The notes below the pieces were generated by a model. That model was given only the letters and a program-made list of their open reading frames with translations, was not told the DNA's origin and did not search any database. From Roseateles hydrophilus (lineage in GTDB: Bacteria; Pseudomonadota; Gammaproteobacteria; Burkholderiales; Burkholderiaceae_C), in contig NZ_JAPPUY010000004.1 of NCBI RefSeq assembly GCF_026712245.1, forward strand, positions 124,001 to 188,000: DNA of 64,000 bases. Reading direction: 5' to 3'. Of this stretch, positions 1-64,000 are shown piece by piece; the stretch's first letter is position 1, and each line of letters opens with the position of its first letter. A program made the translations under genes and the position numbers.

Positions 1-861
1 CTCACGCTGGCCGCCGAACAGCAGCGCCTGACGCTGGCGCGGCAGCTGCGCGACAGCCAGCAGCGCACGCTGGCGCTGACCACGCAGCGCCACCAGCTCG
101 GCGCCGCCTCGGGGCTGGAGCTCGCACGCGCACAGACCGCCTTCGAGGCCGCCCGCGGCGAGGCCACCCGGGCCCAGGCCGCCGTCACCCAGGCGCGGCT
201 GCAACTGGAACTGCTGGCCGGCCAGCCGCTGCCCGACAGCCTGCTGCCGGCAACGCAGGACCTCGCCCCCGTGACCGCCCTGCCCGCCTTGCCACCCGGC
301 CTGCCGGCCGAGGTGCTGCTGCAGCGCCCCGACCTGCGCGCCGCCGAGCAGGCGCTGCAGGCCGCCGCCTTTGACGTGGGCGCCGCGCGCGCCGCGCGCT
401 TCCCGCGGCTGACACTGACGGCCAGCGCCGGCACGCGCTCGCCCGAGCTGGACGGCCTGTTCAAGAGCGGCACCGGCTTCTGGAGCCTGCTGCCGCAGCT
501 GGACCTGCCGCTGTTCGACGGCGGCGCGCGGGCCGCGCAGGTGGAGGCCAGCGAGGCCAGCCGCCGCCAGGCCCTGGCCAGCTACGAGGCGGCGCTGCAA
601 TCGGCCTTCCGCGAAGTGGCCGATGCGCTGACCGTGCGCGACAGCCTGGCCGAACGGCTGCAAGCCCAACAGGCCCAGGTGGCCGCCGCCGAGCAGGCGC
701 TGCGGCTGGCTGAGGCCAGCTACCGCCTGGGCGGCAGCAGCCAGCTGGACCTGCTGGACGCCCAGCGCCAGCTCGCCACGGCCCAGCAGGCCCTGGTGAC
801 GCTACGCCAGACGGAGCAGGCCAACCGCATCACGCTGCTGCGCGTGCTGGGCGGGCGCTAG
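1..861 (+). CDS. Outer-membrane efflux channel (TolC/OprM/NodT family), 5'-truncated
   Basis: The reading frame is open from base 1, so the N-terminus (signal peptide, lipobox) lies outside the window. The visible 286 residues are the C-terminal half of an outer-membrane factor: long Ala/Gln/Glu-rich helices, then the family-typical stretch PAEVLLQRPDLRAAEQAL near residue 102, a beta-strand segment around LFDGGARAAQVEAS, and a final coiled-coil helix ending in a typical LGG. These proteins form the trimeric channel of RND-type tripartite exporters. The partner pump and adaptor genes would lie upstream, so the substrate cannot be inferred. Family assignment is firm; the subfamily (NodT-like lipoprotein) is likely. 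Confidence 0.9.
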   Translation, partial: LTLAAEQQRLTLARQLRDSQQRTLALTTQRHQLGAASGLELARAQTAFEAARGEATRAQAAVTQARLQLELLAGQPLPDSLLPATQDLAPVTALPALPPGLPAEVLLQRPDLRAAEQALQAAAFDVGAARAARFPRLTLTASAGTRSPELDGLFKSGTGFWSLLPQLDLPLFDGGARAAQVEASEASRRQALASYEAALQSAFREVADALTVRDSLAERLQAQQAQVAAAEQALRLAEASYRLGGSSQLDLLDAQRQLATAQQALVTLRQTEQANRITLLRVLGGR

Positions 862-1272
862 TGCGCCGAAGTCCTCGCGCTGGCCGGGTGGGCGGCGCGG
901 GGACTGTGCAGTCGACGCCCTGTTGAAGCGTTGGGCCGCGCGCGATGCGTTGCGATGCGGGGCTGCGGCCGGGCCGGGTGTTTGGCGTCCAGCTTTCGCC
1001 CCCTGCCATGGCACTGCTTGCCGGCTTGCTGAACCGGTATGCAGCGGCTGCTGCCAGTCAACACTGCCGCGTAGGAGGGCAGGTCTCGGCCAGGAACTGC
1101 CCACCGCGAGGGCTGCTTTGGTCAGGATCAGCAGGCGCGTTACGCGGACAGCGACGCACGGTATTCGCCAGCAGTCGGCAGCGGAAATCGCCAGTCGATC
1201 AAGCACTTGCTCATGCCAGAAGGGCGCTCATGACGCGGCACGGGTCTACATTACGCAGACTGTCGACAACAC
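862..1272. other. Non-coding stretch between efflux gene and integron cassette
   Basis: About 410 bases without a convincing gene. The open frames here lack family resemblance and overlap each other on both strands. I see no integron integrase and no complete second attC in this stretch. The last bases before the cassette contain a short core-site-like sequence at 1268-1280. Confidence 0.5.
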
Positions 1273-1280
1273 GTTAGGGT
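1273..1280. other. Integron recombination core site at left end of cassette
   Basis: The sequence GTTAGGGT fits the GTTRRRY core of integron recombination sites, with crossover expected between G1273 and T1274. It is the exact inverse complement of ACCCTAAC at 1614-1621, the R'' end of the attC behind the following gene. That complementarity is what a linear cassette should show. Whether the sequence upstream is an attI or the scar of a lost cassette cannot be told. Confidence 0.7.
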
Positions 1281-1620
1281 GCTTAGATTGCAGCCTCAAT
1301 CTCAATGGTGCTTAATTGGCAATGTACTCGCAGCCAATAAGCATTTTTCAGTTGGCACAAGGGTTTTCTGTCTCCCGGCCCAATGGGGTGATGGTTACAA
1401 GAAAGTCGTCGCCATTGGTGTGCGCCGCGGTTCAAGAAAACTAGCACGCGTCATTGTTCCAAGCTCAAGCATTTCAAATTGGCGGGCCAAGGTTGTGTAC
1501 TCACCGTCCATTCTTCAACTAATAAGCGAATGGTGTACTCAGCCAGGTCATTCAAACTGGAACAGCCAAGACCACGTTGTCGAATACTTAGAATCTTTAA
1601 ACAATGACGCCGCACCCTAA
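1279..1620 (+). CDS. Integron cassette-encoded hypothetical protein
   Basis: A 113-residue protein of unknown function that starts with GTG inside the core site and whose TAA stop lies inside the R'' element of the downstream attC. This tight packing is typical of cassette genes. Its base composition is visibly more AT-rich than the neighbouring chromosome, which points to foreign origin. The protein is basic and soluble, with several Ser/Lys/Trp-rich segments (for example GVRRGSRKLARVIVPSS), no signal peptide and no membrane segment. I do not recognise the family. The true start could be a later in-frame codon. No promoter is evident; cassette genes normally rely on an external Pc promoter. 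Confidence 0.6.
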   Translation: MLRLQPQSQWCLIGNVLAANKHFSVGTRVFCLPAQWGDGYKKVVAIGVRRGSRKLARVIVPSSSISNWRAKVVYSPSILQLISEWCTQPGHSNWNSQDHVVEYLESLNNDAAP

Positions 1621-1710
1621 CCTTTCGGTCAACGTTACGACCCAAAGCTGCGCTTTGGGTTCCCTTCATGCCTGCGGCATTCCGGCCGCACGTTACCTCC
1701 AACGTTAAAG
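1614..1710. other. attC site of integron gene cassette
   Basis: This 97-bp imperfect palindrome has every expected attC part. R'' is ACCCTAAC (1614-1621). L'' is GGTCAACGT (1627-1635), which pairs with L' ACGTTACC (1690-1697) except for one unpaired base, the extrahelical base integrases use to choose the strand. R' is AACGTTAAAG (1701-1710), with crossover expected after G1704. The centre holds stems such as ACCCAAAG/CTTTGGGT. The excised cassette would span 1274-1704 (431 bp). No intI is visible in the window, so this is a solitary cassette rather than a complete integron. Confidence 0.8.
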
Positions 1711-1804
1711 CGCATGCGACTGCGACGCCGCTGAACTTTGCGACAGCCTCCACAGCCGCGCCCGCGCGGCCACGCCGTCGGCCCCGGGCGCCCTCCACCG
1801 CGCC

Positions 1805-2269
1805 TCAGCCGCCAGGCGCACGCAGCCGGCGCTGCGCCCAGCGGGCCAGCGCGCCCAGCACGGGGAGCTTGGCGTACAACTCCTCGGCGGCGTCCCAGTA
1901 GTCGCGGTGCACGGCCACGTGGCCGTCGGCGTCGAACACCAGGTGGCTGGCGCCGCGGATCACCAGCGCTTCGACCGTGGGCCGGCTGCGGCAGTGGAAG
2001 TCCCAGGTCAGGAAGGCGTGGTCGCCCTGGCACACCGCGACGGTGACGACGAAGCGCGCCTCGTGCAGCGTCTCGAACATGTGCGCGAACACGCGGCCGA
2101 TGGCGGCGCGGCCCTGCACTTCGTTGAAGGGATCCTTGAAGCGGGCCGTGTCGGCATACAGCGCCAGCAGCGCCGGCAGCGACGCGGGCGTGAGGCGCTC
2201 GTAGGCGGCGGCCAGCGCGGCAACGCGGGGGTCGGTGGCGTCGGTGGAGGCAGTGGGCAGAGGTGTCAC
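1805..2269 (-). CDS. Nuclear transport factor 2 / SnoaL-like family protein
   Basis: A 154-residue protein with the cone-shaped NTF2-like fold signature: an N-terminal helical part (AALAAAYERLTPASLPALLALY), then ARFKDPFNEVQG and the strand-rich half ending in HLVFDADGHVAVHRDYWD. Members are small hydrolases, isomerases or accessory proteins binding hydrophobic ligands. It is the last gene of the eight-gene minus-strand operon starting at 8761 and follows the SDR gene after 4 bases. Proteins of this type regularly accompany the DUF1365/cyclopropane-synthase set. The exact reaction is unknown; a supporting role in modifying unsaturated acyl chains is inferred from context. Confidence 0.85.
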   Translation of the reverse strand: MTPLPTASTDATDPRVAALAAAYERLTPASLPALLALYADTARFKDPFNEVQGRAAIGRVFAHMFETLHEARFVVTVAVCQGDHAFLTWDFHCRSRPTVEALVIRGASHLVFDADGHVAVHRDYWDAAEELYAKLPVLGALARWAQRRLRAPGG

Positions 2270-2273
2270 GGCG

Positions 2274-3050
2274 TCAGTGTCCCGTCATGCGCCGCACGGC
2301 GGCAAAGTACCAACTGTTGGGCAGGCAGCGCAGCAGGCGCAGCCAGGCCGTGAAGCGGCGCGGGAAGTTCATCTCGAAGCGACCCTGGGCCCAGCCGCGC
2401 AGCATGTGGCGCGCGGCCTCCTCGGGCGTGATGAGCGCCGGCATCTTGAAGCCGTTTTGCGCCGTCAGCGGCGTGTCGACGAAGCCGGGGTTGACGATGG
2501 ACACGCCCAGGCCGTGCGGGCGCAGGTCCAGGTAGAGGTTCTCGGCCAGGTTGTTCAGCGCGGCCTTGGTGGGCCCGTAGGCCAGCGACATCGGCAGCCC
2601 GCGGTAGCCCGCCACGCTGCCCACGAGGCTGAGGTGGCCCTCGCCGGCCGCGAGCAGCTGCGGCAGCACGGCCTGCAGCAGGTGCAGCACGCCCTGGTAG
2701 TTGACGGCCAGGTGGCGCTGCATCTCGGGCAGGTCGAACGCGGTGGCGCGCTGCGCGCGGTAGTGGCCCGCGCAGTACAGCACCAGCGCCGGCGCCCGCC
2801 CAGCCAGCGCCTGCACGGCCTGCGCGGCCTGCGTCACGGCGGCGGCCTCGGTGACGTCCAGCGGCAGGGCGTGGCTGCCCGGGTGCATGGCGACAAAGCG
2901 GCCGAGCGCGTCGGCGTTGCGTGCTGACACGACGACGCGGGCGCCCTGCCCGTGCAGCGCCGAGGCCACCGCGCGGCCGATGCCCGTGGAGGCGCCGACG
3001 ATCCAGACCCAGCGGCCTTGCCAGTCGGTGAGCGGTGGGTTCAGCGGCAC
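2274..3050 (-). CDS. Short-chain dehydrogenase/reductase (SDR)
   Basis: A classical SDR of 258 residues. The nucleotide-binding glycine motif GASTGIG is at about residues 19-25, and the active-site Tyr and Lys lie in AYGPTKAAL near residue 157, preceded by the catalytic Ser in LVGSVAGYR. It should be a cytoplasmic NAD(P)-dependent oxidoreductase. It sits between the DUF3833 lipoprotein gene (3-base gap) and the NTF2-like gene in the fatty-acid modification operon, so an oxidised or unsaturated lipid derivative is a reasonable but unproven substrate. The C-terminal region is rich in Arg and aromatic residues (FPRRFTAWLRLLR), which may contact membranes. Confidence 0.9.
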   Translation of the reverse strand: MPLNPPLTDWQGRWVWIVGASTGIGRAVASALHGQGARVVVSARNADALGRFVAMHPGSHALPLDVTEAAAVTQAAQAVQALAGRAPALVLYCAGHYRAQRATAFDLPEMQRHLAVNYQGVLHLLQAVLPQLLAAGEGHLSLVGSVAGYRGLPMSLAYGPTKAALNNLAENLYLDLRPHGLGVSIVNPGFVDTPLTAQNGFKMPALITPEEAARHMLRGWAQGRFEMNFPRRFTAWLRLLRCLPNSWYFAAVRRMTGH

Positions 3051-3053
3051 GGG

Positions 3054-3593
3054 TCAGCCCTTCGTGAAGGCGAGCGTCACATCGCCGAGGTGGATGCCGA
3101 ACTTGCTCATGGCCGTGCGGTTGAGCACGGTGCGCGCGTCGACCATGTACATCCAGTCGTCCATCGCCACATGCCACACGCGGCCGTCCACCGGCAGTGC
3201 CAGCGTGTAGCGCCAGCGGAAGGCGTTGCCCGAGGTCTCACCCAGCGCCTCGCCGATGACGTCGTCGGCCCGGCCGCTGTAGCGGCCGTTGCCGAGGTCC
3301 TTCAGGCGCCAGACGCGGCGCTCCTTGGTGCCATCGCTGTAGGTGAAGTGCTCGTCCAGCACGCCGCTGTCGCCCTGCCAGGTGCCGGTCATGGTGACGG
3401 TGAAGCGTTTGACGACGCGGCCCGAACGGTCGGTGAACATGCCGTGCGCCGTCAGCGGGCCGCTGAGGTAGTCGCGCAGGTTGAGCACCGGGGTTTCGCG
3501 GGCGTAGTCCTGCACCTGCGGGCCGGCGCAGCCGGTCAGCGTGAGCGCCGTGCCGGCGGCAAGCAAGGTGGTGGTGAAGCGTCGGCGGTTCAT
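3054..3593 (-). CDS. DUF3833 family lipoprotein
   Basis: A 179-residue protein starting with MNRRRFTTTLLAAG and carrying a lipobox (LTGC) around residue 21, so it is probably an outer-membrane or periplasmic lipoprotein. The remainder matches DUF3833, a lipocalin-like beta-rich domain (GTWQGDSGVLDEHFTYSDG; VWHVAMDDWMYMVD). The start ATG overlaps the TGA of the upstream MFS gene by four bases, supporting this start over longer in-frame extensions. DUF3833 is almost always encoded beside cyclopropane synthase-like and DUF1365 genes; handling of modified lipids in the envelope is inferred. Confidence 0.88.
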   Translation of the reverse strand: MNRRRFTTTLLAAGTALTLTGCAGPQVQDYARETPVLNLRDYLSGPLTAHGMFTDRSGRVVKRFTVTMTGTWQGDSGVLDEHFTYSDGTKERRVWRLKDLGNGRYSGRADDVIGEALGETSGNAFRWRYTLALPVDGRVWHVAMDDWMYMVDARTVLNRTAMSKFGIHLGDVTLAFTKG

Positions 3594-4849
3594 TCGCGGT
3601 CCTTCCAGTCGGTGTGCCAGCGCTCGGCGCGCCACAGCCAGGTGGCGGCGGCGATCTTCAGCAGGCAGGGCAGCCCGCCGTAAGCCCAGGTCAGGGCCTG
3701 CAGGCCGGCGTCGTCCTGCCGGCCCGGGGTGTAGCCGGCGAGTGCCAGCAGCGGCAGCGCCAGGCCGGCGGCCAGCGCGAGGTTGAGCTTGGTCATGCAG
3801 GCCCACCAGCCCAGGTAGCGGCCCTCGCCGCGCTGGCCGTCGCCGGCCGCCTGGATGACGCCGGTGAGCAGCGCGCCGGGCAGGGCCAGGTCGGCGCCCA
3901 GCATCAGGCCGCTGGCCGCGCAGACGAGGCCGAAGGCCCAGGCGTCGCCCGCGCCCAGCAGCGGCGTGACGGCGAAGGCTGCCACGGCCGCGAGCATGCC
4001 CGCCCGCCACGCCGGCGCCAGGCCCCAGCGCGCGCCGGCCTTGACCCACAGCGGCAGGCCCACGACGGCCGCGCCGAAGTAGGCCAGCAGCAGCACGGGT
4101 TGCAGGTCGGGTGCCTGCAGGCGGTCGGCAATGAAGAAGGGCAGCAGCGTGGCCGGGATGGCGGTGGCGATGCCGTTGAGCATGAACACCACGGCCAGCC
4201 GCCGGAACGCGGGCTGGCGCCAGGGCGTGGCCGTGGCCGCGCCGGCGTCCACGGCAGGCAGCGGCGCCGGCACACGGCGCAGGCCCAGCAGACCCAGCAG
4301 CAGCAACCCGGCCAGCACGGCGCTGGTGACGCCCCAGCCCGCCAGGGCTGGCAGCGCGCTGGCGAACAGCACGCCGGCCAGCGTGCCGGCCTCGCGCCAG
4401 CCGGCCACGCGGGCGCGCAGCTCCGGCCCGCCGCCCCAGCGCGTGCCCCAGCTCTGGTGCACGATGCCCACGCCGCTGTAGGCCAGCGTGCACAGCAGCA
4501 GCGCGCCGGCCAGCCAGGGCAGCACGACAGTCGGCCCGCCCTGCGGCGGCCACCACAGCGCGGCAAAGGCCAGCGCCATGACAAGGGCGCCCAACGCCGC
4601 CGCCAACCAGGCGCGGCCGCGGTTGAACCAGCCATCGGCCAGCCGGCCCAGCGCGGGGTCGATCACCGCGTCCAGCGCCCGCACGGCCAGCACCACGCCG
4701 CCCAGCGCCGCCAGCGGCATGCCGAAGGCGGTGGCGTAGTGGTACGGCAGGTTCACGTACAGCGGCAGCGACACGAACGCCAACGGCACGGCCAAGCCGG
4801 CGTAGGCCAGGCCACGCGGCCAGGGCAGGCGCAGGGCGTCGGTGGGCAT
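3590..4849 (-). CDS. MFS transporter (GPH/MFS_2-like)
   Basis: A 419-residue integral membrane protein with about twelve hydrophobic segments across two halves. The N-terminal region (LPLYVNLPYHYATAFGMP) and the conserved DAVIDPALGRLAD segment near residue 60 match the sodium:galactoside symporter-like MFS_2 group. In this gene neighbourhood the family is thought to move lipid or fatty-acid-like molecules rather than sugars, but that is inference. It starts 10 bases after the chalcone-isomerase-like gene and overlaps the DUF3833 gene by ATGA, so it is translationally coupled in the operon. Confidence 0.88.
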   Translation of the reverse strand: MPTDALRLPWPRGLAYAGLAVPLAFVSLPLYVNLPYHYATAFGMPLAALGGVVLAVRALDAVIDPALGRLADGWFNRGRAWLAAALGALVMALAFAALWWPPQGGPTVVLPWLAGALLLCTLAYSGVGIVHQSWGTRWGGGPELRARVAGWREAGTLAGVLFASALPALAGWGVTSAVLAGLLLLGLLGLRRVPAPLPAVDAGAATATPWRQPAFRRLAVVFMLNGIATAIPATLLPFFIADRLQAPDLQPVLLLAYFGAAVVGLPLWVKAGARWGLAPAWRAGMLAAVAAFAVTPLLGAGDAWAFGLVCAASGLMLGADLALPGALLTGVIQAAGDGQRGEGRYLGWWACMTKLNLALAAGLALPLLALAGYTPGRQDDAGLQALTWAYGGLPCLLKIAAATWLWRAERWHTDWKDRE

Positions 4850-4859
4850 GCCGGTCTCG

Positions 4860-5441
4860 TCAGCGCGCCGCGCCGAGCAGGGCGTCGCGCAGCGCGGGCG
4901 CGGAGGTCTGCGGCGACAGCCAGATGCCGAAGAACAGCCGCGCGTACTCGGCGTCGCTCACGCTGGCGGTCTGGCGGCCGTTGTGGAAGAAGCGCACATC
5001 ACCGCCGCCGTCGTGCAGGCCGAGCAGGCGGTCGCCCGGGACCACATCGGGGAAGGCCTGCTTCATCAGGGCCAGCCAGCGGGCGGCCTGGGCGTCCTCG
5101 AACTTGCCGACGCGGCGCATCTCGGCCACCGAGCGCTCGGCGATCGCCGCACCTTCGAGCTTGCGGTCGTAGCTGAGCTCCAGGCCCAGCGGCTGGCGCG
5201 CGTAGTCGGCCGGCTCGAAGCCGGGCTTGACCCACAGCCGCGCCTCGTACACGCGCAGCCCGAAGAAGCGCAGCACGCCGCTGCCGCGCAACTGGGCCTG
5301 GGGCACCACGGGCTGGAGTTCGGCGGGCGCGGGCGGTGCGACCGGTGCGGCCGGCGCGGTGGGTTGGGCGTGGGTGGTGGTCATGGCAGGCAGGGCGAAT
5401 GCGGCAAGGGTGACAAGGGCCGCGCGGCGCGGGGTGGCCAT
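4860..5441 (-). CDS. Chalcone isomerase-like (Chalcone_3) periplasmic protein
   Basis: A 193-residue protein with an N-terminal signal peptide (ALVTLAAFALPAMTTTHA, cleavage near residue 25), then the bacterial chalcone-isomerase fold: QLRGSGVLRFFGLRVYEARLW, an ELSYDRKLEG strand and a C-terminal FHNGRQTASVSDAEYARLFFGIWL segment. In plants this fold binds flavonoids or fatty acids; the bacterial members are mostly uncharacterised and presumed periplasmic. It lies 5 bases after the cyclopropane-synthase gene. A lipid-binding role in envelope fatty-acid modification is inferred from the fold and operon. Confidence 0.87.
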   Translation of the reverse strand: MATPRRAALVTLAAFALPAMTTTHAQPTAPAAPVAPPAPAELQPVVPQAQLRGSGVLRFFGLRVYEARLWVKPGFEPADYARQPLGLELSYDRKLEGAAIAERSVAEMRRVGKFEDAQAARWLALMKQAFPDVVPGDRLLGLHDGGGDVRFFHNGRQTASVSDAEYARLFFGIWLSPQTSAPALRDALLGAAR

Positions 5442-5446
5442 GGCGC

Positions 5447-6694
5447 TCAGGCCGCCGGCTTGCGCAGCGTGAACTGGATGACGTCGGTGCTGCCGGCGTC
5501 GAAGGCGGCCTCGCAGTAGGCGAGGTAGAAGGTCCAGATGCGCTGGAAGCGCAGGTCAAAGCCCTGGCGCTGCACGGCGTCGATGTCCTTCAGGAAGGCG
5601 TCGCGCCAGCGGCGCAGCGTCTCGGCGTAGTCCCGCCCGAAGGCCAGCTTGTGCTCGACGACGAAGCCGGCGCGGCGCGCCTCGGCCTCGAAGGCGCTGG
5701 GGCTGGGCAGCAGGCCGCCAGGGAAGATGTACTGCTGGATGAAGTCGGTGGAGCGCAGGTAGCGCTCAAACAGGTCGTCGCGGATGGTGATGCTCTGGAT
5801 GCAGGCGCGGCCACCGGGCTTGAGGCAGGCGTTCAGCGTCTCGAAGTAGCCGCGCCAGTACTCGTGGCCCACGGCCTCGAACATCTCGATGGAGACGATG
5901 GCGTCAAAGGGCTGGTCGGCATGCTGTTTGGGCAGGTCGCGGTAGTCCTGGTAGACCAGCTCGACGGCCTCCTGCAGCCCGGCGTTGCGCATGCGCGCCT
6001 GGCCCCACTGCAGCTGCTCGCGGGACAGCGTCACGCCGGTCACGCGGGCGCCGAACTCGCGCGCCGCCATCTCGGCCAGCCCGCCCCAGCCACAGCCGAT
6101 CTCCAGCACGCGGGCGCCGGGCTTGACGCCGGCTTCGCGCAGCGCGCGGCGCACCTTGGCGTCCTGCGCCTCGACGAGGCCCACCTCGCGCGGGTCGCGG
6201 CCCTCGAACCAGGCCGAGCTGTAGCTCATGCCGGGGTCCAGCCACAGGCGGTAGAAGTCGTTGCCCAGGTCGTAGTGGGCGTGGATGTTCTTGGCGCTGC
6301 CGCTGCGCGAGTTGCGGCGCAGCAGGTGGCGCAGGCGGTAGGCCAGGCGGCCCCACCAGCGGCCGTAGATCAGCCCGTCGATGTGCTCGCGGTTGGCCAG
6401 GGCCAGGCGCAGCAGGCCGGCGAGGTCGGGCGTGTCCCACTCGCCATCGATGAAGCTTTCGGCCAGGCCGATGTCGCCCGCCTTGAGCACGCGCTCGAAC
6501 AGCGACCAGTGCTGCACGCGCAGCGCCGCGCGCTCGCCGTCGCCAGAGCCGAGGCTGAGCTGGCGGCCGTCGGGCAGTTGCAGGTCGAGCCGGCCGTGCG
6601 GCAGGCGCTCCAGCATGCGCAGCAGCCGGCGCGCGGCGGCAGGCGCCCGTGCGGGCAGGTCTTGGGATGCGGAGAGGGTGGTGGCGTTGGTCAT
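5447..6694 (-). CDS. Cyclopropane-fatty-acyl-phospholipid synthase family methyltransferase
   Basis: A 415-residue SAM-dependent methyltransferase. Landmarks are the N-terminal lipid-binding domain, the entry to catalysis NIHAHYDLGNDFYRLWLDPG, the SAM-binding loop VLEIGCGWGGLAE near residues 195-207, and EMFEAVGHEYW. The family transfers a methyl group to double bonds of phospholipid acyl chains, giving cyclopropane, methyl-branched or, with partners, furan fatty acids. DUF1365 and FAD-oxidoreductase genes immediately upstream (1-2 base spacing or overlap) match the set found in the singlet-oxygen regulon of Rhodobacter (recalled). The product may therefore not be a plain cyclopropane. Confidence 0.92.
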   Translation of the reverse strand: MTNATTLSASQDLPARAPAAARRLLRMLERLPHGRLDLQLPDGRQLSLGSGDGERAALRVQHWSLFERVLKAGDIGLAESFIDGEWDTPDLAGLLRLALANREHIDGLIYGRWWGRLAYRLRHLLRRNSRSGSAKNIHAHYDLGNDFYRLWLDPGMSYSSAWFEGRDPREVGLVEAQDAKVRRALREAGVKPGARVLEIGCGWGGLAEMAAREFGARVTGVTLSREQLQWGQARMRNAGLQEAVELVYQDYRDLPKQHADQPFDAIVSIEMFEAVGHEYWRGYFETLNACLKPGGRACIQSITIRDDLFERYLRSTDFIQQYIFPGGLLPSPSAFEAEARRAGFVVEHKLAFGRDYAETLRRWRDAFLKDIDAVQRQGFDLRFQRIWTFYLAYCEAAFDAGSTDVIQFTLRKPAA

Positions 6695-6695
6695 G

Positions 6696-7451
6696 TCAGC
6701 GACTCACGAGGTGATCGGGGGCCTGGGGCTTGCTGAAAAAAGGCACGCGCTTCAACCACAGGCGCAGGGCCTGCCAGTGGATGCGTGCCACGACGCCCAG
6801 CGTCATGAAGGGCATGCGCAGCACGGCCAGCCGCGCGCTGGCCGCGGTGAGCGGCTGCAGCGCGCCGCCCACGCTGGTTTGCAGCAGCGGGCCTTGCGCG
6901 TCGTGCAGGTCCACGCGCACCAGCGTGCGCTCGGCGCTGCGCTCGAAGCGGAAGCGGTACTGGCCCTGCGTGCTGCAGAACGGCGAGACGTGAAAGACCT
7001 TGGTGGCGCGCTGCTCGGCGCCGAAGGCCAGCTCGGGCCCGGCCAACAGGTAGGCGTGGCGCTCGCCGAAGGTGTTGTTGACCTCGGCCAGCGCCGCGGC
7101 CAGTGAACCGTCGGCGCGGTGCGCGTACCAGAAGCTCACCGGCTTGAAGGCAAAACCCAGCATGCGCGGGAAGGTGTGCAGCCAGACCTCGCCGTCGGCG
7201 TCGGTGATGCCTTCGCGGGCCAGCAGGCCGTCGAACCAGGCGAGCGCGTCGTCGCTACCATCGCCGTGGTCGCGGTCCTGGAAGCTCAGCCAGCCGCGGC
7301 CGTTGCGGTTCAACGCGGCGCAGCCCTGCTCGCGCAGCCGGCGCATGGGCAGCAGCAGAAAGCAGCCGCCATAGCGAAACTCGTGCGCGACCGGGCGCAG
7401 CCGCCGGTGCCAGACCGGGCCGAAGCCGATCAGCGGCACGGCAGTGCTCAT
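6696..7451 (-). CDS. DUF1365 family protein
   Basis: A 251-residue protein with the DUF1365 hallmarks: the N-terminal GFGPVWHRRLRPVAHEFRYGG, the central LHTFPRMLGFAFKPVSFWY and EVNNTFGERHAYLL, and a C-terminal amphipathic region. Its biochemical role is not established to my knowledge. It is nearly always encoded between an FAD-dependent oxidoreductase and a cyclopropane-synthase-like enzyme, as here: its start overlaps the oxidoreductase gene by ATGA, and one base separates it from the methyltransferase gene. A joint role in converting unsaturated acyl chains is inferred. Confidence 0.92.
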   Translation of the reverse strand: MSTAVPLIGFGPVWHRRLRPVAHEFRYGGCFLLLPMRRLREQGCAALNRNGRGWLSFQDRDHGDGSDDALAWFDGLLAREGITDADGEVWLHTFPRMLGFAFKPVSFWYAHRADGSLAAALAEVNNTFGERHAYLLAGPELAFGAEQRATKVFHVSPFCSTQGQYRFRFERSAERTLVRVDLHDAQGPLLQTSVGGALQPLTAASARLAVLRMPFMTLGVVARIHWQALRLWLKRVPFFSKPQAPDHLVSR

Positions 7452-8761
7452 GCGGCGCCCCGCTCGGTGCTCGCCCAGATGTCCAGCGCGGCCAGCACGC
7501 CGTCGGCGGCGGCCAGGCCCGAGCGCAGGCCGTCTTCATGGAAGCCGTAGCCGCACCAGGCGCCGCAGTACCAGGTGCGGTCCTGCCCCTGCAGCTCGCC
7601 CACACGGCCCTGAGCCTGCAGCGCGGCGAGGTCGAACACGGGGTGGGCGTACTCGATGCGCTGGTGCACGCGCGACTCGTCGATGGGCCGCACGGGGTTG
7701 AGCGACACGACGACGGGCTGCGTCCACGGCAGCGGCTGCAGCCGGTTGAGCAGGTAGTGCAGGCAGACCTGGGCCTGCTCGCGGCGGCTGTCGGCCGCGC
7801 GCTCGTAGTTCCAGGCCGCCCAGGCCAGGCGCCGCGTGGGCAGCACGCCTTCGTCGGTGTGCAGCACGGCCACGTTGGGCTGGTAGCGGATGGCGCCCAG
7901 CACGGCGCGCTCGTCGGCGCTGGCCTGCTCGCCCAGCAGGGCGAGCGCCTGGTCGCTGTGGCAGGCCAGCACGATGGCGTCGAAGCTTTCCGTGCCGCTG
8001 GCCGTGCGCACCAGCACCTGGCCGGGCAGGCGCTTGAGCCCGAGCACCGGCGTGTTGAGCCGCGCATCGGCCAGGCCCGCCAGGATGCGCCGCACGTACT
8101 GCCGCGAGCCACCGCGCACGGTGCGCCACTGCGGCCGGTCGGTCACCTGGATGAGGCCGTGGTTGTGGCAGAAGCGGATCAGCGTGGCCATCGGGAAGGC
8201 CAGCATCTGCTCCGTGGGGCAGGACCAGATGCAGCCGATCATGGGCAGCAGGTAGTCGTCACGGAAGGCGTCGCCGAAGCCGTGGCGCGCCAGGAAGTCG
8301 GCCACGCTGCCCTGCTCCTGCAGGCCCAGCTCGCCGGCCGCCATGGCCGTGGTGAGCTGGTTGAAGCGCAGGATCTCGCGCAGCATGCGCAGGAAGCGCG
8401 GGCGCAGCAGGTTGCGCTTCTGCGCGAACACCGTGCGCAGCGAGCTGCCACTCCACTCCAGGCCGGGCCCGTCGGCGCGCGGCAGCTGCACCGAGAAGGA
8501 CATGTCGGCGTCCGCCACCTCCACGCCCAGCTCGGCGAACAGCTGCGTCAGCAGCGGGTAGGTGCGCTCGTTGTAGACCAGGAAGCCGGTGTCCACGCCA
8601 TGGCTGACTCCGTCCAGGCACAACTCCACCGTGTTGGCATGGCCGCCGAAGTGCGCGCCGGCCTCGAACAGCGTGACCTGGTGTGCCCCCGGCGCCAGCG
8701 TGAGGCGCCGGGCGGCGGCCAGCCCTGAGATCCCGGAACCGATGACTGCGATGCGCTGCAT
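7448..8761 (-). CDS. FAD-dependent oxidoreductase (amine oxidase/phytoene desaturase-like)
   Basis: A 437-residue flavoprotein, first gene of the minus-strand lipid operon. The dinucleotide-binding motif VIGSGISGLAAARRL is at residues 5-19, followed by a FEAGAHFGGHANTV segment that contacts FAD and a C-terminal YCGAWCGYGFHEDGLRSG motif typical of amine-oxidase-like enzymes. It probably oxidises or desaturates lipid acyl chains with its DUF1365 and methyltransferase partners. The promoter must lie in the 121-base region shared with the TetR gene, which holds two palindromes. Confidence 0.92.
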   Translation of the reverse strand: MQRIAVIGSGISGLAAARRLTLAPGAHQVTLFEAGAHFGGHANTVELCLDGVSHGVDTGFLVYNERTYPLLTQLFAELGVEVADADMSFSVQLPRADGPGLEWSGSSLRTVFAQKRNLLRPRFLRMLREILRFNQLTTAMAAGELGLQEQGSVADFLARHGFGDAFRDDYLLPMIGCIWSCPTEQMLAFPMATLIRFCHNHGLIQVTDRPQWRTVRGGSRQYVRRILAGLADARLNTPVLGLKRLPGQVLVRTASGTESFDAIVLACHSDQALALLGEQASADERAVLGAIRYQPNVAVLHTDEGVLPTRRLAWAAWNYERAADSRREQAQVCLHYLLNRLQPLPWTQPVVVSLNPVRPIDESRVHQRIEYAHPVFDLAALQAQGRVGELQGQDRTWYCGAWCGYGFHEDGLRSGLAAADGVLAALDIWASTERGAA

Positions 8762-8795
8762 GTGACGCCCTTGTTGAACTTTTCAGATCAAAACG

Positions 8796-8831
8796 TGAAC
8801 TGGTGAGTTCATACAATAACTCATGAGTTCA
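8796..8831. promoter_or_regulatory. Paired TetR-type operator palindromes
   Basis: Between the divergent FAD-oxidoreductase and tetR genes lie two related palindromes. TGAACT-GGTG-AGTTCA occupies 8796-8811 and AACTCATGAGTT occupies 8818-8829, extending to a shared TTCA at 8831. Their centres are 20 bases apart, two helical turns, so two dimers could bind on one face. Both share the half-site GAACT/AGTTC. The likely ligand-responsive repressor is the adjacent TetR protein; this is inference from position and symmetry. Confidence 0.65.
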
Positions 8832-8882
8832 AAAATTGCACCTAGAAGTTTTAAGGCCCATCGAAACACCTAGAATCGCGTC

Positions 8883-9500
8883 ATGGGAGCCCGTCCTTCG
8901 ATCCGAGAGCAGATGCAGCGCGTCCGAGAGGACGCCATCGTCACCGCCGTGAACCGCCTGCTGGCCCGCAAGGGCTACGACGCGATGACGGTGGACGAGG
9001 TGGCCGCCGAGGCCGGGCTGTCCAAGGCCAGCCTGTACAAGCTGTTCACGTCCAAGGAAGAGCTGGCCGGCGCGGCGATGGTGGGCGTGCTGGACCGGGC
9101 GCTGGCCTTCATCGACGAACTGCGCGCCCGCGCCGAGGCCGGGCCCGTGACGCCGCTGGAGCAACTCAAGGCCGTGACCGGCTGGGCCATGCTGACGCAG
9201 CTGGAAGGCGAGATGCCGTCGCTGCCGGCGCAGAACTCCAGCCTCAGCGCCGCGCTGCAGGCCAACGACGCCTACATGGACCGGCTGATCTCGCTGAGCA
9301 ACCGCCTCAGCATCTGGATTGCCGAGGCCCAGACCAGCGGCCAGATCAAGGCCGATGTGCCCGCCGAGCTGGTGCTCTACACGCTGTTCGCCCGCGCCTG
9401 CGACCCGGTCGTCGCGCTGCTGAAGGACTCGGGGCAGTACACCCGCGCGCAGATCATCGAGTGGGTGAACAGCACGACGTTCGACGGGCTGGCGGGCTGA
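8883..9500 (+). CDS. TetR/AcrR family transcriptional regulator
   Basis: A 205-residue one-domain-plus-ligand-domain repressor. The helix-turn-helix is MTVDEVAAEAGLSKASLYKL at about residues 36-55, inside the typical N-terminal three-helix bundle; the rest is the helical ligand and dimer domain. It diverges from the FAD oxidoreductase operon and is separated by a 121-base region with two palindromes, so it probably represses that operon and itself. The start ATG at 8883 follows directly after the shared regulatory region. The ligand is unknown. Confidence 0.92.
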   Translation: MGARPSIREQMQRVREDAIVTAVNRLLARKGYDAMTVDEVAAEAGLSKASLYKLFTSKEELAGAAMVGVLDRALAFIDELRARAEAGPVTPLEQLKAVTGWAMLTQLEGEMPSLPAQNSSLSAALQANDAYMDRLISLSNRLSIWIAEAQTSGQIKADVPAELVLYTLFARACDPVVALLKDSGQYTRAQIIEWVNSTTFDGLAG

Positions 9501-9506
9501 CGGTCG

Positions 9507-11774
9507 TCAGTCCTCTTCCAGCGGCGCCAGCAGCAGGTTCAGCTCGGGCGCGCTGAACTTGGTCAGCAGCGAGCCGTCGTCGCTGCCCAGCAGGCCATCG
9601 GCCAGCGCCTTCTTGCGCGCCTGCAGCTCCAGCATGCGCTCCTCGATGCTGCCCTGGGCCACCAGCTGGTAGGCAAACACCGGCTGGTCCTGCCCGATGC
9701 GGTGCGCCCGCGCGCTGGCCTGGGCCTGCACGGCCGGGTTCCACCAGGGGTCCACGTGGATGACGGTGTCGGCCGCCGTCAGGTTCAGCCCCACGCCGCC
9801 GGCCTTCAGGCTGGCCAGCAGCACCGGCACCTCGCGCGCCTGGAAGCGCCGCACGATGTCGCCGCGCTGTGACGCGGGCGTGTCGCCCGTCAGCCGCAGG
9901 TGCGGCACGGGCACCTCGGCGGCGATCAGGTCCAGCATCTCCGTGAACTGCGAGAACACCAGCACACGCCGGCCTTGCGCGACGAGGTCGGGCAGGTGCT
10001 CGCGCAGCCATTCCAGCTTGGCGCGCTCGGTGTGCGGCGCCATCTCCACGCCCTTGACGAGGCGCGGGTCGCAGCACACCTGGCGCAGCTTCAGCATCGC
10101 GTCCAGCACGCTGATGAGGCTGGTGGGCGTGAAGCCGTCGCGCTGCAGGATGCGGCGCACCATGTGGTCGGCGGCGACGCGCACGCTCTCGTACAGCTGC
10201 TTTTGCTGGCCGACGAGCGGCACGCGCTTCACCAGCTCGGTCAGCGGCGGCAGCTCGGTGGCCACCTCGGTCTTGAGGCGGCGCAGGATGAAGGGCCGCA
10301 CGCGCGCCGCCAGCAGCCGCGCGCGCGGGCCGTCGCGGTTGACCTCGATGGGCTTGCGCCAGTGGCGCCCGAACGTGCGCGAGTCGCCCAGGAAGCCGGG
10401 CATCAGCAGGTCGAACAGTGACCACAGCTCGCCCAGGTGGTTCTCCAGCGGCGTGCCAGTCAGCGCCAGCAGGTGACGCGCGTCCAGGCGGCGCAGCGCG
10501 CGCGCCGCACGGGCCTGCGCGTTCTTCACCGACTGGGCTTCGTCCAGGATGAGCAGGTGCCAGGGCCGGGCCGACAGCGCGCGCAGGTCGCGCCAGACGA
10601 GGTTGTAGGTCGTCAGCACGACATCGGCGCCGCTGAGGTCGAGCGCCGCACGGTCGGCCCCGTGCCAGGTCTTGACCGCCAGTCCTGGCGCGATGCGCGC
10701 GGCCTCCTGCTGCCAGTTGAACAGCAGCGACGTGGGCACGACGACCAGCGCCGGGCGGTCCAGCCGGCCGGCCTGCTTCTCGGTCCACACATGGGCCAGC
10801 GCCTGCGCCGTCTTGCCCAGGCCCATGTCGTCGGCCAGGATGCCGGCGAGGTTCTGTGCACGCAGGTATTGCAGCCAGGCCAGCCCGTGGAGTTGGTAGG
10901 GCCTCAGTTGCAGGCCCAGCCCGGGTGGCTGCTCGAATGCGGTCGGCGCGCCCGCTGCCAGCAGCCGCCGGCCCAGCGCCTTCAGGCCCGCATCGCCATG
11001 GATCTGCCAGCGGCCGCGCGACTCGTCCTCGATGACACGGAGGCGATCCGCATCCCATTCATTCAGCTTGAGCGGCTTGCCCTTGTCCAGCTCGGCGGGC
11101 TTGAGCAGGTCCAGCAGCGCCAGCATCATGGCCTTCAGCGGCGCAGCAGCGGCGTGATAGCGCCGCCCGCCCGGCGCGCGCAGCGACACGATGGCGTCGT
11201 CCTCGATCGCGGCGATGGCCACGGCGTCCAGCCAGCGCTTGTCGCGGCGCAGCAGGTTGGCGATCAAGGGTGCCAGGTCCAGCGTCTTGCCGTCGACCTC
11301 CATGCCCAGGCTGACGAGCCAGGCACCCGTGCGGCGCGCCAGCGCCAGGCCTTCGACGCGGCGGCTGGGCTTGGGCGCCTCTTGCTCGGCGTCTTCCGTC
11401 AGCCCCAGTTGCCAGCCGCTGACGAACTGGCTGTGGTGGGCGAAGCCGGGCTCGGTCGTGACCTGCCAGCCCTGGGCCTGCAGCTCGGGCACGGCCTCGG
11501 CGTGGAAGTCACCGAAGAAGTCTTCCTGCGGCGTGGTCCAGAGCGACTCGCCGCCCAACGGCAGCGGCGATCCGCGCCACTGCAGCAGCGCGGGGTCGAG
11601 GGCGATGAGGCCCTGTTTGATGAGGATTTGCTCGGCGTCGGCATCCCGCCGCGCCAGCGTCGCCACCGTCACCTGTTCGCCCCGCGGGCCCAGTGAGCCA
11701 CGCGGACGCAGGCCCAACAGGCCATCGCCGCGCGTCAGCGTGCGCAGCGTGAGGTGGGGTGGAGCAACAGACAT
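9507..11774 (-). CDS. SNF2/HepA-type DEAD/DEAH helicase
   Basis: A 755-residue superfamily 2 ATPase. The first RecA lobe has Walker A ADDMGLGKTAQALA (around residue 315) and the DEAQ box in LLILDEAQSVKNA. The second lobe carries LKAGGVGLNLTAADTVIHVD and motif VI ARAHRIGQDQPV. The N-terminal 280 residues are a family-specific accessory region. Such proteins translocate on double-stranded DNA or remodel RNA polymerase/DNA complexes. It converges tail-to-tail with tetR, 6 bases apart. It is a stand-alone gene with no restriction or defence partner nearby, so a housekeeping role is more likely than defence. Confidence 0.92.
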   Translation of the reverse strand: MSVAPPHLTLRTLTRGDGLLGLRPRGSLGPRGEQVTVATLARRDADAEQILIKQGLIALDPALLQWRGSPLPLGGESLWTTPQEDFFGDFHAEAVPELQAQGWQVTTEPGFAHHSQFVSGWQLGLTEDAEQEAPKPSRRVEGLALARRTGAWLVSLGMEVDGKTLDLAPLIANLLRRDKRWLDAVAIAAIEDDAIVSLRAPGGRRYHAAAAPLKAMMLALLDLLKPAELDKGKPLKLNEWDADRLRVIEDESRGRWQIHGDAGLKALGRRLLAAGAPTAFEQPPGLGLQLRPYQLHGLAWLQYLRAQNLAGILADDMGLGKTAQALAHVWTEKQAGRLDRPALVVVPTSLLFNWQQEAARIAPGLAVKTWHGADRAALDLSGADVVLTTYNLVWRDLRALSARPWHLLILDEAQSVKNAQARAARALRRLDARHLLALTGTPLENHLGELWSLFDLLMPGFLGDSRTFGRHWRKPIEVNRDGPRARLLAARVRPFILRRLKTEVATELPPLTELVKRVPLVGQQKQLYESVRVAADHMVRRILQRDGFTPTSLISVLDAMLKLRQVCCDPRLVKGVEMAPHTERAKLEWLREHLPDLVAQGRRVLVFSQFTEMLDLIAAEVPVPHLRLTGDTPASQRGDIVRRFQAREVPVLLASLKAGGVGLNLTAADTVIHVDPWWNPAVQAQASARAHRIGQDQPVFAYQLVAQGSIEERMLELQARKKALADGLLGSDDGSLLTKFSAPELNLLLAPLEED

Positions 11775-11808
11775 CGCGACAGTCTCGCAGGGCCGCAGCC
11801 CGGCGCAG

Positions 11809-12762
11809 TCAGCGAGCCACCGTCACGTCTGGCTTGGGCACCTTGACGCGCTCGACAATCTGCTGCGCCATGAGCTCAGCCTGGTGGCGGATCGCGTCCG
11901 TCAAGCCGTCCTGGTTGAACCGGAACCCCAGCTTGCCTGCAGAGAAACCCGCGAGCGATTCCGCCACGCTCACGTACGGCCGGATCAGCGTGCCGACCTC
12001 CGGATCGTTCGCGGCAATCTCGAAGGCCAAGCGCAGGCTGCGTTGCTGCTCCAGCGAGATACCGAACAGTGACGCTTTGTGTGACGTCACGGGAATCAGT
12101 GATAACACATGCCCGGCGACCGCGTCGCGCTTGACACCTTGCAGCACTTCCGGCTTGCGCTGCCCGAGATTGAAGCTTTCCACCGCAGCGCCAACCACGC
12201 CATGTGCTACGGCGACGTCCAGCAGTGCCAGCTGCAGTTGAACAGGGTCACCCACCACCGTCTGGCAATTCGCAAAGATGCGCTGGTATGTCTGGAACTG
12301 GGCATCACGGGCCGCTACGAGCGCAGGGTCGCTGCCCGCCGCAACGACCCTCGCGATCGCTTGCGGCTGCATCAGCCGGGTCGTGAGTTCGCACTCCCGC
12401 AGCTTGCGCGCCAGATCTGCGGCCATGACGCCATCGGGTGTCTGCAAGGCCTGCTGGATCTGCGTCTGCAAGGTGCCGGGATAACGGCCCCAATCAACGG
12501 GCACCGAGACACGCGGCCCACCAGCAGAAGCCACGCTGCCCACCACGGACTGCGGCGCGGCAGCCAGCATCACTGGAGACGACACGTCAGGCTGCGGCAG
12601 GGCTGCACGGGTGGCGGCCCTCGACGGCAGATCAGTGGCTGACGCTGTGGGCTGCCGAGCAGCATCCAGCTCGGGCGCCGGGCCAACACTCGTGAGCACC
12701 AGACCGATCACCACAGCCACACCGACCGCAGCAACGAGCCACTGTCTGATTTGCTTGTTCAT
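11809..12762 (-). CDS. Hypothetical membrane-anchored protein
   Basis: I do not recognise the family. The 317-residue protein starts at an ATG (MNKQIRQWLVAAVGV), has one N-terminal membrane segment (VAAVGVAVVIGLVLTS), then a Pro/Ala/Thr-rich linker to about residue 90 and a folded, mostly helical domain. The domain has four Cys residues (LRECELT, IFANCQTVVG and others) that may form disulfides in the periplasm. It is flanked by the SNF2 helicase gene (34 bases downstream) and a hairpin separating it from the isomerase gene, so it is probably monocistronic. The longer in-frame start at 12795 lacks support. Confidence 0.75.
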   Translation of the reverse strand: MNKQIRQWLVAAVGVAVVIGLVLTSVGPAPELDAARQPTASATDLPSRAATRAALPQPDVSSPVMLAAAPQSVVGSVASAGGPRVSVPVDWGRYPGTLQTQIQQALQTPDGVMAADLARKLRECELTTRLMQPQAIARVVAAGSDPALVAARDAQFQTYQRIFANCQTVVGDPVQLQLALLDVAVAHGVVGAAVESFNLGQRKPEVLQGVKRDAVAGHVLSLIPVTSHKASLFGISLEQQRSLRLAFEIAANDPEVGTLIRPYVSVAESLAGFSAGKLGFRFNQDGLTDAIRHQAELMAQQIVERVKVPKPDVTVAR

Positions 12763-12795
12763 GACCCATTCTGGCTGCCGGCAGCCAACAAGCAC

Positions 12796-12831
12796 GAAGG
12801 GCGAGCTGGCGCTCCCGGCCGCTCGCCCTTC
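12796..12831 (-). terminator. Strong hairpin after the sugar-phosphate isomerase gene
   Basis: An 11-bp perfect stem, GAAGGGCGAGC (12796-12806) with GCTCGCCCTTC (12821-12831), lies 43 bases beyond the stop of the minus-strand isomerase gene. The following bases on the minus strand are only moderately T-rich (GTGCTTGTT), so termination may be partial or factor-assisted. Confidence 0.5.
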
Positions 12832-12873
12832 TCAGGCACGGGACTGCAGCCAGCCCAGCCGCAGCTGTCTCAA

Positions 12874-13515
12874 TCAGCTCGCCAGCACACCCTTGATGTG
12901 GGCGGCGATGGCGTCGTCCTGGCAGTTCGTGAAGAACAGTTCCTGGAACTTCTCGCCCGACACGGCAGCCTTCAGCAGGTCCTGGTCGACGCTCTTCAGC
13001 ACCGTCAGCATGTCCTTGCACGAAGCGGCCTTCAGGTCCTTCAGGATGCCGCGGTTCTTGGCCATGATGGCGGCGCGTTCCTTGGGGTAGCCGGCGCCGC
13101 GCTCGTTCTCGAGCAGCTTGCGGTAGCAGTCCTGCAGGTTCAGCTCGGCGGCCCAGCCGAAGCCCTTGGCGTAGGGCATGGACATGGCGTTGCCGTCGTT
13201 GATCTGGCCGAACAGGAAGGCGTCGGTCGGGTCGATGACCAGGCCGCAGAACACGCCGGGCATGCTGTTGCAGGCCAGCATGGAGCCCATGCCCGTGCCG
13301 CAGCCGGTGATGACGAAGTCGGCGGCCTTGCTGTTCAGCAGGATGCCGGCCAACAGGCCGTTCATGACGTAGGTCAGCGAGGCCTTGTCTTCCGGCGTGT
13401 ACATGCCGTAGTGGTGGACCTGGTGGCCCAGCGGCTCGGCAACGGTCTTGAGCGCGTTGTGGACGATCTCGGACTTGGCGGCCTGGCTGTTCTCGATGAT
13501 GAGGGCGATCTTCAT
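12874..13515 (-). CDS. RpiB/LacA/LacB family sugar-phosphate isomerase
   Basis: A 213-residue protein starting at MKIALIIENSQAAKSEIV. The core motif VITGCGTGMGSMLACNSMPG, near residues 68-87, corresponds to the phosphate and active-site loop of RpiB-type isomerases, which interconvert aldose and ketose phosphates such as ribose-5-phosphate. It is much longer than classical RpiB (about 150 residues), with extra sequence after residue 140 (ERGAGYPKERAAIMAKNRGIL...). The true substrate may therefore differ. The in-frame extension to 13662 lacks similarity. No sugar transport genes are nearby, so the pathway is unclear. Confidence 0.85.
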   Translation of the reverse strand: MKIALIIENSQAAKSEIVHNALKTVAEPLGHQVHHYGMYTPEDKASLTYVMNGLLAGILLNSKAADFVITGCGTGMGSMLACNSMPGVFCGLVIDPTDAFLFGQINDGNAMSMPYAKGFGWAAELNLQDCYRKLLENERGAGYPKERAAIMAKNRGILKDLKAASCKDMLTVLKSVDQDLLKAAVSGEKFQELFFTNCQDDAIAAHIKGVLAS

Positions 13516-13750
13516 GGCGGGGGCTTTCTGAGGCGAATCGGGTGGGGGCAAAGCCGGTTCGGCTCGGGCCAGAGGGGCCGCAAGCGCAGACCGTCGGGCC
13601 AGGGGTTGGTCCCCACAGGGGCGGACGGCATGGTCCGGGTGCCCACCTGGCCCGCCGCGCACCTCATCGGCGAGGTGCTGGCGCAGCGCTATTGTGCCCG
13701 TTATTGGAACGTCGTTTCAGAAAGCCACCAATCCCGAGGGCGGCTCGGGG

Positions 13751-14233
13751 TCAGGCCGGCCCGGTCGTGCCGCCCGCCGCTGCCGGCGTGAGCGTGTTGA
13801 GCCGCCGGCCTTGCGTGGGCAGCGCCTTCAGGTACTTGAAGGTGCCGGTGGCGTGGGCGCAGAGCTGGCCGTCACCGCCGAACACCGAGCCCTCGCAGAA
13901 GGCCATGGTGGCAGTGCGGTGCAGCAGCTTGGCGTGGCAGCGCAGCTCACCCTCGCCGGGGCGCATGAAGCTGGTCTTCATCTCCACCGTCACCACACCC
14001 GGCCCCATGCCGGGCTGATGGCGGTGGATGCTGCGTGCGGCGTGGGCCATGGCCACATCCAGCAGCGTCATCAGCACGCCGCCGTGGGCCACCTCCCACG
14101 AGTTGAGGTGGCCTTGCTGCAGGTCGACGCGGATCTCAGCCTCGCCGTCGCCCAGGCTGTGCAGCTCCAGCCCGAGTTGCTGCACGAAGGGGATATGGAC
14201 GGGGAAGTTGAGGGGAGGCGCGCGACGAGTCAT
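13751..14233 (-). CDS. PaaI-type hotdog-fold thioesterase
   Basis: A 160-residue hotdog protein. The helix-forming motif HGGVLMTLLDVAMAHAARS at about residues 51-69 and the strand VTVEMKTSFMRPGEGELRC are characteristic of PaaI/YbgC-like acyl-CoA thioesterases. It probably hydrolyses acyl- or aryl-CoA esters in the cytoplasm. It lies downstream of an SDR gene and an acyl-CoA dehydrogenase gene on the same strand (18-base spacing), consistent with CoA-ester turnover during fatty-acid degradation. Confidence 0.88.
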   Translation of the reverse strand: MTRRAPPLNFPVHIPFVQQLGLELHSLGDGEAEIRVDLQQGHLNSWEVAHGGVLMTLLDVAMAHAARSIHRHQPGMGPGVVTVEMKTSFMRPGEGELRCHAKLLHRTATMAFCEGSVFGGDGQLCAHATGTFKYLKALPTQGRRLNTLTPAAAGGTTGPA

Positions 14234-14251
14234 GGGCGCATTGTGTGCCGG

Positions 14252-15043
14252 TCAGCCGCCGTGAACGGCGCTGACGCCACCGTCCACTGCGAGGATCTGG
14301 CCGGTGATGTGCTTGCCGGCGCGCGACGCGAACAGCAGCGCGGCGCCCTTGAGGTCGTCGTCGTCGCCGATGCGGTTCAGCGGCGCATGCGCGGCCATCT
14401 TCTCCTCGCCGACCGCGGCGAGCAGCCCCTTGGTCATCTTGCTCGGGAAGAAGCCCGGCGCCAGCGCATTGACGGTGATGCCGTGCTGGCCCCACTCGCC
14501 CGCCAGTGCGCGCGTGAAGTTCACGGCCGCGCCCTTGCTGGTGTTGTAGGCGATGGTCTTCATCGCGCCCAGGTTGCCCGACAGTCCGGCGATGGACGCC
14601 ACGTTGATGATGCGGCCTGACTTGCGCGGGATCATGCTGGCCTTGGCCACGGCCTGCGCGAAGACGAAGAGGCTGCGGATGTTCAGGTCCATGACCTTGT
14701 CCCAGGCCTCCAGCGGATGGTCTTCGGCCGGCGCGCCCCAGGTGGCACCAGCGTTGTTGACGAGGATGTCGATCTGGCCGAGGCGCTCCATCGTCTCGGC
14801 CACCACGCGGTGGGCCTCCTCGGGCTTGGCGGCATCCGCCGCAATCCAGCGCGCATCGATGCCGCGCGCCTGCAGGTGGGCCGTGGCTTCTTCGAGGTCG
14901 GCCGCCTTGCGCGAGGTCAGCATGATCTTGGCGCCGGCCTCCCCCAGCGCCTCGGCAATCTGCAGGCCGAGGCCACGCGAGCCGCCGGTGACGAGGGCCA
15001 CCTGGCCGGTCAGGTCGAAGAGGTCTTGGACGTTGGTGCTCAT
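14252..15043 (-). CDS. SDR family oxidoreductase (3-ketoacyl reductase-like)
   Basis: A 263-residue classical SDR: TGGSRGLGLQ at about residues 19-28, the NNAG motif (ILVNNAGATWG), catalytic Ser in INVASIAG, Tyr and Lys in AYNTSKGAAV, and the C-terminal ITGQILAVDGGVSA signature. It probably acts on 3-hydroxyacyl- or ketoacyl-CoA, or a related alcohol. The start MSTNVQDLF at 15043 is 11 bases from the upstream acyl-CoA dehydrogenase stop, so the two are co-transcribed. A longer in-frame extension upstream is a shadow of the dehydrogenase gene. Confidence 0.9.
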   Translation of the reverse strand: MSTNVQDLFDLTGQVALVTGGSRGLGLQIAEALGEAGAKIMLTSRKAADLEEATAHLQARGIDARWIAADAAKPEEAHRVVAETMERLGQIDILVNNAGATWGAPAEDHPLEAWDKVMDLNIRSLFVFAQAVAKASMIPRKSGRIINVASIAGLSGNLGAMKTIAYNTSKGAAVNFTRALAGEWGQHGITVNALAPGFFPSKMTKGLLAAVGEEKMAAHAPLNRIGDDDDLKGAALLFASRAGKHITGQILAVDGGVSAVHGG

Positions 15044-15054
15044 GGTCTTGTCTC

Positions 15055-16851
15055 TCAGAAGTATTCGGGTTGGATCTCGCGGCACAGCGGCTCGCGGCGG
15101 GCCACGACGTCCAGCCACGCGGCGATCTTGGGCAGTTCGTACGCGAAGAAGTAGCGGGCCGCGGCACGCTTGCCGTGGGCGAAGTGGCTGTCGCCGCTCA
15201 CCGCCAGCGCCACGTCCAGCCACAGCCAGGCCAGCACCGTGTGGCCAAAGGCCTGCAGATAGGGCACGGCGTTGGCCAGCGCCTCTTCCGGCTCGCCGGT
15301 GCTCCAGGCCTTCTTGGTGGCGCCACCCACCTGGGCCAGCGCTGCGGCGAGTTGGTTGGCCTGCGGGGCCCAGTCGGTCTGGATGGCGCGGGCTATCGTC
15401 TGCTGCACGCGCGCGGCCAGCGCGGCCAGCGACGCGCCGCCCTGCTGCACCACCTTGCGGCCCAGCAGATCCAGCGCCTGGATGCCGTGCGTGCCCTCGT
15501 GGATCATGTTCAGGCGCTGGTCGCGCCAGTACTGCTCGACGGGGAAGTCGCGCGTGTAGCCGTAGCCGCCCAGCACCTGGATGGCCAGCGAGTTGGACTC
15601 CAGGCACCACTCGCTGGGCCAGCTCTTGGCGATGGGGATGAGCACGTCCAGCAGCGCCTGCGCTTGCGTCTTGTCGTCGCCCGTGGCGAGTTCATCGACC
15701 AGGCGCGCGCAGAACAGCTCCAGCGCCAGGCCGCCCTCCACATAACTCTTCTGTGCGAGCAGCATGCGGCGCACATCGGCGTGTTCAATGATGGGGCGCT
15801 GCCGGCTGGAAGCGTCCTTGCCCGCCGCCGTCATCGGCCGACCCTGCGGGCGCTGCTTGGCGTAGTCGAGACTCGCCTCGTAGCCGGCGTAACCCAGCAT
15901 CACCGCGCCCAGGCCGACGCCGATGCGCGCCTCGTTCATCATGTGGAACATGGCGCGCAGGCCCTCGCCGGGCTTGCCGACGAGGTAGCCGACGGCACCC
16001 TTGCGCCCGCCCGGCGTGAAGCGGCCTTCGCCGAAGTTCAGCAGGCAGTTGGTGGTGCCGCGGTAGCCCAGCTTGTGGTTCAAGCCGGCCAGGCTCACGT
16101 CGTTGCGCTCGCCGGTCAGCTCGGCGCGCTCGTTCACCAGCTTCTTGGGCACGATGAACAGCGAGATGCCCTTGGTGCCCGCGATCAGCTTGCCATCCGG
16201 CCCCGGCACCTTGGCCAGCACCAGGTGGATGATGTTCTCGGTGATCTCGTGCTCACCGCCGGAGATCCACATCTTGTTGCCGGTGAGGCGGTAGCGCGGG
16301 CCCAACGCGTCGGTTTCGTCCTCCAGCTCGGCGCGGGTGGCGATGTCGGACAGCGACGACCCCGCCTGCGGCTCGCTCAGGCACATGGTGCCGAACCAGC
16401 GGCCGGCGAACTCGTTCTTGGCGAACACCTCGCGCTGCAGCGGCGTGCCGTGGGCCATCAGCAGGCTGGCGTTGCCCGAGGTCAGCATCGCGTAGCCGCC
16501 CATGGCCACGCTGGCCTTGCTGAAGAAGGCGTTGCCCGCCATCTCGATGACGCAGGGCAGCTGCATGCCGCCCACGTCGTAGTCCTGCGCCGCGGCCAGC
16601 ATGCCGGACTCGGCATAGGCCCGCGTCGCGTCATGCGTCGCCTGCGGCAGATGCACGCGCTCGCCGTCGAAGTGCGGCTCCTGCGTGTCGGCCAGGCGGT
16701 TGAACGGCGCGAACTTCTCGCGGGCGATCTTTTCGCAGGTGTCCAGCACCGCCGAAAAGGTTTCCGCCGAGTGCTCCGCGAAGCGCTCACGTACGGTCAG
16801 GTCGCCGGCCTTCAGCCAGTCGAACAGCAGGAAATCCAGGGTCTGGCGCAT
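15055..16851 (-). CDS. Acyl-CoA dehydrogenase (long C-terminal type)
   Basis: A 598-residue flavoprotein of the long subgroup with an extra C-terminal domain (DmdC/FadE-like). It shows FGTMCLSEPQAGSSL and YRLTGNKMWISGGEHEIT in the middle domain and MIHEGTHGIQALDL around residue 451, where the Glu is the expected catalytic base. It removes two hydrogens from the alpha-beta position of an acyl-CoA, passing electrons to ETF. It starts a minus-strand operon continuing into the SDR and thioesterase genes. A rho-independent terminator upstream separates it from the thiolase gene. Chain-length preference cannot be read from sequence. Confidence 0.93.
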   Translation of the reverse strand: MRQTLDFLLFDWLKAGDLTVRERFAEHSAETFSAVLDTCEKIAREKFAPFNRLADTQEPHFDGERVHLPQATHDATRAYAESGMLAAAQDYDVGGMQLPCVIEMAGNAFFSKASVAMGGYAMLTSGNASLLMAHGTPLQREVFAKNEFAGRWFGTMCLSEPQAGSSLSDIATRAELEDETDALGPRYRLTGNKMWISGGEHEITENIIHLVLAKVPGPDGKLIAGTKGISLFIVPKKLVNERAELTGERNDVSLAGLNHKLGYRGTTNCLLNFGEGRFTPGGRKGAVGYLVGKPGEGLRAMFHMMNEARIGVGLGAVMLGYAGYEASLDYAKQRPQGRPMTAAGKDASSRQRPIIEHADVRRMLLAQKSYVEGGLALELFCARLVDELATGDDKTQAQALLDVLIPIAKSWPSEWCLESNSLAIQVLGGYGYTRDFPVEQYWRDQRLNMIHEGTHGIQALDLLGRKVVQQGGASLAALAARVQQTIARAIQTDWAPQANQLAAALAQVGGATKKAWSTGEPEEALANAVPYLQAFGHTVLAWLWLDVALAVSGDSHFAHGKRAAARYFFAYELPKIAAWLDVVARREPLCREIQPEYF

Positions 16852-16866
16852 GGGCCCTCCTCGATG

Positions 16867-16898
16867 AAAAAAGAGCGGCGCTGCATCGCAGCTGCCGC
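16867..16898 (-). terminator. Rho-independent terminator after thiolase gene
   Basis: On the minus strand, GCGGC-A-GCTGC, loop GAT, GCAGC-GCCGC is followed by TCTTTTTT. This is a textbook intrinsic terminator 20 bases past the thiolase stop. It shows that the thiolase operon ends here and the acyl-CoA dehydrogenase gene has its own promoter. Confidence 0.85.
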
Positions 16899-16917
16899 CC
16901 TTCGGCCGGAGCAGGTG

Positions 16918-18093
<1,176 letters not shown>

Positions 18094-18113
18094 GTCTAGT
18101 CCTAATCAGTTGG

Positions 18114-18149
18114 TGCCAGAGCTACTCGCTTCGCTCGATCGGTCTGGCA
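18114..18149. other. Intercistronic inverted repeat
   Basis: TGCCAGA (18114-18120) and TCTGGCA (18143-18149) form a stem around an inner GAGCG/CGCTC-type hairpin between the fadB-like and thiolase genes. There is no T-run, so it is more likely an mRNA-processing or attenuating structure, or an intergenic repeat, than a terminator. Confidence 0.4.
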
Positions 18150-18171
18150 CGCAAAACATTCAGATGCGCGA

Positions 18172-20265
18172 TCAGGTGAAGGACTTGCCTTCAGCCACCA
18201 GGCGGGCCAGCAGCGGCGCCGGCTTCCAGAATTCGCCGTCGTCCATCGGGTTCTGCGCAAAGCGCTTCATCGCCTGCACGACGTTGAACAGGCCCACCGT
18301 GTCGGCGTAGCACATGGGGCCGCCGCGCCAGATCGGGAAGCCGTAGCCGGTCAGGTAGACCATGTCCACGTCGGACGCGCGCTGGGCGATGCCCTCTTCC
18401 AGCAGGTGCGCGGCTTCGTTGACGAGCGCGAACACCAGGCGGTGCACGATCTCCTCGTCGCTGATGTCGCGCTTCTTGGCGCCAATGGCCTCACGGTGCT
18501 TGGCCAGCATCTCGTCCACCACGGGCGACGGGATCGCATCGCGCTTGCCCGGCAGGTAGTCGTACCAGCCGGCGCCGGTCTTCTGACCGAAGCGGCCCAG
18601 CTCGCACAGACGGTCGGCGCTGGCCGAGTACTTCATCGTGGCGCGCTCGACGGCGCGGCGCTTGCGGATGGCCCAGCCGATGTCGTTGCCGGCCAGGTCG
18701 CCCATGCGGAACGGGCCCATCGCGAAGCCGAACTTCTCGACGGCCTTGTCGACTTGGCTAGGGCTGCAACCTTCATCCAGCAGGAAGCCGGCCTGGCGGC
18801 TGTACTGCTCGATCATGCGGTTGCCGATGAAGCCGTCGCAGACGCCGGACACGACCGCGGTCTTCTTGATCTTCTTGCCAATGGCCATGACCGTGGCCAG
18901 CACGTCCTTGGCGGTTTCCTTGCCGCGCACCACTTCCAGCAGCTTCATCACGTTGGCCGGGCTGAAGAAGTGCATGCCCACCACGTCCTGCGGACGCTGG
19001 GTGAACGAGGCGATCTTGTCCACGTCCAGCGTGGAGGTGTTGGAGGCCAGGATGGCGCCGGGCTTGGCGACCGCATCGAGCTGCTTGAACACGGCTTCCT
19101 TGACGCCGATCTCCTCGAAGACGGCCTCGATGATGAGGTCGCAGTCCTTCAGGTCGTCGTAGCTCAGCGTGGTGGACAGCAGCGCCATGCGGGCGGCGTA
19201 CTTGTCTTCCTTGAGCTTGCCCTTCTTGACCTGGGCTTCGTAGTTCTTCTTGATCGTGGCCACGCCACGGTCCAGCGCTTCCTGCTTGGTTTCCAGGATG
19301 GTGACCGGCAGGCCGGCGTTCAGGAAGTTCATCGAGATACCGCCGCCCATGGTGCCGGCGCCGATGACGCCCACCTTGGCGATGGTGCGCAGCGGCGTGT
19401 CTTCGGGCACGTCGGCGATCTTGCTGGCCACGCGCTCCGCGAAGAACAGGTGGCGCAGGGCCTTCGATTCCGGCGTCAGCATCAGCGCGGCAAAGCCCTC
19501 GCGCTCGGCACGCATGCCGTCGTCGAACTTCAGCTTGACCGCACCGGCCACAGCTTCCAAGCAGCGCAGCGGCGCGGGGTAGTTCTTGCTCATGCCCCCC
19601 ACCATGTTGCGGGCGAACTGGAAGTAGGCGTCGGGGTTGGGGTGGCGGGCCTTCAGGTCACGCACCTTGGGCAGCGGGCGCTTGTCGGACACCTCCTGCG
19701 CGAACTGAATGGCCGCGCCCAGCACGTCAGCGTCCACCACCTTGTCGAAAAGCTTCTGGCCCGGCACCATGGCCAGCATCTGCGCCTCCACCGGCTCGCC
19801 GCTGACGATCATGTTCAGCGCGGGCTCCACGCCCAGTGCGCGCGGCAGGCGCTGCGTGCCGCCGGCACCCGGCAGCAGGCCCAGCTTCACTTCCGGCAGG
19901 GCCACCTTGGTGCCGGTTTGCGCCACGCGGTAGTGGCAGCCCAGGCTCAGCTCCAGGCCACCGCCCATGCACACGCTGTGGATGGCGGCCACCACCGGCT
20001 TGCTGCAGTTCTCCACCACGGCAATCAGGCTCAGCAGATTGGGTTCGGCCAGCGCCTTGGGGCTGCCGAATTCCTTGATGTCGGCACCGCCGGAGAACGC
20101 CTTGCCGGCACCGGTGATGACCACCGCCGTGACGGCCGGGTCGGCCTCGGCGCGTTCCACGCCGGCAGCGCAGGCCGCGCGGGTGGCGAAACCCAGGCCG
20201 TTGACCGGCGGGTTGTCGAGCGTGATCACGGCGACGCTGCCGCGGACTTCGTAATGAGCTGTCAT
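18172..20265 (-). CDS. Enoyl-CoA hydratase/3-hydroxyacyl-CoA dehydrogenase (FadB/FadJ-like)
   Basis: A 697-residue two-domain enzyme. The N-terminal crotonase domain (residues 1-190) includes [16 protein letters not shown] and [16 protein letters not shown]. The dehydrogenase domain begins near residue 297 with [15 protein letters not shown] and includes [19 protein letters not shown] and the C-terminal [19 protein letters not shown]. It hydrates enoyl-CoA and oxidises 3-hydroxyacyl-CoA in beta-oxidation. I chose ATG at 20265 because GAGG lies 8 bases before it; a GTG two codons upstream lies too close to that site. The thiolase gene follows on the same strand. Confidence 0.93.
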
Positions 20266-20300
20266 GGGCACGACCTCGGAGTCGAAGAGGGAAGGAAATA

Positions 20301-20312
20301 GAACGATCGTTC
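20301..20312. promoter_or_regulatory. Palindromic operator upstream of the beta-oxidation gene
   Basis: The perfect 12-bp palindrome GAACGATCGTTC lies 36 bases upstream of the fadB-like start. TetR-type regulators of fatty-acid degradation commonly bind palindromes of this size. The regulator gene is not in the immediate neighbourhood, so the assignment to an acyl-CoA-responsive repressor is inference. Confidence 0.5.
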
Positions 20313-20442
20313 GATTCTAGGCAGCCCGCTTCGGCAGGTCTTGTCCCTGGCGTGACAAGCCCGCATTGCCCTCGCCCGGCGGGCCGCCTAGAGTGCGCGC
20401 CCATCGCGCCAGGCCTGGCCCGCGCCTACCGACAATCCCGCC

Positions 20443-22815
20443 ATGCTCATCCCGGTCGTCTACCCTCCGCCCGACGCGTCGCCTCCCAAGGTCTTCACGC
20501 CCACGCCACCGCCCCAGCGGCCGGACGAGATCACGCCGCCACCGCCCCCGCCGCCGCCGCCGGCCGGCGGTGAGCCGCCCGCGCCACGCCCCGAGGGCGA
20601 TGTGCCGCGCCTGCTCTACCTGCTGCGCGTGCTGTGGCTGTGCGCTTTCCCGGTGGGCATCGTGCTGGCCGGCGTGGCGGTGCTGCTGGGGCTGGACCAA
20701 GCCCGCGAGACGCTGCTGGCGCTGGAGGTGGGCAGCGTGCAGACCGCGCTGCTCGTCGCCACCTTCGGGCTGTGGCTGCTGCTGGGCTGGTACACCAGCC
20801 GGCTGCTGCTGGACCGCCGCTTCACGCCCGACTCGCTGGGCGAATGCACCCACCCGCGCTTCGCGCTGGCGCTCAGGAGCTGGCTGCCGCGCGCACTCAT
20901 CCCGATCGGCGGCCTGCCCCTCGCGGCCTTCTTCCTGCTGCAACCGCGCGAGCGGCTCATCGGCGTGGCGCTGCTGGCGGTCACGGCTGTGTTGACGCTG
21001 TTCGTGCACAAGCGCCGCGCCTGGCTGCTCAAGCTCGGCGAGGGCTCGCGCCTGGCCCGCTGGCTGGCGCTGGACTGGCGCCGCGACGCCATCGCCAGCT
21101 TCGCCCGTGAGGACCGCATGAGCACGCCGTCGCGCGCGCTGGTCGCCGCGATGCTGGTGCTGCAATGGGCCGCGTTCGCCGCGCTGCTGGCCTGGCCCGA
21201 GGCCACGGCGCGCGCCTTCGGCGCCCCGGCGCTGGTGCTGCTGGCGCTGGGCAGCTGGATCGTGTTCGGCGGCATCCTGCTGACCTATGTGCCCAAGGCG
21301 CTGATCGGCTATCCGCTGACGGCGCTGCCGCTGCTGCTGTTCGCGCTGTTCGCGCCGCTGAACGACAACCACCGCGTGGCCGACCCCGAGCGCAGCGCCG
21401 CCCGCCCCAACCTCAACCGCCAGCCCGCCGAGGCCTGGCTGCAGGGCTGGCTGAACACCGTGGGCGCCGACGGCAAGCGCCCGCTGGTCATCGTGGCCGC
21501 CGCCGGTGGCGCGTCGCGCGCCGCCTACTGGAGCAGCGCGGCGCTGGCGCGGCTGCAGGAGCTGGGCGAGCAGGAGGGCGTCAACTTCGCCGATGCCGTG
21601 TTCACCATCAGCGGCACTTCCGGCGGCGCGCTTGGCGCGGCCAGCTTTGTTGCCGCGCTGGACGCGCGCCGCCAGGCGCAGGACAGCGCCGCCTGCACGC
21701 CCTGGAAGCTGGTGCGCGACTTCACCGGCCAGGACCACCTCGCCGCGCCCGTGGGCGGCCTGCTGTATGCCGACCTGATGCAGCGCTTGCTGCCGGTTGC
21801 CTTCCCCGGGGCCGACCGCTCGCTGATGCTGGAGCAGGTGTGGGCGCGCGACTGGCCGCGCAGCCTGGCCCGCCACTGCCCGGCCCGCGCCGCCGCCCAC
21901 GCCAACCCCTGGGACGACGCCTTGACGGCGCTGCACGGCCGCGCCACGCCCGCCGAGTGGCTGCCGCTGCTGGCGCTGAACAGCGCCGCGCTCGCGCGCG
22001 GCCAGCGCGTCTACCAGAGCGACTACCTGCTGAGCGGTGGCGATGGCCTGGACCTGCTGGACCCGACGCTGGGGCTGGACGTGGACCGCCTGACCCTGGC
22101 CCAGGCCGTGCACAACAGCGCACGCTTCCCCTACATCAGCCCCAGTGCGGCCGTGCCCTTCAAGCAGGCCCACAAGGGCGGTGAGAGCGGCAACCCTGAC
22201 GACGCGAGCGACAAGGGCCGCGTGTGGGACCGCCTCGGCGACGGCGGCTATGTGGAGGCCAGCGCCACGCTGGCGCTGTCCGACCTGCTGCGCGAGCTGG
22301 AAGCCGGCGGCCGGCTCAAAGCCTGCAAGCCCGAGGACGACTGTGCGGCCAACGGCATCCTGGATCGCTCGCGGCTGCGTCTGCTGCTGCTGGTCAACAG
22401 CCCATCCGAGGTCGAGGACTGGCTGTGCCGCGACGCCCCGCAGGCCGCCGACGCGCAGCCGCTGGACAGCCGCCGCTACCGCGCGCGCGACATCCCGCTG
22501 CACGAGCTGGCCGGCCCACCACTGGGCATCCTGAACGCCAACGACGCCCGCGGCCGCGACAGCACGGTGGAGCTCATCAAACGCGTCGGTGGCTGCGGCC
22601 AGGTGGCCGAGCTGCGCCTGCCCGCCGTGCGGGGCCAACGGCCGCCCTCCATGAACTGGATGCTGAACGCCGACTCGCGCCGCTTCATCGACGCCGCGCT
22701 GCTGGAGAAGCTGCCGGTCAGCGACTCGACCGTCGGCCCGGCCCAGGCCCAGCTCAACGCCCACCTGCGCCAGGCCAAGGGCTGGCTGATGCAGATGAAG
22801 GCCGCCACGCCCTGA
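20443..22815 (+). CDS. Patatin-like phospholipase with N-terminal membrane domain
   Basis: A 790-residue protein. It opens with a proline-rich cytoplasmic tail (TPPPPPPPPPAGG), then about six hydrophobic segments to residue 310. The patatin catalytic domain follows: the oxyanion-type segment AAAGGASRAAYW near residue 352, nucleophile elbow GTSGG near 390, and the DGG dyad aspartate near residue 598. It should be an inner-membrane-bound lipid acyl hydrolase. The gene stands alone on the plus strand, divergent from the beta-oxidation operon; releasing fatty acids for that pathway is a speculative link. An antisense frame covering the whole gene is a GC artefact. Confidence 0.88.
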   Translation: MLIPVVYPPPDASPPKVFTPTPPPQRPDEITPPPPPPPPPAGGEPPAPRPEGDVPRLLYLLRVLWLCAFPVGIVLAGVAVLLGLDQARETLLALEVGSVQTALLVATFGLWLLLGWYTSRLLLDRRFTPDSLGECTHPRFALALRSWLPRALIPIGGLPLAAFFLLQPRERLIGVALLAVTAVLTLFVHKRRAWLLKLGEGSRLARWLALDWRRDAIASFAREDRMSTPSRALVAAMLVLQWAAFAALLAWPEATARAFGAPALVLLALGSWIVFGGILLTYVPKALIGYPLTALPLLLFALFAPLNDNHRVADPERSAARPNLNRQPAEAWLQGWLNTVGADGKRPLVIVAAAGGASRAAYWSSAALARLQELGEQEGVNFADAVFTISGTSGGALGAASFVAALDARRQAQDSAACTPWKLVRDFTGQDHLAAPVGGLLYADLMQRLLPVAFPGADRSLMLEQVWARDWPRSLARHCPARAAAHANPWDDALTALHGRATPAEWLPLLALNSAALARGQRVYQSDYLLSGGDGLDLLDPTLGLDVDRLTLAQAVHNSARFPYISPSAAVPFKQAHKGGESGNPDDASDKGRVWDRLGDGGYVEASATLALSDLLRELEAGGRLKACKPEDDCAANGILDRSRLRLLLLVNSPSEVEDWLCRDAPQAADAQPLDSRRYRARDIPLHELAGPPLGILNANDARGRDSTVELIKRVGGCGQVAELRLPAVRGQRPPSMNWMLNADSRRFIDAALLEKLPVSDSTVGPAQAQLNAHLRQAKGWLMQMKAATP

Positions 22816-22860
22816 GCGGCCACACCACCGACATGGGCGCGGGCCACAATGCGGCCCGCC

Positions 22861-23280
22861 ATGTCCCGTCTGCTGACCCTGTTCCTCGCGCCCGCGCGGC
22901 GCCCGCTGTGGCGGGCCCTGCTGCTGGCCCTGCTGGCCACCATCACCTGGCTGGCCCTGTCCCCCAAGCCGCCACCGACGGCCGACACCGGCTGGGACAA
23001 GGCCAACCATGCGCTCGCCTTCGCGGCGCTGGCCTTCAGCGCTGTCTGGGCGCTGTGGCCGCGGCCGCGCCAATGGCTGCTGTGGCTGGCGCCGGCCCTG
23101 CTGGCCTACGGTGGCTTCATCGAGATCGCGCAGAGCTTCACGCCGCAGCGTCAAGGCGACTGGGCTGACCTGCTGGCCGACGCGGTCGGCATCGCGCTGG
23201 GCCTGCTCGCCGCCTGGGCCGTGGGCGGGCTGGCCCGCCGGCAAACCACCGACATCCTGGGGATGCCGTCGTCGCACTGA
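22861..23280 (+). CDS. VanZ-like family membrane protein
   Basis: A small membrane protein of 139 residues with about four hydrophobic segments. The family-typical DKANHALAFAALAF lies near residue 41 and the polar GGFIEIAQSFTPQRQGDWADLLADAVG segment (here broken by function, not by sequence) matches VanZ-like proteins. Role unknown beyond membrane location; some relatives are linked to glycopeptide resistance, many are not. I prefer ATG 22861 (MSRLL); an ATG four codons upstream is also possible. It lies 45 bases after the patatin gene. Confidence 0.82.
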   Translation: MSRLLTLFLAPARRPLWRALLLALLATITWLALSPKPPPTADTGWDKANHALAFAALAFSAVWALWPRPRQWLLWLAPALLAYGGFIEIAQSFTPQRQGDWADLLADAVGIALGLLAAWAVGGLARRQTTDILGMPSSH

Positions 23281-23316
23281 CATCACGCTGGCAGCAGGCT
23301 GCGCTAGCGTCGGCGC

Positions 23317-24471
23317 ATGACGCTTGACGCCCTGCCCTCGTTGCTGCTCCGCACCCGCGCCCACTCGCTGGCCCTGGCGGCGCCGCTGTCCGATGAAGAC
23401 GCGCAACTGCAGTCCATGCCCGATGCCAGCCCGGCCAAATGGCACCTGGCGCACACGACGTGGTTCTTCGAGACGCTGGTGCTGGTGCCGCACCTGCCGG
23501 GCTACCGCGTCTTCGACGAGCGTTGGCCGCGCCTGTTCAACAGCTACTACGAGAGCCTGGGCCCGCGCCACGCGCGCCCGCAGCGCGGCCTGCTGAGCCG
23601 GCCCTCGCTGGCGGAGGTCAAGGCCTACCGCCAGCATGTCGATGCGGCGCTGGCCATGTTGCTGCCGCAGGCCGATGACGCGGCCCGCCACCTCATCGAA
23701 CTCGGCTGTCACCACGAGCAGCAGCACCAGGAGCTGCTGTTGACGGACATCCTGCACGCGTTCTCGTGCAACCCGCTGCTGCCGGCGTATGACGCGTCCG
23801 CACCCGCGTCGATCAGTCCCCCCGAGCAGACCTGGCTGCAGCACCCCGGCGGCATCGTTGACATCGGCCACGCCGGCCACGGCTTCGCGTTCGACAACGA
23901 GAGCCCGCGCCATCCCACCTTGCTGGCGCCATTCGAGATCAGCAGCCGCCTCGTCACCTGCGGCGAGTACGCCGACTTCATCGCGGCCGGCGGCTACCAG
24001 GAGCCGCTGCTGTGGCTGTCCGACGGCTGGGCTGCCGTGCAGGCCCAGGGCTGGCAGCGGCCGCTCTACTGGCTGGAGGACGGCCGCGTGTTCGGGCTGC
24101 ACGGCGCGCAGGCGATGGACGCCCAGGCGCCCGTCACGCAGCTCAGCTTTTACGAGGCCTGCGCCTTCGCCGAATGGGCCGGCGCGCGGCTGCCCACCGA
24201 GTTCGAGTGGGAAGCCGCCAGCGGCTTGCCCGGCTTTGCCCAGGCCGCCGATCAGGCCTGGCAATGGACGCGCTCCAGTTACGCGCCCTACCCCGGCTTC
24301 AAGCCCGCCGCCGGCGCCGTCGGCGAATACAACGGCAAGTTCATGGTGGGCCAGCAGGTGCTGCGCGGCGGCAGCGGCGCGACACCGCCCGGCCATGCGC
24401 GCCCGAGCTACCGCAACTTCTTCCCGCCAGCGGCGCGCTGGCAGTTCAGTGGCGTGAGGCTCGCACGATGA
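23317..24471 (+). CDS. egtB: Ergothioneine biosynthesis sulfoxide synthase EgtB
   Basis: A 384-residue non-heme iron enzyme. The N-terminal DinB-like domain provides histidine ligands in WHLAHTTWFF (near residue 43) and CHHEQQHQE (near residues 131-139); the C-terminal half is a formylglycine-generating-like domain (LPTEFEWEAASG; VLRGGSGATPPGHARPSYRNFF). It joins a sulfur donor to trimethylhistidine (hercynine) using oxygen. Its stop overlaps the start of egtD by ATGA, so the two are co-translated. No egtA, egtC or egtE is present, so the sulfur donor may be cysteine directly or the other genes may be elsewhere. Confidence 0.93.
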   Translation: MTLDALPSLLLRTRAHSLALAAPLSDEDAQLQSMPDASPAKWHLAHTTWFFETLVLVPHLPGYRVFDERWPRLFNSYYESLGPRHARPQRGLLSRPSLAEVKAYRQHVDAALAMLLPQADDAARHLIELGCHHEQQHQELLLTDILHAFSCNPLLPAYDASAPASISPPEQTWLQHPGGIVDIGHAGHGFAFDNESPRHPTLLAPFEISSRLVTCGEYADFIAAGGYQEPLLWLSDGWAAVQAQGWQRPLYWLEDGRVFGLHGAQAMDAQAPVTQLSFYEACAFAEWAGARLPTEFEWEAASGLPGFAQAADQAWQWTRSSYAPYPGFKPAAGAVGEYNGKFMVGQQVLRGGSGATPPGHARPSYRNFFPPAARWQFSGVRLAR

Positions 24472-25439
24472 CACCAGAACTCGATGGGCACAGCACCGGC
24501 GCCCCGGCCGAGAACAGCCCGTTTGCAGCCGACCTGCATGCGGCGCTCGGCCGCACGCCCAAGGCCATCTCGCCCAAGTACTTCTACGACGAGGCGGGTT
24601 CCCGGCTGTTCGAGCAGATCTGCGAGCTGCCCGAGTACTACCCGACGCGCACCGAGCTCGCGCTGCTGCAGGCGCATGCCGCAGACATGGCCACACAGTT
24701 CGGCCCGCAGGTGCAGCTGGTGGAGTACGGTGCCGGCGCGCTGCGCAAGGTGCGCCTGCTGCTGGACGCGATGCCGCGCGACGGCGTGCAGTTCGTGCCG
24801 GTGGACATCTCAGGCCCGCACCTGCTCGCGGCGTGCGACGGCCTGGCCACCGACTACCCCGGCCTCGCCATCCAGCCGCTGGTGGCCGACTTCACGCGGC
24901 CGCACACGCTGCCGCCCTGCCCCGGCGGCACGCGCCGCGTCGGCTTTTTTCCCGGCTCCAGCATCGGCAACTTCACGCCGGCCGAAGCCGACGCCTTCCT
25001 GCGCCTGGCCGCGGCCGAACTGGCCGGCGGCGGGCTGCTGATCGGCATCGACCTCGTCAAAGACCACGGCGTGCTGCACGCGGCCTACAACGACGCGGCC
25101 GGTGTGACCGCGGCGTTCAATCTCAACGTGCTGGATCGCGCTCGCAAAGAGTTGGGCACCGAGTTCCCGGCCGATGGCTTCGAACACCTGGCCTTCTACA
25201 ACCCGGCCTACCAGCGCATCGAGATGCACCTGTGCGCAACGCGGCCGCTGGCGCTGCAACTGGGCGGCGAGGTCTACACCTTCCACGAGGGCGAGACGCT
25301 GCACACGGAGCATTCGCACAAGTACACCGTGACGGGCTTCCAGGCGCTGGCGCAGCGCGCCGGCTTCAAGCCGGGCCAGGTATGGACGGATCCGAACCGG
25401 TGGTTTGCGGTGTTGTGGCTGGAATCCCAGGCCGCTTGA
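24468..25439 (+). CDS. egtD: L-histidine N(alpha)-methyltransferase EgtD
   Basis: A 323-residue SAM-dependent methyltransferase. Motifs include PKYFYDEAGSRLFEQICELP near residue 36, the SAM loop VEYGAGALRKVRLLL near residue 85, GFFPGSSIGNFTP near residue 160, and the histidine-binding C-terminal EHSHKYTVTGFQALAQRAGF. It trimethylates the alpha-amino group of histidine to hercynine, the EgtB substrate. The start ATG overlaps the egtB stop. Ergothioneine is a redox-protective thiol/thione, which fits the oxidative-stress flavour of other genes here, although no shared regulation is visible. Confidence 0.95.
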   Translation: MTPELDGHSTGAPAENSPFAADLHAALGRTPKAISPKYFYDEAGSRLFEQICELPEYYPTRTELALLQAHAADMATQFGPQVQLVEYGAGALRKVRLLLDAMPRDGVQFVPVDISGPHLLAACDGLATDYPGLAIQPLVADFTRPHTLPPCPGGTRRVGFFPGSSIGNFTPAEADAFLRLAAAELAGGGLLIGIDLVKDHGVLHAAYNDAAGVTAAFNLNVLDRARKELGTEFPADGFEHLAFYNPAYQRIEMHLCATRPLALQLGGEVYTFHEGETLHTEHSHKYTVTGFQALAQRAGFKPGQVWTDPNRWFAVLWLESQAA

Positions 25440-25448
25440 TGCACGTGC

Positions 25449-26153
25449 TCAGATCGCCAGCCGCTCCCGCACGCTGTCGGCTTTCATGTCGGCCCCGCGC
25501 CCGCGCATGACGATCTCGCCGCGCTGCATCAGCAGGTACTGGTCGGCCAGTGCCTCGCAAAAGTCGTAGTACTGCTCCACGAGCACCACGCACAGGCCCT
25601 TGTCGTGGGCCAGGTGCTTGATGACGCGGCCGATGTCTTGGATAACGTTGGGCTGGATGCCTTCGGTGGGCTCATCCAGCAGCAGCACCTTCGGGCCCGG
25701 CGCGAGCGCACGGGCGATCGCGAGCTGCTGTTGCTGGCCGCCGGAGAGGTCGCCGCCGCGGCGGTGGCGCATCTGCGCGAGCACGGGGAAAAGCTGGAAC
25801 AGCTCGTCGCGCAGCGGCGTGCCGGCGGGCTGGCTGGCCAGGCCCATCTGCAGGTTCTCCAGCACCGTGAGCCGGCCAAAGATCTCGCGGCCCTGCGGCA
25901 CGTAGCCCAGGCCGGCGCGCACGCGCTGGTGGGTCTTGAGCTTGTCGATGGCCTCGCCGGCCAGCGTGATGCTGCCGGACGTGACCGGCACGACGCCCAT
26001 CAGGCTTTTCAGCAGCGTCGTCTTGCCGACGCCGTTGCGGCCCATGACGACCGTGATCTCGCCCGGCTTCAGATCGAAGCTCAGGCCGCGCAGGATGTGC
26101 GAGCCGCCGTAGTGCTTGTGCAGATCCTGCACTTTCAAGATGTCATCTGCCAA
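25449..26153 (-). CDS. urtE: Urea ABC transporter ATP-binding protein UrtE
   Basis: A 234-residue LivF-type ATPase: Walker A GRNGVGKTTLLKSL near residue 38, ABC signature LSGGQQQQLAIARAL near residue 135, Walker B VLLLDEPTEGIQPN. Family-typical QPNVIQDI favours the urea branch over general branched-chain amino-acid transporters. It is the last gene of urtABCDE and overlaps urtD by 11 bases. No urease genes are in the window. Imported urea would serve as a nitrogen source under nitrogen limitation. Confidence 0.93.
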   Translation of the reverse strand: MADDILKVQDLHKHYGGSHILRGLSFDLKPGEITVVMGRNGVGKTTLLKSLMGVVPVTSGSITLAGEAIDKLKTHQRVRAGLGYVPQGREIFGRLTVLENLQMGLASQPAGTPLRDELFQLFPVLAQMRHRRGGDLSGGQQQQLAIARALAPGPKVLLLDEPTEGIQPNVIQDIGRVIKHLAHDKGLCVVLVEQYYDFCEALADQYLLMQRGEIVMRGRGADMKADSVRERLAI

Positions 26154-26976
26154 GGTACACCTCGATCACTTTCTCGTCGGACTGCACCGTCGCCATCGTG
26201 CCTTCTGCGAGCGTCTTGCCTTCATGCAGCACGGTCACCGTGCGATGCGCACCGGCCAGCGTCGCGACAAAGCTCATGTCGTGCTCCACCACCACCAGCG
26301 AGTGCTTGCCCTCCAGGCTCAAGAAGAGCTCGGCCGTGCGCTCGGTCTCCTCGTCCGTCATGCCGGCGACGGGCTCGTCCAGCAGCAGCAGCTTGGGGTC
26401 CTGCGCCAGCAGCATGCCGATCTCCAGCCACTGCTTCTGGCCGTGGCTGAGCAGGCCGGCAACGCGTTCGCGATCCTCGATCAGATGCACAGTCTTCAGC
26501 AGCTCATCCAGCCGGTCACGCTGCGCGCCGCTGAGCCTGGCCCGCATCGCGACCCTTGCGCGGCGGTCGCCGGCCAGGGCGAGCTCCAGGTTCTCGGTGA
26601 CGGTCAGCGCCTCAAACACCGTGGGCTTCTGGAACTTGCGGCCGATGCCCGCACGGGCGATCTGCTGCTCGTTCATCTGCCGCAGGTCGAGGTTGCTGCC
26701 GAAGAAGACGCGCCCGCTGTCGGGCCGGGTCTTGCCGGTGATGCAGTCCATCGTCGTCGTCTTACCCGCGCCGTTGGGGCCGATGACGCAGCGCAGCTCG
26801 CCCACGCCGATAGTGAAGCTCAGGCCGCCCAGCGCCTGGAAGCCGTCGAACGCGACCTTGAGGTCTTCGACGTACAGCGCCACGCCCTGGTTGAAGATGG
26901 GCTCGCCGGCAGTGGCGATGCGGGTGATGGCGCGCGAGCGTGTCTCGGCGCCGGCTTCGAGCAGTTCGGGGGTCAT
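26143..26976 (-). CDS. urtD: Urea ABC transporter ATP-binding protein UrtD
   Basis: A 277-residue LivG-type ATPase. Walker A GPNGAGKTTTMDCITG, the UrtD-typical SNLDLRQMNEQQIARAGIGR, ABC signature LSHGQKQWLEIGMLL and Walker B LLLLDEPVAGMTDEE are all visible. I place the start at the ATG overlapping the urtC stop (ATGA), giving MTPELLEAGAE; the open frame continues upstream only as a shadow of urtC. It energises urea import together with UrtE. Confidence 0.94.
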   Translation of the reverse strand: MTPELLEAGAETRSRAITRIATAGEPIFNQGVALYVEDLKVAFDGFQALGGLSFTIGVGELRCVIGPNGAGKTTTMDCITGKTRPDSGRVFFGSNLDLRQMNEQQIARAGIGRKFQKPTVFEALTVTENLELALAGDRRARVAMRARLSGAQRDRLDELLKTVHLIEDRERVAGLLSHGQKQWLEIGMLLAQDPKLLLLDEPVAGMTDEETERTAELFLSLEGKHSLVVVEHDMSFVATLAGAHRTVTVLHEGKTLAEGTMATVQSDEKVIEVYLGR

Positions 26977-28019
26977 CGCTTGAACCTCTTGGCCAGGCCC
27001 GCCAGGCCGGTCGGCAGGAACAGCGTCACGGCGATGAACAAGGCGCCCAGCACATACAGCCAGCCCTCCGGCCACCAGACCGTGAACACCGACTTGGTGC
27101 CGTTGACGAAGAAGGCGCCCAGCACCGGCCCGATGAGCGTGCCGCGGCCGCCGACGGCCGCCCAGATGGCCATCTCGATGCTGGCCGCCGGGCTCATCTC
27201 GCTGGGGTTGATGATGCCGACCTGGGGCACGTAGAGGATGCCGGCCAGCGCGCACATCAGCGCGGAGATCACGTAGGCGCTGAGCTTGAACGCGACCGGG
27301 TCGTAGCCCAGGAAGCGCACGCGGCCTTCGGCATCGCGGATGGCCTGCAGGATGCGGCCCCAGCGGCTGTTCGTGAGCCAGCGCGCCACCAGGTAGCAGC
27401 CGATGAGCGCCACGCCGCTGGCCACGCACAGCGCCACTTTCATGCCCGGCGTGTTGATCGCGATGCCGGCGATGCGCTTGAAGTCGGTGAAGCCGTTGTT
27501 GCCGCCGAAGCCCGTCTCATTGCGGAAGAAGAGCAGCATGGCTGCGACGGTGAGCGCCTGCGTGATGATGGAGAAGTACACGCCCTGGATGCGCGAGCGG
27601 AAGGCGAAGTAGCCGAACACGGCGGCCAGCAGGCCCGGCACCGCCAGCGCCAGGAAGACCTGGCCGACCAGCGAATCGCTCAACGCCCAGTGCCAGGGAA
27701 GCTCCTTCCAGTTCAGGAAGACCATGAAGTCCGGCAGGTCCGACTGGTACTGCCCGTCGCGCCCGATCTGGCGCATCAAATACATGCCCATGCCATAGCC
27801 CCCGAGGGCAAAGAAGAGCCCATGGCCCAGCGACAAGATGCCGCCGAAACCCCAGATGAGGTCCAAGGCCAGGGCACAAATGGCAAAGCAAAGAAACTTG
27901 CCCAGCAGGCCCACGTAGAACTCGCTGAGGTGCAGCGGGTGGCCCGCCGGAAAGGCGAGGTGCAGAAAGGGCACCAGCAGCGTGAGGGCTGCAACGGCGA
28001 TGAACAGCGTCTTTTTCAT
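26973..28019 (-). CDS. urtC: Urea ABC transporter permease UrtC
   Basis: A 348-residue LivM-type permease with about nine membrane segments, starting at MKKTLFIAVAALTLLVPFL. Family motifs include LDLIWGFGGILSLGHGLFFALG, RNETGFGGNNGFTDF and ILYVPQVGIINPSEMSP. It forms the membrane channel with UrtB. Both ends overlap neighbours by ATGA (urtB upstream, urtD downstream), so the operon is tightly coupled. Confidence 0.94.
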   Translation of the reverse strand: MKKTLFIAVAALTLLVPFLHLAFPAGHPLHLSEFYVGLLGKFLCFAICALALDLIWGFGGILSLGHGLFFALGGYGMGMYLMRQIGRDGQYQSDLPDFMVFLNWKELPWHWALSDSLVGQVFLALAVPGLLAAVFGYFAFRSRIQGVYFSIITQALTVAAMLLFFRNETGFGGNNGFTDFKRIAGIAINTPGMKVALCVASGVALIGCYLVARWLTNSRWGRILQAIRDAEGRVRFLGYDPVAFKLSAYVISALMCALAGILYVPQVGIINPSEMSPAASIEMAIWAAVGGRGTLIGPVLGAFFVNGTKSVFTVWWPEGWLYVLGALFIAVTLFLPTGLAGLAKRFKR

Positions 28020-29557
28020 TCGACGCTCCGGCCCTTGAGGGCAAACAGGCCTTGCGGCTTTTTCTGGATGACGAGCACGAGCAGCAGCAGCAGCGCGATC
28101 TTGGCGAGCACCGCGCCCTGCCAGCCTTCCAGCAGCTTGGACAGCACGCCCAGGCCCAGGCCCGCGTAGACGGTGCCGGCCAGCTGGCCCACGCCGCCCA
28201 GCACCACCACCATGAAGGCGTCGACGATGTAGCTCTGGCCCAGGTCCGGGCCGACGTTGCCGATCTGGCTCAGCGCGCAACCGGCCAGGCCGGCGATGCC
28301 GGAGCCCAGCGCAAACGCCATCGTGTCGACCTTGGCGGTGTTGACACCCACGCAGGCGGCCATGCGGCGGTTCTGCGTGACGCCGCGCACCATCAGGCCC
28401 AGGCGCGTCTTGGCAAGCAAGGCGCCCATGCCGACGAGCACCAGCGCGGCGAACACGAGGATGGCCAGACGGTTGTAGGGGAGCGTGAGGTTGGGCAGCA
28501 GCGCCCAGCCGCCGGACAGCCACGCGGGGTTCTCCACCGCCACGTTCTGCGCCCCGAACAGCGTGCGCACGGCCTGCATCAGCACCAGCGAGATGCCCCA
28601 GGTCGCCAGCAGCGTTTCCAGCGGCCGGCCGTAGAGCCAGCGGATGACGCTGCGCTCCATCGCGGCGCCGACCAGCGCCGCGACGAGAAAGCTGGCGGGC
28701 AGCGCCAGCCACAGGTAGTAGTCGAAGGCCGCGGGCGCCCAGGCACGGAAGCCCTGCTGCACCAGGTAGGTCGCATAAGCGCCCACCATCAGCAGCTCGC
28801 CGTGCGCCATGTTGATGACGCCCATCAGGCCGTAGGTGATGGCCAGGCCCAGGGCCACCAGCAGCAGCACCGAGCCCAGGCTCAGGCCCGAGAACAGCAG
28901 CTGCGCGCGCTCGCCCCAGGCGAGACGGTCGGCGATGTCGGCCGCGGCCTTCTGCATGGCGGACTTGGCGGCCAGGTCGGTTTCGGCGGCCAGCTTCTCC
29001 AGCAGCAGCGCCCGCGTGGCGGGGTCGGCACTGCCGGACAGCTCGGCCGCGGCGGCCTTGCGCTGGGCCGCGTCGGCAGACGACAGCTTGGCGCCGGCCA
29101 CCAGTGCATGCAGTTGCTCGCGCAGCTTGGCGTCGGCTTCGGTGGACAGCGCCTTTTCCAGCAGCGGCAGCTTGGACGCATCGGCGTCATCGCGCAGCGT
29201 GGCCAGGGCCTTGGCGCGGGTGTCACGGTCAGGGGACAACAGGTCCAGGCCCGCGAGCGCCGACTCGATCTCGCGACGCATGCGGTTGTTGAGCAGCGGC
29301 TCTTCGGCGTCGGCCGGCGGCTCCGCGCCCTCGGCAATGACCACGGCCTGCCCCGCCTTGACGCGCACACGGCCGTCCTGCAGCGCACGCAGGAAAGGCC
29401 CGAGCGAGGCGTCGCCCGCGGCCAGCGCCTGCTGCAGCGCCGCGACGCGGTCGTCACTCTCCCCCGCCGCGATGCGGCTGGCCAGCTCGGGCGACAAGGC
29501 CCACGCCGACCACCCGCTCAACGCCAGCAGGCATCCCAAAAGAAGTCGTTTGATCAT
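28016..29557 (-). CDS. urtB: Urea ABC transporter permease UrtB
   Basis: A 513-residue LivH-type permease. After a signal-like N-terminus there is an alpha-helical repeat region of about 200 residues (ALQQALAAGDASLGPFLRAL...), typical of UrtB and probably periplasmic, followed by the permease core: YGLMGVINMAHGELLMVGAY and a second conserved segment SQIGNVGPDLGQSYIVDAF. The long N-terminal extension separates UrtB from amino-acid LivH proteins. The stop overlaps urtC by ATGA. Confidence 0.93.
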   Translation of the reverse strand: MIKRLLLGCLLALSGWSAWALSPELASRIAAGESDDRVAALQQALAAGDASLGPFLRALQDGRVRVKAGQAVVIAEGAEPPADAEEPLLNNRMRREIESALAGLDLLSPDRDTRAKALATLRDDADASKLPLLEKALSTEADAKLREQLHALVAGAKLSSADAAQRKAAAAELSGSADPATRALLLEKLAAETDLAAKSAMQKAAADIADRLAWGERAQLLFSGLSLGSVLLLVALGLAITYGLMGVINMAHGELLMVGAYATYLVQQGFRAWAPAAFDYYLWLALPASFLVAALVGAAMERSVIRWLYGRPLETLLATWGISLVLMQAVRTLFGAQNVAVENPAWLSGGWALLPNLTLPYNRLAILVFAALVLVGMGALLAKTRLGLMVRGVTQNRRMAACVGVNTAKVDTMAFALGSGIAGLAGCALSQIGNVGPDLGQSYIVDAFMVVVLGGVGQLAGTVYAGLGLGVLSKLLEGWQGAVLAKIALLLLLVLVIQKKPQGLFALKGRSVE

Positions 29558-29662
29558 GACGCCCTAGGCGAACAAAACCAGCGCCGTGCGGACGCACGCG
29601 CGCCCCTCAAGCAGCCGCCGTGGAACTGGCTTTGCCAGGCCGCTGGCGGCGCCCCCTGGGGG

Positions 29663-29680
29663 GAGGCGCCTTGGCGCCTC
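29663..29680. other. Intergenic hairpin between urtA and urtB
   Basis: A perfect 8-bp stem (GAGGCGCC / GGCGCCTC) with a TT loop, flanked by G/C runs (CCCCCTGGGGGG; GGGGGGG). It lies 10 bases beyond the urtA stop on the minus strand. Repeats of this type are common between Comamonadaceae genes. Here it may stabilise the abundant urtA mRNA or reduce read-through into urtBCDE, a usual pattern for binding-protein genes. Confidence 0.5.
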
Positions 29681-29689
29681 GGGGGGGTC

Positions 29690-30946
29690 TTATTTCGTCG
29701 GCTCGTCCTTCTTGCCCTTGTTCTCAGGGATGTGCGGGCTCCACGGCTGGGCCTTGACCGGGCCGGGCGTCTTCCACACCACGTTGAACTGGCCGTCCGC
29801 CTTCACCTCGCCGATGAAGACCGACTTGTGCAGGTGGTGGTTCTTCTCGTCCATCTTGGACGTGATGCCCGACGGCGCCGTGAAGGTCTGGCCGGCCATG
29901 GCGGCGATGACCTTGTCGGTGTCGGTGCTCTTGGCCTTGGTGACGGCCTGCGCCCACATGTTGATGCCGATGTAGGTGGCCTCCATCGGGTCGTTGGTCA
30001 GCGGCTTGTCCTTGTGGCCGGCGATGTTCTTGGCCTTGGCGTACGCGGCCCACTTCTTCGTGAACGCGTCGTTGGCCGGCGACTTGATGGACATGAAGTA
30101 GTTCCACGCGGCCAGGTGGCCCTGCAGCGGCTTGGTGTCCACGCCACGCAGTTCTTCCTCACCGACGGAGAAGGCCACCACCGGCACATCGGTCGCCTTC
30201 AGGCCCTGGTTGCCCAGTTCCTTGTAGAAGGGCACGTTGGAGTCGCCGTTGATGGTGGACACGACGGCGGTCTTCTTGCCCTCGGACGCGAACTTCTTGA
30301 TCTTCGCGATGATGGATTGGTAATCCGCGTGGCCAAAGGGGGTGTAGTCCTCCATGATGTCGGCATCGGCCACGCCCTTGCTCTTCAGGAAGGCGCGCAG
30401 GATCTTGTTCGTGGTGCGCGGGTACACGTAGTCGGTGCCCAGCAGCACGAATCGCTTGGCGCCGCCACCGTCCTTGCTCATCAGGTATTCGACGGCGGGG
30501 ATGGCCTGCTGGTTGGGCGCAGCACCCGTGTAGAACACGTTCTTGCTGAGCTCCTCGCCCTCGTACTGCACGGGGTAGAACAGCAGCGAGTTGGTCTGCT
30601 CGAACACCGGCAGCACCGACTTGCGGCTCACCGAGGTCCAGCAGCCGAACACGACGGCGACCTTGTCCTGCGAGATCAGCTGCTTGGCCTTCTCGGCGAA
30701 CAGCGGCCAGTTGGAGGCCGGGTCCACGACCACCGGCTCCAGCTTCTTGCCGAGCAGGCCGCCCTTGGCGTTGATCTCGTCGATGGCCATCAGCACGGTG
30801 TCCTTCAACACCGTCTCAGAAATGGCCATGGTGCCCGACAGCGAGTGCAGCACGCCGACCTTGATGGTGTCGGCCGCATAGGCGGCGGGGGAGAGAAAGG
30901 CGGTAGCGGCAGACGCGGCGAGAGCCAGGGCAGAACGGCGAAGCAT
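29690..30946 (-). CDS. urtA: Urea ABC transporter substrate-binding protein UrtA
   Basis: A 418-residue periplasmic binding protein starting at MLRRSALALAASAATAFL with a cleavable signal (cleavage after AYAA near residue 25). The mature part has the UrtA-type IKVGVLHSLSGTMAISE, VVFGCWTSVSRKSVLPV and LFYPVQYEGEE segments. I chose ATG 30946 because GGAGG precedes it; a longer frame to 30988 has no support. First gene of urtABCDE; its promoter should lie in the 267-base gap up to fahA, where I see no clear NtrC-type (-24/-12) elements. Confidence 0.95.
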   Translation of the reverse strand: MLRRSALALAASAATAFLSPAAYAADTIKVGVLHSLSGTMAISETVLKDTVLMAIDEINAKGGLLGKKLEPVVVDPASNWPLFAEKAKQLISQDKVAVVFGCWTSVSRKSVLPVFEQTNSLLFYPVQYEGEELSKNVFYTGAAPNQQAIPAVEYLMSKDGGGAKRFVLLGTDYVYPRTTNKILRAFLKSKGVADADIMEDYTPFGHADYQSIIAKIKKFASEGKKTAVVSTINGDSNVPFYKELGNQGLKATDVPVVAFSVGEEELRGVDTKPLQGHLAAWNYFMSIKSPANDAFTKKWAAYAKAKNIAGHKDKPLTNDPMEATYIGINMWAQAVTKAKSTDTDKVIAAMAGQTFTAPSGITSKMDEKNHHLHKSVFIGEVKADGQFNVVWKTPGPVKAQPWSPHIPENKGKKDEPTK

Positions 30947-31213
30947 CGGGAATCCTCCAGGGGGTTGGGGTGAAGTTCGAGTAGCCACCCTCCCCTAGCG
31001 CAAGCCCCGTGCCAGCCCGTGAACTTCGTCACACCCACCCTGGCCCCATTTGGGCGCACGGCGCGCCACCCCTAACGGCCCTGTCACGGTGCGCCGCGCA
31101 CCGGCGTCGCACAAGCGCACGCAGCGCCGCACCGAAAGGAGACGCGCCGCCACGGCGCGCCCCGTTTTGTGGCTCACGAAGCCGCCTTTCGCCGCTGCCG
31201 GCGGCTTGCGAAC

Positions 31214-32452
31214 TCAGGCCGGCAGGATCACGCCATCACACGCCCCGAAGCCGATGCGCCGGAAGCCCTCTTTCTGGGCGCTGGCGCGCAGGCCGAGTTG
31301 GTCGCCATCCAGCAGGAAGGTGCGCGTCTCGCCGTTGGGCAGCGTGATGGGCTGCTTGCCGCCCACCGTCAGCTCCAGCAGCGAGCCGGACTCGGCTTGC
31401 GTGGGGCCGCTGATGGTGCCCGTGCCCAGCAGGTCGCCCGGCTGCAGGTTGCAGCCGTTGCTGGCATGGTGCGTGAGCACCTGCGCGAGCGACCAGTAGG
31501 CATGGCGCAGGTTGGAGCGCGACAGGCACACCGGCTCGGTCATGGACGGGGTCTTGAGCCACACCTCCAGGTCGATGTCGAACGCCGCATCCGCACGGTG
31601 CGCGGGGGAGTCGAGGTAGGGCAGCGGCTGCGGGTCTTCGGCCGGGCGCGTGAACGGGATGCGGAAGGGCGCGAGTGCTTCCATCGTCACGATCCACGGC
31701 GAGATGGTGGTGCCGAAGTTCTTGGCCAGGAAGGGGCCGAGCGGCTGGTACTCCCAGGGCTGGATGTCGCGGGCGCTCCAGTCGTTCAGCAGCGTGAGGC
31801 CGAAGGCGTGTTCGTCGGCGTCGTCAATGCCGAACGGCTCGCCCAGCGCGTTGCCCGGGCCCACGAACAGGCCCAGCTCCAGCTCGCAGTCGATGCGGGC
31901 GCTGGGCTTGAACACGGGCACCTCGGCATCCGGCGGCTTGACCTGGCCCTTGGGGCGGCGCAGCTTTGTTCCGCTGACGACGATGGAGCTGCTGCGGCCG
32001 TGGTAGCCGATGGGCACCCACTGATAGTTGGGCAGCAACGGGTTGTCCGGCCGGAACAGCTTGCCCACGGCGCGGGCGTGGTGGATGCCGGTGTAGAAGT
32101 CGGTGTAGTCGCCGATGCGGCAGGGCAGCGCGAACTCAGCCTGCGCCTGCGGCACCAGTTCCACCTCGGGTGCGCCGGCCTTGAGGGTGTCGAACAGGCG
32201 GTGGCGCAGCGCGCGGCGCTCGGCACTCGGCCGGGCCATCACGGCGTTGAGGTCGGTGATGCCCCAACCGGTCAGGTCCAGGATCTGGTCGCCAATGCCC
32301 ACGCCCACGCGGAAGGGCTCCAGGGAGCCGGCGCGGCGGAAGCTGCAGAACGGCAGGTTCTGCAGCGGGAAGTCGGTGGCGGGGTCGTTGGCCGAGGCCA
32401 CCCAGGACAGGGCGGCGGCGTCGTGCGTGTGGTCGAGTCGGGAATCAAGCAT
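31214..32452 (-). CDS. fahA: Fumarylacetoacetase
   Basis: A 412-residue hydrolase splitting fumarylacetoacetate into fumarate and acetoacetate, the last step of tyrosine/homogentisate breakdown. The N-terminal SH3-like part is followed by the catalytic FAH domain with metal ligands in CELELGLFVGPGN and in the LLNDWSARDIQPWEYQPLG segment, and the C-terminal GDLLGTGTISGPTQAESGSL. The start overlaps the hmgA stop by eight bases, so both come from one message. Confidence 0.96.
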   Translation of the reverse strand: MLDSRLDHTHDAAALSWVASANDPATDFPLQNLPFCSFRRAGSLEPFRVGVGIGDQILDLTGWGITDLNAVMARPSAERRALRHRLFDTLKAGAPEVELVPQAQAEFALPCRIGDYTDFYTGIHHARAVGKLFRPDNPLLPNYQWVPIGYHGRSSSIVVSGTKLRRPKGQVKPPDAEVPVFKPSARIDCELELGLFVGPGNALGEPFGIDDADEHAFGLTLLNDWSARDIQPWEYQPLGPFLAKNFGTTISPWIVTMEALAPFRIPFTRPAEDPQPLPYLDSPAHRADAAFDIDLEVWLKTPSMTEPVCLSRSNLRHAYWSLAQVLTHHASNGCNLQPGDLLGTGTISGPTQAESGSLLELTVGGKQPITLPNGETRTFLLDGDQLGLRASAQKEGFRRIGFGACDGVILPA

Positions 32453-33731
32453 TTTGGAATTCGTCCTTCAGTCCTTGCCAGCACTGGGCGTAGGTGGTTT
32501 CGAGCGGCGCGTCGTTCAGCGCCCAGGCGGTGGGCTTGAGCGGCCAGCGCGTCTCGAACATGAAGGCCAGCGTGGCGTCCAGCTTGTGGGGCTTCAGGTC
32601 GGCGTGGCTGGCCTTGTCGAAGGCCTCGGTGTCGGGGCCGTGCGGCACGTAGCTGTTGTGCAGGCTGGCGCCACCGGGTTTGAAGCCCTCGGGCTTGGCG
32701 TCGTACTGGCCCAGCACCAGGCCCATGAACTCGCTCATCACGTTGCGGTGATACCAGGGCGGGCGGAAGGTGTCTTCGGCCACCATCCAGCGCGGCGGGA
32801 AGATCACGAAGTCCACATTGGCCCAGCCGGGCGTGTCGCTGGGGCTGGTGAGCACGGTGAAGATGCTCGGGTCCGGGTGGTCGAAGCTGACGGTGTTGAT
32901 CGTCATGAAGCGCGACAGGTCGTACCGGTACGGCGTGAGCGTGCCGTGCCAGGCCACCACGTTGAAGGGGCTGTGCGCCTGCGTGGCCCGCCACAGCTGG
33001 CCGCCGTGGCGCTTCACGATTTCGTAGGCGCCCTGCGCCTGTTCATGCCAGGCCACCGGCGCTTCAAAGTCACGCGCGTTGGCCAGGCCGTTGGAGCCGA
33101 TGGGGCCCAGCTCCGGCAGACGAAAGGCCGCGCCCAGGTTCTCGCACACGTAGCCGCGGGCGGGCGTGTCCAGCGGGTCCACCTTGAAGGCCAGGCCGCG
33201 GGGCAACAGTGCGATGAAGCCCGGCGCCACCTCCAGGCGGCCCAGCTCGGTGGTGATGAGCAAGCGGCCCTGCTGAGGCACGACGAGCATCTCGCCGTCG
33301 GCATTCACCAGCGCGCGGCGGCCCATGGGGCGGTGGGCGACGAAGGCCAGCGCCGTCATGCCGCCCACGCCGGGCTCGCCGTTGACGGCGTAGCTGCGCA
33401 GGCCGTCGATGAAGTCGCCCTCGCCTTCCGGCGGCGTGGGGCCCCAGCGCAGCGGGTCCGGCGGCGCGGCCTCGCCTTGCGCAGCGCCGCTCTTCCAGCC
33501 GGCATGGTCCAGCGCCTGGTAGCCACCCACCACCACCGAAGGCTGGCGGCGGTAGAGCCACGTGCGCTGGTTCTCGGCGCGCGGCGCGGTGAAGGCGCTG
33601 CCGGACAGCAGCTCGGCGTACAGGCCGTGGGCGCAGCGCTGCGGGCTGTTGCGGCCCACGGGCAAGGCACCGGGTACGGCCTCGCTCTGGTGTTGGTTGC
33701 CGAAGCCGGCCAGATAGGTCAGGTCAGTCAT
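32445..33731 (-). CDS. hmgA: Homogentisate 1,2-dioxygenase
   Basis: A 428-residue iron dioxygenase that opens the homogentisate ring to maleylacetoacetate. The iron ligands are visible as the His and Glu of WYHRNVMSEFMG and the later His of YVPHGPDTEAF. The N-terminus YLAGFGNQHQSEA is diagnostic. It lies upstream of fahA (8-base overlap) and 60 bases downstream of the DUF2783 gene. No maleylacetoacetate isomerase gene is in the window, so it must be elsewhere. Confidence 0.97.
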   Translation of the reverse strand: MTDLTYLAGFGNQHQSEAVPGALPVGRNSPQRCAHGLYAELLSGSAFTAPRAENQRTWLYRRQPSVVVGGYQALDHAGWKSGAAQGEAAPPDPLRWGPTPPEGEGDFIDGLRSYAVNGEPGVGGMTALAFVAHRPMGRRALVNADGEMLVVPQQGRLLITTELGRLEVAPGFIALLPRGLAFKVDPLDTPARGYVCENLGAAFRLPELGPIGSNGLANARDFEAPVAWHEQAQGAYEIVKRHGGQLWRATQAHSPFNVVAWHGTLTPYRYDLSRFMTINTVSFDHPDPSIFTVLTSPSDTPGWANVDFVIFPPRWMVAEDTFRPPWYHRNVMSEFMGLVLGQYDAKPEGFKPGGASLHNSYVPHGPDTEAFDKASHADLKPHKLDATLAFMFETRWPLKPTAWALNDAPLETTYAQCWQGLKDEFQNA

Positions 33732-33791
33732 GGTTCGGTGAGGCCTTGTGGGCCTGCGGGTGAACAGTGGAACGGGTGAGGGGTAAACAGG

Positions 33792-34037
33792 TCAGCGGGG
33801 CGCGTGCGGTGGCACGCCGGGGAGATCGTGGGCGGGCCTGTCAGCGGATTCGCGCGCGAGCGCGAAAGCCTGCCGCAGCACCTGCCGGTCGCCGATGTGG
33901 TTGCACAGGATGAGCGTGAGCCGCGCCATCCAGTCGGCCGCGGCGTCGTCGGACAGGCCGGCCTGGGCGGCGATGAGTTCGGCGTAGAAGGCATCGGCTT
34001 CGGCGCCGAAGTTCGGGTGCAGGTTCAGGTCGCTCAT
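33792..34037 (-). CDS. DUF2783 family small protein
   Basis: An 81-residue acidic protein beginning MSDLNLHPNFGAEADAFYAE and containing LTLILCNHIGDRQVLRQAF, the core of DUF2783. The function is unknown. Its start overlaps the upstream flavin hydroxylase stop by ATGA, and the hmgA gene follows. DUF2783 is repeatedly found beside FAD-dependent aromatic hydroxylases, so a role as a small accessory subunit of the hydroxylase is a plausible inference. Confidence 0.87.
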   Translation of the reverse strand: MSDLNLHPNFGAEADAFYAELIAAQAGLSDDAAADWMARLTLILCNHIGDRQVLRQAFALARESADRPAHDLPGVPPHAPR

Positions 34038-35659
34038 TGGGGCCTCCCGAGGGCGCGGGCGTGGGCGTGGGCGCGGGCGTGCGCGTTCTGCACGGCCGTG
34101 GCGTCGAACCGGTGCCAGCGGGCAGCCACGATGGCGTCGGGCCGAACCAGCACCACGCTGCCCGGTGCGGCGCCGTAGCGGCGCGCCGCCAGGCCCTCGC
34201 CCGGCAGGGTGATGACGCGCAGGCCCGGCACCTGCACCGGCCAGCCAAAGGCCAGCAGCGCAAAGTCGCCGGCCAGGGCGTGCAGCAACCAGCTGCCGTC
34301 GTCCAGCGGCGCGTCCACCGCGGGCCAGCCGGGCGCGGGGCCGGCAGCCCAGTGGGCATCATCCGGCGTGCTCAGCGGCGACTCCAGATGCTCGGTGGGC
34401 AGCGACAGCCGCCCGCTGTTGACCAGCGGCTTGGCGAACTCGGTGCGGGCGGCCAGGTCCAGCGCGGCGCGGCGCAGGCGGCGGCTCAGCGCGCTCTTGG
34501 GGCTGATGAAATCGGTGGCGCGGGTGGAGTGGCCGATGTTGTCGTCCGCCGCCTCCAGGCGCTCGAACTCGTAGGCATCCAGCAGCGCCTCGGTGCCCTC
34601 CCCGCGCAGCACGGCGGCCAGCTTCCAGCCGAGGTTGTCGGCATCCTGCACGCCGCTGTTGGCGCCGCGCGCGCCAAAGGGCGACACCTGGTGCGCCGCG
34701 TCCCCCGCCAGCAGCACCCGCCCCACGCGAAAGCGTTCGGCCCGCCGGCAAGCGAACTGGTAAATGGACGACCACGCCAGCTCGAACGGCGCGCCGTCCA
34801 GCATCGCCGCCACGCGCGCCTTGATGCGCTCGGGCTGCCGCTCGGCCTCCACATCGGCGTCGCGGCCGAGCTGGAAGTCGATGCGCCACAGGCCGCCGGC
34901 CTGCGCGTGCAGCAGGACGGACTGGCCCGGGTGGAACGGCGGGTCGAACCAGAACCAGCGCTCGGGCGTGGCCGGGTCCAGCCCACGCGGACGCGCGCCG
35001 GGCTCCAGGCGCACGTCGGCAATCAGGAACCGGTCCTCGAACACCTGGCCCGCAAAGCCCACACCCAGCAGCGTGCGCGTGGGGCTGCGCGCGCCGTCGC
35101 AGGCCACCACCCAGTCGGCCTGCAGGTCGAACATGCCGCCGGGCGTGCGCACGGTCAGCGTCACGCCGGCGGCGTCTTGCTGCAGGTCGATCAACTCGTG
35201 CTGGCCGCACAGGGTGATGCGGGCGTCCTGCTGCACCGCGCGCACCAGGCGGGCTTCCACCTGGTCTTGCTGCAGGTTGACCATGGCCGGCATCTTGTGG
35301 CCGGGCTCGGGCAACAGGTCGAACTGGTAGGCCTCACGCTCGCCATGGAACACCCGGCCGCGCTGCCAGCGCACGCCGGCCTGGGCGATGGACTCGCCCA
35401 GGCCCAGGCGGTCGAACACGTCCAGCGTCTTCTTGGCCCAGCACACCGCGCGCGAGCCGCTGCCGATGCGGTCGTTGTCGTCGATCACCACCACCGGCAC
35501 GTCGCGCTGCGCGAGGTCCAAAGCCAGCGTCAGGCCCACCGGGCCCGCACCCACGATGACCACAGGCCGCCGGGGCGACGCGGTGCCCTGCTGCTCGGGC
35601 AGCGGGGCGTAGGGGTAGCGCGGCAGTTCCACGGTCAGGCGCCCTCGAGGGCTTTCCAC
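34034..35659 (-). CDS. FAD-dependent aromatic hydroxylase (MhpA/MhaA-like)
   Basis: A 541-residue group A flavin monooxygenase. It shows the FAD motif VIVGAGPVGLTLALDLA near residue 35, the DG motif VVACDGARSPTR, and the GD motif LLAGDAAHQVSPFGARG; a thioredoxin-like C-terminal domain follows residue 420. It should hydroxylate a phenolic acid with NAD(P)H and oxygen. Next to hmgA, a 3-hydroxyphenylacetate 6-hydroxylase making homogentisate fits well, but this is inferred. The ATG at 35659 overlaps the upstream gene by 25 bases; a GTG at 35632 is an alternative start. Confidence 0.85.
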   Translation of the reverse strand: MESPRGRLTVELPRYPYAPLPEQQGTASPRRPVVIVGAGPVGLTLALDLAQRDVPVVVIDDNDRIGSGSRAVCWAKKTLDVFDRLGLGESIAQAGVRWQRGRVFHGEREAYQFDLLPEPGHKMPAMVNLQQDQVEARLVRAVQQDARITLCGQHELIDLQQDAAGVTLTVRTPGGMFDLQADWVVACDGARSPTRTLLGVGFAGQVFEDRFLIADVRLEPGARPRGLDPATPERWFWFDPPFHPGQSVLLHAQAGGLWRIDFQLGRDADVEAERQPERIKARVAAMLDGAPFELAWSSIYQFACRRAERFRVGRVLLAGDAAHQVSPFGARGANSGVQDADNLGWKLAAVLRGEGTEALLDAYEFERLEAADDNIGHSTRATDFISPKSALSRRLRRAALDLAARTEFAKPLVNSGRLSLPTEHLESPLSTPDDAHWAAGPAPGWPAVDAPLDDGSWLLHALAGDFALLAFGWPVQVPGLRVITLPGEGLAARRYGAAPGSVVLVRPDAIVAARWHRFDATAVQNAHARAHAHARALGRPQ

Positions 35660-36603
35660 ATCTCGATGTCGCGCTCGGCCGTCCAGATGCGCGGGTGGGC
35701 CGTGCCGCCGGCCTCGTCGTAGGCGCGGGTCACGTCAAAGGGCATGCAGTGGTCAAAGATCACCCAGTGGCCGTAGGTGGGGCGCAGCGCGGCCATGGTG
35801 CGCTGGTACACGGCCTTCAGTTCCTCGCCGGCCTGCACGCCCGCTTGCACGGCGGCGTACAGCTCGCTCACGAAGGCGCGCGTGCCGGCCAGGCCCGCGG
35901 CCACCTGCTCGGCGCCCTTGAGCGCGGGGCCTCGCCCCGGCACCAACGCGGCGGCGTCCAGCTTCGCGATGGCATCCAGCGTGGCGGGCCAGTCGGCAAA
36001 GTGCGCGTCGCCGCAATACGGCGTGGCGTCGAACTCCACCAGGTCGCCGCTGAACAGCACGCGCTCGCCCGGCAGCCAGGCCACGGTGTCGCCGGCGGTG
36101 TGGCCGCGGCCGGGGGAGAACATCTCCACCTTCACGCCGCCCAGATCCAGCGTGAGCTTGCCCGAGAAGGTGAGCGTGGGCCAGGTGAGGCCAGGCGGCA
36201 CCGATTCGACATTGCGGAACAGCCGCGGGAAGCGGCCGATCTCGCTGGCCTTGTCTTGCTCTCCGCGCTCTTGGATGAGCGCCAGCGTGGCGTCGCTGGC
36301 AATCACCTGCTCCAGGCCCTCGGCCTTGAAGGCGCTGGCACCCAGCACCCGCACCGCGTGATAGTGGCTGAGCAGCACGTACTTGATGGGCACGGCGCTC
36401 ACCTCGCGGATGCGGCGGATGACGTCGGCCGCCATCACCGGCGTGGCCTGGGTGTCGATGACCATGGCCGCGTCGCGCCCGATGACGATGCCGGTGTTGG
36501 GGTCGCCCTCGGCGGTGTAGGCCCAGGCGTGTTCGGACAGGCGCTCGAACGTGACCTTCTTTTCTTCCAGGTCGGCTTGTGAGGCAAAGGCTTTGGCGGT
36601 CAT
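35635..36603 (-). CDS. MBL-fold metallo-hydrolase-like protein with altered metal motif
   Basis: A 322-residue metallo-beta-lactamase-fold protein (NTGIVIGRDAAMVIDTQATP; GRGHTAGDTVAWLPGERVLFSGDLVEF). The usual HxHxDH metal motif reads HYHAVRV here (near residue 98), so the Asp and third His are missing, while the later His of GRGHTAGD and the Asp of FSGDLVEF remain. The protein may bind one metal or none. It is the first gene of the homogentisate operon and diverges from the IclR gene. The substrate is unknown; a lactone or CoA-ester hydrolase is possible. Confidence 0.85.
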   Translation of the reverse strand: MTAKAFASQADLEEKKVTFERLSEHAWAYTAEGDPNTGIVIGRDAAMVIDTQATPVMAADVIRRIREVSAVPIKYVLLSHYHAVRVLGASAFKAEGLEQVIASDATLALIQERGEQDKASEIGRFPRLFRNVESVPPGLTWPTLTFSGKLTLDLGGVKVEMFSPGRGHTAGDTVAWLPGERVLFSGDLVEFDATPYCGDAHFADWPATLDAIAKLDAAALVPGRGPALKGAEQVAAGLAGTRAFVSELYAAVQAGVQAGEELKAVYQRTMAALRPTYGHWVIFDHCMPFDVTRAYDEAGGTAHPRIWTAERDIEMWKALEGA

Positions 36604-36637
36604 GGGGCGGTCTCCAGCAAGGCCTGAAATTTAGCCT

Positions 36638-36658
36638 ATTGCGAATCAATTCAGCAAT
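36638..36658. promoter_or_regulatory. Candidate IclR operator in divergent promoter region
   Basis: In the 69-base gap between the divergent MBL-fold and iclR genes, ATTGC-GAAT and ATTC-A-GCAAT form an inverted repeat with one asymmetric base. The region is AT-rich and followed by a TATAGAAT that could be a -10 element for iclR. Regulation of the homogentisate operon by the adjacent IclR protein is inferred. Confidence 0.5.
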
Positions 36659-36672
36659 ATAGAATTTTCCGC

Positions 36673-37425
36673 ATGACCGACGCCGACCCGTCCAGCCGCG
36701 AGCCGCGCGGCATCCAGAGCATTGAAGTGGGCGGCCAGTTGCTGCTGGCCCTGGCCCACCACGGCCGCCCGATGGCGCTGAAAGACCTGGCGCGCGACGC
36801 CGGCATGACGCCAGCCAAGGCCCACCCCTACCTGGTGAGCTTCATCAAACTGGGCCTCGTGGAGCAAGACGGCGGGGCCGGCCGCGCCGGGCTCTATGGC
36901 CTGGGCCCGCTGGCCATGCAGCTGGGCCTGATCAGCCTGCAGCAGTACGACCCGGTGCGGCTGGCCACACCGGTCATCGAGGAGTTGGCCCTGCGCCTGG
37001 GCCACACGGTGGCCATCGCGGTGTGGGGCACGCAGGGGCCCACCATCGTGCGCGTGGCGGAGGGGCCGACGCCCGTGCACATCAGCATGCGTCACGGGAC
37101 CGTGATGAGCCTGGCGGGCACGGCATCCGGCCGGCTGTTCGCCGCCTGGCGCGAGGTGGAAGCCGCAGCGCTGCACCAGCCACTACCGGCGGCCGAAGCG
37201 CTGGCCGACATCCGGGCCCAGGGGTGCGCCACGTCGCGCGACAGCGTGGTGGCCGGCGTCAGCGCAGCGGCGGCGCCGGTGTTCGACGCCTCAAGGCGCC
37301 TGGTGCTGAGCCTGACCGCCATTGGCGCCAGCGCCGGCTTCGACACCGCGCTGGACGGGGCGCCTGTGCTGGCCTTGCGGGAAGCTGCCGTCGGGCTGTC
37401 ACGCCGACTGGGCGGCGCGGCTTGA
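36673..37425 (+). CDS. IclR family transcriptional regulator
   Basis: A 250-residue regulator with an N-terminal winged helix-turn-helix (LKDLARDAGMTPAKAHPYLV, residues 37-56) and an IclR effector domain (VRVAEGPTPVHISMRHGTV; PVFDASRRLVLSLTAIG). It diverges from the homogentisate catabolic operon and most likely controls it in response to homogentisate or its precursor, as HmgR does in Pseudomonas. It converges with the FeeM-like gene, 14 bases apart. Confidence 0.92.
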   Translation: MTDADPSSREPRGIQSIEVGGQLLLALAHHGRPMALKDLARDAGMTPAKAHPYLVSFIKLGLVEQDGGAGRAGLYGLGPLAMQLGLISLQQYDPVRLATPVIEELALRLGHTVAIAVWGTQGPTIVRVAEGPTPVHISMRHGTVMSLAGTASGRLFAAWREVEAAALHQPLPAAEALADIRAQGCATSRDSVVAGVSAAAAPVFDASRRLVLSLTAIGASAGFDTALDGAPVLALREAAVGLSRRLGGAA

Positions 37426-37439
37426 GCCGCTGCGCGGGC

Positions 37440-38135
37440 TCAGCTGATCTTGGCCAGCATCGCGGCCTCGGTGGCCGCATCCCAGAACAGTGGGTACAGG
37501 CTGCGCGAGGTGGCCATCTTCTCGGGCTGCCCACCCAGCAGCGAGATCTGCTCGCGCGCATGGGACAGCTCCATGCTCATCAGCACGGCCGGCGCGTCCA
37601 CACGGGGGTTGTGGCGCGCCGAGGTGTAGGGCATGAAGCCCAGCCAGCGGCGGTAGAAGGCGACGTGGCGCGGGTTCACCTCGATGACCAGGCGCTCAAA
37701 ACGCGCGCGGCGGTGCGCGTGCAGGTAGCCCAGGTGGAAAACCTGGGCCAGCAGGCGCTTGGGGTCGTGCGAATGCTTGTCCACCGCCAGCGCACCGAAC
37801 TCACAGAGCTTGATGCCAGCGGCCCGCCACTCAGCGAGCTCCTCGGCGAACAGCAGGTCGGCCTTGAGGCCGCCCACGCCATCGAAGCGCACGCTCAGCG
37901 TGCCGACGATCTTGTCGCCGTCCCGCGCCGTGCAGACGACGTCGCCGTCCTCATTGCGGCTGCTGAAGCGCTCACGGCTCACCGCCAGTCCGCGGTCGCC
38001 ATAGCGGCGCTCGACCAAACCCAGGGCTTCGCCGTCCAACGAGCCGAAGTCGCTGTTCAACTCCAGGGGCGGGCCGCCAAAGGGGTTGAGGGGCGCACGC
38101 CGGCTTTCTTGAAAAAGGGAAATCATCAACGGCAT
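37440..38135 (-). CDS. N-acyl amino acid synthase FeeM-like acyltransferase
   Basis: A 231-residue GNAT-fold protein with the FeeM/PEP-CTERM-associated features: CTARDGDKIVGTLSVRF, LCEFGALAVDKHS and LVIEVNPRHVAFYRRWLGF. Enzymes of this type join an acyl chain from acyl-ACP to an amino acid, giving long-chain N-acyl amino acids that can act as signals or surfactants. Starts at 38135 (MPLMIS) or 38126 are both possible; the frame continues to 38315 without support. The upstream region holds two inverted repeats, so the gene may be tightly controlled. Confidence 0.82.
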   Translation of the reverse strand: MPLMISLFQESRRAPLNPFGGPPLELNSDFGSLDGEALGLVERRYGDRGLAVSRERFSSRNEDGDVVCTARDGDKIVGTLSVRFDGVGGLKADLLFAEELAEWRAAGIKLCEFGALAVDKHSHDPKRLLAQVFHLGYLHAHRRARFERLVIEVNPRHVAFYRRWLGFMPYTSARHNPRVDAPAVLMSMELSHAREQISLLGGQPEKMATSRSLYPLFWDAATEAAMLAKIS

Positions 38136-38207
38136 CCAGGCAAGGTCGCCAAAAAAGGCGGAGCGCTGGAGTCTAGAGACGTAAACGTGACTTTTCCCAG
38201 CGCCACA

Positions 38208-38223
38208 CACATGGATACATGTG
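38208..38223. promoter_or_regulatory. Inverted repeat upstream of FeeM-like gene
   Basis: CACATG-GATA-CATGTG is a perfect 6-4-6 palindrome 73 bases upstream of the FeeM-like start. A second one, CCCC-TAGTACTT-GGGG, follows at 38228-38243. Both look like binding sites for dimeric regulators (LuxR/FixJ type is a guess). No regulator gene is adjacent. Confidence 0.5.
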
Positions 38224-38298
38224 ATTTCCCCTAGTACTTGGGGTAAGCAAATGTGGGATGCAGCGCTGCAACCGACACGACGCGGGCGACTGGGGCGA

Positions 38299-38325
38299 GA
38301 AAAAAGGCCACGCATGCGTGGCCTT
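38299..38325 (-). terminator. Rho-independent terminator after sapC
   Basis: The perfect palindrome AAGGCCACGC-AT-GCGTGGCCTT (38304-38325), followed on the minus strand by a run of Ts, lies 46 bases past the SapC stop. It ends the CNNM-sapC transcript. Confidence 0.88.
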
Positions 38326-38371
38326 GGGGCTGCGGGCGCAACGGCCCGCTGCTAGACAACGAGGCGCGGGC

Positions 38372-39106
38372 TCAGGCCGCGTAGCGGGCCGCCAGGCGGT
38401 TCATGTTGCCCATGGACAGGCGGTGCAGCTCGATCAGGCCGATCAGGCCGTTGCGGTGCAGCTGCAGCACCTTGTCGTCAGCCAGCTCGCTGTACTTCTT
38501 CTCGTCCAGCGCCAGGAAGCCTTCAACGTCCAGCTTCTCGCCGTTGGGCAGCGTGGCCTCGAAGCGCATGTCCTGCAGCAGGTCCATCTCGACCAGCAGG
38601 TTGCAGATCAGGCGGGTGCGCTCGGCTTCCTGCTCGAAGTTCTCGAGGAAGGTGCGGGCATTCAGCAGGAACTCGGTCGGCTCGCCGTTGTTGAACAGCG
38701 CCTCGCCGGTGGTCTCGTTGAAGCCTTCCCACTTGCTGTCGAAGCAGACAGCCAGGTTGTTGGCGTTGCCGTCCAGGCGGGCCATCGCGAACGGGTAGCG
38801 GCGCACATAGGCCGGCACGTAGTTGGCGTCCCACTTGTCGCCATCGACGAACAGGTTGGAACCGGCCTTCAGGCCCAGCACGGCCAGCGGGGCCACGGGC
38901 GGCTTGCCGTCAGCGCCGGGCTCGCCTGCGCGCACGAAGACGATGGGGAACTCCTTGCAGGCATCACCGAACTCCACGGCAGCCAGGAAAACCGAGTTCT
39001 GGTCGGCCACGCGGCTGACGACCGGCTTGGCCGTGTCCAGCTTCAGGTTCTTGTGGGCCTCGCGGTCCAGCGGCGCCAGTTCGCCGTACATCGGGGGGTT
39101 GCTCAT
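38372..39106 (-). CDS. SapC family protein
   Basis: A 244-residue protein matching the SapC family (LAAVEFGDACKEFPIVFVR; VPAYVRRYPFAMARLDG; LNARTFLENFEQEAERT). SapC was named from a Campylobacter surface-layer locus, but most members, including this one, lack a signal peptide and their role is unclear. The start overlaps the CNNM-type gene by ATGA, and a terminator follows the stop. Confidence 0.88.
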   Translation of the reverse strand: MSNPPMYGELAPLDREAHKNLKLDTAKPVVSRVADQNSVFLAAVEFGDACKEFPIVFVRAGEPGADGKPPVAPLAVLGLKAGSNLFVDGDKWDANYVPAYVRRYPFAMARLDGNANNLAVCFDSKWEGFNETTGEALFNNGEPTEFLLNARTFLENFEQEAERTRLICNLLVEMDLLQDMRFEATLPNGEKLDVEGFLALDEKKYSELADDKVLQLHRNGLIGLIELHRLSMGNMNRLAARYAA

Positions 39107-40410
39107 GAGCTTCTTTCTTCAGTTTCCACAGCCAGTCGGCTGACCAGCACCTTGTCTACACGCTTGCCGTCGAGGTCCACGACCTCGAATCTCCACGCGT
39201 CCCACTCCACCACGTCGGTCGTGCGCGGCAAGCGCCCCAGCAGCAGCATGATCATGCCGGCCAGGGTGTTGTAGCGCCCACGGTCCTCCTCGGGCAGTTC
39301 TTTCAAACCCAGACGGTCCTTCAGTTCGGGGACTGGAATCAGGCCATCGATCAGCCAGCTCCCGTCCTCGCGCTGCACCGCCCAGGCATCGCCATCACTC
39401 GGAGCGTTGAACTCCCCGGCGATGGCTTCCAGCACGTCGCGCACGGCGATCACGCCCTGCACCTCGCCGTACTCATCGACGACGAAGACCAGCGGCGCAT
39501 CCGACACGCGGAAATGTTCCAGCAACTCCATGCCCGACAAGGTCTCGGGCACGTACAGCGGCGCTTCCAGCCCGGTGGCCAGATCCAGCGCCTGGCCTTC
39601 CAGCGCACGCGCCAGCAGGGTCGGCGCATGCGCAATACCCAGCACCTCGCTGAGGCTGCCACGGCACACGGGATAGCGGCTGAAGCCGTGTTCGCGCAAC
39701 ACGGCCAGCACCTCGGCCGGTGTCGCATCGACCTCCAGCCAGGCGATCTCGGCGCGCGGGATCATCATGGAGCCGATCTGGCGCTCGTCCAGGCGGAACA
39801 CATTGCGCACCATCTGGTGCTCGTGCTCCTCGATGACGCCGGCGTCCAGCCCCTCTTCCAGGCTGGCCGCGATCTCTTCTTCCGTCACGCCGCGCTGGCC
39901 CTTGTTGCGCAGGCCCAGCAGGCCCAGCGTCGCCTCGGTCGTGAAGCTCAGCAGCCGCACCAGCGGGCGCGTCGCCGTCGAGATCATGTTCATCGGCGGC
40001 GCCACCAGGCGCGCCACCGTCTCCGGGTAGATCTGCCCGATGCGCTTGGGCACCAACTCGCCAAACACGATGGTCAGCAGCGTGATGATGACCACGACCA
40101 GCGCCGTTGCCGCAATCTGCGTGGCCTCCGGGTTCAGGTGGAAGCTCTCGGTCAGCCACTGCGACAACGGGCCGGAAAACGCCGCATCGCCCACGATGCC
40201 GTTCAGCACGCCGATGCCGGTGATGCCGATCTGCACAGTCGACAGGAACTTGGTGGGGTTCTCGTGCAGGTCCATCGCGGCCTGCGCCCCGCCCTCGCCG
40301 CTTTCCACCATCACTTGGAGCCGGGCCTTGCGGCTGGCCGTCAGCGCCATCTCGGACATGGCAAACAGGCCGTTGAGCAGGATCAGGAAGAGAACGAGTG
40401 CGGTGTCCAT
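39103..40410 (-). CDS. CNNM/CorC-type hemolysin-family membrane protein
   Basis: A 435-residue inner-membrane protein: three to four membrane segments in the DUF21/CNNM domain (LFLILLNGLFAMSEMALTASR; VVIITLLTIVFGELVPKRIGQ), then a CBS-domain pair (residues 215-335, LVFVVDEYGEVQGVIAVRD) and a C-terminal CorC/HlyC domain (VEWDAWRFEVVDLDGKRVD). Such proteins are thought to export Mg or Co ions, or regulate other transporters. Start MDTALVLFL at 40410; longer frames run antisense to apaH. Confidence 0.9.
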   Translation of the reverse strand: MDTALVLFLILLNGLFAMSEMALTASRKARLQVMVESGEGGAQAAMDLHENPTKFLSTVQIGITGIGVLNGIVGDAAFSGPLSQWLTESFHLNPEATQIAATALVVVIITLLTIVFGELVPKRIGQIYPETVARLVAPPMNMISTATRPLVRLLSFTTEATLGLLGLRNKGQRGVTEEEIAASLEEGLDAGVIEEHEHQMVRNVFRLDERQIGSMMIPRAEIAWLEVDATPAEVLAVLREHGFSRYPVCRGSLSEVLGIAHAPTLLARALEGQALDLATGLEAPLYVPETLSGMELLEHFRVSDAPLVFVVDEYGEVQGVIAVRDVLEAIAGEFNAPSDGDAWAVQREDGSWLIDGLIPVPELKDRLGLKELPEEDRGRYNTLAGMIMLLLGRLPRTTDVVEWDAWRFEVVDLDGKRVDKVLVSRLAVETEERSS

Positions 40411-40553
40411 TGAAGGCGCCAAGCAACCAAAACCAAGGCCGGCGCGGGGGAAAAATCGAGCGCGCAAGACTAGCAGATGGCTGTGACGGCGCCCACAGCG
40501 CATTCCCGAAGCCGCGCCGGCCGCGCCCGGCGACCCGCGTAGCATGCCGGCCG

Positions 40554-41378
40554 ATGAACTACCTGATCGGCGACCTCCAGGGCTGCTGCGACGCCTTCGA
40601 GCGCTTGCTGGCCCGCATCGACTTTTCGCCGTCACGCGACCGCCTGTGGCTGCTGGGCGACCTCGTCAACCGCGGCCCGGCCTCGCTGGCCACGCTGCGC
40701 AGGCTGCAGGCGCTGGATGGCGCAGCCACCTGCCTGCTCGGCAACCACGACCTTCACCTGCTCGCCGTGGCCCACGGCGTGCGCCCACCGCACCGCAGCG
40801 ACACGCTGACCGCGCTGCTCGACGCTCCCGACCGCGAAGCCCTGCTGCACTGGCTGCGCCACCAGCGCCTGGCCGTCTTTGACGCCGGCTGGCTGATGGT
40901 GCACGCGGGCGTCATCCCGGCCTGGAGCCGGGACGACACGCTGGCCCTGGCTGCCGAGGTCGAGGACGTGCTGCGCGGCCCGGCCCTGCCCGACTTCCTG
41001 CACGCCATGTACGGCAACGAACCGGCCCGCTGGTCACCCGGGCTGACCGGCACGCCACGCCTGCGCTTCACCGTCAACGCGCTGACCCGGCTGCGCTTTT
41101 GCACGCCGGACGGCGAGATGGACTTCAAAACCAAGGACGGCGCTGGCGCCGCCCCCGAGGGCCACCTGCCCTGGTTCGACGCACCCCACCGGCGCACGGC
41201 CGACACACCCATCGCCTTCGGCCATTGGTCCACGCTCGGCCTGCTCGACCGCCCGACGCTGCTCGGGCTGGACACCGGCTGCGTCTGGGGCGGCCGCCTG
41301 AGTGCCGCCCGCATCGACGGCCCGCGCCGCGAAATCATCCAGATCGACTGCGAACAAGCCCAGAAGCCCGGCCGCTGA
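40554..41378 (+). CDS. apaH: Bis(5'-nucleosyl)-tetraphosphatase, symmetrical
   Basis: A 274-residue calcineurin-type phosphoesterase hydrolysing Ap4A to two ADP. The metal motifs are GDLQGC near residue 6, GDLVNRGP near residue 36, GNHD near residue 67, and a later HAG (MVHAGVIPAW). The start MNYLIGDLQG fits family N-termini exactly; an upstream ATG leaves the frame. It ends 28 bases before the tRNA-Ser gene. Confidence 0.95.
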   Translation: MNYLIGDLQGCCDAFERLLARIDFSPSRDRLWLLGDLVNRGPASLATLRRLQALDGAATCLLGNHDLHLLAVAHGVRPPHRSDTLTALLDAPDREALLHWLRHQRLAVFDAGWLMVHAGVIPAWSRDDTLALAAEVEDVLRGPALPDFLHAMYGNEPARWSPGLTGTPRLRFTVNALTRLRFCTPDGEMDFKTKDGAGAAPEGHLPWFDAPHRRTADTPIAFGHWSTLGLLDRPTLLGLDTGCVWGGRLSAARIDGPRREIIQIDCEQAQKPGR

Positions 41379-41406
41379 GCGCGACGCCCTTAGAATGCGG
41401 CTCTTC

Positions 41407-41496
41407 GGAAGCGTGGGAGAGTGGTTTAATCCAACGGTCTTGAAAACCGTCGAAGGTGTGAGCCTTCCGTGAGTTCGAATCTCACCGCTTCCGCCA
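41407..41496 (+). tRNA. tRNA-Ser (UGA)
   Basis: A complete 90-nt class II tRNA. Acceptor GGAAGCG pairs with CGCTTCC, the anticodon loop CTTGAAA gives anticodon TGA, a long variable arm follows, the T loop reads TTCGAAT, and CCA is encoded. It is the integration site of the 13.3 kb island: its last 27 bases are repeated at 54790-54816. The tRNA stays intact, but its natural downstream terminator is now at 54832. Confidence 0.97.
41470..41496. repeat. Left attachment site (attL) within tRNA-Ser
   Basis: The 27 bases from T41470 to A41496 (T arm, acceptor end and CCA) recur exactly at 54790-54816. Integration into a tRNA 3' end with its restoration is the standard result of tyrosine-integrase insertion. 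Confidence 0.92.
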
Positions 41497-41592
41497 CGCA
41501 AGTCGTTGATTTCCAAGGAAATCATTGAAAAACAACGGCTTAGCACCAGAAACTGTGACAGTTCACTGTGACGCTTTGACCATCTTCAACCC

Positions 41593-43287
41593 ATGAAGAA
41601 GACTATGGCAAAGCCTCTCGGAGTGCAGCCGGCCACCAAGGGCCGCGCACCGTCAATTCGCATCTGCGTCCCTCTGGACCTCCAGGCCCTCTACGGTGGC
41701 CGCAAGGACTTCCGTATCAGCCTGGGAAGGGGGGCCGACTCCGCAGCCGTCAAGCTCAAGTCCGCCCTACTTCGTGCCCAGTACGAAGCGGAGTTTGCGC
41801 AGAAGCGAGCCGCGATGCTCGCCGGACGGACGCTGACGCCCATCACCGCGATGCCTACAGAGGTGGCCCAGGCCATCGCCCGCGAGGTGTACGCCGCCGG
41901 GATGGCCCAGGATGACGACCTGAGGGAATCGCCCGAAGGAGTCCAGGCCCTCCGCGAGGTGGCGGCCGTGACCCGCAGCGCCCTCGGCATACCCCAGCGT
42001 CAACCCATCGCGGCAGATGGCCTGACTGCCGGTGAAGCCGCTGCGCTGGCTGGCCTGAATGCGCTTGCTGACGGTGCCGCTGCTACTGACCTCGCCCGCC
42101 GCAAGACCTCCCGCGTGCTGGTCGCCGCCGACGATGCGGCCCGCCGCCTGGGTCTGGACGTGGACTGGTCCGATGACAGCAGCCAGCAGGCCCTCCGCCT
42201 CAGCCTGGAGCAACACCGGCAAGCCTGGAAGGACCGCAGTGCACGCGACCGGGGCGAAGTTGTGCCCACTCCTACGCGTCAAACTGGGGTGACGCTTCCC
42301 AAGCAACACACCCTCCGCGATGTGCTGAAGCTGTGGGAGGCCACCAACCTACCCGGGCGTACTCTGGTCAGCAAGGCCAAGAGCGGCATTGCGCTGGTGG
42401 ACGAGTGCCTGGGCAAGCTGCCCTTGACTGCCTACACGAAGCCCCAGGGGGCCACCGTCGTGGCCCACTTCCTCGCCACCTGCAAGACGCAGAAGACGGC
42501 CCTGGACAAGTTCAACGCCGTGAAGAGCCTGCTGAACTACGCCGCTGGGAAACAGGGCTGGATCGACTACAACCCCTGGGAGGCCCACACCGTCATCGTG
42601 AAGAAGAGCCGCAAGCGGGTTGACCTGTCCCCCGAGGCACTCACCAAGCTCTTCACTTCGCCCCTGTTCCAGCGGTACGAGTTGCCGGAGTCCACCAGTG
42701 CAGGCGGGGCGGCAGCGTACTGGGTGCCTTTGCTGGGACTCTACACAGGCGCTCGCCAGTCCGAGCTGTGCCAGCTCCGCATCGAGGATTTGACTGACCA
42801 CCCCGTCCTGGGCCTCAGCATCAACGTCCTGGCCGATGCTGGCGACGAAGACGAAGACAGCCCGGAGACCACGACCAAGGGCGACAGCGGGCGCAGGCGC
42901 ACCCCGATCCACTCAGACCTAATCACCCTGGGCTTCGCCGACTACATCAGGGACACCAAAGCAGCCGGCCACACACGCCTGTTCCCAGACGTGAAGTACC
43001 CCGAGGGAGAGCCTGCCGGGACGAACTTCACAAAGTGGTTCAGCAGCTACCGCAAGGCGCAGGGAGTGGGGCGCCGTTATCAGGACTTCCACGCCTTCAG
43101 GCACACGTCCCGAACTCGACTGACCGATGCAGGAGTGGAGGGCGTGATTTCCGATGCCCTGCTGGGGCACACAAACGGGCAGTCCACCGGGCGGAAGGTC
43201 TACGACCACTCACTGGCGACCTTACGGGGCAACTTGGAGAAACTGAAGTTCCCCGAGTTGGGCCTAGTCCGCTGCTACGGGCGCTGA
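41593..43287 (+). CDS. Tyrosine-type site-specific integrase
   Basis: A 564-residue recombinase. The catalytic residues are visible: Arg388 in GLYTGARQSELCQL, His500 and Arg503 in FHAFRHTSRTRL, His526 in LLGHTNG and nucleophile Tyr537 in GRKVYDHS. The N-terminal 200 residues are a long helical region as in other phage/island integrases, with a core-binding domain before the catalytic part. The gene starts 96 bases inside the island and reads inward. ATG 41593 or 41605 could be the start. It should catalyse integration and excision at tRNA-Ser. Confidence 0.93.
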   Translation: MKKTMAKPLGVQPATKGRAPSIRICVPLDLQALYGGRKDFRISLGRGADSAAVKLKSALLRAQYEAEFAQKRAAMLAGRTLTPITAMPTEVAQAIAREVYAAGMAQDDDLRESPEGVQALREVAAVTRSALGIPQRQPIAADGLTAGEAAALAGLNALADGAAATDLARRKTSRVLVAADDAARRLGLDVDWSDDSSQQALRLSLEQHRQAWKDRSARDRGEVVPTPTRQTGVTLPKQHTLRDVLKLWEATNLPGRTLVSKAKSGIALVDECLGKLPLTAYTKPQGATVVAHFLATCKTQKTALDKFNAVKSLLNYAAGKQGWIDYNPWEAHTVIVKKSRKRVDLSPEALTKLFTSPLFQRYELPESTSAGGAAAYWVPLLGLYTGARQSELCQLRIEDLTDHPVLGLSINVLADAGDEDEDSPETTTKGDSGRRRTPIHSDLITLGFADYIRDTKAAGHTRLFPDVKYPEGEPAGTNFTKWFSSYRKAQGVGRRYQDFHAFRHTSRTRLTDAGVEGVISDALLGHTNGQSTGRKVYDHSLATLRGNLEKLKFPELGLVRCYGR

Positions 43288-43746
43288 TTAGCCGCAGGGG
43301 TCCCCGGACTTTCCGGCACAAAAAGTCAGCGGGTATCAGATAGAACACAGGGCCGGTTTCCCCCCGTGCCCCCTCGGTTCCCCATACGGCAGCCAGAAGG
43401 CCGCCAAACGCCCCAGGCGGGTCGAACGATGGGCGCCAAGGGGGTCAGGTCTTGCCGCTGTACCGCAGCCTCCTGGGCGTGCTACGCCAATGTCAAAGGT
43501 CCCCTGACCGTCCCGCTTCGACAACCGTTCCCCTCAAGAGACCTTCCGCCTTGTCGGACCGTCCCGCTAATTGGACGATTGAGCGTCAGCCGGCGCCGAG
43601 CATCATATCGGCCCGGTCCATCGGAGCTTCATCGACTACCGCCGAGGGGTCCCCCACAGCCACAGTCCGGTCACCGCGAGAGGCGGTAGCTGCCGGATTG
43701 GGAGGGCCCCGCACCGGGGACCACCGAGCAGCGCGGAACCCGAAGA
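43288..43746. other. Non-coding stretch after the integrase gene
   Basis: About 460 bases with only short overlapping frames on both strands and no family resemblance. No clear terminator or repeat was found. Confidence 0.45.
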
Positions 43747-44019
43747 ATGACGATAATTGAACGCGCCCGCTGGGTCGGCTGGACCTTGGATGACTGGGCG
43801 GTCACGACCGTGGATGGCCTCGTGAAGCTGACCACCTGGGCTCTGCGGGGGTACACACCCGTGCGGGGAGGCGGGTTGATTCACTGGGACCGGAGCTACT
43901 GGCAGGGGGGCCCGTGGTTCGATGCGTGGGTTGAGCCCTGGGGCGAGGGCCGGGCCTTCACGATGCGCCTGCGGGGCTACGAACTCATCATCGACCTCGC
44001 CGGGCGCCGGCAACCCTGA
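43747..44019 (+). CDS. Small Trp-rich hypothetical protein
   Basis: A 90-residue protein, unusually rich in tryptophan (nine Trp, e.g. RARWVGWTLDDWAV and DRSYWQGGPWFDAWVEPW). No signal peptide or membrane segment is clear. I do not recognise it. It lies between the integrase and a tRNA-like structure that begins 17 bases after its stop. Coding potential is moderate: the frame is clean and residue usage is not the Arg/Ala/Pro bias of shadow frames. Confidence 0.5.
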   Translation: MTIIERARWVGWTLDDWAVTTVDGLVKLTTWALRGYTPVRGGGLIHWDRSYWQGGPWFDAWVEPWGEGRAFTMRLRGYELIIDLAGRRQP

Positions 44020-44035
44020 CCGTTACGATGCTGCG

Positions 44036-44113
44036 GTCAGCGTGGCGAAACGGTAGACGCACGGTCGCAACCGTCCCCGCGAGGGGTGCAGGCTTCGACA
44101 CCTGCCGCTGACA
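44036..44113 (+). tRNA. tRNA-Leu-like structure with shortened anticodon arm
   Basis: GTCAGCG (44036-44042) pairs perfectly with CGCTGAC (44106-44112) as an acceptor stem. The D arm TGGCGAAACGGTAGACGCA matches class II leucine tRNAs, and a long variable arm CCCC-GCGA-GGGG and a T arm GCAGG/CCTGC with TTCGA follow. But the anticodon arm is only 14 bases (ACGG-TCGCAA-CCGT), three to four short, the T loop has eight bases, and CCA is not encoded (ACC follows). So it is probably not a standard translating tRNA. It may be a decaying tRNA or a tRNA mimic. Confidence 0.5.
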
Positions 44114-44165
44114 CCCTCCTGAAGCCCTGGGCCTCCCGGCCTGGGGTACTGTCGTTTCTGGCTGG

Positions 44166-44747
44166 TCAGGCGGTGGCGCCGTCCCGCACGGCAATGATGG
44201 TGGCCCGGCTGACCTCGTAACACCGGGCCAGCTCAGACACCGACTTGCCGGCGGCCAGCGCATCCCGGATGGCGGACCGTTCTACCTCGGTAGTCTTCGC
44301 GGGCCTTCCCAGCTTTGTCCCTTCTGCCTTCGCCCTGGCGAGCCCCGCCTGGGTCCGCTCGATGATGAGGGCCCGCTCGAAGTCCGCCACAGCGGCCAGC
44401 ATCTTGACCATCAACTCGCCGGCCGGGCTAGTCAGGTCCAGATTGCCGAGTTGGAGGACCACCAGCCGGATGCCTTCCCTGGTGAATCGCTCGACCGTCT
44501 GCTGAACGTCGATGGAGTCCCGCCCCAGCCGGTCCAGCTTCGTCACGACGAGCGTGTCCCCCTTCTCTAGCCGCTCCAGCAGCTTGACGAAGCCAGGACG
44601 CTGGCTGGCCGGCACCGATCCAGAGACCTGTTCCTCGACAAACCGGCGTGGCTCTACCGCATAGCCGGCGGCAGCAATCTCCCCGCGCTGGTTCTCGGTC
44701 AGTTGCTCGACCGTGGACACGCGGGCATAGGCAAAGACTCGGGACAT
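44166..44747 (-). CDS. Serine recombinase (resolvase/invertase family)
   Basis: A 193-residue small serine recombinase: nucleophile Ser11 in FAYARVSTVEQ, the LDRLGRDSIDVQQTVERF segment, and a C-terminal helix-turn-helix (LAAGKSVSELARCYEVSRAT). I chose the ATG at 44747 because GAGG lies 7-8 bases before it. Such enzymes resolve dimers or invert DNA within an element. No inverted-repeat pair flanking a gene is visible nearby, so resolvase is more likely than invertase. Confidence 0.9.
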   Translation of the reverse strand: MSRVFAYARVSTVEQLTENQRGEIAAAGYAVEPRRFVEEQVSGSVPASQRPGFVKLLERLEKGDTLVVTKLDRLGRDSIDVQQTVERFTREGIRLVVLQLGNLDLTSPAGELMVKMLAAVADFERALIIERTQAGLARAKAEGTKLGRPAKTTEVERSAIRDALAAGKSVSELARCYEVSRATIIAVRDGATA

Positions 44748-44846
44748 GGACACCTCAAACTGTCGGAAAACGGTGTAAGTATCTCCAGCATGTTGAAAAG
44801 TGTCAATGGGCTATATTTTCGACATGAATGCGGAGGGTGTTGGAAA

Positions 44847-45261
44847 TTGACCGATTCCCTACACCCCCTTCGCCACCGAGCTGCGCGTCATCGACCGTGA
44901 CGGCGCCCCCTGGTTCATCGCCAAGGACTTGCTGCTGGCCCTGGACATCGGCGGCAGCCTGAGCGCAGGCCCTTCGCCCTACCTGAAGCACCTCGGCGAC
45001 CACGAGAAGGGCCTAGTTGCTGTCTTGACCCCCCGTGGCGGCGAGCAGCGGGTCCTGGCCGTCAACGAGTCCGGCTTCTACAAGCTGGTCCTGAAGTCCC
45101 GCAAGCCCGAGGCCCGCAAGTTCCAAGACTGGGTGACTGGCGTGGTCCTGCCGTCCATCCGCAAGGACGGCGGCTACATCCTGGGCCGAATCGGCATGCC
45201 GGATAGGGACTTAACCGCTGCTGGGCCTGCCGGAGGGCGTCCAAACCCCGACCTTAGCTAG
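44847..45261 (+). pseudogene. Bro-N (phage antirepressor) domain gene, frameshifted and truncated
   Basis: A TTG start at 44847 with GGAGG ten bases upstream begins LTDSLHP, but the frame then breaks at a run of five Cs (44864-44868). The continuation FATELRVIDRDGAPWFIAK...FYKLVLKSRKPEARKFQDWV...VLPSIRKDGGYILG is in the next frame, a clear Bro-N domain. After GGYILG the sequence diverges and stops at 45261, while a second copy of the IRKDGGYILG coding segment (followed by GEEKVATKSLG) appears at 45303. So the gene is broken by one extra C and a local duplication. Sequencing error at the C run is possible. Confidence 0.7.
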
Positions 45262-45301
45262 CCGCCCCACCGGTCCACTTACTGTTCTCTAGGGTAGCCG
45301 G
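45253..45301. repeat. 49-bp direct repeat, copy 1
   Basis: Starts CTTAGCTAGCCGCCCCACCG and ends GGGTAGCCGG; it matches 45417-45465 with a handful of substitutions. The pair brackets the duplicated end of the Bro-N gene, suggesting the local rearrangement used this repeat. Confidence 0.75.
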
Positions 45302-45416
45302 ACATCCGCAAGGACGGTGGCTACATCCTGGGCGAAGAGAAGGTGGCTACCAAATCGCTAGGTGCATCAACGAGATGGCGCCCGCAACAGGCGCCAAACG
45401 CGGCCAATACCCTTTC

Positions 45417-45465
45417 CTTAGCCAGCCGCCCCGCCGGTCCACTTACTGTTCCCTTGGGTGGCCGG
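45417..45465. repeat. 49-bp direct repeat, copy 2
   Basis: Second copy of the repeat at 45253-45301 (CTTAGCCAGCCGCCCCGCCG ... GGGTGGCCGG). The segments lie 164 bases apart. No transposase is associated. Confidence 0.75.
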
Positions 45466-45560
45466 CCGGCACGCACTGAGTCTCCGGCCGTTGTCGCGGC
45501 CTCCAGACCGCCCATCCCTGAACACCTGATTTTCACAACCCGTCCCCGAAAGGTCCCCCA

Positions 45561-45980
45561 ATGGCAACAGCCGTCACCACCAGCAAAGGAACCGGAGTCA
45601 CTGACCTCCGCAAGTTCGCCCCGCCCTCCTCGGCCACTCATGGCTCCCACGCAATCGCCCCAGCCCAGGGCAACGTCTTCGAGGACATCGGCCAGGGAGT
45701 CACCGCCGGTTCCACCGTAACCGGCCCTTCCCGTGTCCGAGCCGTGGGCAGGGATGTGGTGGCGGTCGGTCAGGCATCCAACCCTGGCACCATCACCATC
45801 GAGACCAGCCAGGACGGTGGCACCACCTGGCCCCTGACGGACTCCGAGGCCATACCGGCTGGCGAGTACGTGGTCAGCCGGGCCGTGGTCAACAGTGCCA
45901 CGACCCACTACCGCGTCAAGTTCACCTGTGGCCCCGTCGGTGCATCCAAGGTCACCTTGACCACCCAGGCCCGGACCTAA
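45561..45980 (+). CDS. Hypothetical protein with beta-rich C-terminus
   Basis: A 139-residue protein of unknown function. The N-terminus is polar, with Ser/Thr/Ala (MATAVTTSKGTGVTDLRK), then a beta-strand-rich domain with TITIETSQDGGTTWPLTD and HYRVKFTCGPVGASKVTLTT, resembling small phage structural or neck proteins only in general style. No signal peptide. It lies alone between the broken Bro-N gene and the next unknown gene, both on the plus strand. Confidence 0.55.
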   Translation: MATAVTTSKGTGVTDLRKFAPPSSATHGSHAIAPAQGNVFEDIGQGVTAGSTVTGPSRVRAVGRDVVAVGQASNPGTITIETSQDGGTTWPLTDSEAIPAGEYVVSRAVVNSATTHYRVKFTCGPVGASKVTLTTQART

Positions 45981-46185
45981 CACTGCCCCTTCAGCCAGCG
46001 CATCCCACGGCGCTGGTCACCTGCTCACCGGCTCCCCGCCGGTCATCGTCCGGTTCTCCGCCGGCCCACCTCTGCACCTCCGCAGAGCTTCGCCCCGAGC
46101 CCCCGCGTGGGGCTCCCCCTTTGCAGCCCAGGCGCCTGGAGTTCTCCCGGCTGCCCTCCCGCGTCCGTCCGGCGCATCCATCCCC

Positions 46186-46713
46186 ATGACCAAGAAACGA
46201 CCTTTCCAGCCCCGGGAGCGCACAACGCTGACCCTCGGCCGCACCCACACCCGCCACAACACCATGCTGGACTTCCCGGCCTGGGTGGCGCTGGCCTATG
46301 CGCAGGCCCAAGCCAAGCACCTGGGGGGCCTCAAGGTGCCATCCGCTGCCATCGTCCGCCGTGCGCTGCTGGTCTATGCGCTGCACCTCCAGCGTGAGGC
46401 AGCCGCCGAGGACGCTAGCCGGCGCCTGACCGAATGGCGAGCCATCAAGGCAGCCACGGCAGGCGGCATAGCGGGCGACGCCCTGCACGGCACAGGCACT
46501 GAAGCAGAAGCCCAGGCACAGGCCGAAGGGCGCCTCCAGGCCCTCGCGCTGATCCCGGAAGGGCAACCCCTGCCCAGCTTCATCGAAACGCTTGTAGGCC
46601 CCTCCGTGGTCGCTGCCCGGGCCGCCGCACGTGCCGAACTGGACCGCCGCCTAGATGCGATGCCCGCCTTCCATAACGCGGAGCCCGTCCGCATCGCCAA
46701 CCCCAACACCTAA
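46186..46713 (+). CDS. Hypothetical protein, helical
   Basis: A 175-residue, mostly alpha-helical protein (FPAWVALAYAQAQAKHLGG; IVRRALLVYALHLQREAA; AAAEDASRRLTEWRAIKAAT). It starts MTKKRPFQPRERTT, a basic N-terminus. No domain recognised. The next gene, a helix-turn-helix protein, starts 14 bases after its stop, so the two are probably co-transcribed. A DNA-binding or regulatory role is possible but unproven. Confidence 0.6.
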   Translation: MTKKRPFQPRERTTLTLGRTHTRHNTMLDFPAWVALAYAQAQAKHLGGLKVPSAAIVRRALLVYALHLQREAAAEDASRRLTEWRAIKAATAGGIAGDALHGTGTEAEAQAQAEGRLQALALIPEGQPLPSFIETLVGPSVVAARAAARAELDRRLDAMPAFHNAEPVRIANPNT

Positions 46714-46726
46714 CCCCCTCGCCACC

Positions 46727-47125
46727 ATGACCACGCTCACTCTCTCCATTCCCTCCGCCCTGACCATGCCTCAAGTCCCGACCGCCGCTGCGCTTGTTCG
46801 CGTGAAGGGCACCCGCGCCAAGTACACGCCCCAGCAGAAGCTCCAGGCCCTTCTGATGGCCGAGCAGGGCCGGCCGCAGGCAGCCATTGCCCGCGAGCTG
46901 GGCATCCTTCCGAACACGGTCTATAGCTGGGTGCACGCTGCACGCGAAGCCCTGAAAGCCAGCCAGCGCGACATGGCGGCCCAGCCCGATGCCCCGGTGG
47001 GCACCTTGCGTGCTGACCTGCTGGCCTTGAGGGGTTCACTGAGTCGCCGCCTGGATGCGCTGGAGCGCGAACGCGAAACCATCCTGAAGACCATCGCCAG
47101 CGTCCGCGATGCGCTGGACCTGTAA
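46727..47125 (+). CDS. Helix-turn-helix protein (IS3-orfA-like DNA-binding domain)
   Basis: A 132-residue protein with a helix-turn-helix of the IS3/Tnp helix type, YTPQQKLQALLMAEQGRPQA followed by IARELGILPNTVYSWVHAAR (residues 26-65), and a C-terminal coiled coil (LSRRLDALERERETILKTI). No catalytic transposase frame follows, so it is a stand-alone DNA-binding protein. It converges with the DinG-HNH gene, with 96 bases between, and might regulate island genes. The ATG 46727 is preferred over an upstream in-frame start overlapping the previous gene. Confidence 0.65.
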   Translation: MTTLTLSIPSALTMPQVPTAAALVRVKGTRAKYTPQQKLQALLMAEQGRPQAAIARELGILPNTVYSWVHAAREALKASQRDMAAQPDAPVGTLRADLLALRGSLSRRLDALERERETILKTIASVRDALDL

Positions 47126-47221
47126 CCCAACCGACTACCTGACCGCACCATGGCGCACCGGACGGAGCGATGAACCTAGCACATCGCGCCGGGGCCCCTG
47201 GCTGGGGCTAGTGGCGCCAAC

Positions 47222-48793
47222 TCAGTCCAATTCAGCACCCGAGGTGGCACGGCTCACCCCGCGTGCCTGCTGCCTCAACTGGTGATGCGCCTCGGCGTGG
47301 TGGTTCTTGCACAGCACCGTCACATCCTTCAGGGTGGTCTTGCGGACACCTTCGGCAATCGGGTCCAGGTGGTGCACGTCCAGCAAGTGCTTCTGCGTGA
47401 TGTCGCACCCTTCCCAGCGGCAACGCGTCCCGTAGTGCTTGAGTGCCGCATTGCGGAGGTTGGGGTCACGCTCCGCCTTGCTCAAGACCACCTCGGCCCG
47501 CTGCCCCTCGTCAAACTCCGTGCGGGACCCCCACGCCTCCAGAAACCGAGCGGGCACGAACTGGCCCACCTTGGATGCCCGCTGGTCCAGCATGATGATG
47601 GTGCATGCCGCATCGGGGGACCTCAGCCCGCGCCCAATCACCTGGCGAAGGCGGCGCTGGGCCATCGTGCGGGCATCGAGGTAGCTGCTCACCACCTCAC
47701 CATCGAGGACCACGGGCTGGCCGAAAGGGACGGTGGGCACAACGATGCTGCGCCAAGGCACAGGCACATCCAGACCAGCCCACGCGCCAGCCTTGATGAG
47801 TACGTCATCCCGCGCCCCGACGGCAGCAAGAAGGCGGGCGGTCAACTCATGTGAGGTGGTCGCCACCAGTGTGGGCCTGGGCGCGTCTTCAATGGCCTCG
47901 ACGGTGGCGTCGAACCACTCCTGGGTGCCGACCTCCAGCGCATGCAGTTGGAACTGAAGATGACCATGCTGCCGAGGCTCAATGGCGCAGGACAGCCGGC
48001 TTATCTCGCCGATGCCCATCACGTTGCGGAAGTTGTCGAACCGCTCCGAGACCGTCAGCGTTGCGCTCACAAAGGCCACCCCTGCCCTGTTCGCAACCTT
48101 GGTCAACAAGCGGCCAGGAAGCCGATGGGACAGCGCCACCGTGCCGTCATCCTCGACCCCGACCCGCTGCCAAGGCTGGGGGTCCTCCAGAACCTCCAGC
48201 ATGACCCGTGCGGCGGCCCGCATTTCTGGGTCAATGACCCGGGCTGGCGCGTCAGCCACCCGCCTCAGCGTGTCGGGGACATCCGTGAACGCAATCCCAG
48301 CCTCACTCAAGGCAGCCCGCGTGATGCGCATGTCTGACTGAAGCGCCGCCATCTCTGGCAGTTGGTCGGCCTCATCGAAGACCAGGTAGTCCCGCCCCAG
48401 GGCCCCACAGTATTCGCCTCGCAAACGCTGGTCGATGATGACGGCCGCCGAGGTGCAGACCATCACCCGCGCTGCCTGTGCTGCTGCCCGCCTGGCCTCG
48501 TAATCTGCGCGCTTGTCAAACATCGCCGCCGGCCTGAAGTCCACCACATCCAAGCCAACGGCCGCGAGGTCTGCACTGGCCAGCAGTTGGTCGATGAGTT
48601 GGTGCGTGGGCAACACCAAGGCCACCCGGTGCCCGCTCATGACGACGGCGTGCAGGTAGGCGCGGGTCTTGCCGATGCCCGTCCCGCCCTCCAGCAGCAA
48701 CGGGGCATCCTGCAGTGCCATGTGCTTGCCAAGCAAGGCTGCAAAGTCGGCCTGCTCGGTCGAACGGAACTTCACAACGCTCCCAGCGGTCAT
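47222..48793 (-). CDS. csf4: CasDinG (Csf4-like) helicase fused to C-terminal HNH nuclease
   Basis: A 523-residue protein. The helicase part is DinG/XPD-like: Walker A GGTGIGKT at residues 36-43, DEAD at 140-143 in YLVFDEADQLPEM, and motif VI RRLRQVIGRGLRSPDAA near residue 385. After residue 455 comes an HNH nuclease: Cys458 and Cys463 (CRWEGC), the active-site DVHHLDP at 472-478, and CKNHH at 495-499. Type IV-A CRISPR helicases unwind DNA beside the crRNA complex; the added HNH should let it cut. The start overlaps the upstream gene by ATGA. This is the last gene of the csf operon. Confidence 0.88.
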   Translation of the reverse strand: MTAGSVVKFRSTEQADFAALLGKHMALQDAPLLLEGGTGIGKTRAYLHAVVMSGHRVALVLPTHQLIDQLLASADLAAVGLDVVDFRPAAMFDKRADYEARRAAAQAARVMVCTSAAVIIDQRLRGEYCGALGRDYLVFDEADQLPEMAALQSDMRITRAALSEAGIAFTDVPDTLRRVADAPARVIDPEMRAAARVMLEVLEDPQPWQRVGVEDDGTVALSHRLPGRLLTKVANRAGVAFVSATLTVSERFDNFRNVMGIGEISRLSCAIEPRQHGHLQFQLHALEVGTQEWFDATVEAIEDAPRPTLVATTSHELTARLLAAVGARDDVLIKAGAWAGLDVPVPWRSIVVPTVPFGQPVVLDGEVVSSYLDARTMAQRRLRQVIGRGLRSPDAACTIIMLDQRASKVGQFVPARFLEAWGSRTEFDEGQRAEVVLSKAERDPNLRNAALKHYGTRCRWEGCDITQKHLLDVHHLDPIAEGVRKTTLKDVTVLCKNHHAEAHHQLRQQARGVSRATSGAELD

Positions 48794-49290
48794 GCCGTCA
48801 CTTGGCTCCGTGCTGCACCACTGGCCTTGGCCCGGTCCGCCTTGAGTCTCCACAGGACCTTGTGGGTGCGGCTGCCGGTTGCAGGGTCGGGCTCGGCAGT
48901 CCAGTCGAACACCTCCATGCCTTTCGGGCCGCAGATCACCACATGCCGCAGGTCCAAGGTTCTCGCCAGGTTGCCGGCCGGAATGGGCTTCTTGTCGAAC
49001 TCCAGCAACATCACCGGCCTGCCATCGAAGGCCTCCAGGCAATCCAGCCATGCCTCGTACCGCGTGGCTTCGCTGTAGGTGATGCCCTCGGCGGCCAGCT
49101 TGAATTGCATCGTGGCGCCCGCCTCCGTCAGCACGGCCCATCCTGAGGCGATCCGCTGAGGAGGTCCCCCCTTCGCCATGCGGTGGCCGCTTGACAGGGC
49201 CCGCTGCGCATCGCCCAGTGCATCACCGCTGGGCTCGACCAGGCGACAGCCGAGCAGGCGATTGAAAAAGTCCAGGGACGACTCGGGCAT
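48790..49290 (-). CDS. Type IV CRISPR-associated protein, candidate Csf1 (large-subunit position)
   Basis: A 166-residue protein between csf3 and the DinG-HNH gene (ATGA overlap with the latter). By elimination it occupies the Csf1/Cas8-like slot, but I cannot recognise Csf1 motifs and it lacks the paired-Cys zinc finger of classical Csf1. Visible features: LDFFNRLLGCRLVEP, YEAWLDCLEAFDGRPVMLLEF, LDLRHVVICGPKGMEVF. I chose ATG 49290 because GAGG lies five to six bases before it; ATG 49308 would overlap csf3 by 11 bases. It could instead be a small subunit or a new component. Confidence 0.6.
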   Translation of the reverse strand: MPESSLDFFNRLLGCRLVEPSGDALGDAQRALSSGHRMAKGGPPQRIASGWAVLTEAGATMQFKLAAEGITYSEATRYEAWLDCLEAFDGRPVMLLEFDKKPIPAGNLARTLDLRHVVICGPKGMEVFDWTAEPDPATGSRTHKVLWRLKADRAKASGAARSQVTA

Positions 49291-49297
49291 CGTGACC

Positions 49298-49909
49298 TCA
49301 GCAGACATAGCAGGGGGCCTTGTGTCGGGGGTCCCAGTACGCAGGACGCCAGCAAACATCGGCCAGCACATGCTTGTGCTCGCCCTTCCAGAGCCACGCC
49401 GGCACAGGCCGCAATGGCTCATCGGCGTAACCGACCACACCATCGAGGTCCCCATCCGTGATGCTCCACTGGAGGACCTCGGTGCTGCGCTTCTTGCCAA
49501 TCATGGGGAGTGCCTCCAGCAGCGGCCAAATGGCATCGGGGTCCCCCTCGCAACTCCAGCTCACTTGGTCCGCATCGAAGGCGCGGTAGCTGCTCAGGAT
49601 GTTGTCGGGCATGTTGGAGAACGCCCGATGGACGTTGCCGGCCGCGTTCTTCTTGAGCCAGGGAAACAACTCTGGCCCGGGTCGCATGCCCTGCACGATG
49701 GCTCGGCGGCCCACCTGAAGCGGCTCCAACAACGCCGCGCTGGCGTGGTACATGCCCCCCGTGCGGGCCAGAGGCAGCCGCTCATGGGCCTGCTCCAGGT
49801 CTTGGGTCTGTGCGAACACAGCCGCTGCCAGAAGCCCGTCGAACGTCATGTAGCCCCCGCCGGAAATCAACGGCCCCTTGATGCGGGCCGTCACGGTCAA
49901 GGTTTTCAA
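49298..49909 (-). CDS. csf3: Type IV CRISPR Csf3 (Cas5-like)
   Basis: A 203-residue RAMP-fold protein. The N-terminal TVTARIKGPLISGG strand, YMTFDGLLAAAVF, and the later WPLLEALPMIGKKRSTEVLQW are typical of Csf3, the Cas5-like subunit that caps the 5' end of the crRNA in the type IV complex. It starts with TTG at 49909, preceded by AAGGA at 8 bases. That start overlaps (TTGA) the stop of an open frame running through the whole CRISPR array. The C-terminus has CYVC. Assignment rests on motifs and on csf2 and DinG in the same operon. Confidence 0.75.
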   Translation of the reverse strand: MKTLTVTARIKGPLISGGGYMTFDGLLAAAVFAQTQDLEQAHERLPLARTGGMYHASAALLEPLQVGRRAIVQGMRPGPELFPWLKKNAAGNVHRAFSNMPDNILSSYRAFDADQVSWSCEGDPDAIWPLLEALPMIGKKRSTEVLQWSITDGDLDGVVGYADEPLRPVPAWLWKGEHKHVLADVCWRPAYWDPRHKAPCYVC

Positions 49910-49952
49910 TGCAATGTCCTTCCAAGGTCATGGGGCCGGCGCTCCAGTTGGT

Positions 49953-51308
49953 CCCCTAGCAACCACCCATCTACCGGGTGGCTTGAACAAGCACGACCAA
50001 CTGGACGAGCGACAGCCGGTTCCAGGAGCCACCCATCTACCGGGTGGCTTGAACAGTCCCGCCAGGCTTGGCACGCCGGATACCGTTCCAGGAGCCACGC
50101 ATCTACCCGGTGGCTTGAACCAGCTGGGAACGGCAGTTCTCGGTCAAGGAGTTCCAGGAGCCACCCATCTACCGGGTGGCTTGAACAGGCGAGGGGATGA
50201 CGACGCTGGCCTGCTTGTTCTAGGAGCCACCCACATACCGGGTGGCTTGAACGTTGAACCCGGCACATTCCCGCTGGCTCATGTTCCAGGAACCACCCAT
50301 CTACCGGGTGGCTTGAACCGGCTCCGACGCCCACTACACGCCTGGCCCGTTCCAGGAGCCACCCATCTACCGGGTGGCTTGAACGCGGCGCCTGGGTGCG
50401 CCCCGAGTTCCCCAGTTCCAGGAACCACCCATCTACCGGGTGGCTTGAACGTGGCTTCACAGCCGTTGATGCTGGCACTGGTTCCAGGAACCACCCATCT
50501 ACCGGGTGGCTTGAACGTCGACGCAGCGCAGGTGTGGGGGCATTCCGTTCCAGGAGCCACCCATCTACCGGGTGGCTTGAACTGACGCGGCCGGCTACGT
50601 GGCGAAGTACATGTTCCAGGAGCCACCCATCTACCGGGTGGCTTGAACGGAAGAACCTGTCAGCCCGAAAGAGCGGTCGTTCCAGGAGCCACCCGTCTAC
50701 CGGGTGGCTTGAACCGACGGCGTGATTGGCCCGCAGACGATCACGTTCCAGGAGCCACCCATCTACCGGGTGGCTTGAACCCCGCTCCAGTGCTCGTAAC
50801 TCTTGGTCTGGTTCCAGGAGCCACCCATCTACCAGGTGGCTTGAACCGGTGCAATGGACAGCGGCGGCACCAACACGTTCCAGGAGCCACCCATCTACCG
50901 GGTGGCTTGAACGCCGCTGACATCGCTGACGCCCAGCTCTGGGTTCCAGGAACCACCCATCTACCGGGTGGCTTGAACTGGCCTGGTGGGCTACTTCAGC
51001 GCCGTCGGGTTCCAGGAACCACCCATCTACCGGGTGGCTTGAACCAAGGCCGCGGCGCGCTTTGGCACCGACTAGTTCCAGGAACCACCCATCTACCGGG
51101 TGGCTTGAACCTGCTGGCTCTGCGCCCACGGGGCCGACGAGTTCCAGGAACCACCCATCTACCGGGTGGCTTGAACGGCTACGACCGAATGCACCTCGCG
51201 TCTTTGGTTCCAGGAACCACCCATCTACCGGGTGGCTTGAACCGGGCCGCCGTCGTTGACGGGTGCAGGCTGGTTCCAGGAACCACCCATCTACCGGGTG
51301 GCTTGAAC
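49953..51308 (-). CRISPR. CRISPR array, 21 repeats of 36 bp and 20 spacers of 30 bp
   Basis: Repeats begin every 66 bases without exception, from 49953 to 51273. The minus-strand repeat begins GTTCAAGCCACCCGGTAGAT and ends GGGTGGYTCCTGGAAC. It folds into an 8-bp stem (AGCCACCC/GGGTGGCT) with a 7-base loop, leaving an 8-base CCTGGAAC as the expected 5' handle after Cas6 cleavage. The repeat at 49953 has a degenerate 3' part and marks the old end; the six repeats nearest csf2 (50943-51308) are identical, marking the leader end. Only 51 bases separate that end from csf2. Variants occur at 50085, 50217, 50679 and 50811. Confidence 0.97.
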
Positions 51309-51359
51309 TCGATAACTGCAAGTCCATGACGCTGTTCAGCTTTCAGGCAGTAGGGCAGT

Positions 51360-52304
51360 TCAAAAACGCTCCACCTGCATGGCCTGCCAGCCCTGTGTCG
51401 TGACGATGCTGTGCAAAGCGCCATCCACCCTCACGACAAACCGGCCGCCCACCTCCCCGCAGCCCCGCGCCACCTGGGCGCCCAGCAGGGGCCGCCTGGA
51501 CAATGCATCGAGGCCGACGAGCAGCAAATCCAGGTCTCGCTCGCGGGCACGCTCGACGACCAGCTTTCCCGACAGCGCCAGCCCTGAGGGCAGCGCATAG
51601 AACGTCGTGATGGTGCGGCTGCTGTTCTGCATGTCCCCCATTGCAGCCTTGGCACTGGCGGCCTTGGCTTCAGCTTCCGCGAGGGCGGCCTCCAGGTCTG
51701 CCGCGTCCGTACCTGCTTTTTTCGCCTTGCGCAACTTTGCCTTGATGCCACTGACCAGGGCCTCCGCAGCCGCACGGTCCGCGTTTGCATCGGAGCGGCC
51801 AAAGTAGGCCGCACGGTCACCGTCGGTCAGTGCCTCCAGCACGCCCTCCGTGTCCTCCAAGTCCTTGCGGGTGCCCGTGATGGGCTCTGGCAACACCGGA
51901 ACGGCGGGCATGAAGTTGGAGACCAGCAGGCGGCTCTTGAACGACCACCGGCCAAACAAATCGAGGATGGGGTCGGCTTCACGCTCCTTGGACATTTGCA
52001 GCAAGTCCACCTCTTCTTTGCCATCACCAGCCTGGCCCAGGATGTCGCTGTACGCCTGCTGCATCGTGGTGTTGCCAGGACCTCGGGCCTGCATGGCCGC
52101 CATCGACACGGCCCGCCGCAAGAACCCACGCACGGTGCTGGCGGGCAGGTATCCGGTGCGTCGGAGTTGGCCCGCATCGTCCAGGCCCACCGCAGTCACG
52201 GGGAAGTTCTTCCACTCGTTCTCCTGCTGCCCCTCGGCGACAGGCATGGCGATGGACAGCGGCGCCACCGTGGTGATGGTGGCCTCGATAAGGATGGTGT
52301 TCAT
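51360..52304 (-). CDS. csf2: Type IV CRISPR Csf2 (Cas7-like backbone protein)
   Basis: A 314-residue RAMP protein. YLPASTVRGFLRRA (residues 52-65) and DPILDLFGRW (111-120), followed by SRLLVSNFMPAVPV, are characteristic of Csf2/Cas7, which coats the crRNA spacer. Residues 195-235 form a predicted coiled-coil insertion (KAKKAGTDAADLEAALAEAE...), longer than I expect for the family. It starts at 52304 with a GGGAG ribosome site, 41 bases after the cas6-like gene; the CRISPR array follows directly downstream on the same strand. Confidence 0.82.
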   Translation of the reverse strand: MNTILIEATITTVAPLSIAMPVAEGQQENEWKNFPVTAVGLDDAGQLRRTGYLPASTVRGFLRRAVSMAAMQARGPGNTTMQQAYSDILGQAGDGKEEVDLLQMSKEREADPILDLFGRWSFKSRLLVSNFMPAVPVLPEPITGTRKDLEDTEGVLEALTDGDRAAYFGRSDANADRAAAEALVSGIKAKLRKAKKAGTDAADLEAALAEAEAKAASAKAAMGDMQNSSRTITTFYALPSGLALSGKLVVERARERDLDLLLVGLDALSRRPLLGAQVARGCGEVGGRFVVRVDGALHSIVTTQGWQAMQVERF

Positions 52305-52345
52305 AGCAGTCTCTCCCTCGTGATTGGCTTGTGGTCTGCCGCTGG

Positions 52346-52843
52346 TCACAGGCACAACATGCCCATACCGAACGCTTTGCCTGTGCTACCCACGCCTTGG
52401 CTCAGTGCCTCGCCAAAACGCTCGACATCCAGGACCTTCAGGACCCCGGTGAAATCGGTCTGGTCAATGGAGAACCTGCGCCCCGATGCCTCGATGAGGG
52501 CCATGCGGGCAGTGCAATGCACCGAGATGACCTCAAACCCGTGCAGTGCGGCCTTGCGGTCAAGCCAGGCATGCCGGCTGCGCCAGTCATTCGTCGGCCA
52601 GTACCGATGGCGCCCTTTGACCTTGGCACCAGTTGATGCCCTCAGCGTGAAGCCCAGGATGCTGCCGACCGAGAACTCCCGCAGGGGCACGGGGGTAGCG
52701 CCCTCCAGGGGCTCGGCGACACGGACCACCAGGTGGTCCCCTCGGTCAACGAACTGGGCCGCCTTGCCATCCAGGAGGCCGGCAACAGCTCGATGCACTG
52801 CGTAGCCAGTCAACGCTGCCGGCTTGGTGATGATGTGATCCAC
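52346..52843 (-). CDS. Cas6-like crRNA endoribonuclease (Cas6e/Csf5 type)
   Basis: A 165-residue RAMP protein ending in the glycine-rich loop GVGSTGKAFGMGMLCL, the hallmark of Cas6 proteins, close to the Cas6e form. His residues in the N-terminal part (MDHIITKPAALTGYAVHRAV) could be catalytic. It should cut the pre-crRNA at the base of the repeat hairpin. It starts with GTG at 52843, with AGGGAG at 6 bases, and is the first gene of the effector operon. Confidence 0.78.
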   Translation of the reverse strand: MDHIITKPAALTGYAVHRAVAGLLDGKAAQFVDRGDHLVVRVAEPLEGATPVPLREFSVGSILGFTLRASTGAKVKGRHRYWPTNDWRSRHAWLDRKAALHGFEVISVHCTARMALIEASGRRFSIDQTDFTGVLKVLDVERFGEALSQGVGSTGKAFGMGMLCL

Positions 52844-53116
52844 GTCGCTCCCTTGCGAATCTCTGCCCGTGTGACTGCGATGTTAGACGGCCAGCTTTGC
52901 AGTGCATGAGGCGCAACCCTGACCGCGCAGCTCTGCTGATCCGCCTCAGCCCTCAGGGAGCCCGGCCTAGTCCTCCAGGCCGGTCAACAGCAGCGGGAAC
53001 AGGCGAGTGCCCTGAAGACCCACTACCGGGGGCACGGCCCTCCAAGCGGAGCGTGACCTCGCCTATCGGTCCTCGGCTGACTTTGCCCCCTGACTCGGCA
53101 CAGCATGGGTCGAATA
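52844..53116. other. Divergent control region between cas operon and SOS gene pair
   Basis: A 273-base region that must contain the promoter of the cas6-csf2-array-csf3 operon on the minus strand and, at its right edge, the LexA-box promoter on the plus strand. No open frame is convincing. I see no clear cas promoter consensus. Confidence 0.5.
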
Positions 53117-53132
53117 CTGTATAAACATACAG
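53117..53132 (+). promoter_or_regulatory. LexA (SOS) box
   Basis: CTGT-ATAAACAT-ACAG matches the LexA consensus CTGT-N8-ACAG, with a TATAAA inside that can serve as -10. It lies immediately in front of the 53170 gene, so that gene and the one overlapping it should be induced by DNA damage. Confidence 0.8.
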
Positions 53133-53169
53133 CATGTGGGTGGATGCAATCAGGACAAGGCAGCGAGGC

Positions 53170-53598
53170 ATGAAGCTGGCGCAGGCCGAACTGGAAATGA
53201 TGGTGCCGCAGCGCGGCCGCCTGTGGGTCTCCGTGATGCGCGGCTGGGCCGACGACGGCGAGCGCAGGCCCCTGACCGCTTCGCTGCTGGGCTCGCGGGG
53301 CGAGGATCGGCTCATCTGGCAACTCGACAAAGTGCGGGTCAAGGTAAGGGACGGCCAAATCATGGTCTTGGGTTACGAAGACCTTGGGACCCACTACAAG
53401 AGCCCGAAGCTGTTCCCCCAGGTCTGGTGGTGTGACCCGGTGCGTGAGGCTGTGGATGACGCGGAGGCCCGCGCCAAGGCCCGATTTCCACCCACCGCCG
53501 GCAAGGGCAAGCCAAGGGCCGTGCCCGCGCCTGACATCGACCCCAGGGGCATGGTGCCGGCCTGGGTGCATGACGTTCCTCCAGGAGGTCCCCCATGA
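53170..53598 (+). CDS. SOS-controlled hypothetical protein
   Basis: A 142-residue protein of unknown function, start MKLAQAELEMMVPQRG. An in-frame ATG at 53134 exists, but it begins one base after the LexA box, leaving no room for a transcribed leader, so 53170 is preferred. Features: LWVSVMRGWADDGERRPLTA, a strand-rich middle, and a Pro-rich tail. No catalytic motif is seen. The next gene overlaps by ATGA with a GGAGG site. Damage induction and position beside the integrase element suggest a role in element mobilisation or a damage response. Confidence 0.6.
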   Translation: MKLAQAELEMMVPQRGRLWVSVMRGWADDGERRPLTASLLGSRGEDRLIWQLDKVRVKVRDGQIMVLGYEDLGTHYKSPKLFPQVWWCDPVREAVDDAEARAKARFPPTAGKGKPRAVPAPDIDPRGMVPAWVHDVPPGGPP

Positions 53599-53855
53599 CC
53601 TACGACGACACCCACCTGAAGCCTTTCCAACTCACCGGAATCGACGCGGCCGCCTTCGACATGGGCGTGATGACCGACGACTCCGGCAAGCCGATGCGCT
53701 ACCTGTACAGCACACCACTCCCGGGGCATGCTTACCGCGTGGGCTGCACCCGCTGGCGCCGGCTGGTGGTCCGTGTGGACGATGTGGACGCCCCTGGCAT
53801 CGAGGAGCGCGTGCTGGACGCGCTGGGCATCGAGTTGATGGATGTGCCGTTCTGA
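53595..53855 (+). CDS. Small hypothetical protein, co-transcribed with the SOS gene
   Basis: An 86-residue acidic protein (MTYDDTHLKPFQLTGIDAAA; RVDDVDAPGIEERVLDALGI). It overlaps the upstream gene by four bases and has a strong GGAGG site, so it is translated from the same SOS-controlled message. Function unknown. Confidence 0.6.
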   Translation: MTYDDTHLKPFQLTGIDAAAFDMGVMTDDSGKPMRYLYSTPLPGHAYRVGCTRWRRLVVRVDDVDAPGIEERVLDALGIELMDVPF

Positions 53856-53987
53856 CCCGGCTTCCCCCTTTTGGGGGATACGAGGGGGATACGGGGGGGG
53901 CGCCATCCCCCATCGCTCCCACCTCTGGGTGATAGCTGCCACACCGGCTGAGGCCGAGACTGGCTCTACCAACACGAAGCGCCGGTC

Positions 53988-54203
53988 ATGCAAACCACCA
54001 CCATCTCTACTCGCACCGCTGCCCTGCTGCACCGGATGCCCCGCTGGTTCACCGCCCAGGCTGTGGATGCGGCCAGGGTCGGCCGAGAACGTCAGGCACG
54101 TGCGGATGGCAACCGCGAGTTGGAGTTCCTGTGCGGGGTCGAGGTGGTCGAGTCGGACTTCGGGGAGTGGCTGGACACGGTGGCGACGTTCAGCCAGCGA
54201 TGA
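53988..54203 (+). CDS. Small hypothetical protein
   Basis: A 71-residue protein (MQTTTISTRTAALLHRMP; GVEVVESDFGEWLDTVATF) with no recognisable family. It lies 132 bases after the previous gene. Coding support is modest: a clean frame in the island gene direction and acidic, non-repetitive composition. Confidence 0.4.
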   Translation: MQTTTISTRTAALLHRMPRWFTAQAVDAARVGRERQARADGNRELEFLCGVEVVESDFGEWLDTVATFSQR

Positions 54204-54247
54204 TGGGCGCACGGCGACCACCGCCAGCCACATAAACGGGAGAGGTA

Positions 54248-54643
54248 ATGAAGCGCGACATGGAACTGGTCAGGACGATCCTGCTGACCTTGGCTGCCGT
54301 GCCTGAGGGGCAGCACATACCTAATCCGCTGGTGATTGATGGGCACACTGAACAGGCAGTAGGCCATCACGTCTCTCTGATGGGACAGGCGGGACTTCTT
54401 AAGATTGCAGACATCACGACGATGAGCGACGCATTCAGCCAGGCGCTTCCGCTGGAAATCACTTGGAAGGGCCACGACTTCATTGAAACGATGCAGTCGC
54501 AAGAGGTGTGGGAGCGGACCAAGCAGGCCATGAAGGAGGCGGGCGGCGGCGGCTTCAGCATGATGATGGAGTTCGGCAAGAAGGTAGCCGAGGGCTTCCT
54601 GAAGAAGAAGCTGAAAGACGCGACCGGCATCGACTTGGGGTAG
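54248..54643 (+). CDS. DUF2513 domain-containing protein
   Basis: A 131-residue protein with the DUF2513 N-terminus MKRDMELVRTILLTLAAVPEG and HHVSLMGQAGLLKIADI, a winged-helix-like small domain common in phages and islands. The C-terminal half is an amphipathic helix (FGKKVAEGFLKKKLKDATG). GGGAGAGG precedes the ATG. DUF2513 proteins are of unknown function, possibly regulatory or toxin-antitoxin related. It is the last gene before attR. Confidence 0.85.
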   Translation: MKRDMELVRTILLTLAAVPEGQHIPNPLVIDGHTEQAVGHHVSLMGQAGLLKIADITTMSDAFSQALPLEITWKGHDFIETMQSQEVWERTKQAMKEAGGGGFSMMMEFGKKVAEGFLKKKLKDATGIDLG

Positions 54644-54789
54644 GCGCCGAGGCTGGACAGAAGTGGTTCGCTGCGGCTTGCAGAGGGGGTACTATCCAGG
54701 CTCGCCGCGTGACAGATAACTGTGACAGTTGGAGGCCGGCAGAAGTGAACTAAGTAGTTGATTTCAAAGGGAAATTAGTAAAAACTTCT

Positions 54790-54816
54790 TGAGTTCGAAT
54801 CTCACCGCTTCCGCCA
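54790..54816. repeat. Right attachment site (attR)
   Basis: Exact copy of the last 27 bases of tRNA-Ser (41470-41496). Sequence to its left (TTGATTTCAAAGGGAAATTA) also resembles the sequence just inside attL, as expected for island ends. Confidence 0.92.
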
Positions 54817-54831
54817 GGAACCCAATAGCAG

Positions 54832-54859
54832 AGCGCCCAAATGGGCGCTTTTCTTTTTT
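54832..54859 (+). terminator. Displaced tRNA-Ser terminator
   Basis: AGCGCCCA-AA-TGGGCGCT followed by TTTCTTTTTT is a strong intrinsic terminator 16 bases beyond attR. Before island insertion it would have lain just downstream of tRNA-Ser; the island pushed it 13.3 kb away. Confidence 0.88.
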
Positions 54860-55001
54860 CCGCCATCCCGTCCACCAACGCAAACCGGATTGCATGGGCG
54901 CGTGCAGTGGCCGCCGTGGTGACGGCCCGGCGCGGTCCTGCCCCTTCGCGCAGTAGACTGATTGCGCAACGTTCAGCGCACCATGAGCGGCGCGGGCACA
55001 G

Positions 55002-55025
55002 CCCCCCCCCCCCCCCCCCCCCCCC
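55002..55025. repeat. Homopolymer tract of 24 C
   Basis: A run of 24 cytosines 45 bases before the HDOD gene start. An upstream ATG (54983) enters the tract and hits a stop when the tract is 24 long, but 23 or 26 Cs would join it in frame to the HDOD gene. Such long runs are unstable and typical of phase-variable genes. Length may also be uncertain through sequencing or assembly error. Confidence 0.9.
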
Positions 55026-55070
55026 GCAGGCGGCGGCCCTCCATCTGCGTGCAACGACCGCGAGGCTAGC

Positions 55071-55889
55071 TTGGACGAATCGATGGCAGGTGCGGCCCGG
55101 CACGCCCTGAATCTTGAGTTGCCAGCGCCCCCCTTGGCGCTTCTGCAGATGGCCGCCTTGCTGGCTGAACCCAGCTGCGACATCGACGCCCTCGCCGACA
55201 TTATCGAAACCGATATGGCGCTGAGCGCGGCCCTGCTCAGAACCGTCAATTCCGCATTCTTCAAGCTTTCTGGACGCGTGCAGACGGTGCGCGAGGCGAT
55301 CACCTACCTGGGCTATCGCGAAGTCGGCTCGATCACGCTCCAGAATGGCCTGCGCGCCGCGTTCCCGCCGGCGCCGGAGCTCGAGTCGCTTTGGCAGCGG
55401 TCCACGGAACGCAGTCGATGGATGGGTGCCGTGGCTCAGGCGCTCGGGTTTGATGCGTGGGCGGCGCACTCGGCCGGCCTGTTCGAGGAATGCGGCAAGG
55501 CCTTGCTGTTTCGCCATGCGACTTCGGCCTACCGATCGATCTGGCAGCAGGCGCCGACCGACGACGCCGCGCTGGTGCTGCATGAGATGCAGGCGTTTGG
55601 CGCTTCGCACGACATCCTCGGCGCTGCCTTGTGCGAAACCTGGGGCTTGCAGGCTGCAGCCGCACACAGCGTGCGCTGTCATGTGGCCATGCACGCCACG
55701 CTCGCACTTTCCGGCCCAGTCGGACATCGGCGCATCGCGGCGGTCTCCGTGCTTGCACATCACGCCACGAAACCCGCCCATGAACTTGAGCGCTGCATCG
55801 AGAGCATCGCGCAGCAGCTGGAACTGCCCAGTGCACGGATCAGAGCTGCCATTCCGTCGCCGCGCGCACGCGCAGAAACATCCACGTGA
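55071..55889 (+). CDS. HDOD domain signalling protein
   Basis: A 272-residue HDOD protein: LELPAPPLALLQMAALLAEP and DIDALADIIETDMALSAALL, then RTVNSAFFKLSGRVQTVREA. HDOD domains lack the HD catalytic dyad and act as scaffold or signalling modules, often near c-di-GMP genes; here the next gene is a GGDEF-EAL protein, tail-to-tail. I chose TTG 55071 because GAGG lies five bases before it; ATG 55083 is an alternative. A possible N-terminal extension through the poly-C tract is discussed in the findings. Confidence 0.85.
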   Translation: MDESMAGAARHALNLELPAPPLALLQMAALLAEPSCDIDALADIIETDMALSAALLRTVNSAFFKLSGRVQTVREAITYLGYREVGSITLQNGLRAAFPPAPELESLWQRSTERSRWMGAVAQALGFDAWAAHSAGLFEECGKALLFRHATSAYRSIWQQAPTDDAALVLHEMQAFGASHDILGAALCETWGLQAAAAHSVRCHVAMHATLALSGPVGHRRIAAVSVLAHHATKPAHELERCIESIAQQLELPSARIRAAIPSPRARAETST

Positions 55890-55893
55890 AACG

Positions 55894-58800
55894 TCACTGA
55901 CCTGACTTGGCCGGTTCAGCGAGCAACGCGTCGATGGGCTCGGGCCGGTGGATCAGGTAGCCCTGGGCGTAATCCACGCCGATCAGCTGAAGTCGGTGCA
56001 AGGCATCGGCGCTGTCCACGAACTCCGCCACGGTCTTGATGCCCATCAGCTGCGCGACGTCGACAAAGCAACGCACGGCGGCATCGTCCAAGGCCTCCGT
56101 CACCAGGTTGCGGATGTACTGGCCGTCGATCTTGAGATAGTCCACCTGCAAAGCCTTCAGGTAGCCAAACGACGAGGCGCCAGCGCCGAAGTCGTCCAGC
56201 GACACCTTCACGCCCGCCTGTCGAACCTGGCCGATGAACACCGCGGCGTCCGCCAGGTTGGTTACCGCAGCGGTTTCAGTGATCTCCAGACACAGCCTGC
56301 TGCACACCGCGGGCCCGGCATCCGCGAGCAGTTCCAGCACCCAGCCATGAAACGCGCGGTCACCAACGGATCGCCCTGACAAATTGACGCTCAGGCTCTC
56401 GATGCCGCAGGGCTGCGCGCGACTGCGCAGCCAGGCGACCGCCCGACTCAAGACCCAGCGGTCAATCCGCGAGACCAGATGGAAACGCTCGGCAGCCGGA
56501 AGAAACGAACCCGGCTGAACCCACGAGCCATCGTCATTGCGCATGCGCAGCAGCACCTCTGCATGCAGGCCCTGGGCCTGCCCGTTCAGGCACTCGAAGC
56601 GCTGCGCGAACAACGCAAAACCGTCGTGATCCAGCGCGCTCTCGATGCGAGACGTCCATTGAATCTCGTGGCTGCGAGCCCGCATGGCGGCATCCGTGTC
56701 GAACCAAGCGTGCACCCGATTGCGACCGGCCTCCTTGGCGGCGTAGCAGGAGGTGTCCGCGGCCTGCTGGATCGCTGCCGTGCTGGCCCAGCGCTTGTCC
56801 ACCGGCACCAGGCCGATGCTCGTGCCGATGCGAAACCGACGGTCTTCGTGGATGAATCGGAAATCGTCCATGCGGTCGCAGATCTTCTGCGCCACACGGC
56901 CTGCCTGCTCCATGTTGCAGTGCTCGAGGATGATCGCGAACTCGTCGCCGCCCAAGCGGGCCAGGGTGTCACGTGCTCGCACGGCATCACCCAGCAGCTT
57001 GCTGACCTGTTGCAGAAGTTGGTCGCCGACGGAGTGGCCGCAAGCGTCGTTGACCAGCTTGAACTGGTCCAGGTCGATGTACATCAACGCATGCTGGCTG
57101 TCGTGCTCCTGGGCGTGCCGCAGCGTTCGGAGCATGCGCGTCTCGAACTCGGCGCGGTTGACCAAGCCCGTCAGTGCATCGTGGGTGGCGCGGTAGGTCA
57201 TCTCGCCGCTCAGGCGGCGCTGTTCGCTGACGTCGTGGAACACCAGCACCACGCCCAGCATCTCACCCTGGGCGTTCAGGATGGGCGCAGCCGAGTCCTG
57301 GATGCCGTACTCGGTGCCGTCCTTGGAGATCAGCAGCGTCTGGTGCGCCAGGCCGACGATGCGCCCTTCGGCCAAGCAGGCGGCGACCGGGTCAGGTGCC
57401 GACTCGCGCGTCTCTTCATTGACGATGTGGAAAACCTGCAGCAAGGGACGCCCCACCGCCTCGGAGGACAGCCATCCGGTCATGCGCTCGGCCACCGGAT
57501 TGAGCCAGCTGATGAGCCCGGCAGCATCGGTCGTGATCACGGCGTCACCGATCGAGCGCAGCGTCACCCGCATCAGCTCATGCTGATCGGCCAATTGCAT
57601 GCTCAGCCTGGACAGCGCCTCGTCACGCCGCTTGCGCTCGGAAATGTCGATGTGGATGCCGTAAACCCACTCCGGGCGCCCATCTGGTGTGCGGGTGATC
57701 AGACGCCCGCGGTCTTCCACCCAGATCCAGTGCCCATCCCGATGCCTCAACCGGGCTTCGGTGATGTAGGCGTCCGAGCGCCCCGCGAAGTGGTCCCGCA
57801 GCAGTCGCCTGGTGTGGGGCAACTCATCCGGATGCGCAATATCGACACGGAACTGGTTGGTCACCGTGCCCAGTTCGTCAAGCGACCACCCGAGGATGGT
57901 CGCCCATCGCGGGTTGACGATCACCTCACCGGTCTGAACGTTCCACTCCCACGTCCCCGCGTTCGTGCTTTCGATCAGGTTGCGCAGGCGCTCATGCTCG
58001 CGGGCCAGTTCGCGCTCCGCGCGACGGCGCAAGGTCACATCCTGGACCACGGACAGGCTGCGTTCACCGTCGACCAGCCCATCGCGCTCGAGGATGGCCG
58101 ACAGGAGCACGTCGACGATCTCGCCCCCGCGGGTCACCATCTCATAGGGCACATCGTCGCAGCGGCCGAGCTTGAAGAAGGCGGGCAGCACCTCCTCGCG
58201 CGCCCGCCGCCGGGAATCGTCCGTGAGGAAGTCTGTGATGGGTCGACCGATCACCTCGCTGCGTTCGTAGCCCAAACGGGCCAGCCACGCATCGCTGACG
58301 TGCAGCAGGCGTCCTTGCGCGTCGATCGAATGCAGCAGCGCCGGCGTGGTTTCGTACATCGAGCGCAGACGCCCCTTGGCGGCCAGCAGGGCTTGCTGCT
58401 GCTCTTTGCGCAGGCTGATCTCCTGCACCGTGCCCCGCAGTCCTTGGACCTTGCCCTTCGAATGACGGACAAGCTCGCCGCGCGCATCCACCCAGCCCAC
58501 GGAGCCATCCGGGCGCCAGTACCTGAGCTCCATCTCATACGGTTCGCCCGACACCAAGGCAGACTCGACCTGCCGACGCAGGCGCTCAAAATCCTCCGGC
58601 AGGTAGAGCGCCGACTGCTCGACGAAGCTGGGTGCCGGGCCGTTTGGATCCCGCCCGAAAATCGCGAACAGCTGCGGCGACCAGGCAACCACATCCCCCT
58701 CAACGCGCCAGGTCCAACTGCCGATCTGGCCCAGGCGCTGCGCCTCTTCCAGCACCGTCTGGCTTTGCTTCAGGGCAGTCACGTCATTGACGAGCACGAA

Positions 58801-59520
58801 GAAGCCCTGCACCTCCCCGTCCACCAGATCAGGGATGTAGTGCGCCAGCGTGTGCGCCGTGCTGCCGTCCGCCCTGGCCAGACTGCGCTCGAAGATCTGC
58901 TCCTGCCCGGCGAGCGCGCCCAGGATGTATGGCTCGTTCAGCGCGAAGACGCTGCCGCCCAGCAGATCGCGAAGCGAGGTGCCCATCAATTGGTCAGGGT
59001 CCTGCCCAAACCAATCGAGGTAGGACCTGTTCGCAAACCGGCAGCGCAGGTCCTTGTCCCAGTACCCAACCAGCCCCGGAATCGCATCCGTGACGCCCTT
59101 GATGAATCGCTGCTGATGCAGCAGCGCCTGATTCCGGGACTCGGCCAGGTTGCGCTGCTCCACCAACTCGGCCTCGAAGCGATGCCGATCGACAGCTGAA
59201 AAGATCGTCCAGTAGTAGGCCGGCCCGCCCTGGTGCTGCCCCAGGCGGGCATTCAACAGCACCGGCAGCCTGGCGCTGCCTTCACCCTTGAATTGCAGGT
59301 GGATCTCGTTCAACCGCCCATCGCGCAACAAGGTCGGCCACAGGTGCGTCTGCAGGAAGATCCGACTGGCCGGCGGCAGCAGGTCCTCGATTGAACTCCC
59401 GACCAGGCCGTGCCGGGAGGCGCCCACCAGTTCAGCGAGACCTGCATTGACGCCCAGGATGCGTCCCGCACGGTCGGTGATCACCACGGCGCATGGGAGC
59501 TCGTCCAGGAGTTCCATCAC
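55894..59520 (-). CDS. Multi-PAS sensor with GGDEF and EAL domains
   Basis: A 1208-residue c-di-GMP enzyme. Several PAS/PAC units fill residues 1-780 (e.g. GILDRAGRILGVNA-like N-terminus, LISWLNPVAERMTGWLSSEA). The GGDEF domain has an intact RLGGDEFAII near residue 857; the EAL domain has ExLxR (HAEVLLRM near 987) and DDFGAG near 1108. Both synthesis and breakdown may be possible. It lacks membrane segments. It follows the RsbQ-like hydrolase gene by 12 bases on the same strand, so that protein is probably its signal partner. PAS ligand unknown. Confidence 0.92.
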   Translation of the reverse strand: MMELLDELPCAVVITDRAGRILGVNAGLAELVGASRHGLVGSSIEDLLPPASRIFLQTHLWPTLLRDGRLNEIHLQFKGEGSARLPVLLNARLGQHQGGPAYYWTIFSAVDRHRFEAELVEQRNLAESRNQALLHQQRFIKGVTDAIPGLVGYWDKDLRCRFANRSYLDWFGQDPDQLMGTSLRDLLGGSVFALNEPYILGALAGQEQIFERSLARADGSTAHTLAHYIPDLVDGEVQGFFVLVNDVTALKQSQTVLEEAQRLGQIGSWTWRVEGDVVAWSPQLFAIFGRDPNGPAPSFVEQSALYLPEDFERLRRQVESALVSGEPYEMELRYWRPDGSVGWVDARGELVRHSKGKVQGLRGTVQEISLRKEQQQALLAAKGRLRSMYETTPALLHSIDAQGRLLHVSDAWLARLGYERSEVIGRPITDFLTDDSRRRAREEVLPAFFKLGRCDDVPYEMVTRGGEIVDVLLSAILERDGLVDGERSLSVVQDVTLRRRAERELAREHERLRNLIESTNAGTWEWNVQTGEVIVNPRWATILGWSLDELGTVTNQFRVDIAHPDELPHTRRLLRDHFAGRSDAYITEARLRHRDGHWIWVEDRGRLITRTPDGRPEWVYGIHIDISERKRRDEALSRLSMQLADQHELMRVTLRSIGDAVITTDAAGLISWLNPVAERMTGWLSSEAVGRPLLQVFHIVNEETRESAPDPVAACLAEGRIVGLAHQTLLISKDGTEYGIQDSAAPILNAQGEMLGVVLVFHDVSEQRRLSGEMTYRATHDALTGLVNRAEFETRMLRTLRHAQEHDSQHALMYIDLDQFKLVNDACGHSVGDQLLQQVSKLLGDAVRARDTLARLGGDEFAIILEHCNMEQAGRVAQKICDRMDDFRFIHEDRRFRIGTSIGLVPVDKRWASTAAIQQAADTSCYAAKEAGRNRVHAWFDTDAAMRARSHEIQWTSRIESALDHDGFALFAQRFECLNGQAQGLHAEVLLRMRNDDGSWVQPGSFLPAAERFHLVSRIDRWVLSRAVAWLRSRAQPCGIESLSVNLSGRSVGDRAFHGWVLELLADAGPAVCSRLCLEITETAAVTNLADAAVFIGQVRQAGVKVSLDDFGAGASSFGYLKALQVDYLKIDGQYIRNLVTEALDDAAVRCFVDVAQLMGIKTVAEFVDSADALHRLQLIGVDYAQGYLIHRPEPIDALLAEPAKSGQ

Positions 59521-59532
59521 TCAGCAGTGATC

Positions 59533-60345
59533 TCAGACGGCGGCGGCGGGAGCCAGGTACTGCTGCATCGCTTCGATGACCAGCGCCGGGTTGCTCAGGT
59601 GCGCACAGTGCCCTTCGACGTCCAGAACCCGCAAGGTGCTCTGCGGCATCTGTGCATGCATGTATTCACCCACGCCCAGGGGCGCCAGACTGTCTTTGCG
59701 GTGCTGCAGCAGCAGCGAGGGCACCGGCACGCGGTGCAGGTCTGCGCGGTTGTCCGCAAAGAAGGTGGCCCGCGCAAACACGCGCGCCACGGCCGGGTCC
59801 GTCGAGCAGAAGCTTTCGTTCAAGGTGCCCGCCACGGCGTCGCCGCCGGAGGCGCCCGCCACGACGGGCGCCAGGTATTGCGCCCAGCCCATGTAGTTTT
59901 GATCCAGCAAGGTCAGCAGGCCTTCAAGGTCTTCCGGCTCGAAGCCGCCCAGATACGCTGGCGGGTCATTCAGGAACGATGGCGAAGGCCCGATCAAGAT
60001 GAGTCGGTTGAACAAGGCGGGGCGCTGGATGGACGCCAGCATGCCGATGCTGCAGCTCACCGAATGCCCAACGAAGGTCACGTCTTCCGTCAGGCCCAGC
60101 GCGTCACACACGTCCAGCACATCACGCGCGTAGCCCGTGAGGTTGGCGTAACGCAGCGGATCGAACGCTGTGCGATCGGAATTGCCGCTGCCAACGTAGT
60201 CGAACACGACCTGGCGGTGGGTTTCTGCAAACGCCGGCAGGATGTGGTTCCACATCTCCCGGTTGCAGCCGAAGCCGTGGGCGTAGAGCAGAACAGGCCC
60301 GCGATCGCCCAGGACTTCCACGTTGTTGCGCTTGAGAAGGTTCAT
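59533..60345 (-). CDS. RsbQ-like alpha/beta hydrolase
   Basis: A 270-residue alpha/beta hydrolase close to RsbQ of Bacillus (energy-stress pathway): YAHGFGCNREMWNHI near residue 21, nucleophile Ser95 in FVGHSVSCSIGML, and the catalytic His in VEGHCAHLSNPALV near the end. RsbQ processes or delivers a small hydrophobic ligand to a PAS-domain partner. The PAS-GGDEF-EAL gene lies 12 bases downstream, a natural partner. Start MNLLKRNN at 60345 is favoured; MKSPMNLL at 60357 is also possible. The in-frame extension to 60555 is unsupported. Confidence 0.87.
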   Translation of the reverse strand: MNLLKRNNVEVLGDRGPVLLYAHGFGCNREMWNHILPAFAETHRQVVFDYVGSGNSDRTAFDPLRYANLTGYARDVLDVCDALGLTEDVTFVGHSVSCSIGMLASIQRPALFNRLILIGPSPSFLNDPPAYLGGFEPEDLEGLLTLLDQNYMGWAQYLAPVVAGASGGDAVAGTLNESFCSTDPAVARVFARATFFADNRADLHRVPVPSLLLQHRKDSLAPLGVGEYMHAQMPQSTLRVLDVEGHCAHLSNPALVIEAMQQYLAPAAAV

Positions 60346-60573
60346 GGGACTTTTCATGGGCAACGGGGGCGCAGCACAGCGAGCATCACAAGTCGCTTGC
60401 TCATCAGGCAGCGCCGCGACTTTAATCAACTTCAGCGGCACCGCAGACGCGTGTCGAGGTTTCGCCAGCGCGGACGACTCGCGGGCGAACAGCGCTCGCT
60501 CAGCGTCACCGCCGGCGCCAATCGCCAGGCGTCTGGGCTGGTGCTGAGCGCCCATGCTGGCGCCCGGGCCATG

Positions 60574-62478
60574 TCAGGGCTGCGCCGTGTAGCGCGTGTG
60601 CAAGCGCCGGCCCTGCGGGTCCATGGCCTGCAGCCACAACTCGGTGGTGACCGTGACGGCCGGCGTGAACGGCGTGGCGAGCGTGACGCTGGTCTTGGGC
60701 GGCAGCGGCACGGCCGTGTCCAGCACCGTGGGGGCGCTGCCGTCGGTGGGGCGAAAGACTCGCTTGATCTCGATGAGGCGCAGGTCCGGATTGGCGGCCG
60801 CCCAGGTGCGCCAGTCGAGCTGCAGCGTGCTGCCCTGCAGGTCGATCGCGCGCAGCAGTGCACTGCTGTTGACCGTGTCCAGCGCCGGGAAGCGCGCGGC
60901 GGCCGGCTCGCCGGGCACGTCCGCGTTCAGGTAAATGCTGCGGTCTTCCAGCGCCGTGGTGACAAGGAACTTGGCGCCTCGCGTGCTGTCCACGCCGCCC
61001 ACCCAGCCGATGGCGGCGCGCTGGATGGCGATGTCGGCCACGCCGCCGGTGGGCACGACGCTGGCCGTGCCCGCGGCGGAGGACATGCACAGCAGGCTGC
61101 GGCCGCAGTCGCGAAAGGACAGGCTGAAGCCGCCGGTGAGCTGCACAGTGGCGCTGCTGATGAGCACGCTGGCGTCGGCTGCCAGCGCCTGGATCTCCAC
61201 CTGCAGGCCGATGCCGGGGTTGGGGCTCTGCGTGCTGTCGGCGCTGCCGTCGGCCTTCTTGGCCGCAAAGGCCAGCGGGTGCACGGCCACTGCCAGCTTC
61301 TTGCCGTTGCCGGCCAGATTCCACTTGTGCGTGGTCGTGGCGCTCTTGTTGTAGCTGACGGCATCGCTGAAGACATCGACGATGGCGCCGGTCGAGTCGC
61401 TGACCGCCGCAGCCACCAGCACCTTGCTGCAGTCGCCGGTGGTCGCCGCGCCTTCCGCGCAGCCCAGCAGCTGGAAGCGGCCGAGCTGGCGGTTGGCGGC
61501 CGAGTAGCTGGCCAGCAGCGTGGCCAGGCCGGCGGCCGTGCGGCTGTTGTGGCGGTCGTAGCTGGTGGTCAACAGCGCATCGGCCTGAATGGCGGCGCTG
61601 TCCTTGCCCTGCACGATGAGCTTGTTCAGCGCGGCGCCCAGGTCATCCAGGCCCGACAGGTTGGGCAGCAGCTTGGAGGCGCTGGTGGCGGCCTTCAGCG
61701 TGGACGTGATGGCGTTGGCGGGCGTGGCGCCGGTGGCCTTGAGCAGTTCCGTCTGCGCTGTGGGCAGCGCCACAACCACTTCGGGCGCCGTGCTGGCGAG
61801 GAACTTGTTGCTGATCTGCAGTTGCGGCACGTTGGTGCTGGAGCGCGCAAAGTCCACGCGCACACTCTCGATCAGCAGGTCGTGCGTGCCCTTGTTGGCC
61901 GCGAAGCTCGCGTCGGCGAGCGGGTCCAGCGTCGCTGGGTCGGTGATCTTCAGGTCGGTCAGCTGGGTCTTGACCAGGGTCTTGAGGAAGTCCTTGGCGG
62001 CCGTCGTGGCGCTGGCCATCTGCGTGAGCTGGCTGGTGCTGGTGGCCGCGGCGGCGAACACCGGCGCCGGCTCGGTGCCCAGCGCGAGCGCGACGACGGC
62101 GTCACTGAGCGGCGTGACATGGCCCACCATGGTGGCGGCGACGACGGGCACGATGGAGTGCAGCACCTGCATGCGACCGGCGGCGTCCACGCCGCGCGCC
62201 TGGATGAACAGCGGCGCCGCCGGGCTGGTGGCCGACAGCGTCAGGCTGTAGCTGCCGTCCGCCGCGTGGGTGGTGGCCGAGCCGACGAGCTTGCCCTGGC
62301 CATCGACGACGCTGACCTGTGCATTCACCAGGGGCGCGCCGGTGGCTGCGATGCCGCGCAGCGTCGGCGGCGTCGTGGCTGCCGGTGTCGAGCTCGCCTC
62401 GTCCTTGCCACCACCACCGCCACACGCGGCGAGCAGCACAAGCAGGGGCAACACGAGGGCGGCAAAACGGTACGGCAT
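60574..62478 (-). CDS. Large hypothetical lipoprotein with carboxypeptidase-regulatory-like domain
   Basis: A 634-residue protein with a lipobox (LLAAC near residue 19) and a GGGGG linker, so it should be lipid-anchored in the envelope. Residues 40-130 (GIAATGAPLVNAQVSVVDGQ; DGSYSLTLSATSPAAPLF) resemble the carboxypeptidase-regulatory/Ig-like fold that decorates surface proteins. The rest is unassigned, with Cys pairs (CGRSLLC). No enzyme motif is seen. It has its own flanking gaps on both sides, so it is probably monocistronic. Confidence 0.8.
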   Translation of the reverse strand: MPYRFAALVLPLLVLLAACGGGGGKDEASSTPAATTPPTLRGIAATGAPLVNAQVSVVDGQGKLVGSATTHAADGSYSLTLSATSPAAPLFIQARGVDAAGRMQVLHSIVPVVAATMVGHVTPLSDAVVALALGTEPAPVFAAAATSTSQLTQMASATTAAKDFLKTLVKTQLTDLKITDPATLDPLADASFAANKGTHDLLIESVRVDFARSSTNVPQLQISNKFLASTAPEVVVALPTAQTELLKATGATPANAITSTLKAATSASKLLPNLSGLDDLGAALNKLIVQGKDSAAIQADALLTTSYDRHNSRTAAGLATLLASYSAANRQLGRFQLLGCAEGAATTGDCSKVLVAAAVSDSTGAIVDVFSDAVSYNKSATTTHKWNLAGNGKKLAVAVHPLAFAAKKADGSADSTQSPNPGIGLQVEIQALAADASVLISSATVQLTGGFSLSFRDCGRSLLCMSSAAGTASVVPTGGVADIAIQRAAIGWVGGVDSTRGAKFLVTTALEDRSIYLNADVPGEPAAARFPALDTVNSSALLRAIDLQGSTLQLDWRTWAAANPDLRLIEIKRVFRPTDGSAPTVLDTAVPLPPKTSVTLATPFTPAVTVTTELWLQAMDPQGRRLHTRYTAQP

Positions 62479-62553
62479 GGCGCGGTCTGGAACTGGGCTT
62501 GAGCCAGTTTGCCGCGCCGCGCGCCGCTGCAGTGCGCAGTTAAGCGCCGGGAT

Positions 62554-64000
62554 TCAGCGCTTGATCTGCACCCAGGCCAGCTCGACGAAGTTGTCGGCGC
62601 GGTGCACCGCCGTCACCGCAGCCTGCATGGCCCAGGGGATGACCTGCCGGTGCAGCGGGATCACGTTCACCTGCTCGCGCCATTCCGCCAGTGCACCGCG
62701 GATCAGCTGCTCACGCTTCTTCGCATCGGTCTCGACACTGCTCCGCGCGGCCAGCGCATCGGCGCGGTCGTTGCGGAAGGCACCGTAGTTGTAGTCGCCC
62801 ACACCCTTGACGCTGCGGTTGCGCAGCACGGGCGTGAGCATGACCTCGGCGTCGGTGATGCTGCCGCCCCAGCCGTACAGGAACAGGCTGCTGTCCAGCT
62901 TCTCCAGCTTGGGGAAGTACAGCGCGCGCGGCATCGCGTTGACCTTCACACGCACCTTGATCTGCGCCCACATGGCGGCCAGTGCGGCGCAGATCTCCTC
63001 GTCGTTGATGTAGCGGTTGTTGGGGCAGTCCAGCGTGACCTCGAAGCCGTCCGCATAGCCGGCATCGGCCATCAGCTTGCGGGCGCCCGCGACATCCAGC
63101 GGCAGGCGTGACTGCAGCGCCGGGTCGTCGAAGGACGCGTTGGCCGACGGCGTCAGCGCGCCGGTCGGCTCGGACAGGCCGGCCATCAGCTTGAGCTTGA
63201 GCGCCTGCACGTCGATGGCCTGGTAGAGCGCGCGCCGCACGCGCACATCCTTGAACGGATTGCGGTCGCCGGGTGCGCGGCCGTAGAGCAGCTTGTCGCG
63301 CGCCTGGTCCATGCCAATGAAGACCAGCCGGTTCTCGGGCCCGTCGATGATCTTCACACCGGGCGTGCTGCGCAGCCGCGTGATGTCGCGCGGCGCCGGG
63401 TCGTTGACCAGATCCACCTCGCCCGACACCAGGGCCGCCAGCCGCGTGGCGTCACTCGCGATCGGGGTGTAGACCACCTCCTGCACATTGCCGTCGGCGC
63501 GCCCCCACCAGGCCGGGTTGCGCCGCAGCACGGTCTTCACGCCAGGCTGGCGCGTGACCAGCTGGAAGGGCCCCGTGCCATTGGCGTTGACGGAGGCGTG
63601 GCTCTCCTCGCGCCCCTTGAAGTCCAGCGGCTGCACCACGCGGTGGGTCTCACACCACTTGCGGCTCATGATGGGCAGCTGCTCGACGTGCTGCAGGAAG
63701 ATGGGGTTGAAGGCGGCGAGTTGGAAGTCCACCGTCAGGTCGTCCACGCGCTTGGGCGTGCCCACCGCATGGGCATAGACGGCGATCTGCGATGTGGGCG
63801 CCCGCGCGCGCTGCAGCGAGAACACGACGTCATCGGCCGTGAACGGCGTGCCGTCGTGGAACTTCACGCCCGGCCTGAGCTTGAAGCGCCAGCTCAGCGG
63901 CCCGGTCTGGGCCCAGGATGTGGCCAGCCCCGGCACCAGCGCCAGCCGCGCGTCGCGGTGGATGAGGCGCTCGTAGATCTGGGAGTTGACGTTGTTCGTC
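62554..64000 (-). CDS. Peptide/nickel ABC transporter substrate-binding protein (SBP_bac_5), 5'-truncated
   Basis: The frame stays open to the window end, so the N-terminus and signal peptide are missing. The visible 481 residues are typical family 5 binding protein: NSQIYERLIHRD near the left end of the visible part, WRFKLRPGVKFHDGTPFTADD, LVFIGMDQARDK, YADGFEVTLDCPNNRYIND. It should bind oligopeptides or similar ligands in the periplasm. The permease and ATPase partners, if any, lie outside the window upstream; downstream is the large lipoprotein gene. Confidence 0.92.
   Translation of the reverse strand, partial: TNNVNSQIYERLIHRDARLALVPGLATSWAQTGPLSWRFKLRPGVKFHDGTPFTADDVVFSLQRARAPTSQIAVYAHAVGTPKRVDDLTVDFQLAAFNPIFLQHVEQLPIMSRKWCETHRVVQPLDFKGREESHASVNANGTGPFQLVTRQPGVKTVLRRNPAWWGRADGNVQEVVYTPIASDATRLAALVSGEVDLVNDPAPRDITRLRSTPGVKIIDGPENRLVFIGMDQARDKLLYGRAPGDRNPFKDVRVRRALYQAIDVQALKLKLMAGLSEPTGALTPSANASFDDPALQSRLPLDVAGARKLMADAGYADGFEVTLDCPNNRYINDEEICAALAAMWAQIKVRVKVNAMPRALYFPKLEKLDSSLFLYGWGGSITDAEVMLTPVLRNRSVKGVGDYNYGAFRNDRADALAARSSVETDAKKREQLIRGALAEWREQVNVIPLHRQVIPWAMQAAVTAVHRADNFVELAWVQIKR

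Follow-up and report, generated by a model that had tools for sequence, protein, structure and literature searches.

A type IV-A CRISPR-Cas system whose DinG helicase carries an HNH nuclease domain was reported in 2023 from Sulfitobacter sp. JL08 (PMC10910872), a report to which the first-pass annotation of the present sequence had correctly pointed. The variant was named IV-A2 in the 2025 classification (PMC12669027), and CasDinG-HNH is treated as a subgroup in PMC11981726. The portions of the literature drawn on here call these systems rare, with one tested (Sulfitobacter) and one further homologue (Nordella) named. DNA cutting has been shown for the Sulfitobacter system, and the published traits of the variant include directional dsDNA degradation and a 5′ YCN PAM. 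Key residues listed for the published variant in parts of PMC10910872 and PMC11981726 are the Walker B ATPase residues D139/E140 and the HNH catalytic triad H497/D514/H523, plus H527, with the first catalytic His given as both 496 and 497 in PMC11981726.

Our analysis confirmed that a locus in Roseateles hydrophilus belongs to this already described, rare CasDinG-HNH variant of type IV-A, and supports its placement on a tRNA island. It departs from the published variant in having its array within the operon, in the gene at the Cas8 position, which is unrecognised, and in its carrier element. All coordinates refer to the window, the whole 64,000-nucleotide stretch of DNA that was analysed. Every part of the proposed minus-strand operon (cas6-like, csf2, array, csf3, an extra gene and DinG) was located, all on the minus strand and in this gene order:

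52346..52843, minus strand: cas6 (Cas6e-like, type IV), 165 aa, GTG start
51360..52304, minus strand: csf2 / cas7 backbone subunit, Csf2_0_IV 1.4e-34
49953..51308, minus strand: CRISPR array of 20 repeats (36 nt each) with a decayed terminal one, holding 20 spacers
49298..49909, minus strand: csf3 / cas5, Csf3_0_IV 1e-29
48790..49290, minus strand: orfX, 166 aa, directly after csf3, in the probable csf1/cas8 place
47222..48793, minus strand: casDinG-HNH, 523 aa, Csf4_2_IVA1 2.8e-66

The protein count of five equals that of the published operon. PADLOC type IV profiles match four of the five proteins (cas6, csf2, csf3 and DinG), orfX being the exception, and csf2 and csf3 land in type IV families as had been claimed. 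The NCBIfam Cas6e, Csf2, Csf3 and Csf4 models gave matches below their cut-offs only. For cas6, PADLOC typeIV_Cas6 (4.1e-24) is joined by Pfam PF08798 (1.8e-16), of which it is the sole match in the genome. Its product has YAVH from residue 14, with a putative catalytic His, as in Cas6e, and a C-terminus rich in glycine. The csf2 start is more likely the ATG near 52304 than the listed GTG at 52355, and its product also matches NCBIfam Csf2 (2.6e-7, below cut-off) and PDB Csf2 8rc2 (3e-8). The csf3 gene has a TTG start with GGAAGG ahead of it; its product scored 0.0085 with NCBIfam Csf3, below cut-off, and found no match among PDB sequences.

The helicase gene most likely starts near 48793, inside a listed 639-aa ORF, and not at 49141. 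The resulting protein has the helicase motifs Walker A GGTGIGKT from residue 36, DE at 140/141, SAT at 243 and GRGLR at 387, and a fold search with its model ranks CasDinG chains highest. In the HNH part, C458/C463, H474/H475, D490, H498/H499 and H503 are present in the 523-aa numbering, as are the DVHH and CKNHH motifs that the first-pass annotation had singled out. Taken by themselves, the last 126 aa give no match to PADLOC Csf4_2, so the HNH domain may have been acquired separately. From the published relative and the conserved residues, DinG-HNH would unwind and then cut DNA. It is highly improbable that the HNH domain has decayed and that the system merely represses its targets like ordinary CasDinG systems. 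Consistent with decay, the match of the C-terminal piece to Pfam PF01844 is weak (E 0.08, below cut-off), and the linker and HNH domain are mostly low-confidence in the model, which puts most of the HNH domain at a pLDDT below 50 and does not resolve its fold; this fold is among the least certain points of the analysis. Against decay, a 76%-identical Rubrivivax copy keeps H475, D490, H499, H503, both Cys and the CKNHH end unchanged, and the last 90 aligned codons give dN 0.24 versus a saturated dS of 4.4. The Pfam HNH match in locus L041 is also below cut-off (0.052). The HNH region (residues 429-510 of a 525-aa query) shows 35% identity to a same-genome protein scoring above the Pfam HNH threshold (21.8 bits versus 21.4).

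Relatives are rare: the Rubrivivax copy, in a MAG, was the one found. Its orfX counterpart is 81-84% identical (dN/dS about 0.10), and both orfX and dinG-HNH, the only two genes compared, are under purifying selection between the two copies. Searches did not detect csf2 or csf3 in the genome of this relative, an empty answer that is no proof of absence. Plasmid protein searches with DinG and csf2 at 1e-5 gave none. At E up to 10 they gave 535 records, of which the best 40 have 21-27% identity and a best E of 0.003; these distant matches were mostly annotated helicases among the matches listed, and three that were fetched are type IV loci. Scans of genome and viral contigs with DinG alone found none, and a viral scan with a four-sequence alignment found six distant helicases, in which tblastn found no HNH domain.

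The placement of orfX as the Cas8/Csf1 part is the most likely one, inferred from its position, and its identity is among the least certain points. Searches of PADLOC, Pfam and NCBIfam gave no match for it, PDB sequences offered none that is credible, and hhalign detected no relation to Csf1. A fold search (model pLDDT 60) returned none at E 0.001 or better among the 50 matches listed. Type IV-A3 effector chains made up three of those 50 (E 1.9, 4.3 and 5.3) and were not counted. It would fit these results if orfX were an unrelated subunit or regulator in a Cas8-less complex, a reading we consider unlikely. One published IV-A group lacks Cas8, and plasmid loci L006 and L008 have their csf1-position gene before cas6 and not after csf3. 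However, orfX directly follows csf3, as does the csf1-position gene of locus L043, and its position agrees with the order 'cas5, cas8' in the excerpted list of PMC11981726. In L043 and L006, too, the csf1-position gene escapes these profiles, and selection has conserved orfX in the Rubrivivax relative.

The array has 20 repeats that differ from the consensus at 0-4 positions; one more, the 21st, stands at the csf3 end and differs at 5. The decay of this last repeat suggests that the leader end is on the csf2 side. All 20 spacers are unique and exactly 30 nt long, giving a period of exactly 66, and the repeat has a CCACCC/GGGTGG hairpin stem. A chance tandem repeat is ruled out by the fixed period, hairpin repeat, unique spacers, adjoining Cas6 and a phage match. 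Credible phage-type targets were found for four of the 20 spacers, three of them imperfect:

50187..50216, minus strand: spacer 17, matching a phage-type primase gene (phrog_2249) at 28/30; flank GCC
50253..50282, minus strand: spacer 16, matching phage DNA methyltransferase genes at 30/30; 5′ flank CCC
50385..50414, minus strand: spacer 14, matching the spacer 17 primase gene at 27/30; flank GCG
50583..50612, minus strand: spacer 11, matching a phage-type origin-nicking replication gene (phrog_91) at 28/30; flank GCG

The four independent targets all have C at -2, and one has Y at -3. The CCC flank of spacer 16, the sole perfect target, fits the published YCN PAM. Since chance alone would give about 0.2 matches at 27/30 or better, we did not count the spacer 5 matches, one in a 5′-nucleotidase-like gene (27/30, named by eye, flank ACG) and others of 28 nt to Streptomyces plasmids at E 0.1 (16 of 19 matches listed), or a second spacer 11 match in a protease-like gene (27/30, named by eye, flank CGG), which if counted would break the C-at--2 rule. 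Spacer 14 was kept despite 27/30 because spacer 17 matches the same primase gene. Viral scans with pieces of spacers 2, 9 and 14 found none, and one with pieces of spacer 11 found one contig. As for self-targeting, BLAST against the own genome otherwise gave nothing better than E 0.26, and the closest among the fetched own-genome pieces (spacer 17, 24/30, flank GAG) was taken as chance.

The array could also be an unused remnant of a dead island, although we regard this as very unlikely. In its favor, a search for Cas1 (positive in 9 of 14 controls) found none in the own genome, which points to spacers gained elsewhere or in trans; few spacers have credible targets; and a promoter scan gave no consensus. 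High G+C content makes such scans weak, however, and the genes are open, the two compared are under purifying selection, the 20 repeats are well kept, and one spacer matches phage DNA at 30/30 next to a flank that fits.

The carrier element is 13.3 kb long and encodes an integrase, and a perfect att-like repeat of 27 bp lies at tRNA-Ser, as the tRNA-island claim had it:

41470..41496, plus strand: attL-like copy, 27 bp, the 3′ end of tRNA-Ser(TGA)
41593..43287, plus strand: tyrosine-recombinase integrase adjoining the tRNA gene, PF00589 1.5e-9
44166..44753, minus strand: serine resolvase/invertase of the element
54790..54816, plus strand: attR-like copy, identical 27 bp

At all five fetched same-genus sites the left flank is common, with no match to this integrase; the right flank is not syntenic, and no exact empty junction came to light. 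The first-pass annotation had called the element self-mobile. The integrase and att-like repeats would agree with this, but scans of ten of the element's ORFs against PHROGs, and of nine of these against Pfam as well, brought up no family for transfer or replication. The chromosomal tRNA home is real and less odd than had been stated, because a chromosomal Nordella homologue is reported in the excerpted PMC11981726 and integrative conjugative elements carrying type IV loci are already in print, by title. The locus is one more type IV case on a small integrated element, resembling others on chromosomal mobile elements and differing in its 13.3-kb carrier, where the scanned ORFs showed no transfer family.

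We hold it very probable that the locus is a crRNA-guided type IV-A CasDinG-HNH system that would cut both target strands, with spacers acquired elsewhere or in trans. Cas6 would cut the array transcript at its hairpin, and the crRNA would be held by Csf2, Csf3 and orfX, the last in the Cas8/Csf1 part. A target with C at about -2 would then lead to an R-loop. DinG-HNH would load on the displaced strand, travel along it 5′ to 3′ and cut both strands through the HNH domain, as shown for the Sulfitobacter relative. A more elaborate proposal is quite improbable: a separate DNA-cutting type IV lineage on a phage-fighting tRNA element, in which orfX replaced Cas8, the array lies within the operon, and Cas6 cuts would part cas6-csf2 from the csf3-orfX-dinG-HNH message, tying nuclease expression to crRNA processing.

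The Sulfitobacter system, as far as the excerpted sources describe it, resembles this one in its compact DinG with a C-terminal HNH, its five-protein set by position, its rarity, its published 30-nt crRNA spacer, equal to the spacer length here, and a YCN PAM that fits the flank of the perfect target. By residue numbers, with the proteins not aligned, the counterparts here are D140/E141 and H475/D490/H499/H503. The Asp-to-His spacing of 9 and His-to-His spacing of 4 are alike in both proteins, whereas the first catalytic His to Asp is 15 here versus 17 from the PMC10910872 numbers. The gene order here (cas6-csf2-array-csf3-orfX-dinG) differs from that in the PMC11981726 listing (cas5, cas8, cas6, cas7, array, dinG). 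Additionally, the Cas8-position gene is unrecognised here, the system sits on a tRNA-Ser element, and the nearest relative found is in a Rubrivivax MAG and not in Rhodobacterales. Ordinary IV-A1 and IV-A3 systems (PMC11519345, in part; PDB 8s35, 8rfj) share Csf2, Csf3, Cas6, DinG and the DinG fold, yet are described as lacking HNH and repressing their targets. Their CasDinG is longer and nuclease-free (624 aa in 8s35_M, 606 in 8e2w) versus about 430 aa ahead of HNH here. An engineered P. oleovorans IV-A1 CasDinG-HNH likewise carries HNH on the DinG C-terminus and, in the text consulted, gave large deletions in E. coli (PMC12714560). That fusion is artificial, whereas the present locus is a further natural CasDinG-HNH, whose genes stand in permuted order and which has a perfect phage-matching spacer, and it allows tests of the antiphage role of cutting type IV systems, the shape of their Cas8 and the PAM used.

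The first-pass annotation had claimed a minus-strand type IV operon carrying a DinG helicase with a fused HNH nuclease, and the claim is borne out by gene order and by PADLOC type IV profiles for Cas6, Csf2, Csf3 and DinG. The minus-strand order is cas6, csf2, array, csf3, orfX and the gene of DinG-HNH, a CasDinG-type helicase with a C-terminal HNH domain.

Features of the type IV locus, with PADLOC type IV profile values
52843-52346, minus strand: cas6 (4.1e-24)
about 52304-51360, minus strand: csf2 (1.4e-34)
51308-49953, minus strand: CRISPR array, between csf2 and csf3
49909-49298, minus strand: csf3 (1e-29)
49290-48790, minus strand: orfX, after csf3 and before the DinG-HNH gene
48793-47222, minus strand: DinG-HNH gene (2.8e-66)

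NCBIfam scores are all below cut-off (Cas6e 3.1e-10, Csf2 2.6e-7, Csf3 0.0085, Csf4 1.7e-8), and these four proteins are therefore divergent members. The profile check thus placed Cas6, Csf2, Csf3 and DinG in type IV and left orfX without a family match.

DinG-HNH is 523 aa long, with helicase motifs at residues 36 (Walker A), 140/141 (DE), 243 (SAT) and 387 (GRGLR). The C-terminal HNH motifs claimed earlier (Cys458, Cys463, DVHH from 472, and CKNHH within CKNHHAEAHH from 495) are present, as is KDVT from 489. In the published DinG-HNH system of Sulfitobacter sp. JL08, mutations of D139/E140 and H497/D514/H523 abolish activity (extracts of PMC10910872); extracts of PMC11981726 add H527 and give the first HNH His once as 497 and once as 496. 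Going by residue numbers, the window counterparts are D140/E141, H475, D490, H499 and H503. By published numbering rather than alignment, the Asp-to-His spacing of 9 and the His-to-His spacing of 4 are the same in both proteins, whereas the first His-to-Asp spacing is 15 in the window and 17 in JL08. Pfam HNH gives 0.08 for the window C-terminus and 0.052 for that of a Rubrivivax relative, both below cut-off, and a protein of the window's own genome that is 35% identical over residues 429-510 of the DinG-HNH query clears it. The predicted structure (22 input sequences, mean pLDDT 72) is good over about the first 260 residues and poor from about residue 406 on, HNH included, with pLDDT mostly <50. 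CasDinG chains take the top seven places among its PDB fold matches, led by 8s35_M (E 3.8e-16). Sequence comparison without structure reaches PDB CasDinG at no better than 5e-4.

For orfX, no match was found in PADLOC, Pfam or NCBIfam profiles, the sole match among PDB sequences was an antibody (E 0.69), and neither hhalign nor a Foldseek search with its model, which is of low confidence (pLDDT 60), showed similarity to Csf1. The profile miss says little, because the same PADLOC profiles find the csf1-position gene of one plasmid locus (L008) and miss those of another (L006) and of an alphaproteobacterial type IV-A locus (L043). That gene follows csf3 in L043 and lies ahead of cas6 in both plasmid loci; the order listed for the DinG-HNH operon, 'cas5, cas8' (extracts of PMC11981726), matches the csf3-then-csf1 order of L043. 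Since the window and JL08 operons both comprise five proteins, all of them needed in JL08 (PMC10910872, in part), orfX is likeliest Cas8.

Close relatives are rare. Besides the own genome, which each count takes in, none was found at order level (399 genomes, 1e-20), family level (399 genomes, 1e-15) or phylum level with PDLC01731 (398 genomes, 1e-40), in overlapping samples where at most three candidates were scored for each genome listed. A contig scan with the window DinG and three plasmid CasDinG queries confirmed at least 54 loci. By tblastn at E 0.01 on 63 loci (54 genome-contig, six viral-contig and three plasmid stretches), the HNH domain and orfX occur together in one, a Rubrivivax MAG (L041), with 76% identity in DinG-HNH and 81-84% in orfX. 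Its contig starts about 180 nt ahead of orfX, inside an apparent IS3-type transposase start (by eye), and searches of this MAG found neither csf2 nor csf3. Both shared genes are under selection, with NG86 dN/dS between window and MAG of 0.179/1.558 for DinG, 0.241/4.43 (saturated) for its final 90 aligned codons and 0.136/1.36 for orfX. In the MAG, a GTG-start gene, HEPN-like by eye, opens at the dinG-HNH stop (2223-2870); the window has none behind dinG-HNH. L043, whose DinG lacks a fused HNH, carries a separate HNH_2 gene (9059-10141, PF13391 6.2e-8) on the same strand immediately behind its array (66-bp period, 8924-9549), possibly a nuclease in trans, though it could be a chance neighbour.

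The array has 20 repeats of 36 nt, 0-4 bases off consensus, and 51 nt separate the first of them from the csf2 stop. A 21st, adjoining csf3, is 5 bases off, which suggests a leader end on the csf2 side. The repeat forms a hairpin whose stem is CCACCC/GGGTGG (z -2.43; 5/200 shuffles fold equally well). All 20 spacers are unique and 30 nt long, like the JL08 crRNA spacer (PMC10910872, in part), and the closest pair has 15/30 bases in common.

A phage search at E up to 1 matched 135 records, and all 30 listed concern spacer 16, which is 30/30 in EBPR podovirus 2 and Burkholderia phage BcepC6B. CCC precedes the protospacer in 9/9 fetched loci (29 or 30/30 bases), counted as one target because one conserved methyltransferase motif is common to all. 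The family search (a sample of 399 genomes, with two candidates scored for each genome listed) gave matches in seven genomes including the own: spacer 11 to a phage-type origin nicking gene (28/30, phrog_91), also carried by an IMG/VR contig, and spacers 14 (27/30) and 17 (28/30) to one phage-type primase gene (phrog_2249). Chance would give about 0.2 matches at ≥27/30 and 0.008 at ≥28/30 over this search (simple composition model). Flanks of the four independent targets are CCC, GCG, GCG and GCC. The JL08 PAM is 5' YCN (PMC10910872, in part); C stands at -2 in 4/4, and because Y stands at -3 in 1/4, only the perfect match agrees with full YCN. No close self-target was found in the own genome.

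The proposed tRNA island also held up: a PF00589 integrase comes next after tRNA-Ser(TGA), and a perfect second copy of that gene's final 27 bp stands at 54790-54816, enclosing 13.3 kb. Inside are a resolvase and a phage anti-repressor/BRO-N fragment (44929-45261; phrog_130, PF02498), the latter suggesting a phage-derived or satellite-like past. Close to it is a direct repeat of 57 nt (45245-45301 and 45409-45465, 86% identical). An HTH protein at 46655-47125, opposite in strand to the operon, matches transposase-type HTH families and, weakly, terminase families. No transfer or replication families were found among ten element ORFs scanned with PHROGs (nine also with Pfam). A tRNA-end search of 11 genus genomes listed six matches outside the own; five were fetched, from five genomes. 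All five share the window's left flank (CBS gene, ApaH, tRNA), and the window integrase has no match in any of these pieces, which extend about 1.2 to 3.4 kb beyond the tRNA. Their right flank is not syntenic with the window, so the exact empty junction is not seen. Behind tRNA-Ser the first bases differ from genome to genome, which makes the site a possible integration hotspot.

For the window locus, the analysis establishes the gene content, the residues, the array, the match to phage DNA, the att-like repeats and selection on two genes. The array transcript would be processed by Cas6, orfX would act as Cas8 in the complex, and DinG-HNH would load on the non-target strand and cut both strands. 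Spacers would be gained in trans; Cas1 was not found in the own genome (98.66% complete). A novel possibility is that, since the array lies within the operon, cleavage by Cas6 would divide the operon message.

For JL08, PAM-dependent interference and directional cutting were shown, and DinG was suggested to run 5' to 3' along the non-target strand with both strands cut (extracts of PMC10910872). The DinG-HNH kind was named IV-A2 in 2025 (PMC12669027); the label must carry its source, because an earlier scheme gives it to a Cas8-less group (quoted in PMC11519345, in part). The window locus is confirmed as belonging to the published DinG-HNH kind, from which it differs in gene order, in its element and in the gene at the Cas8 position.
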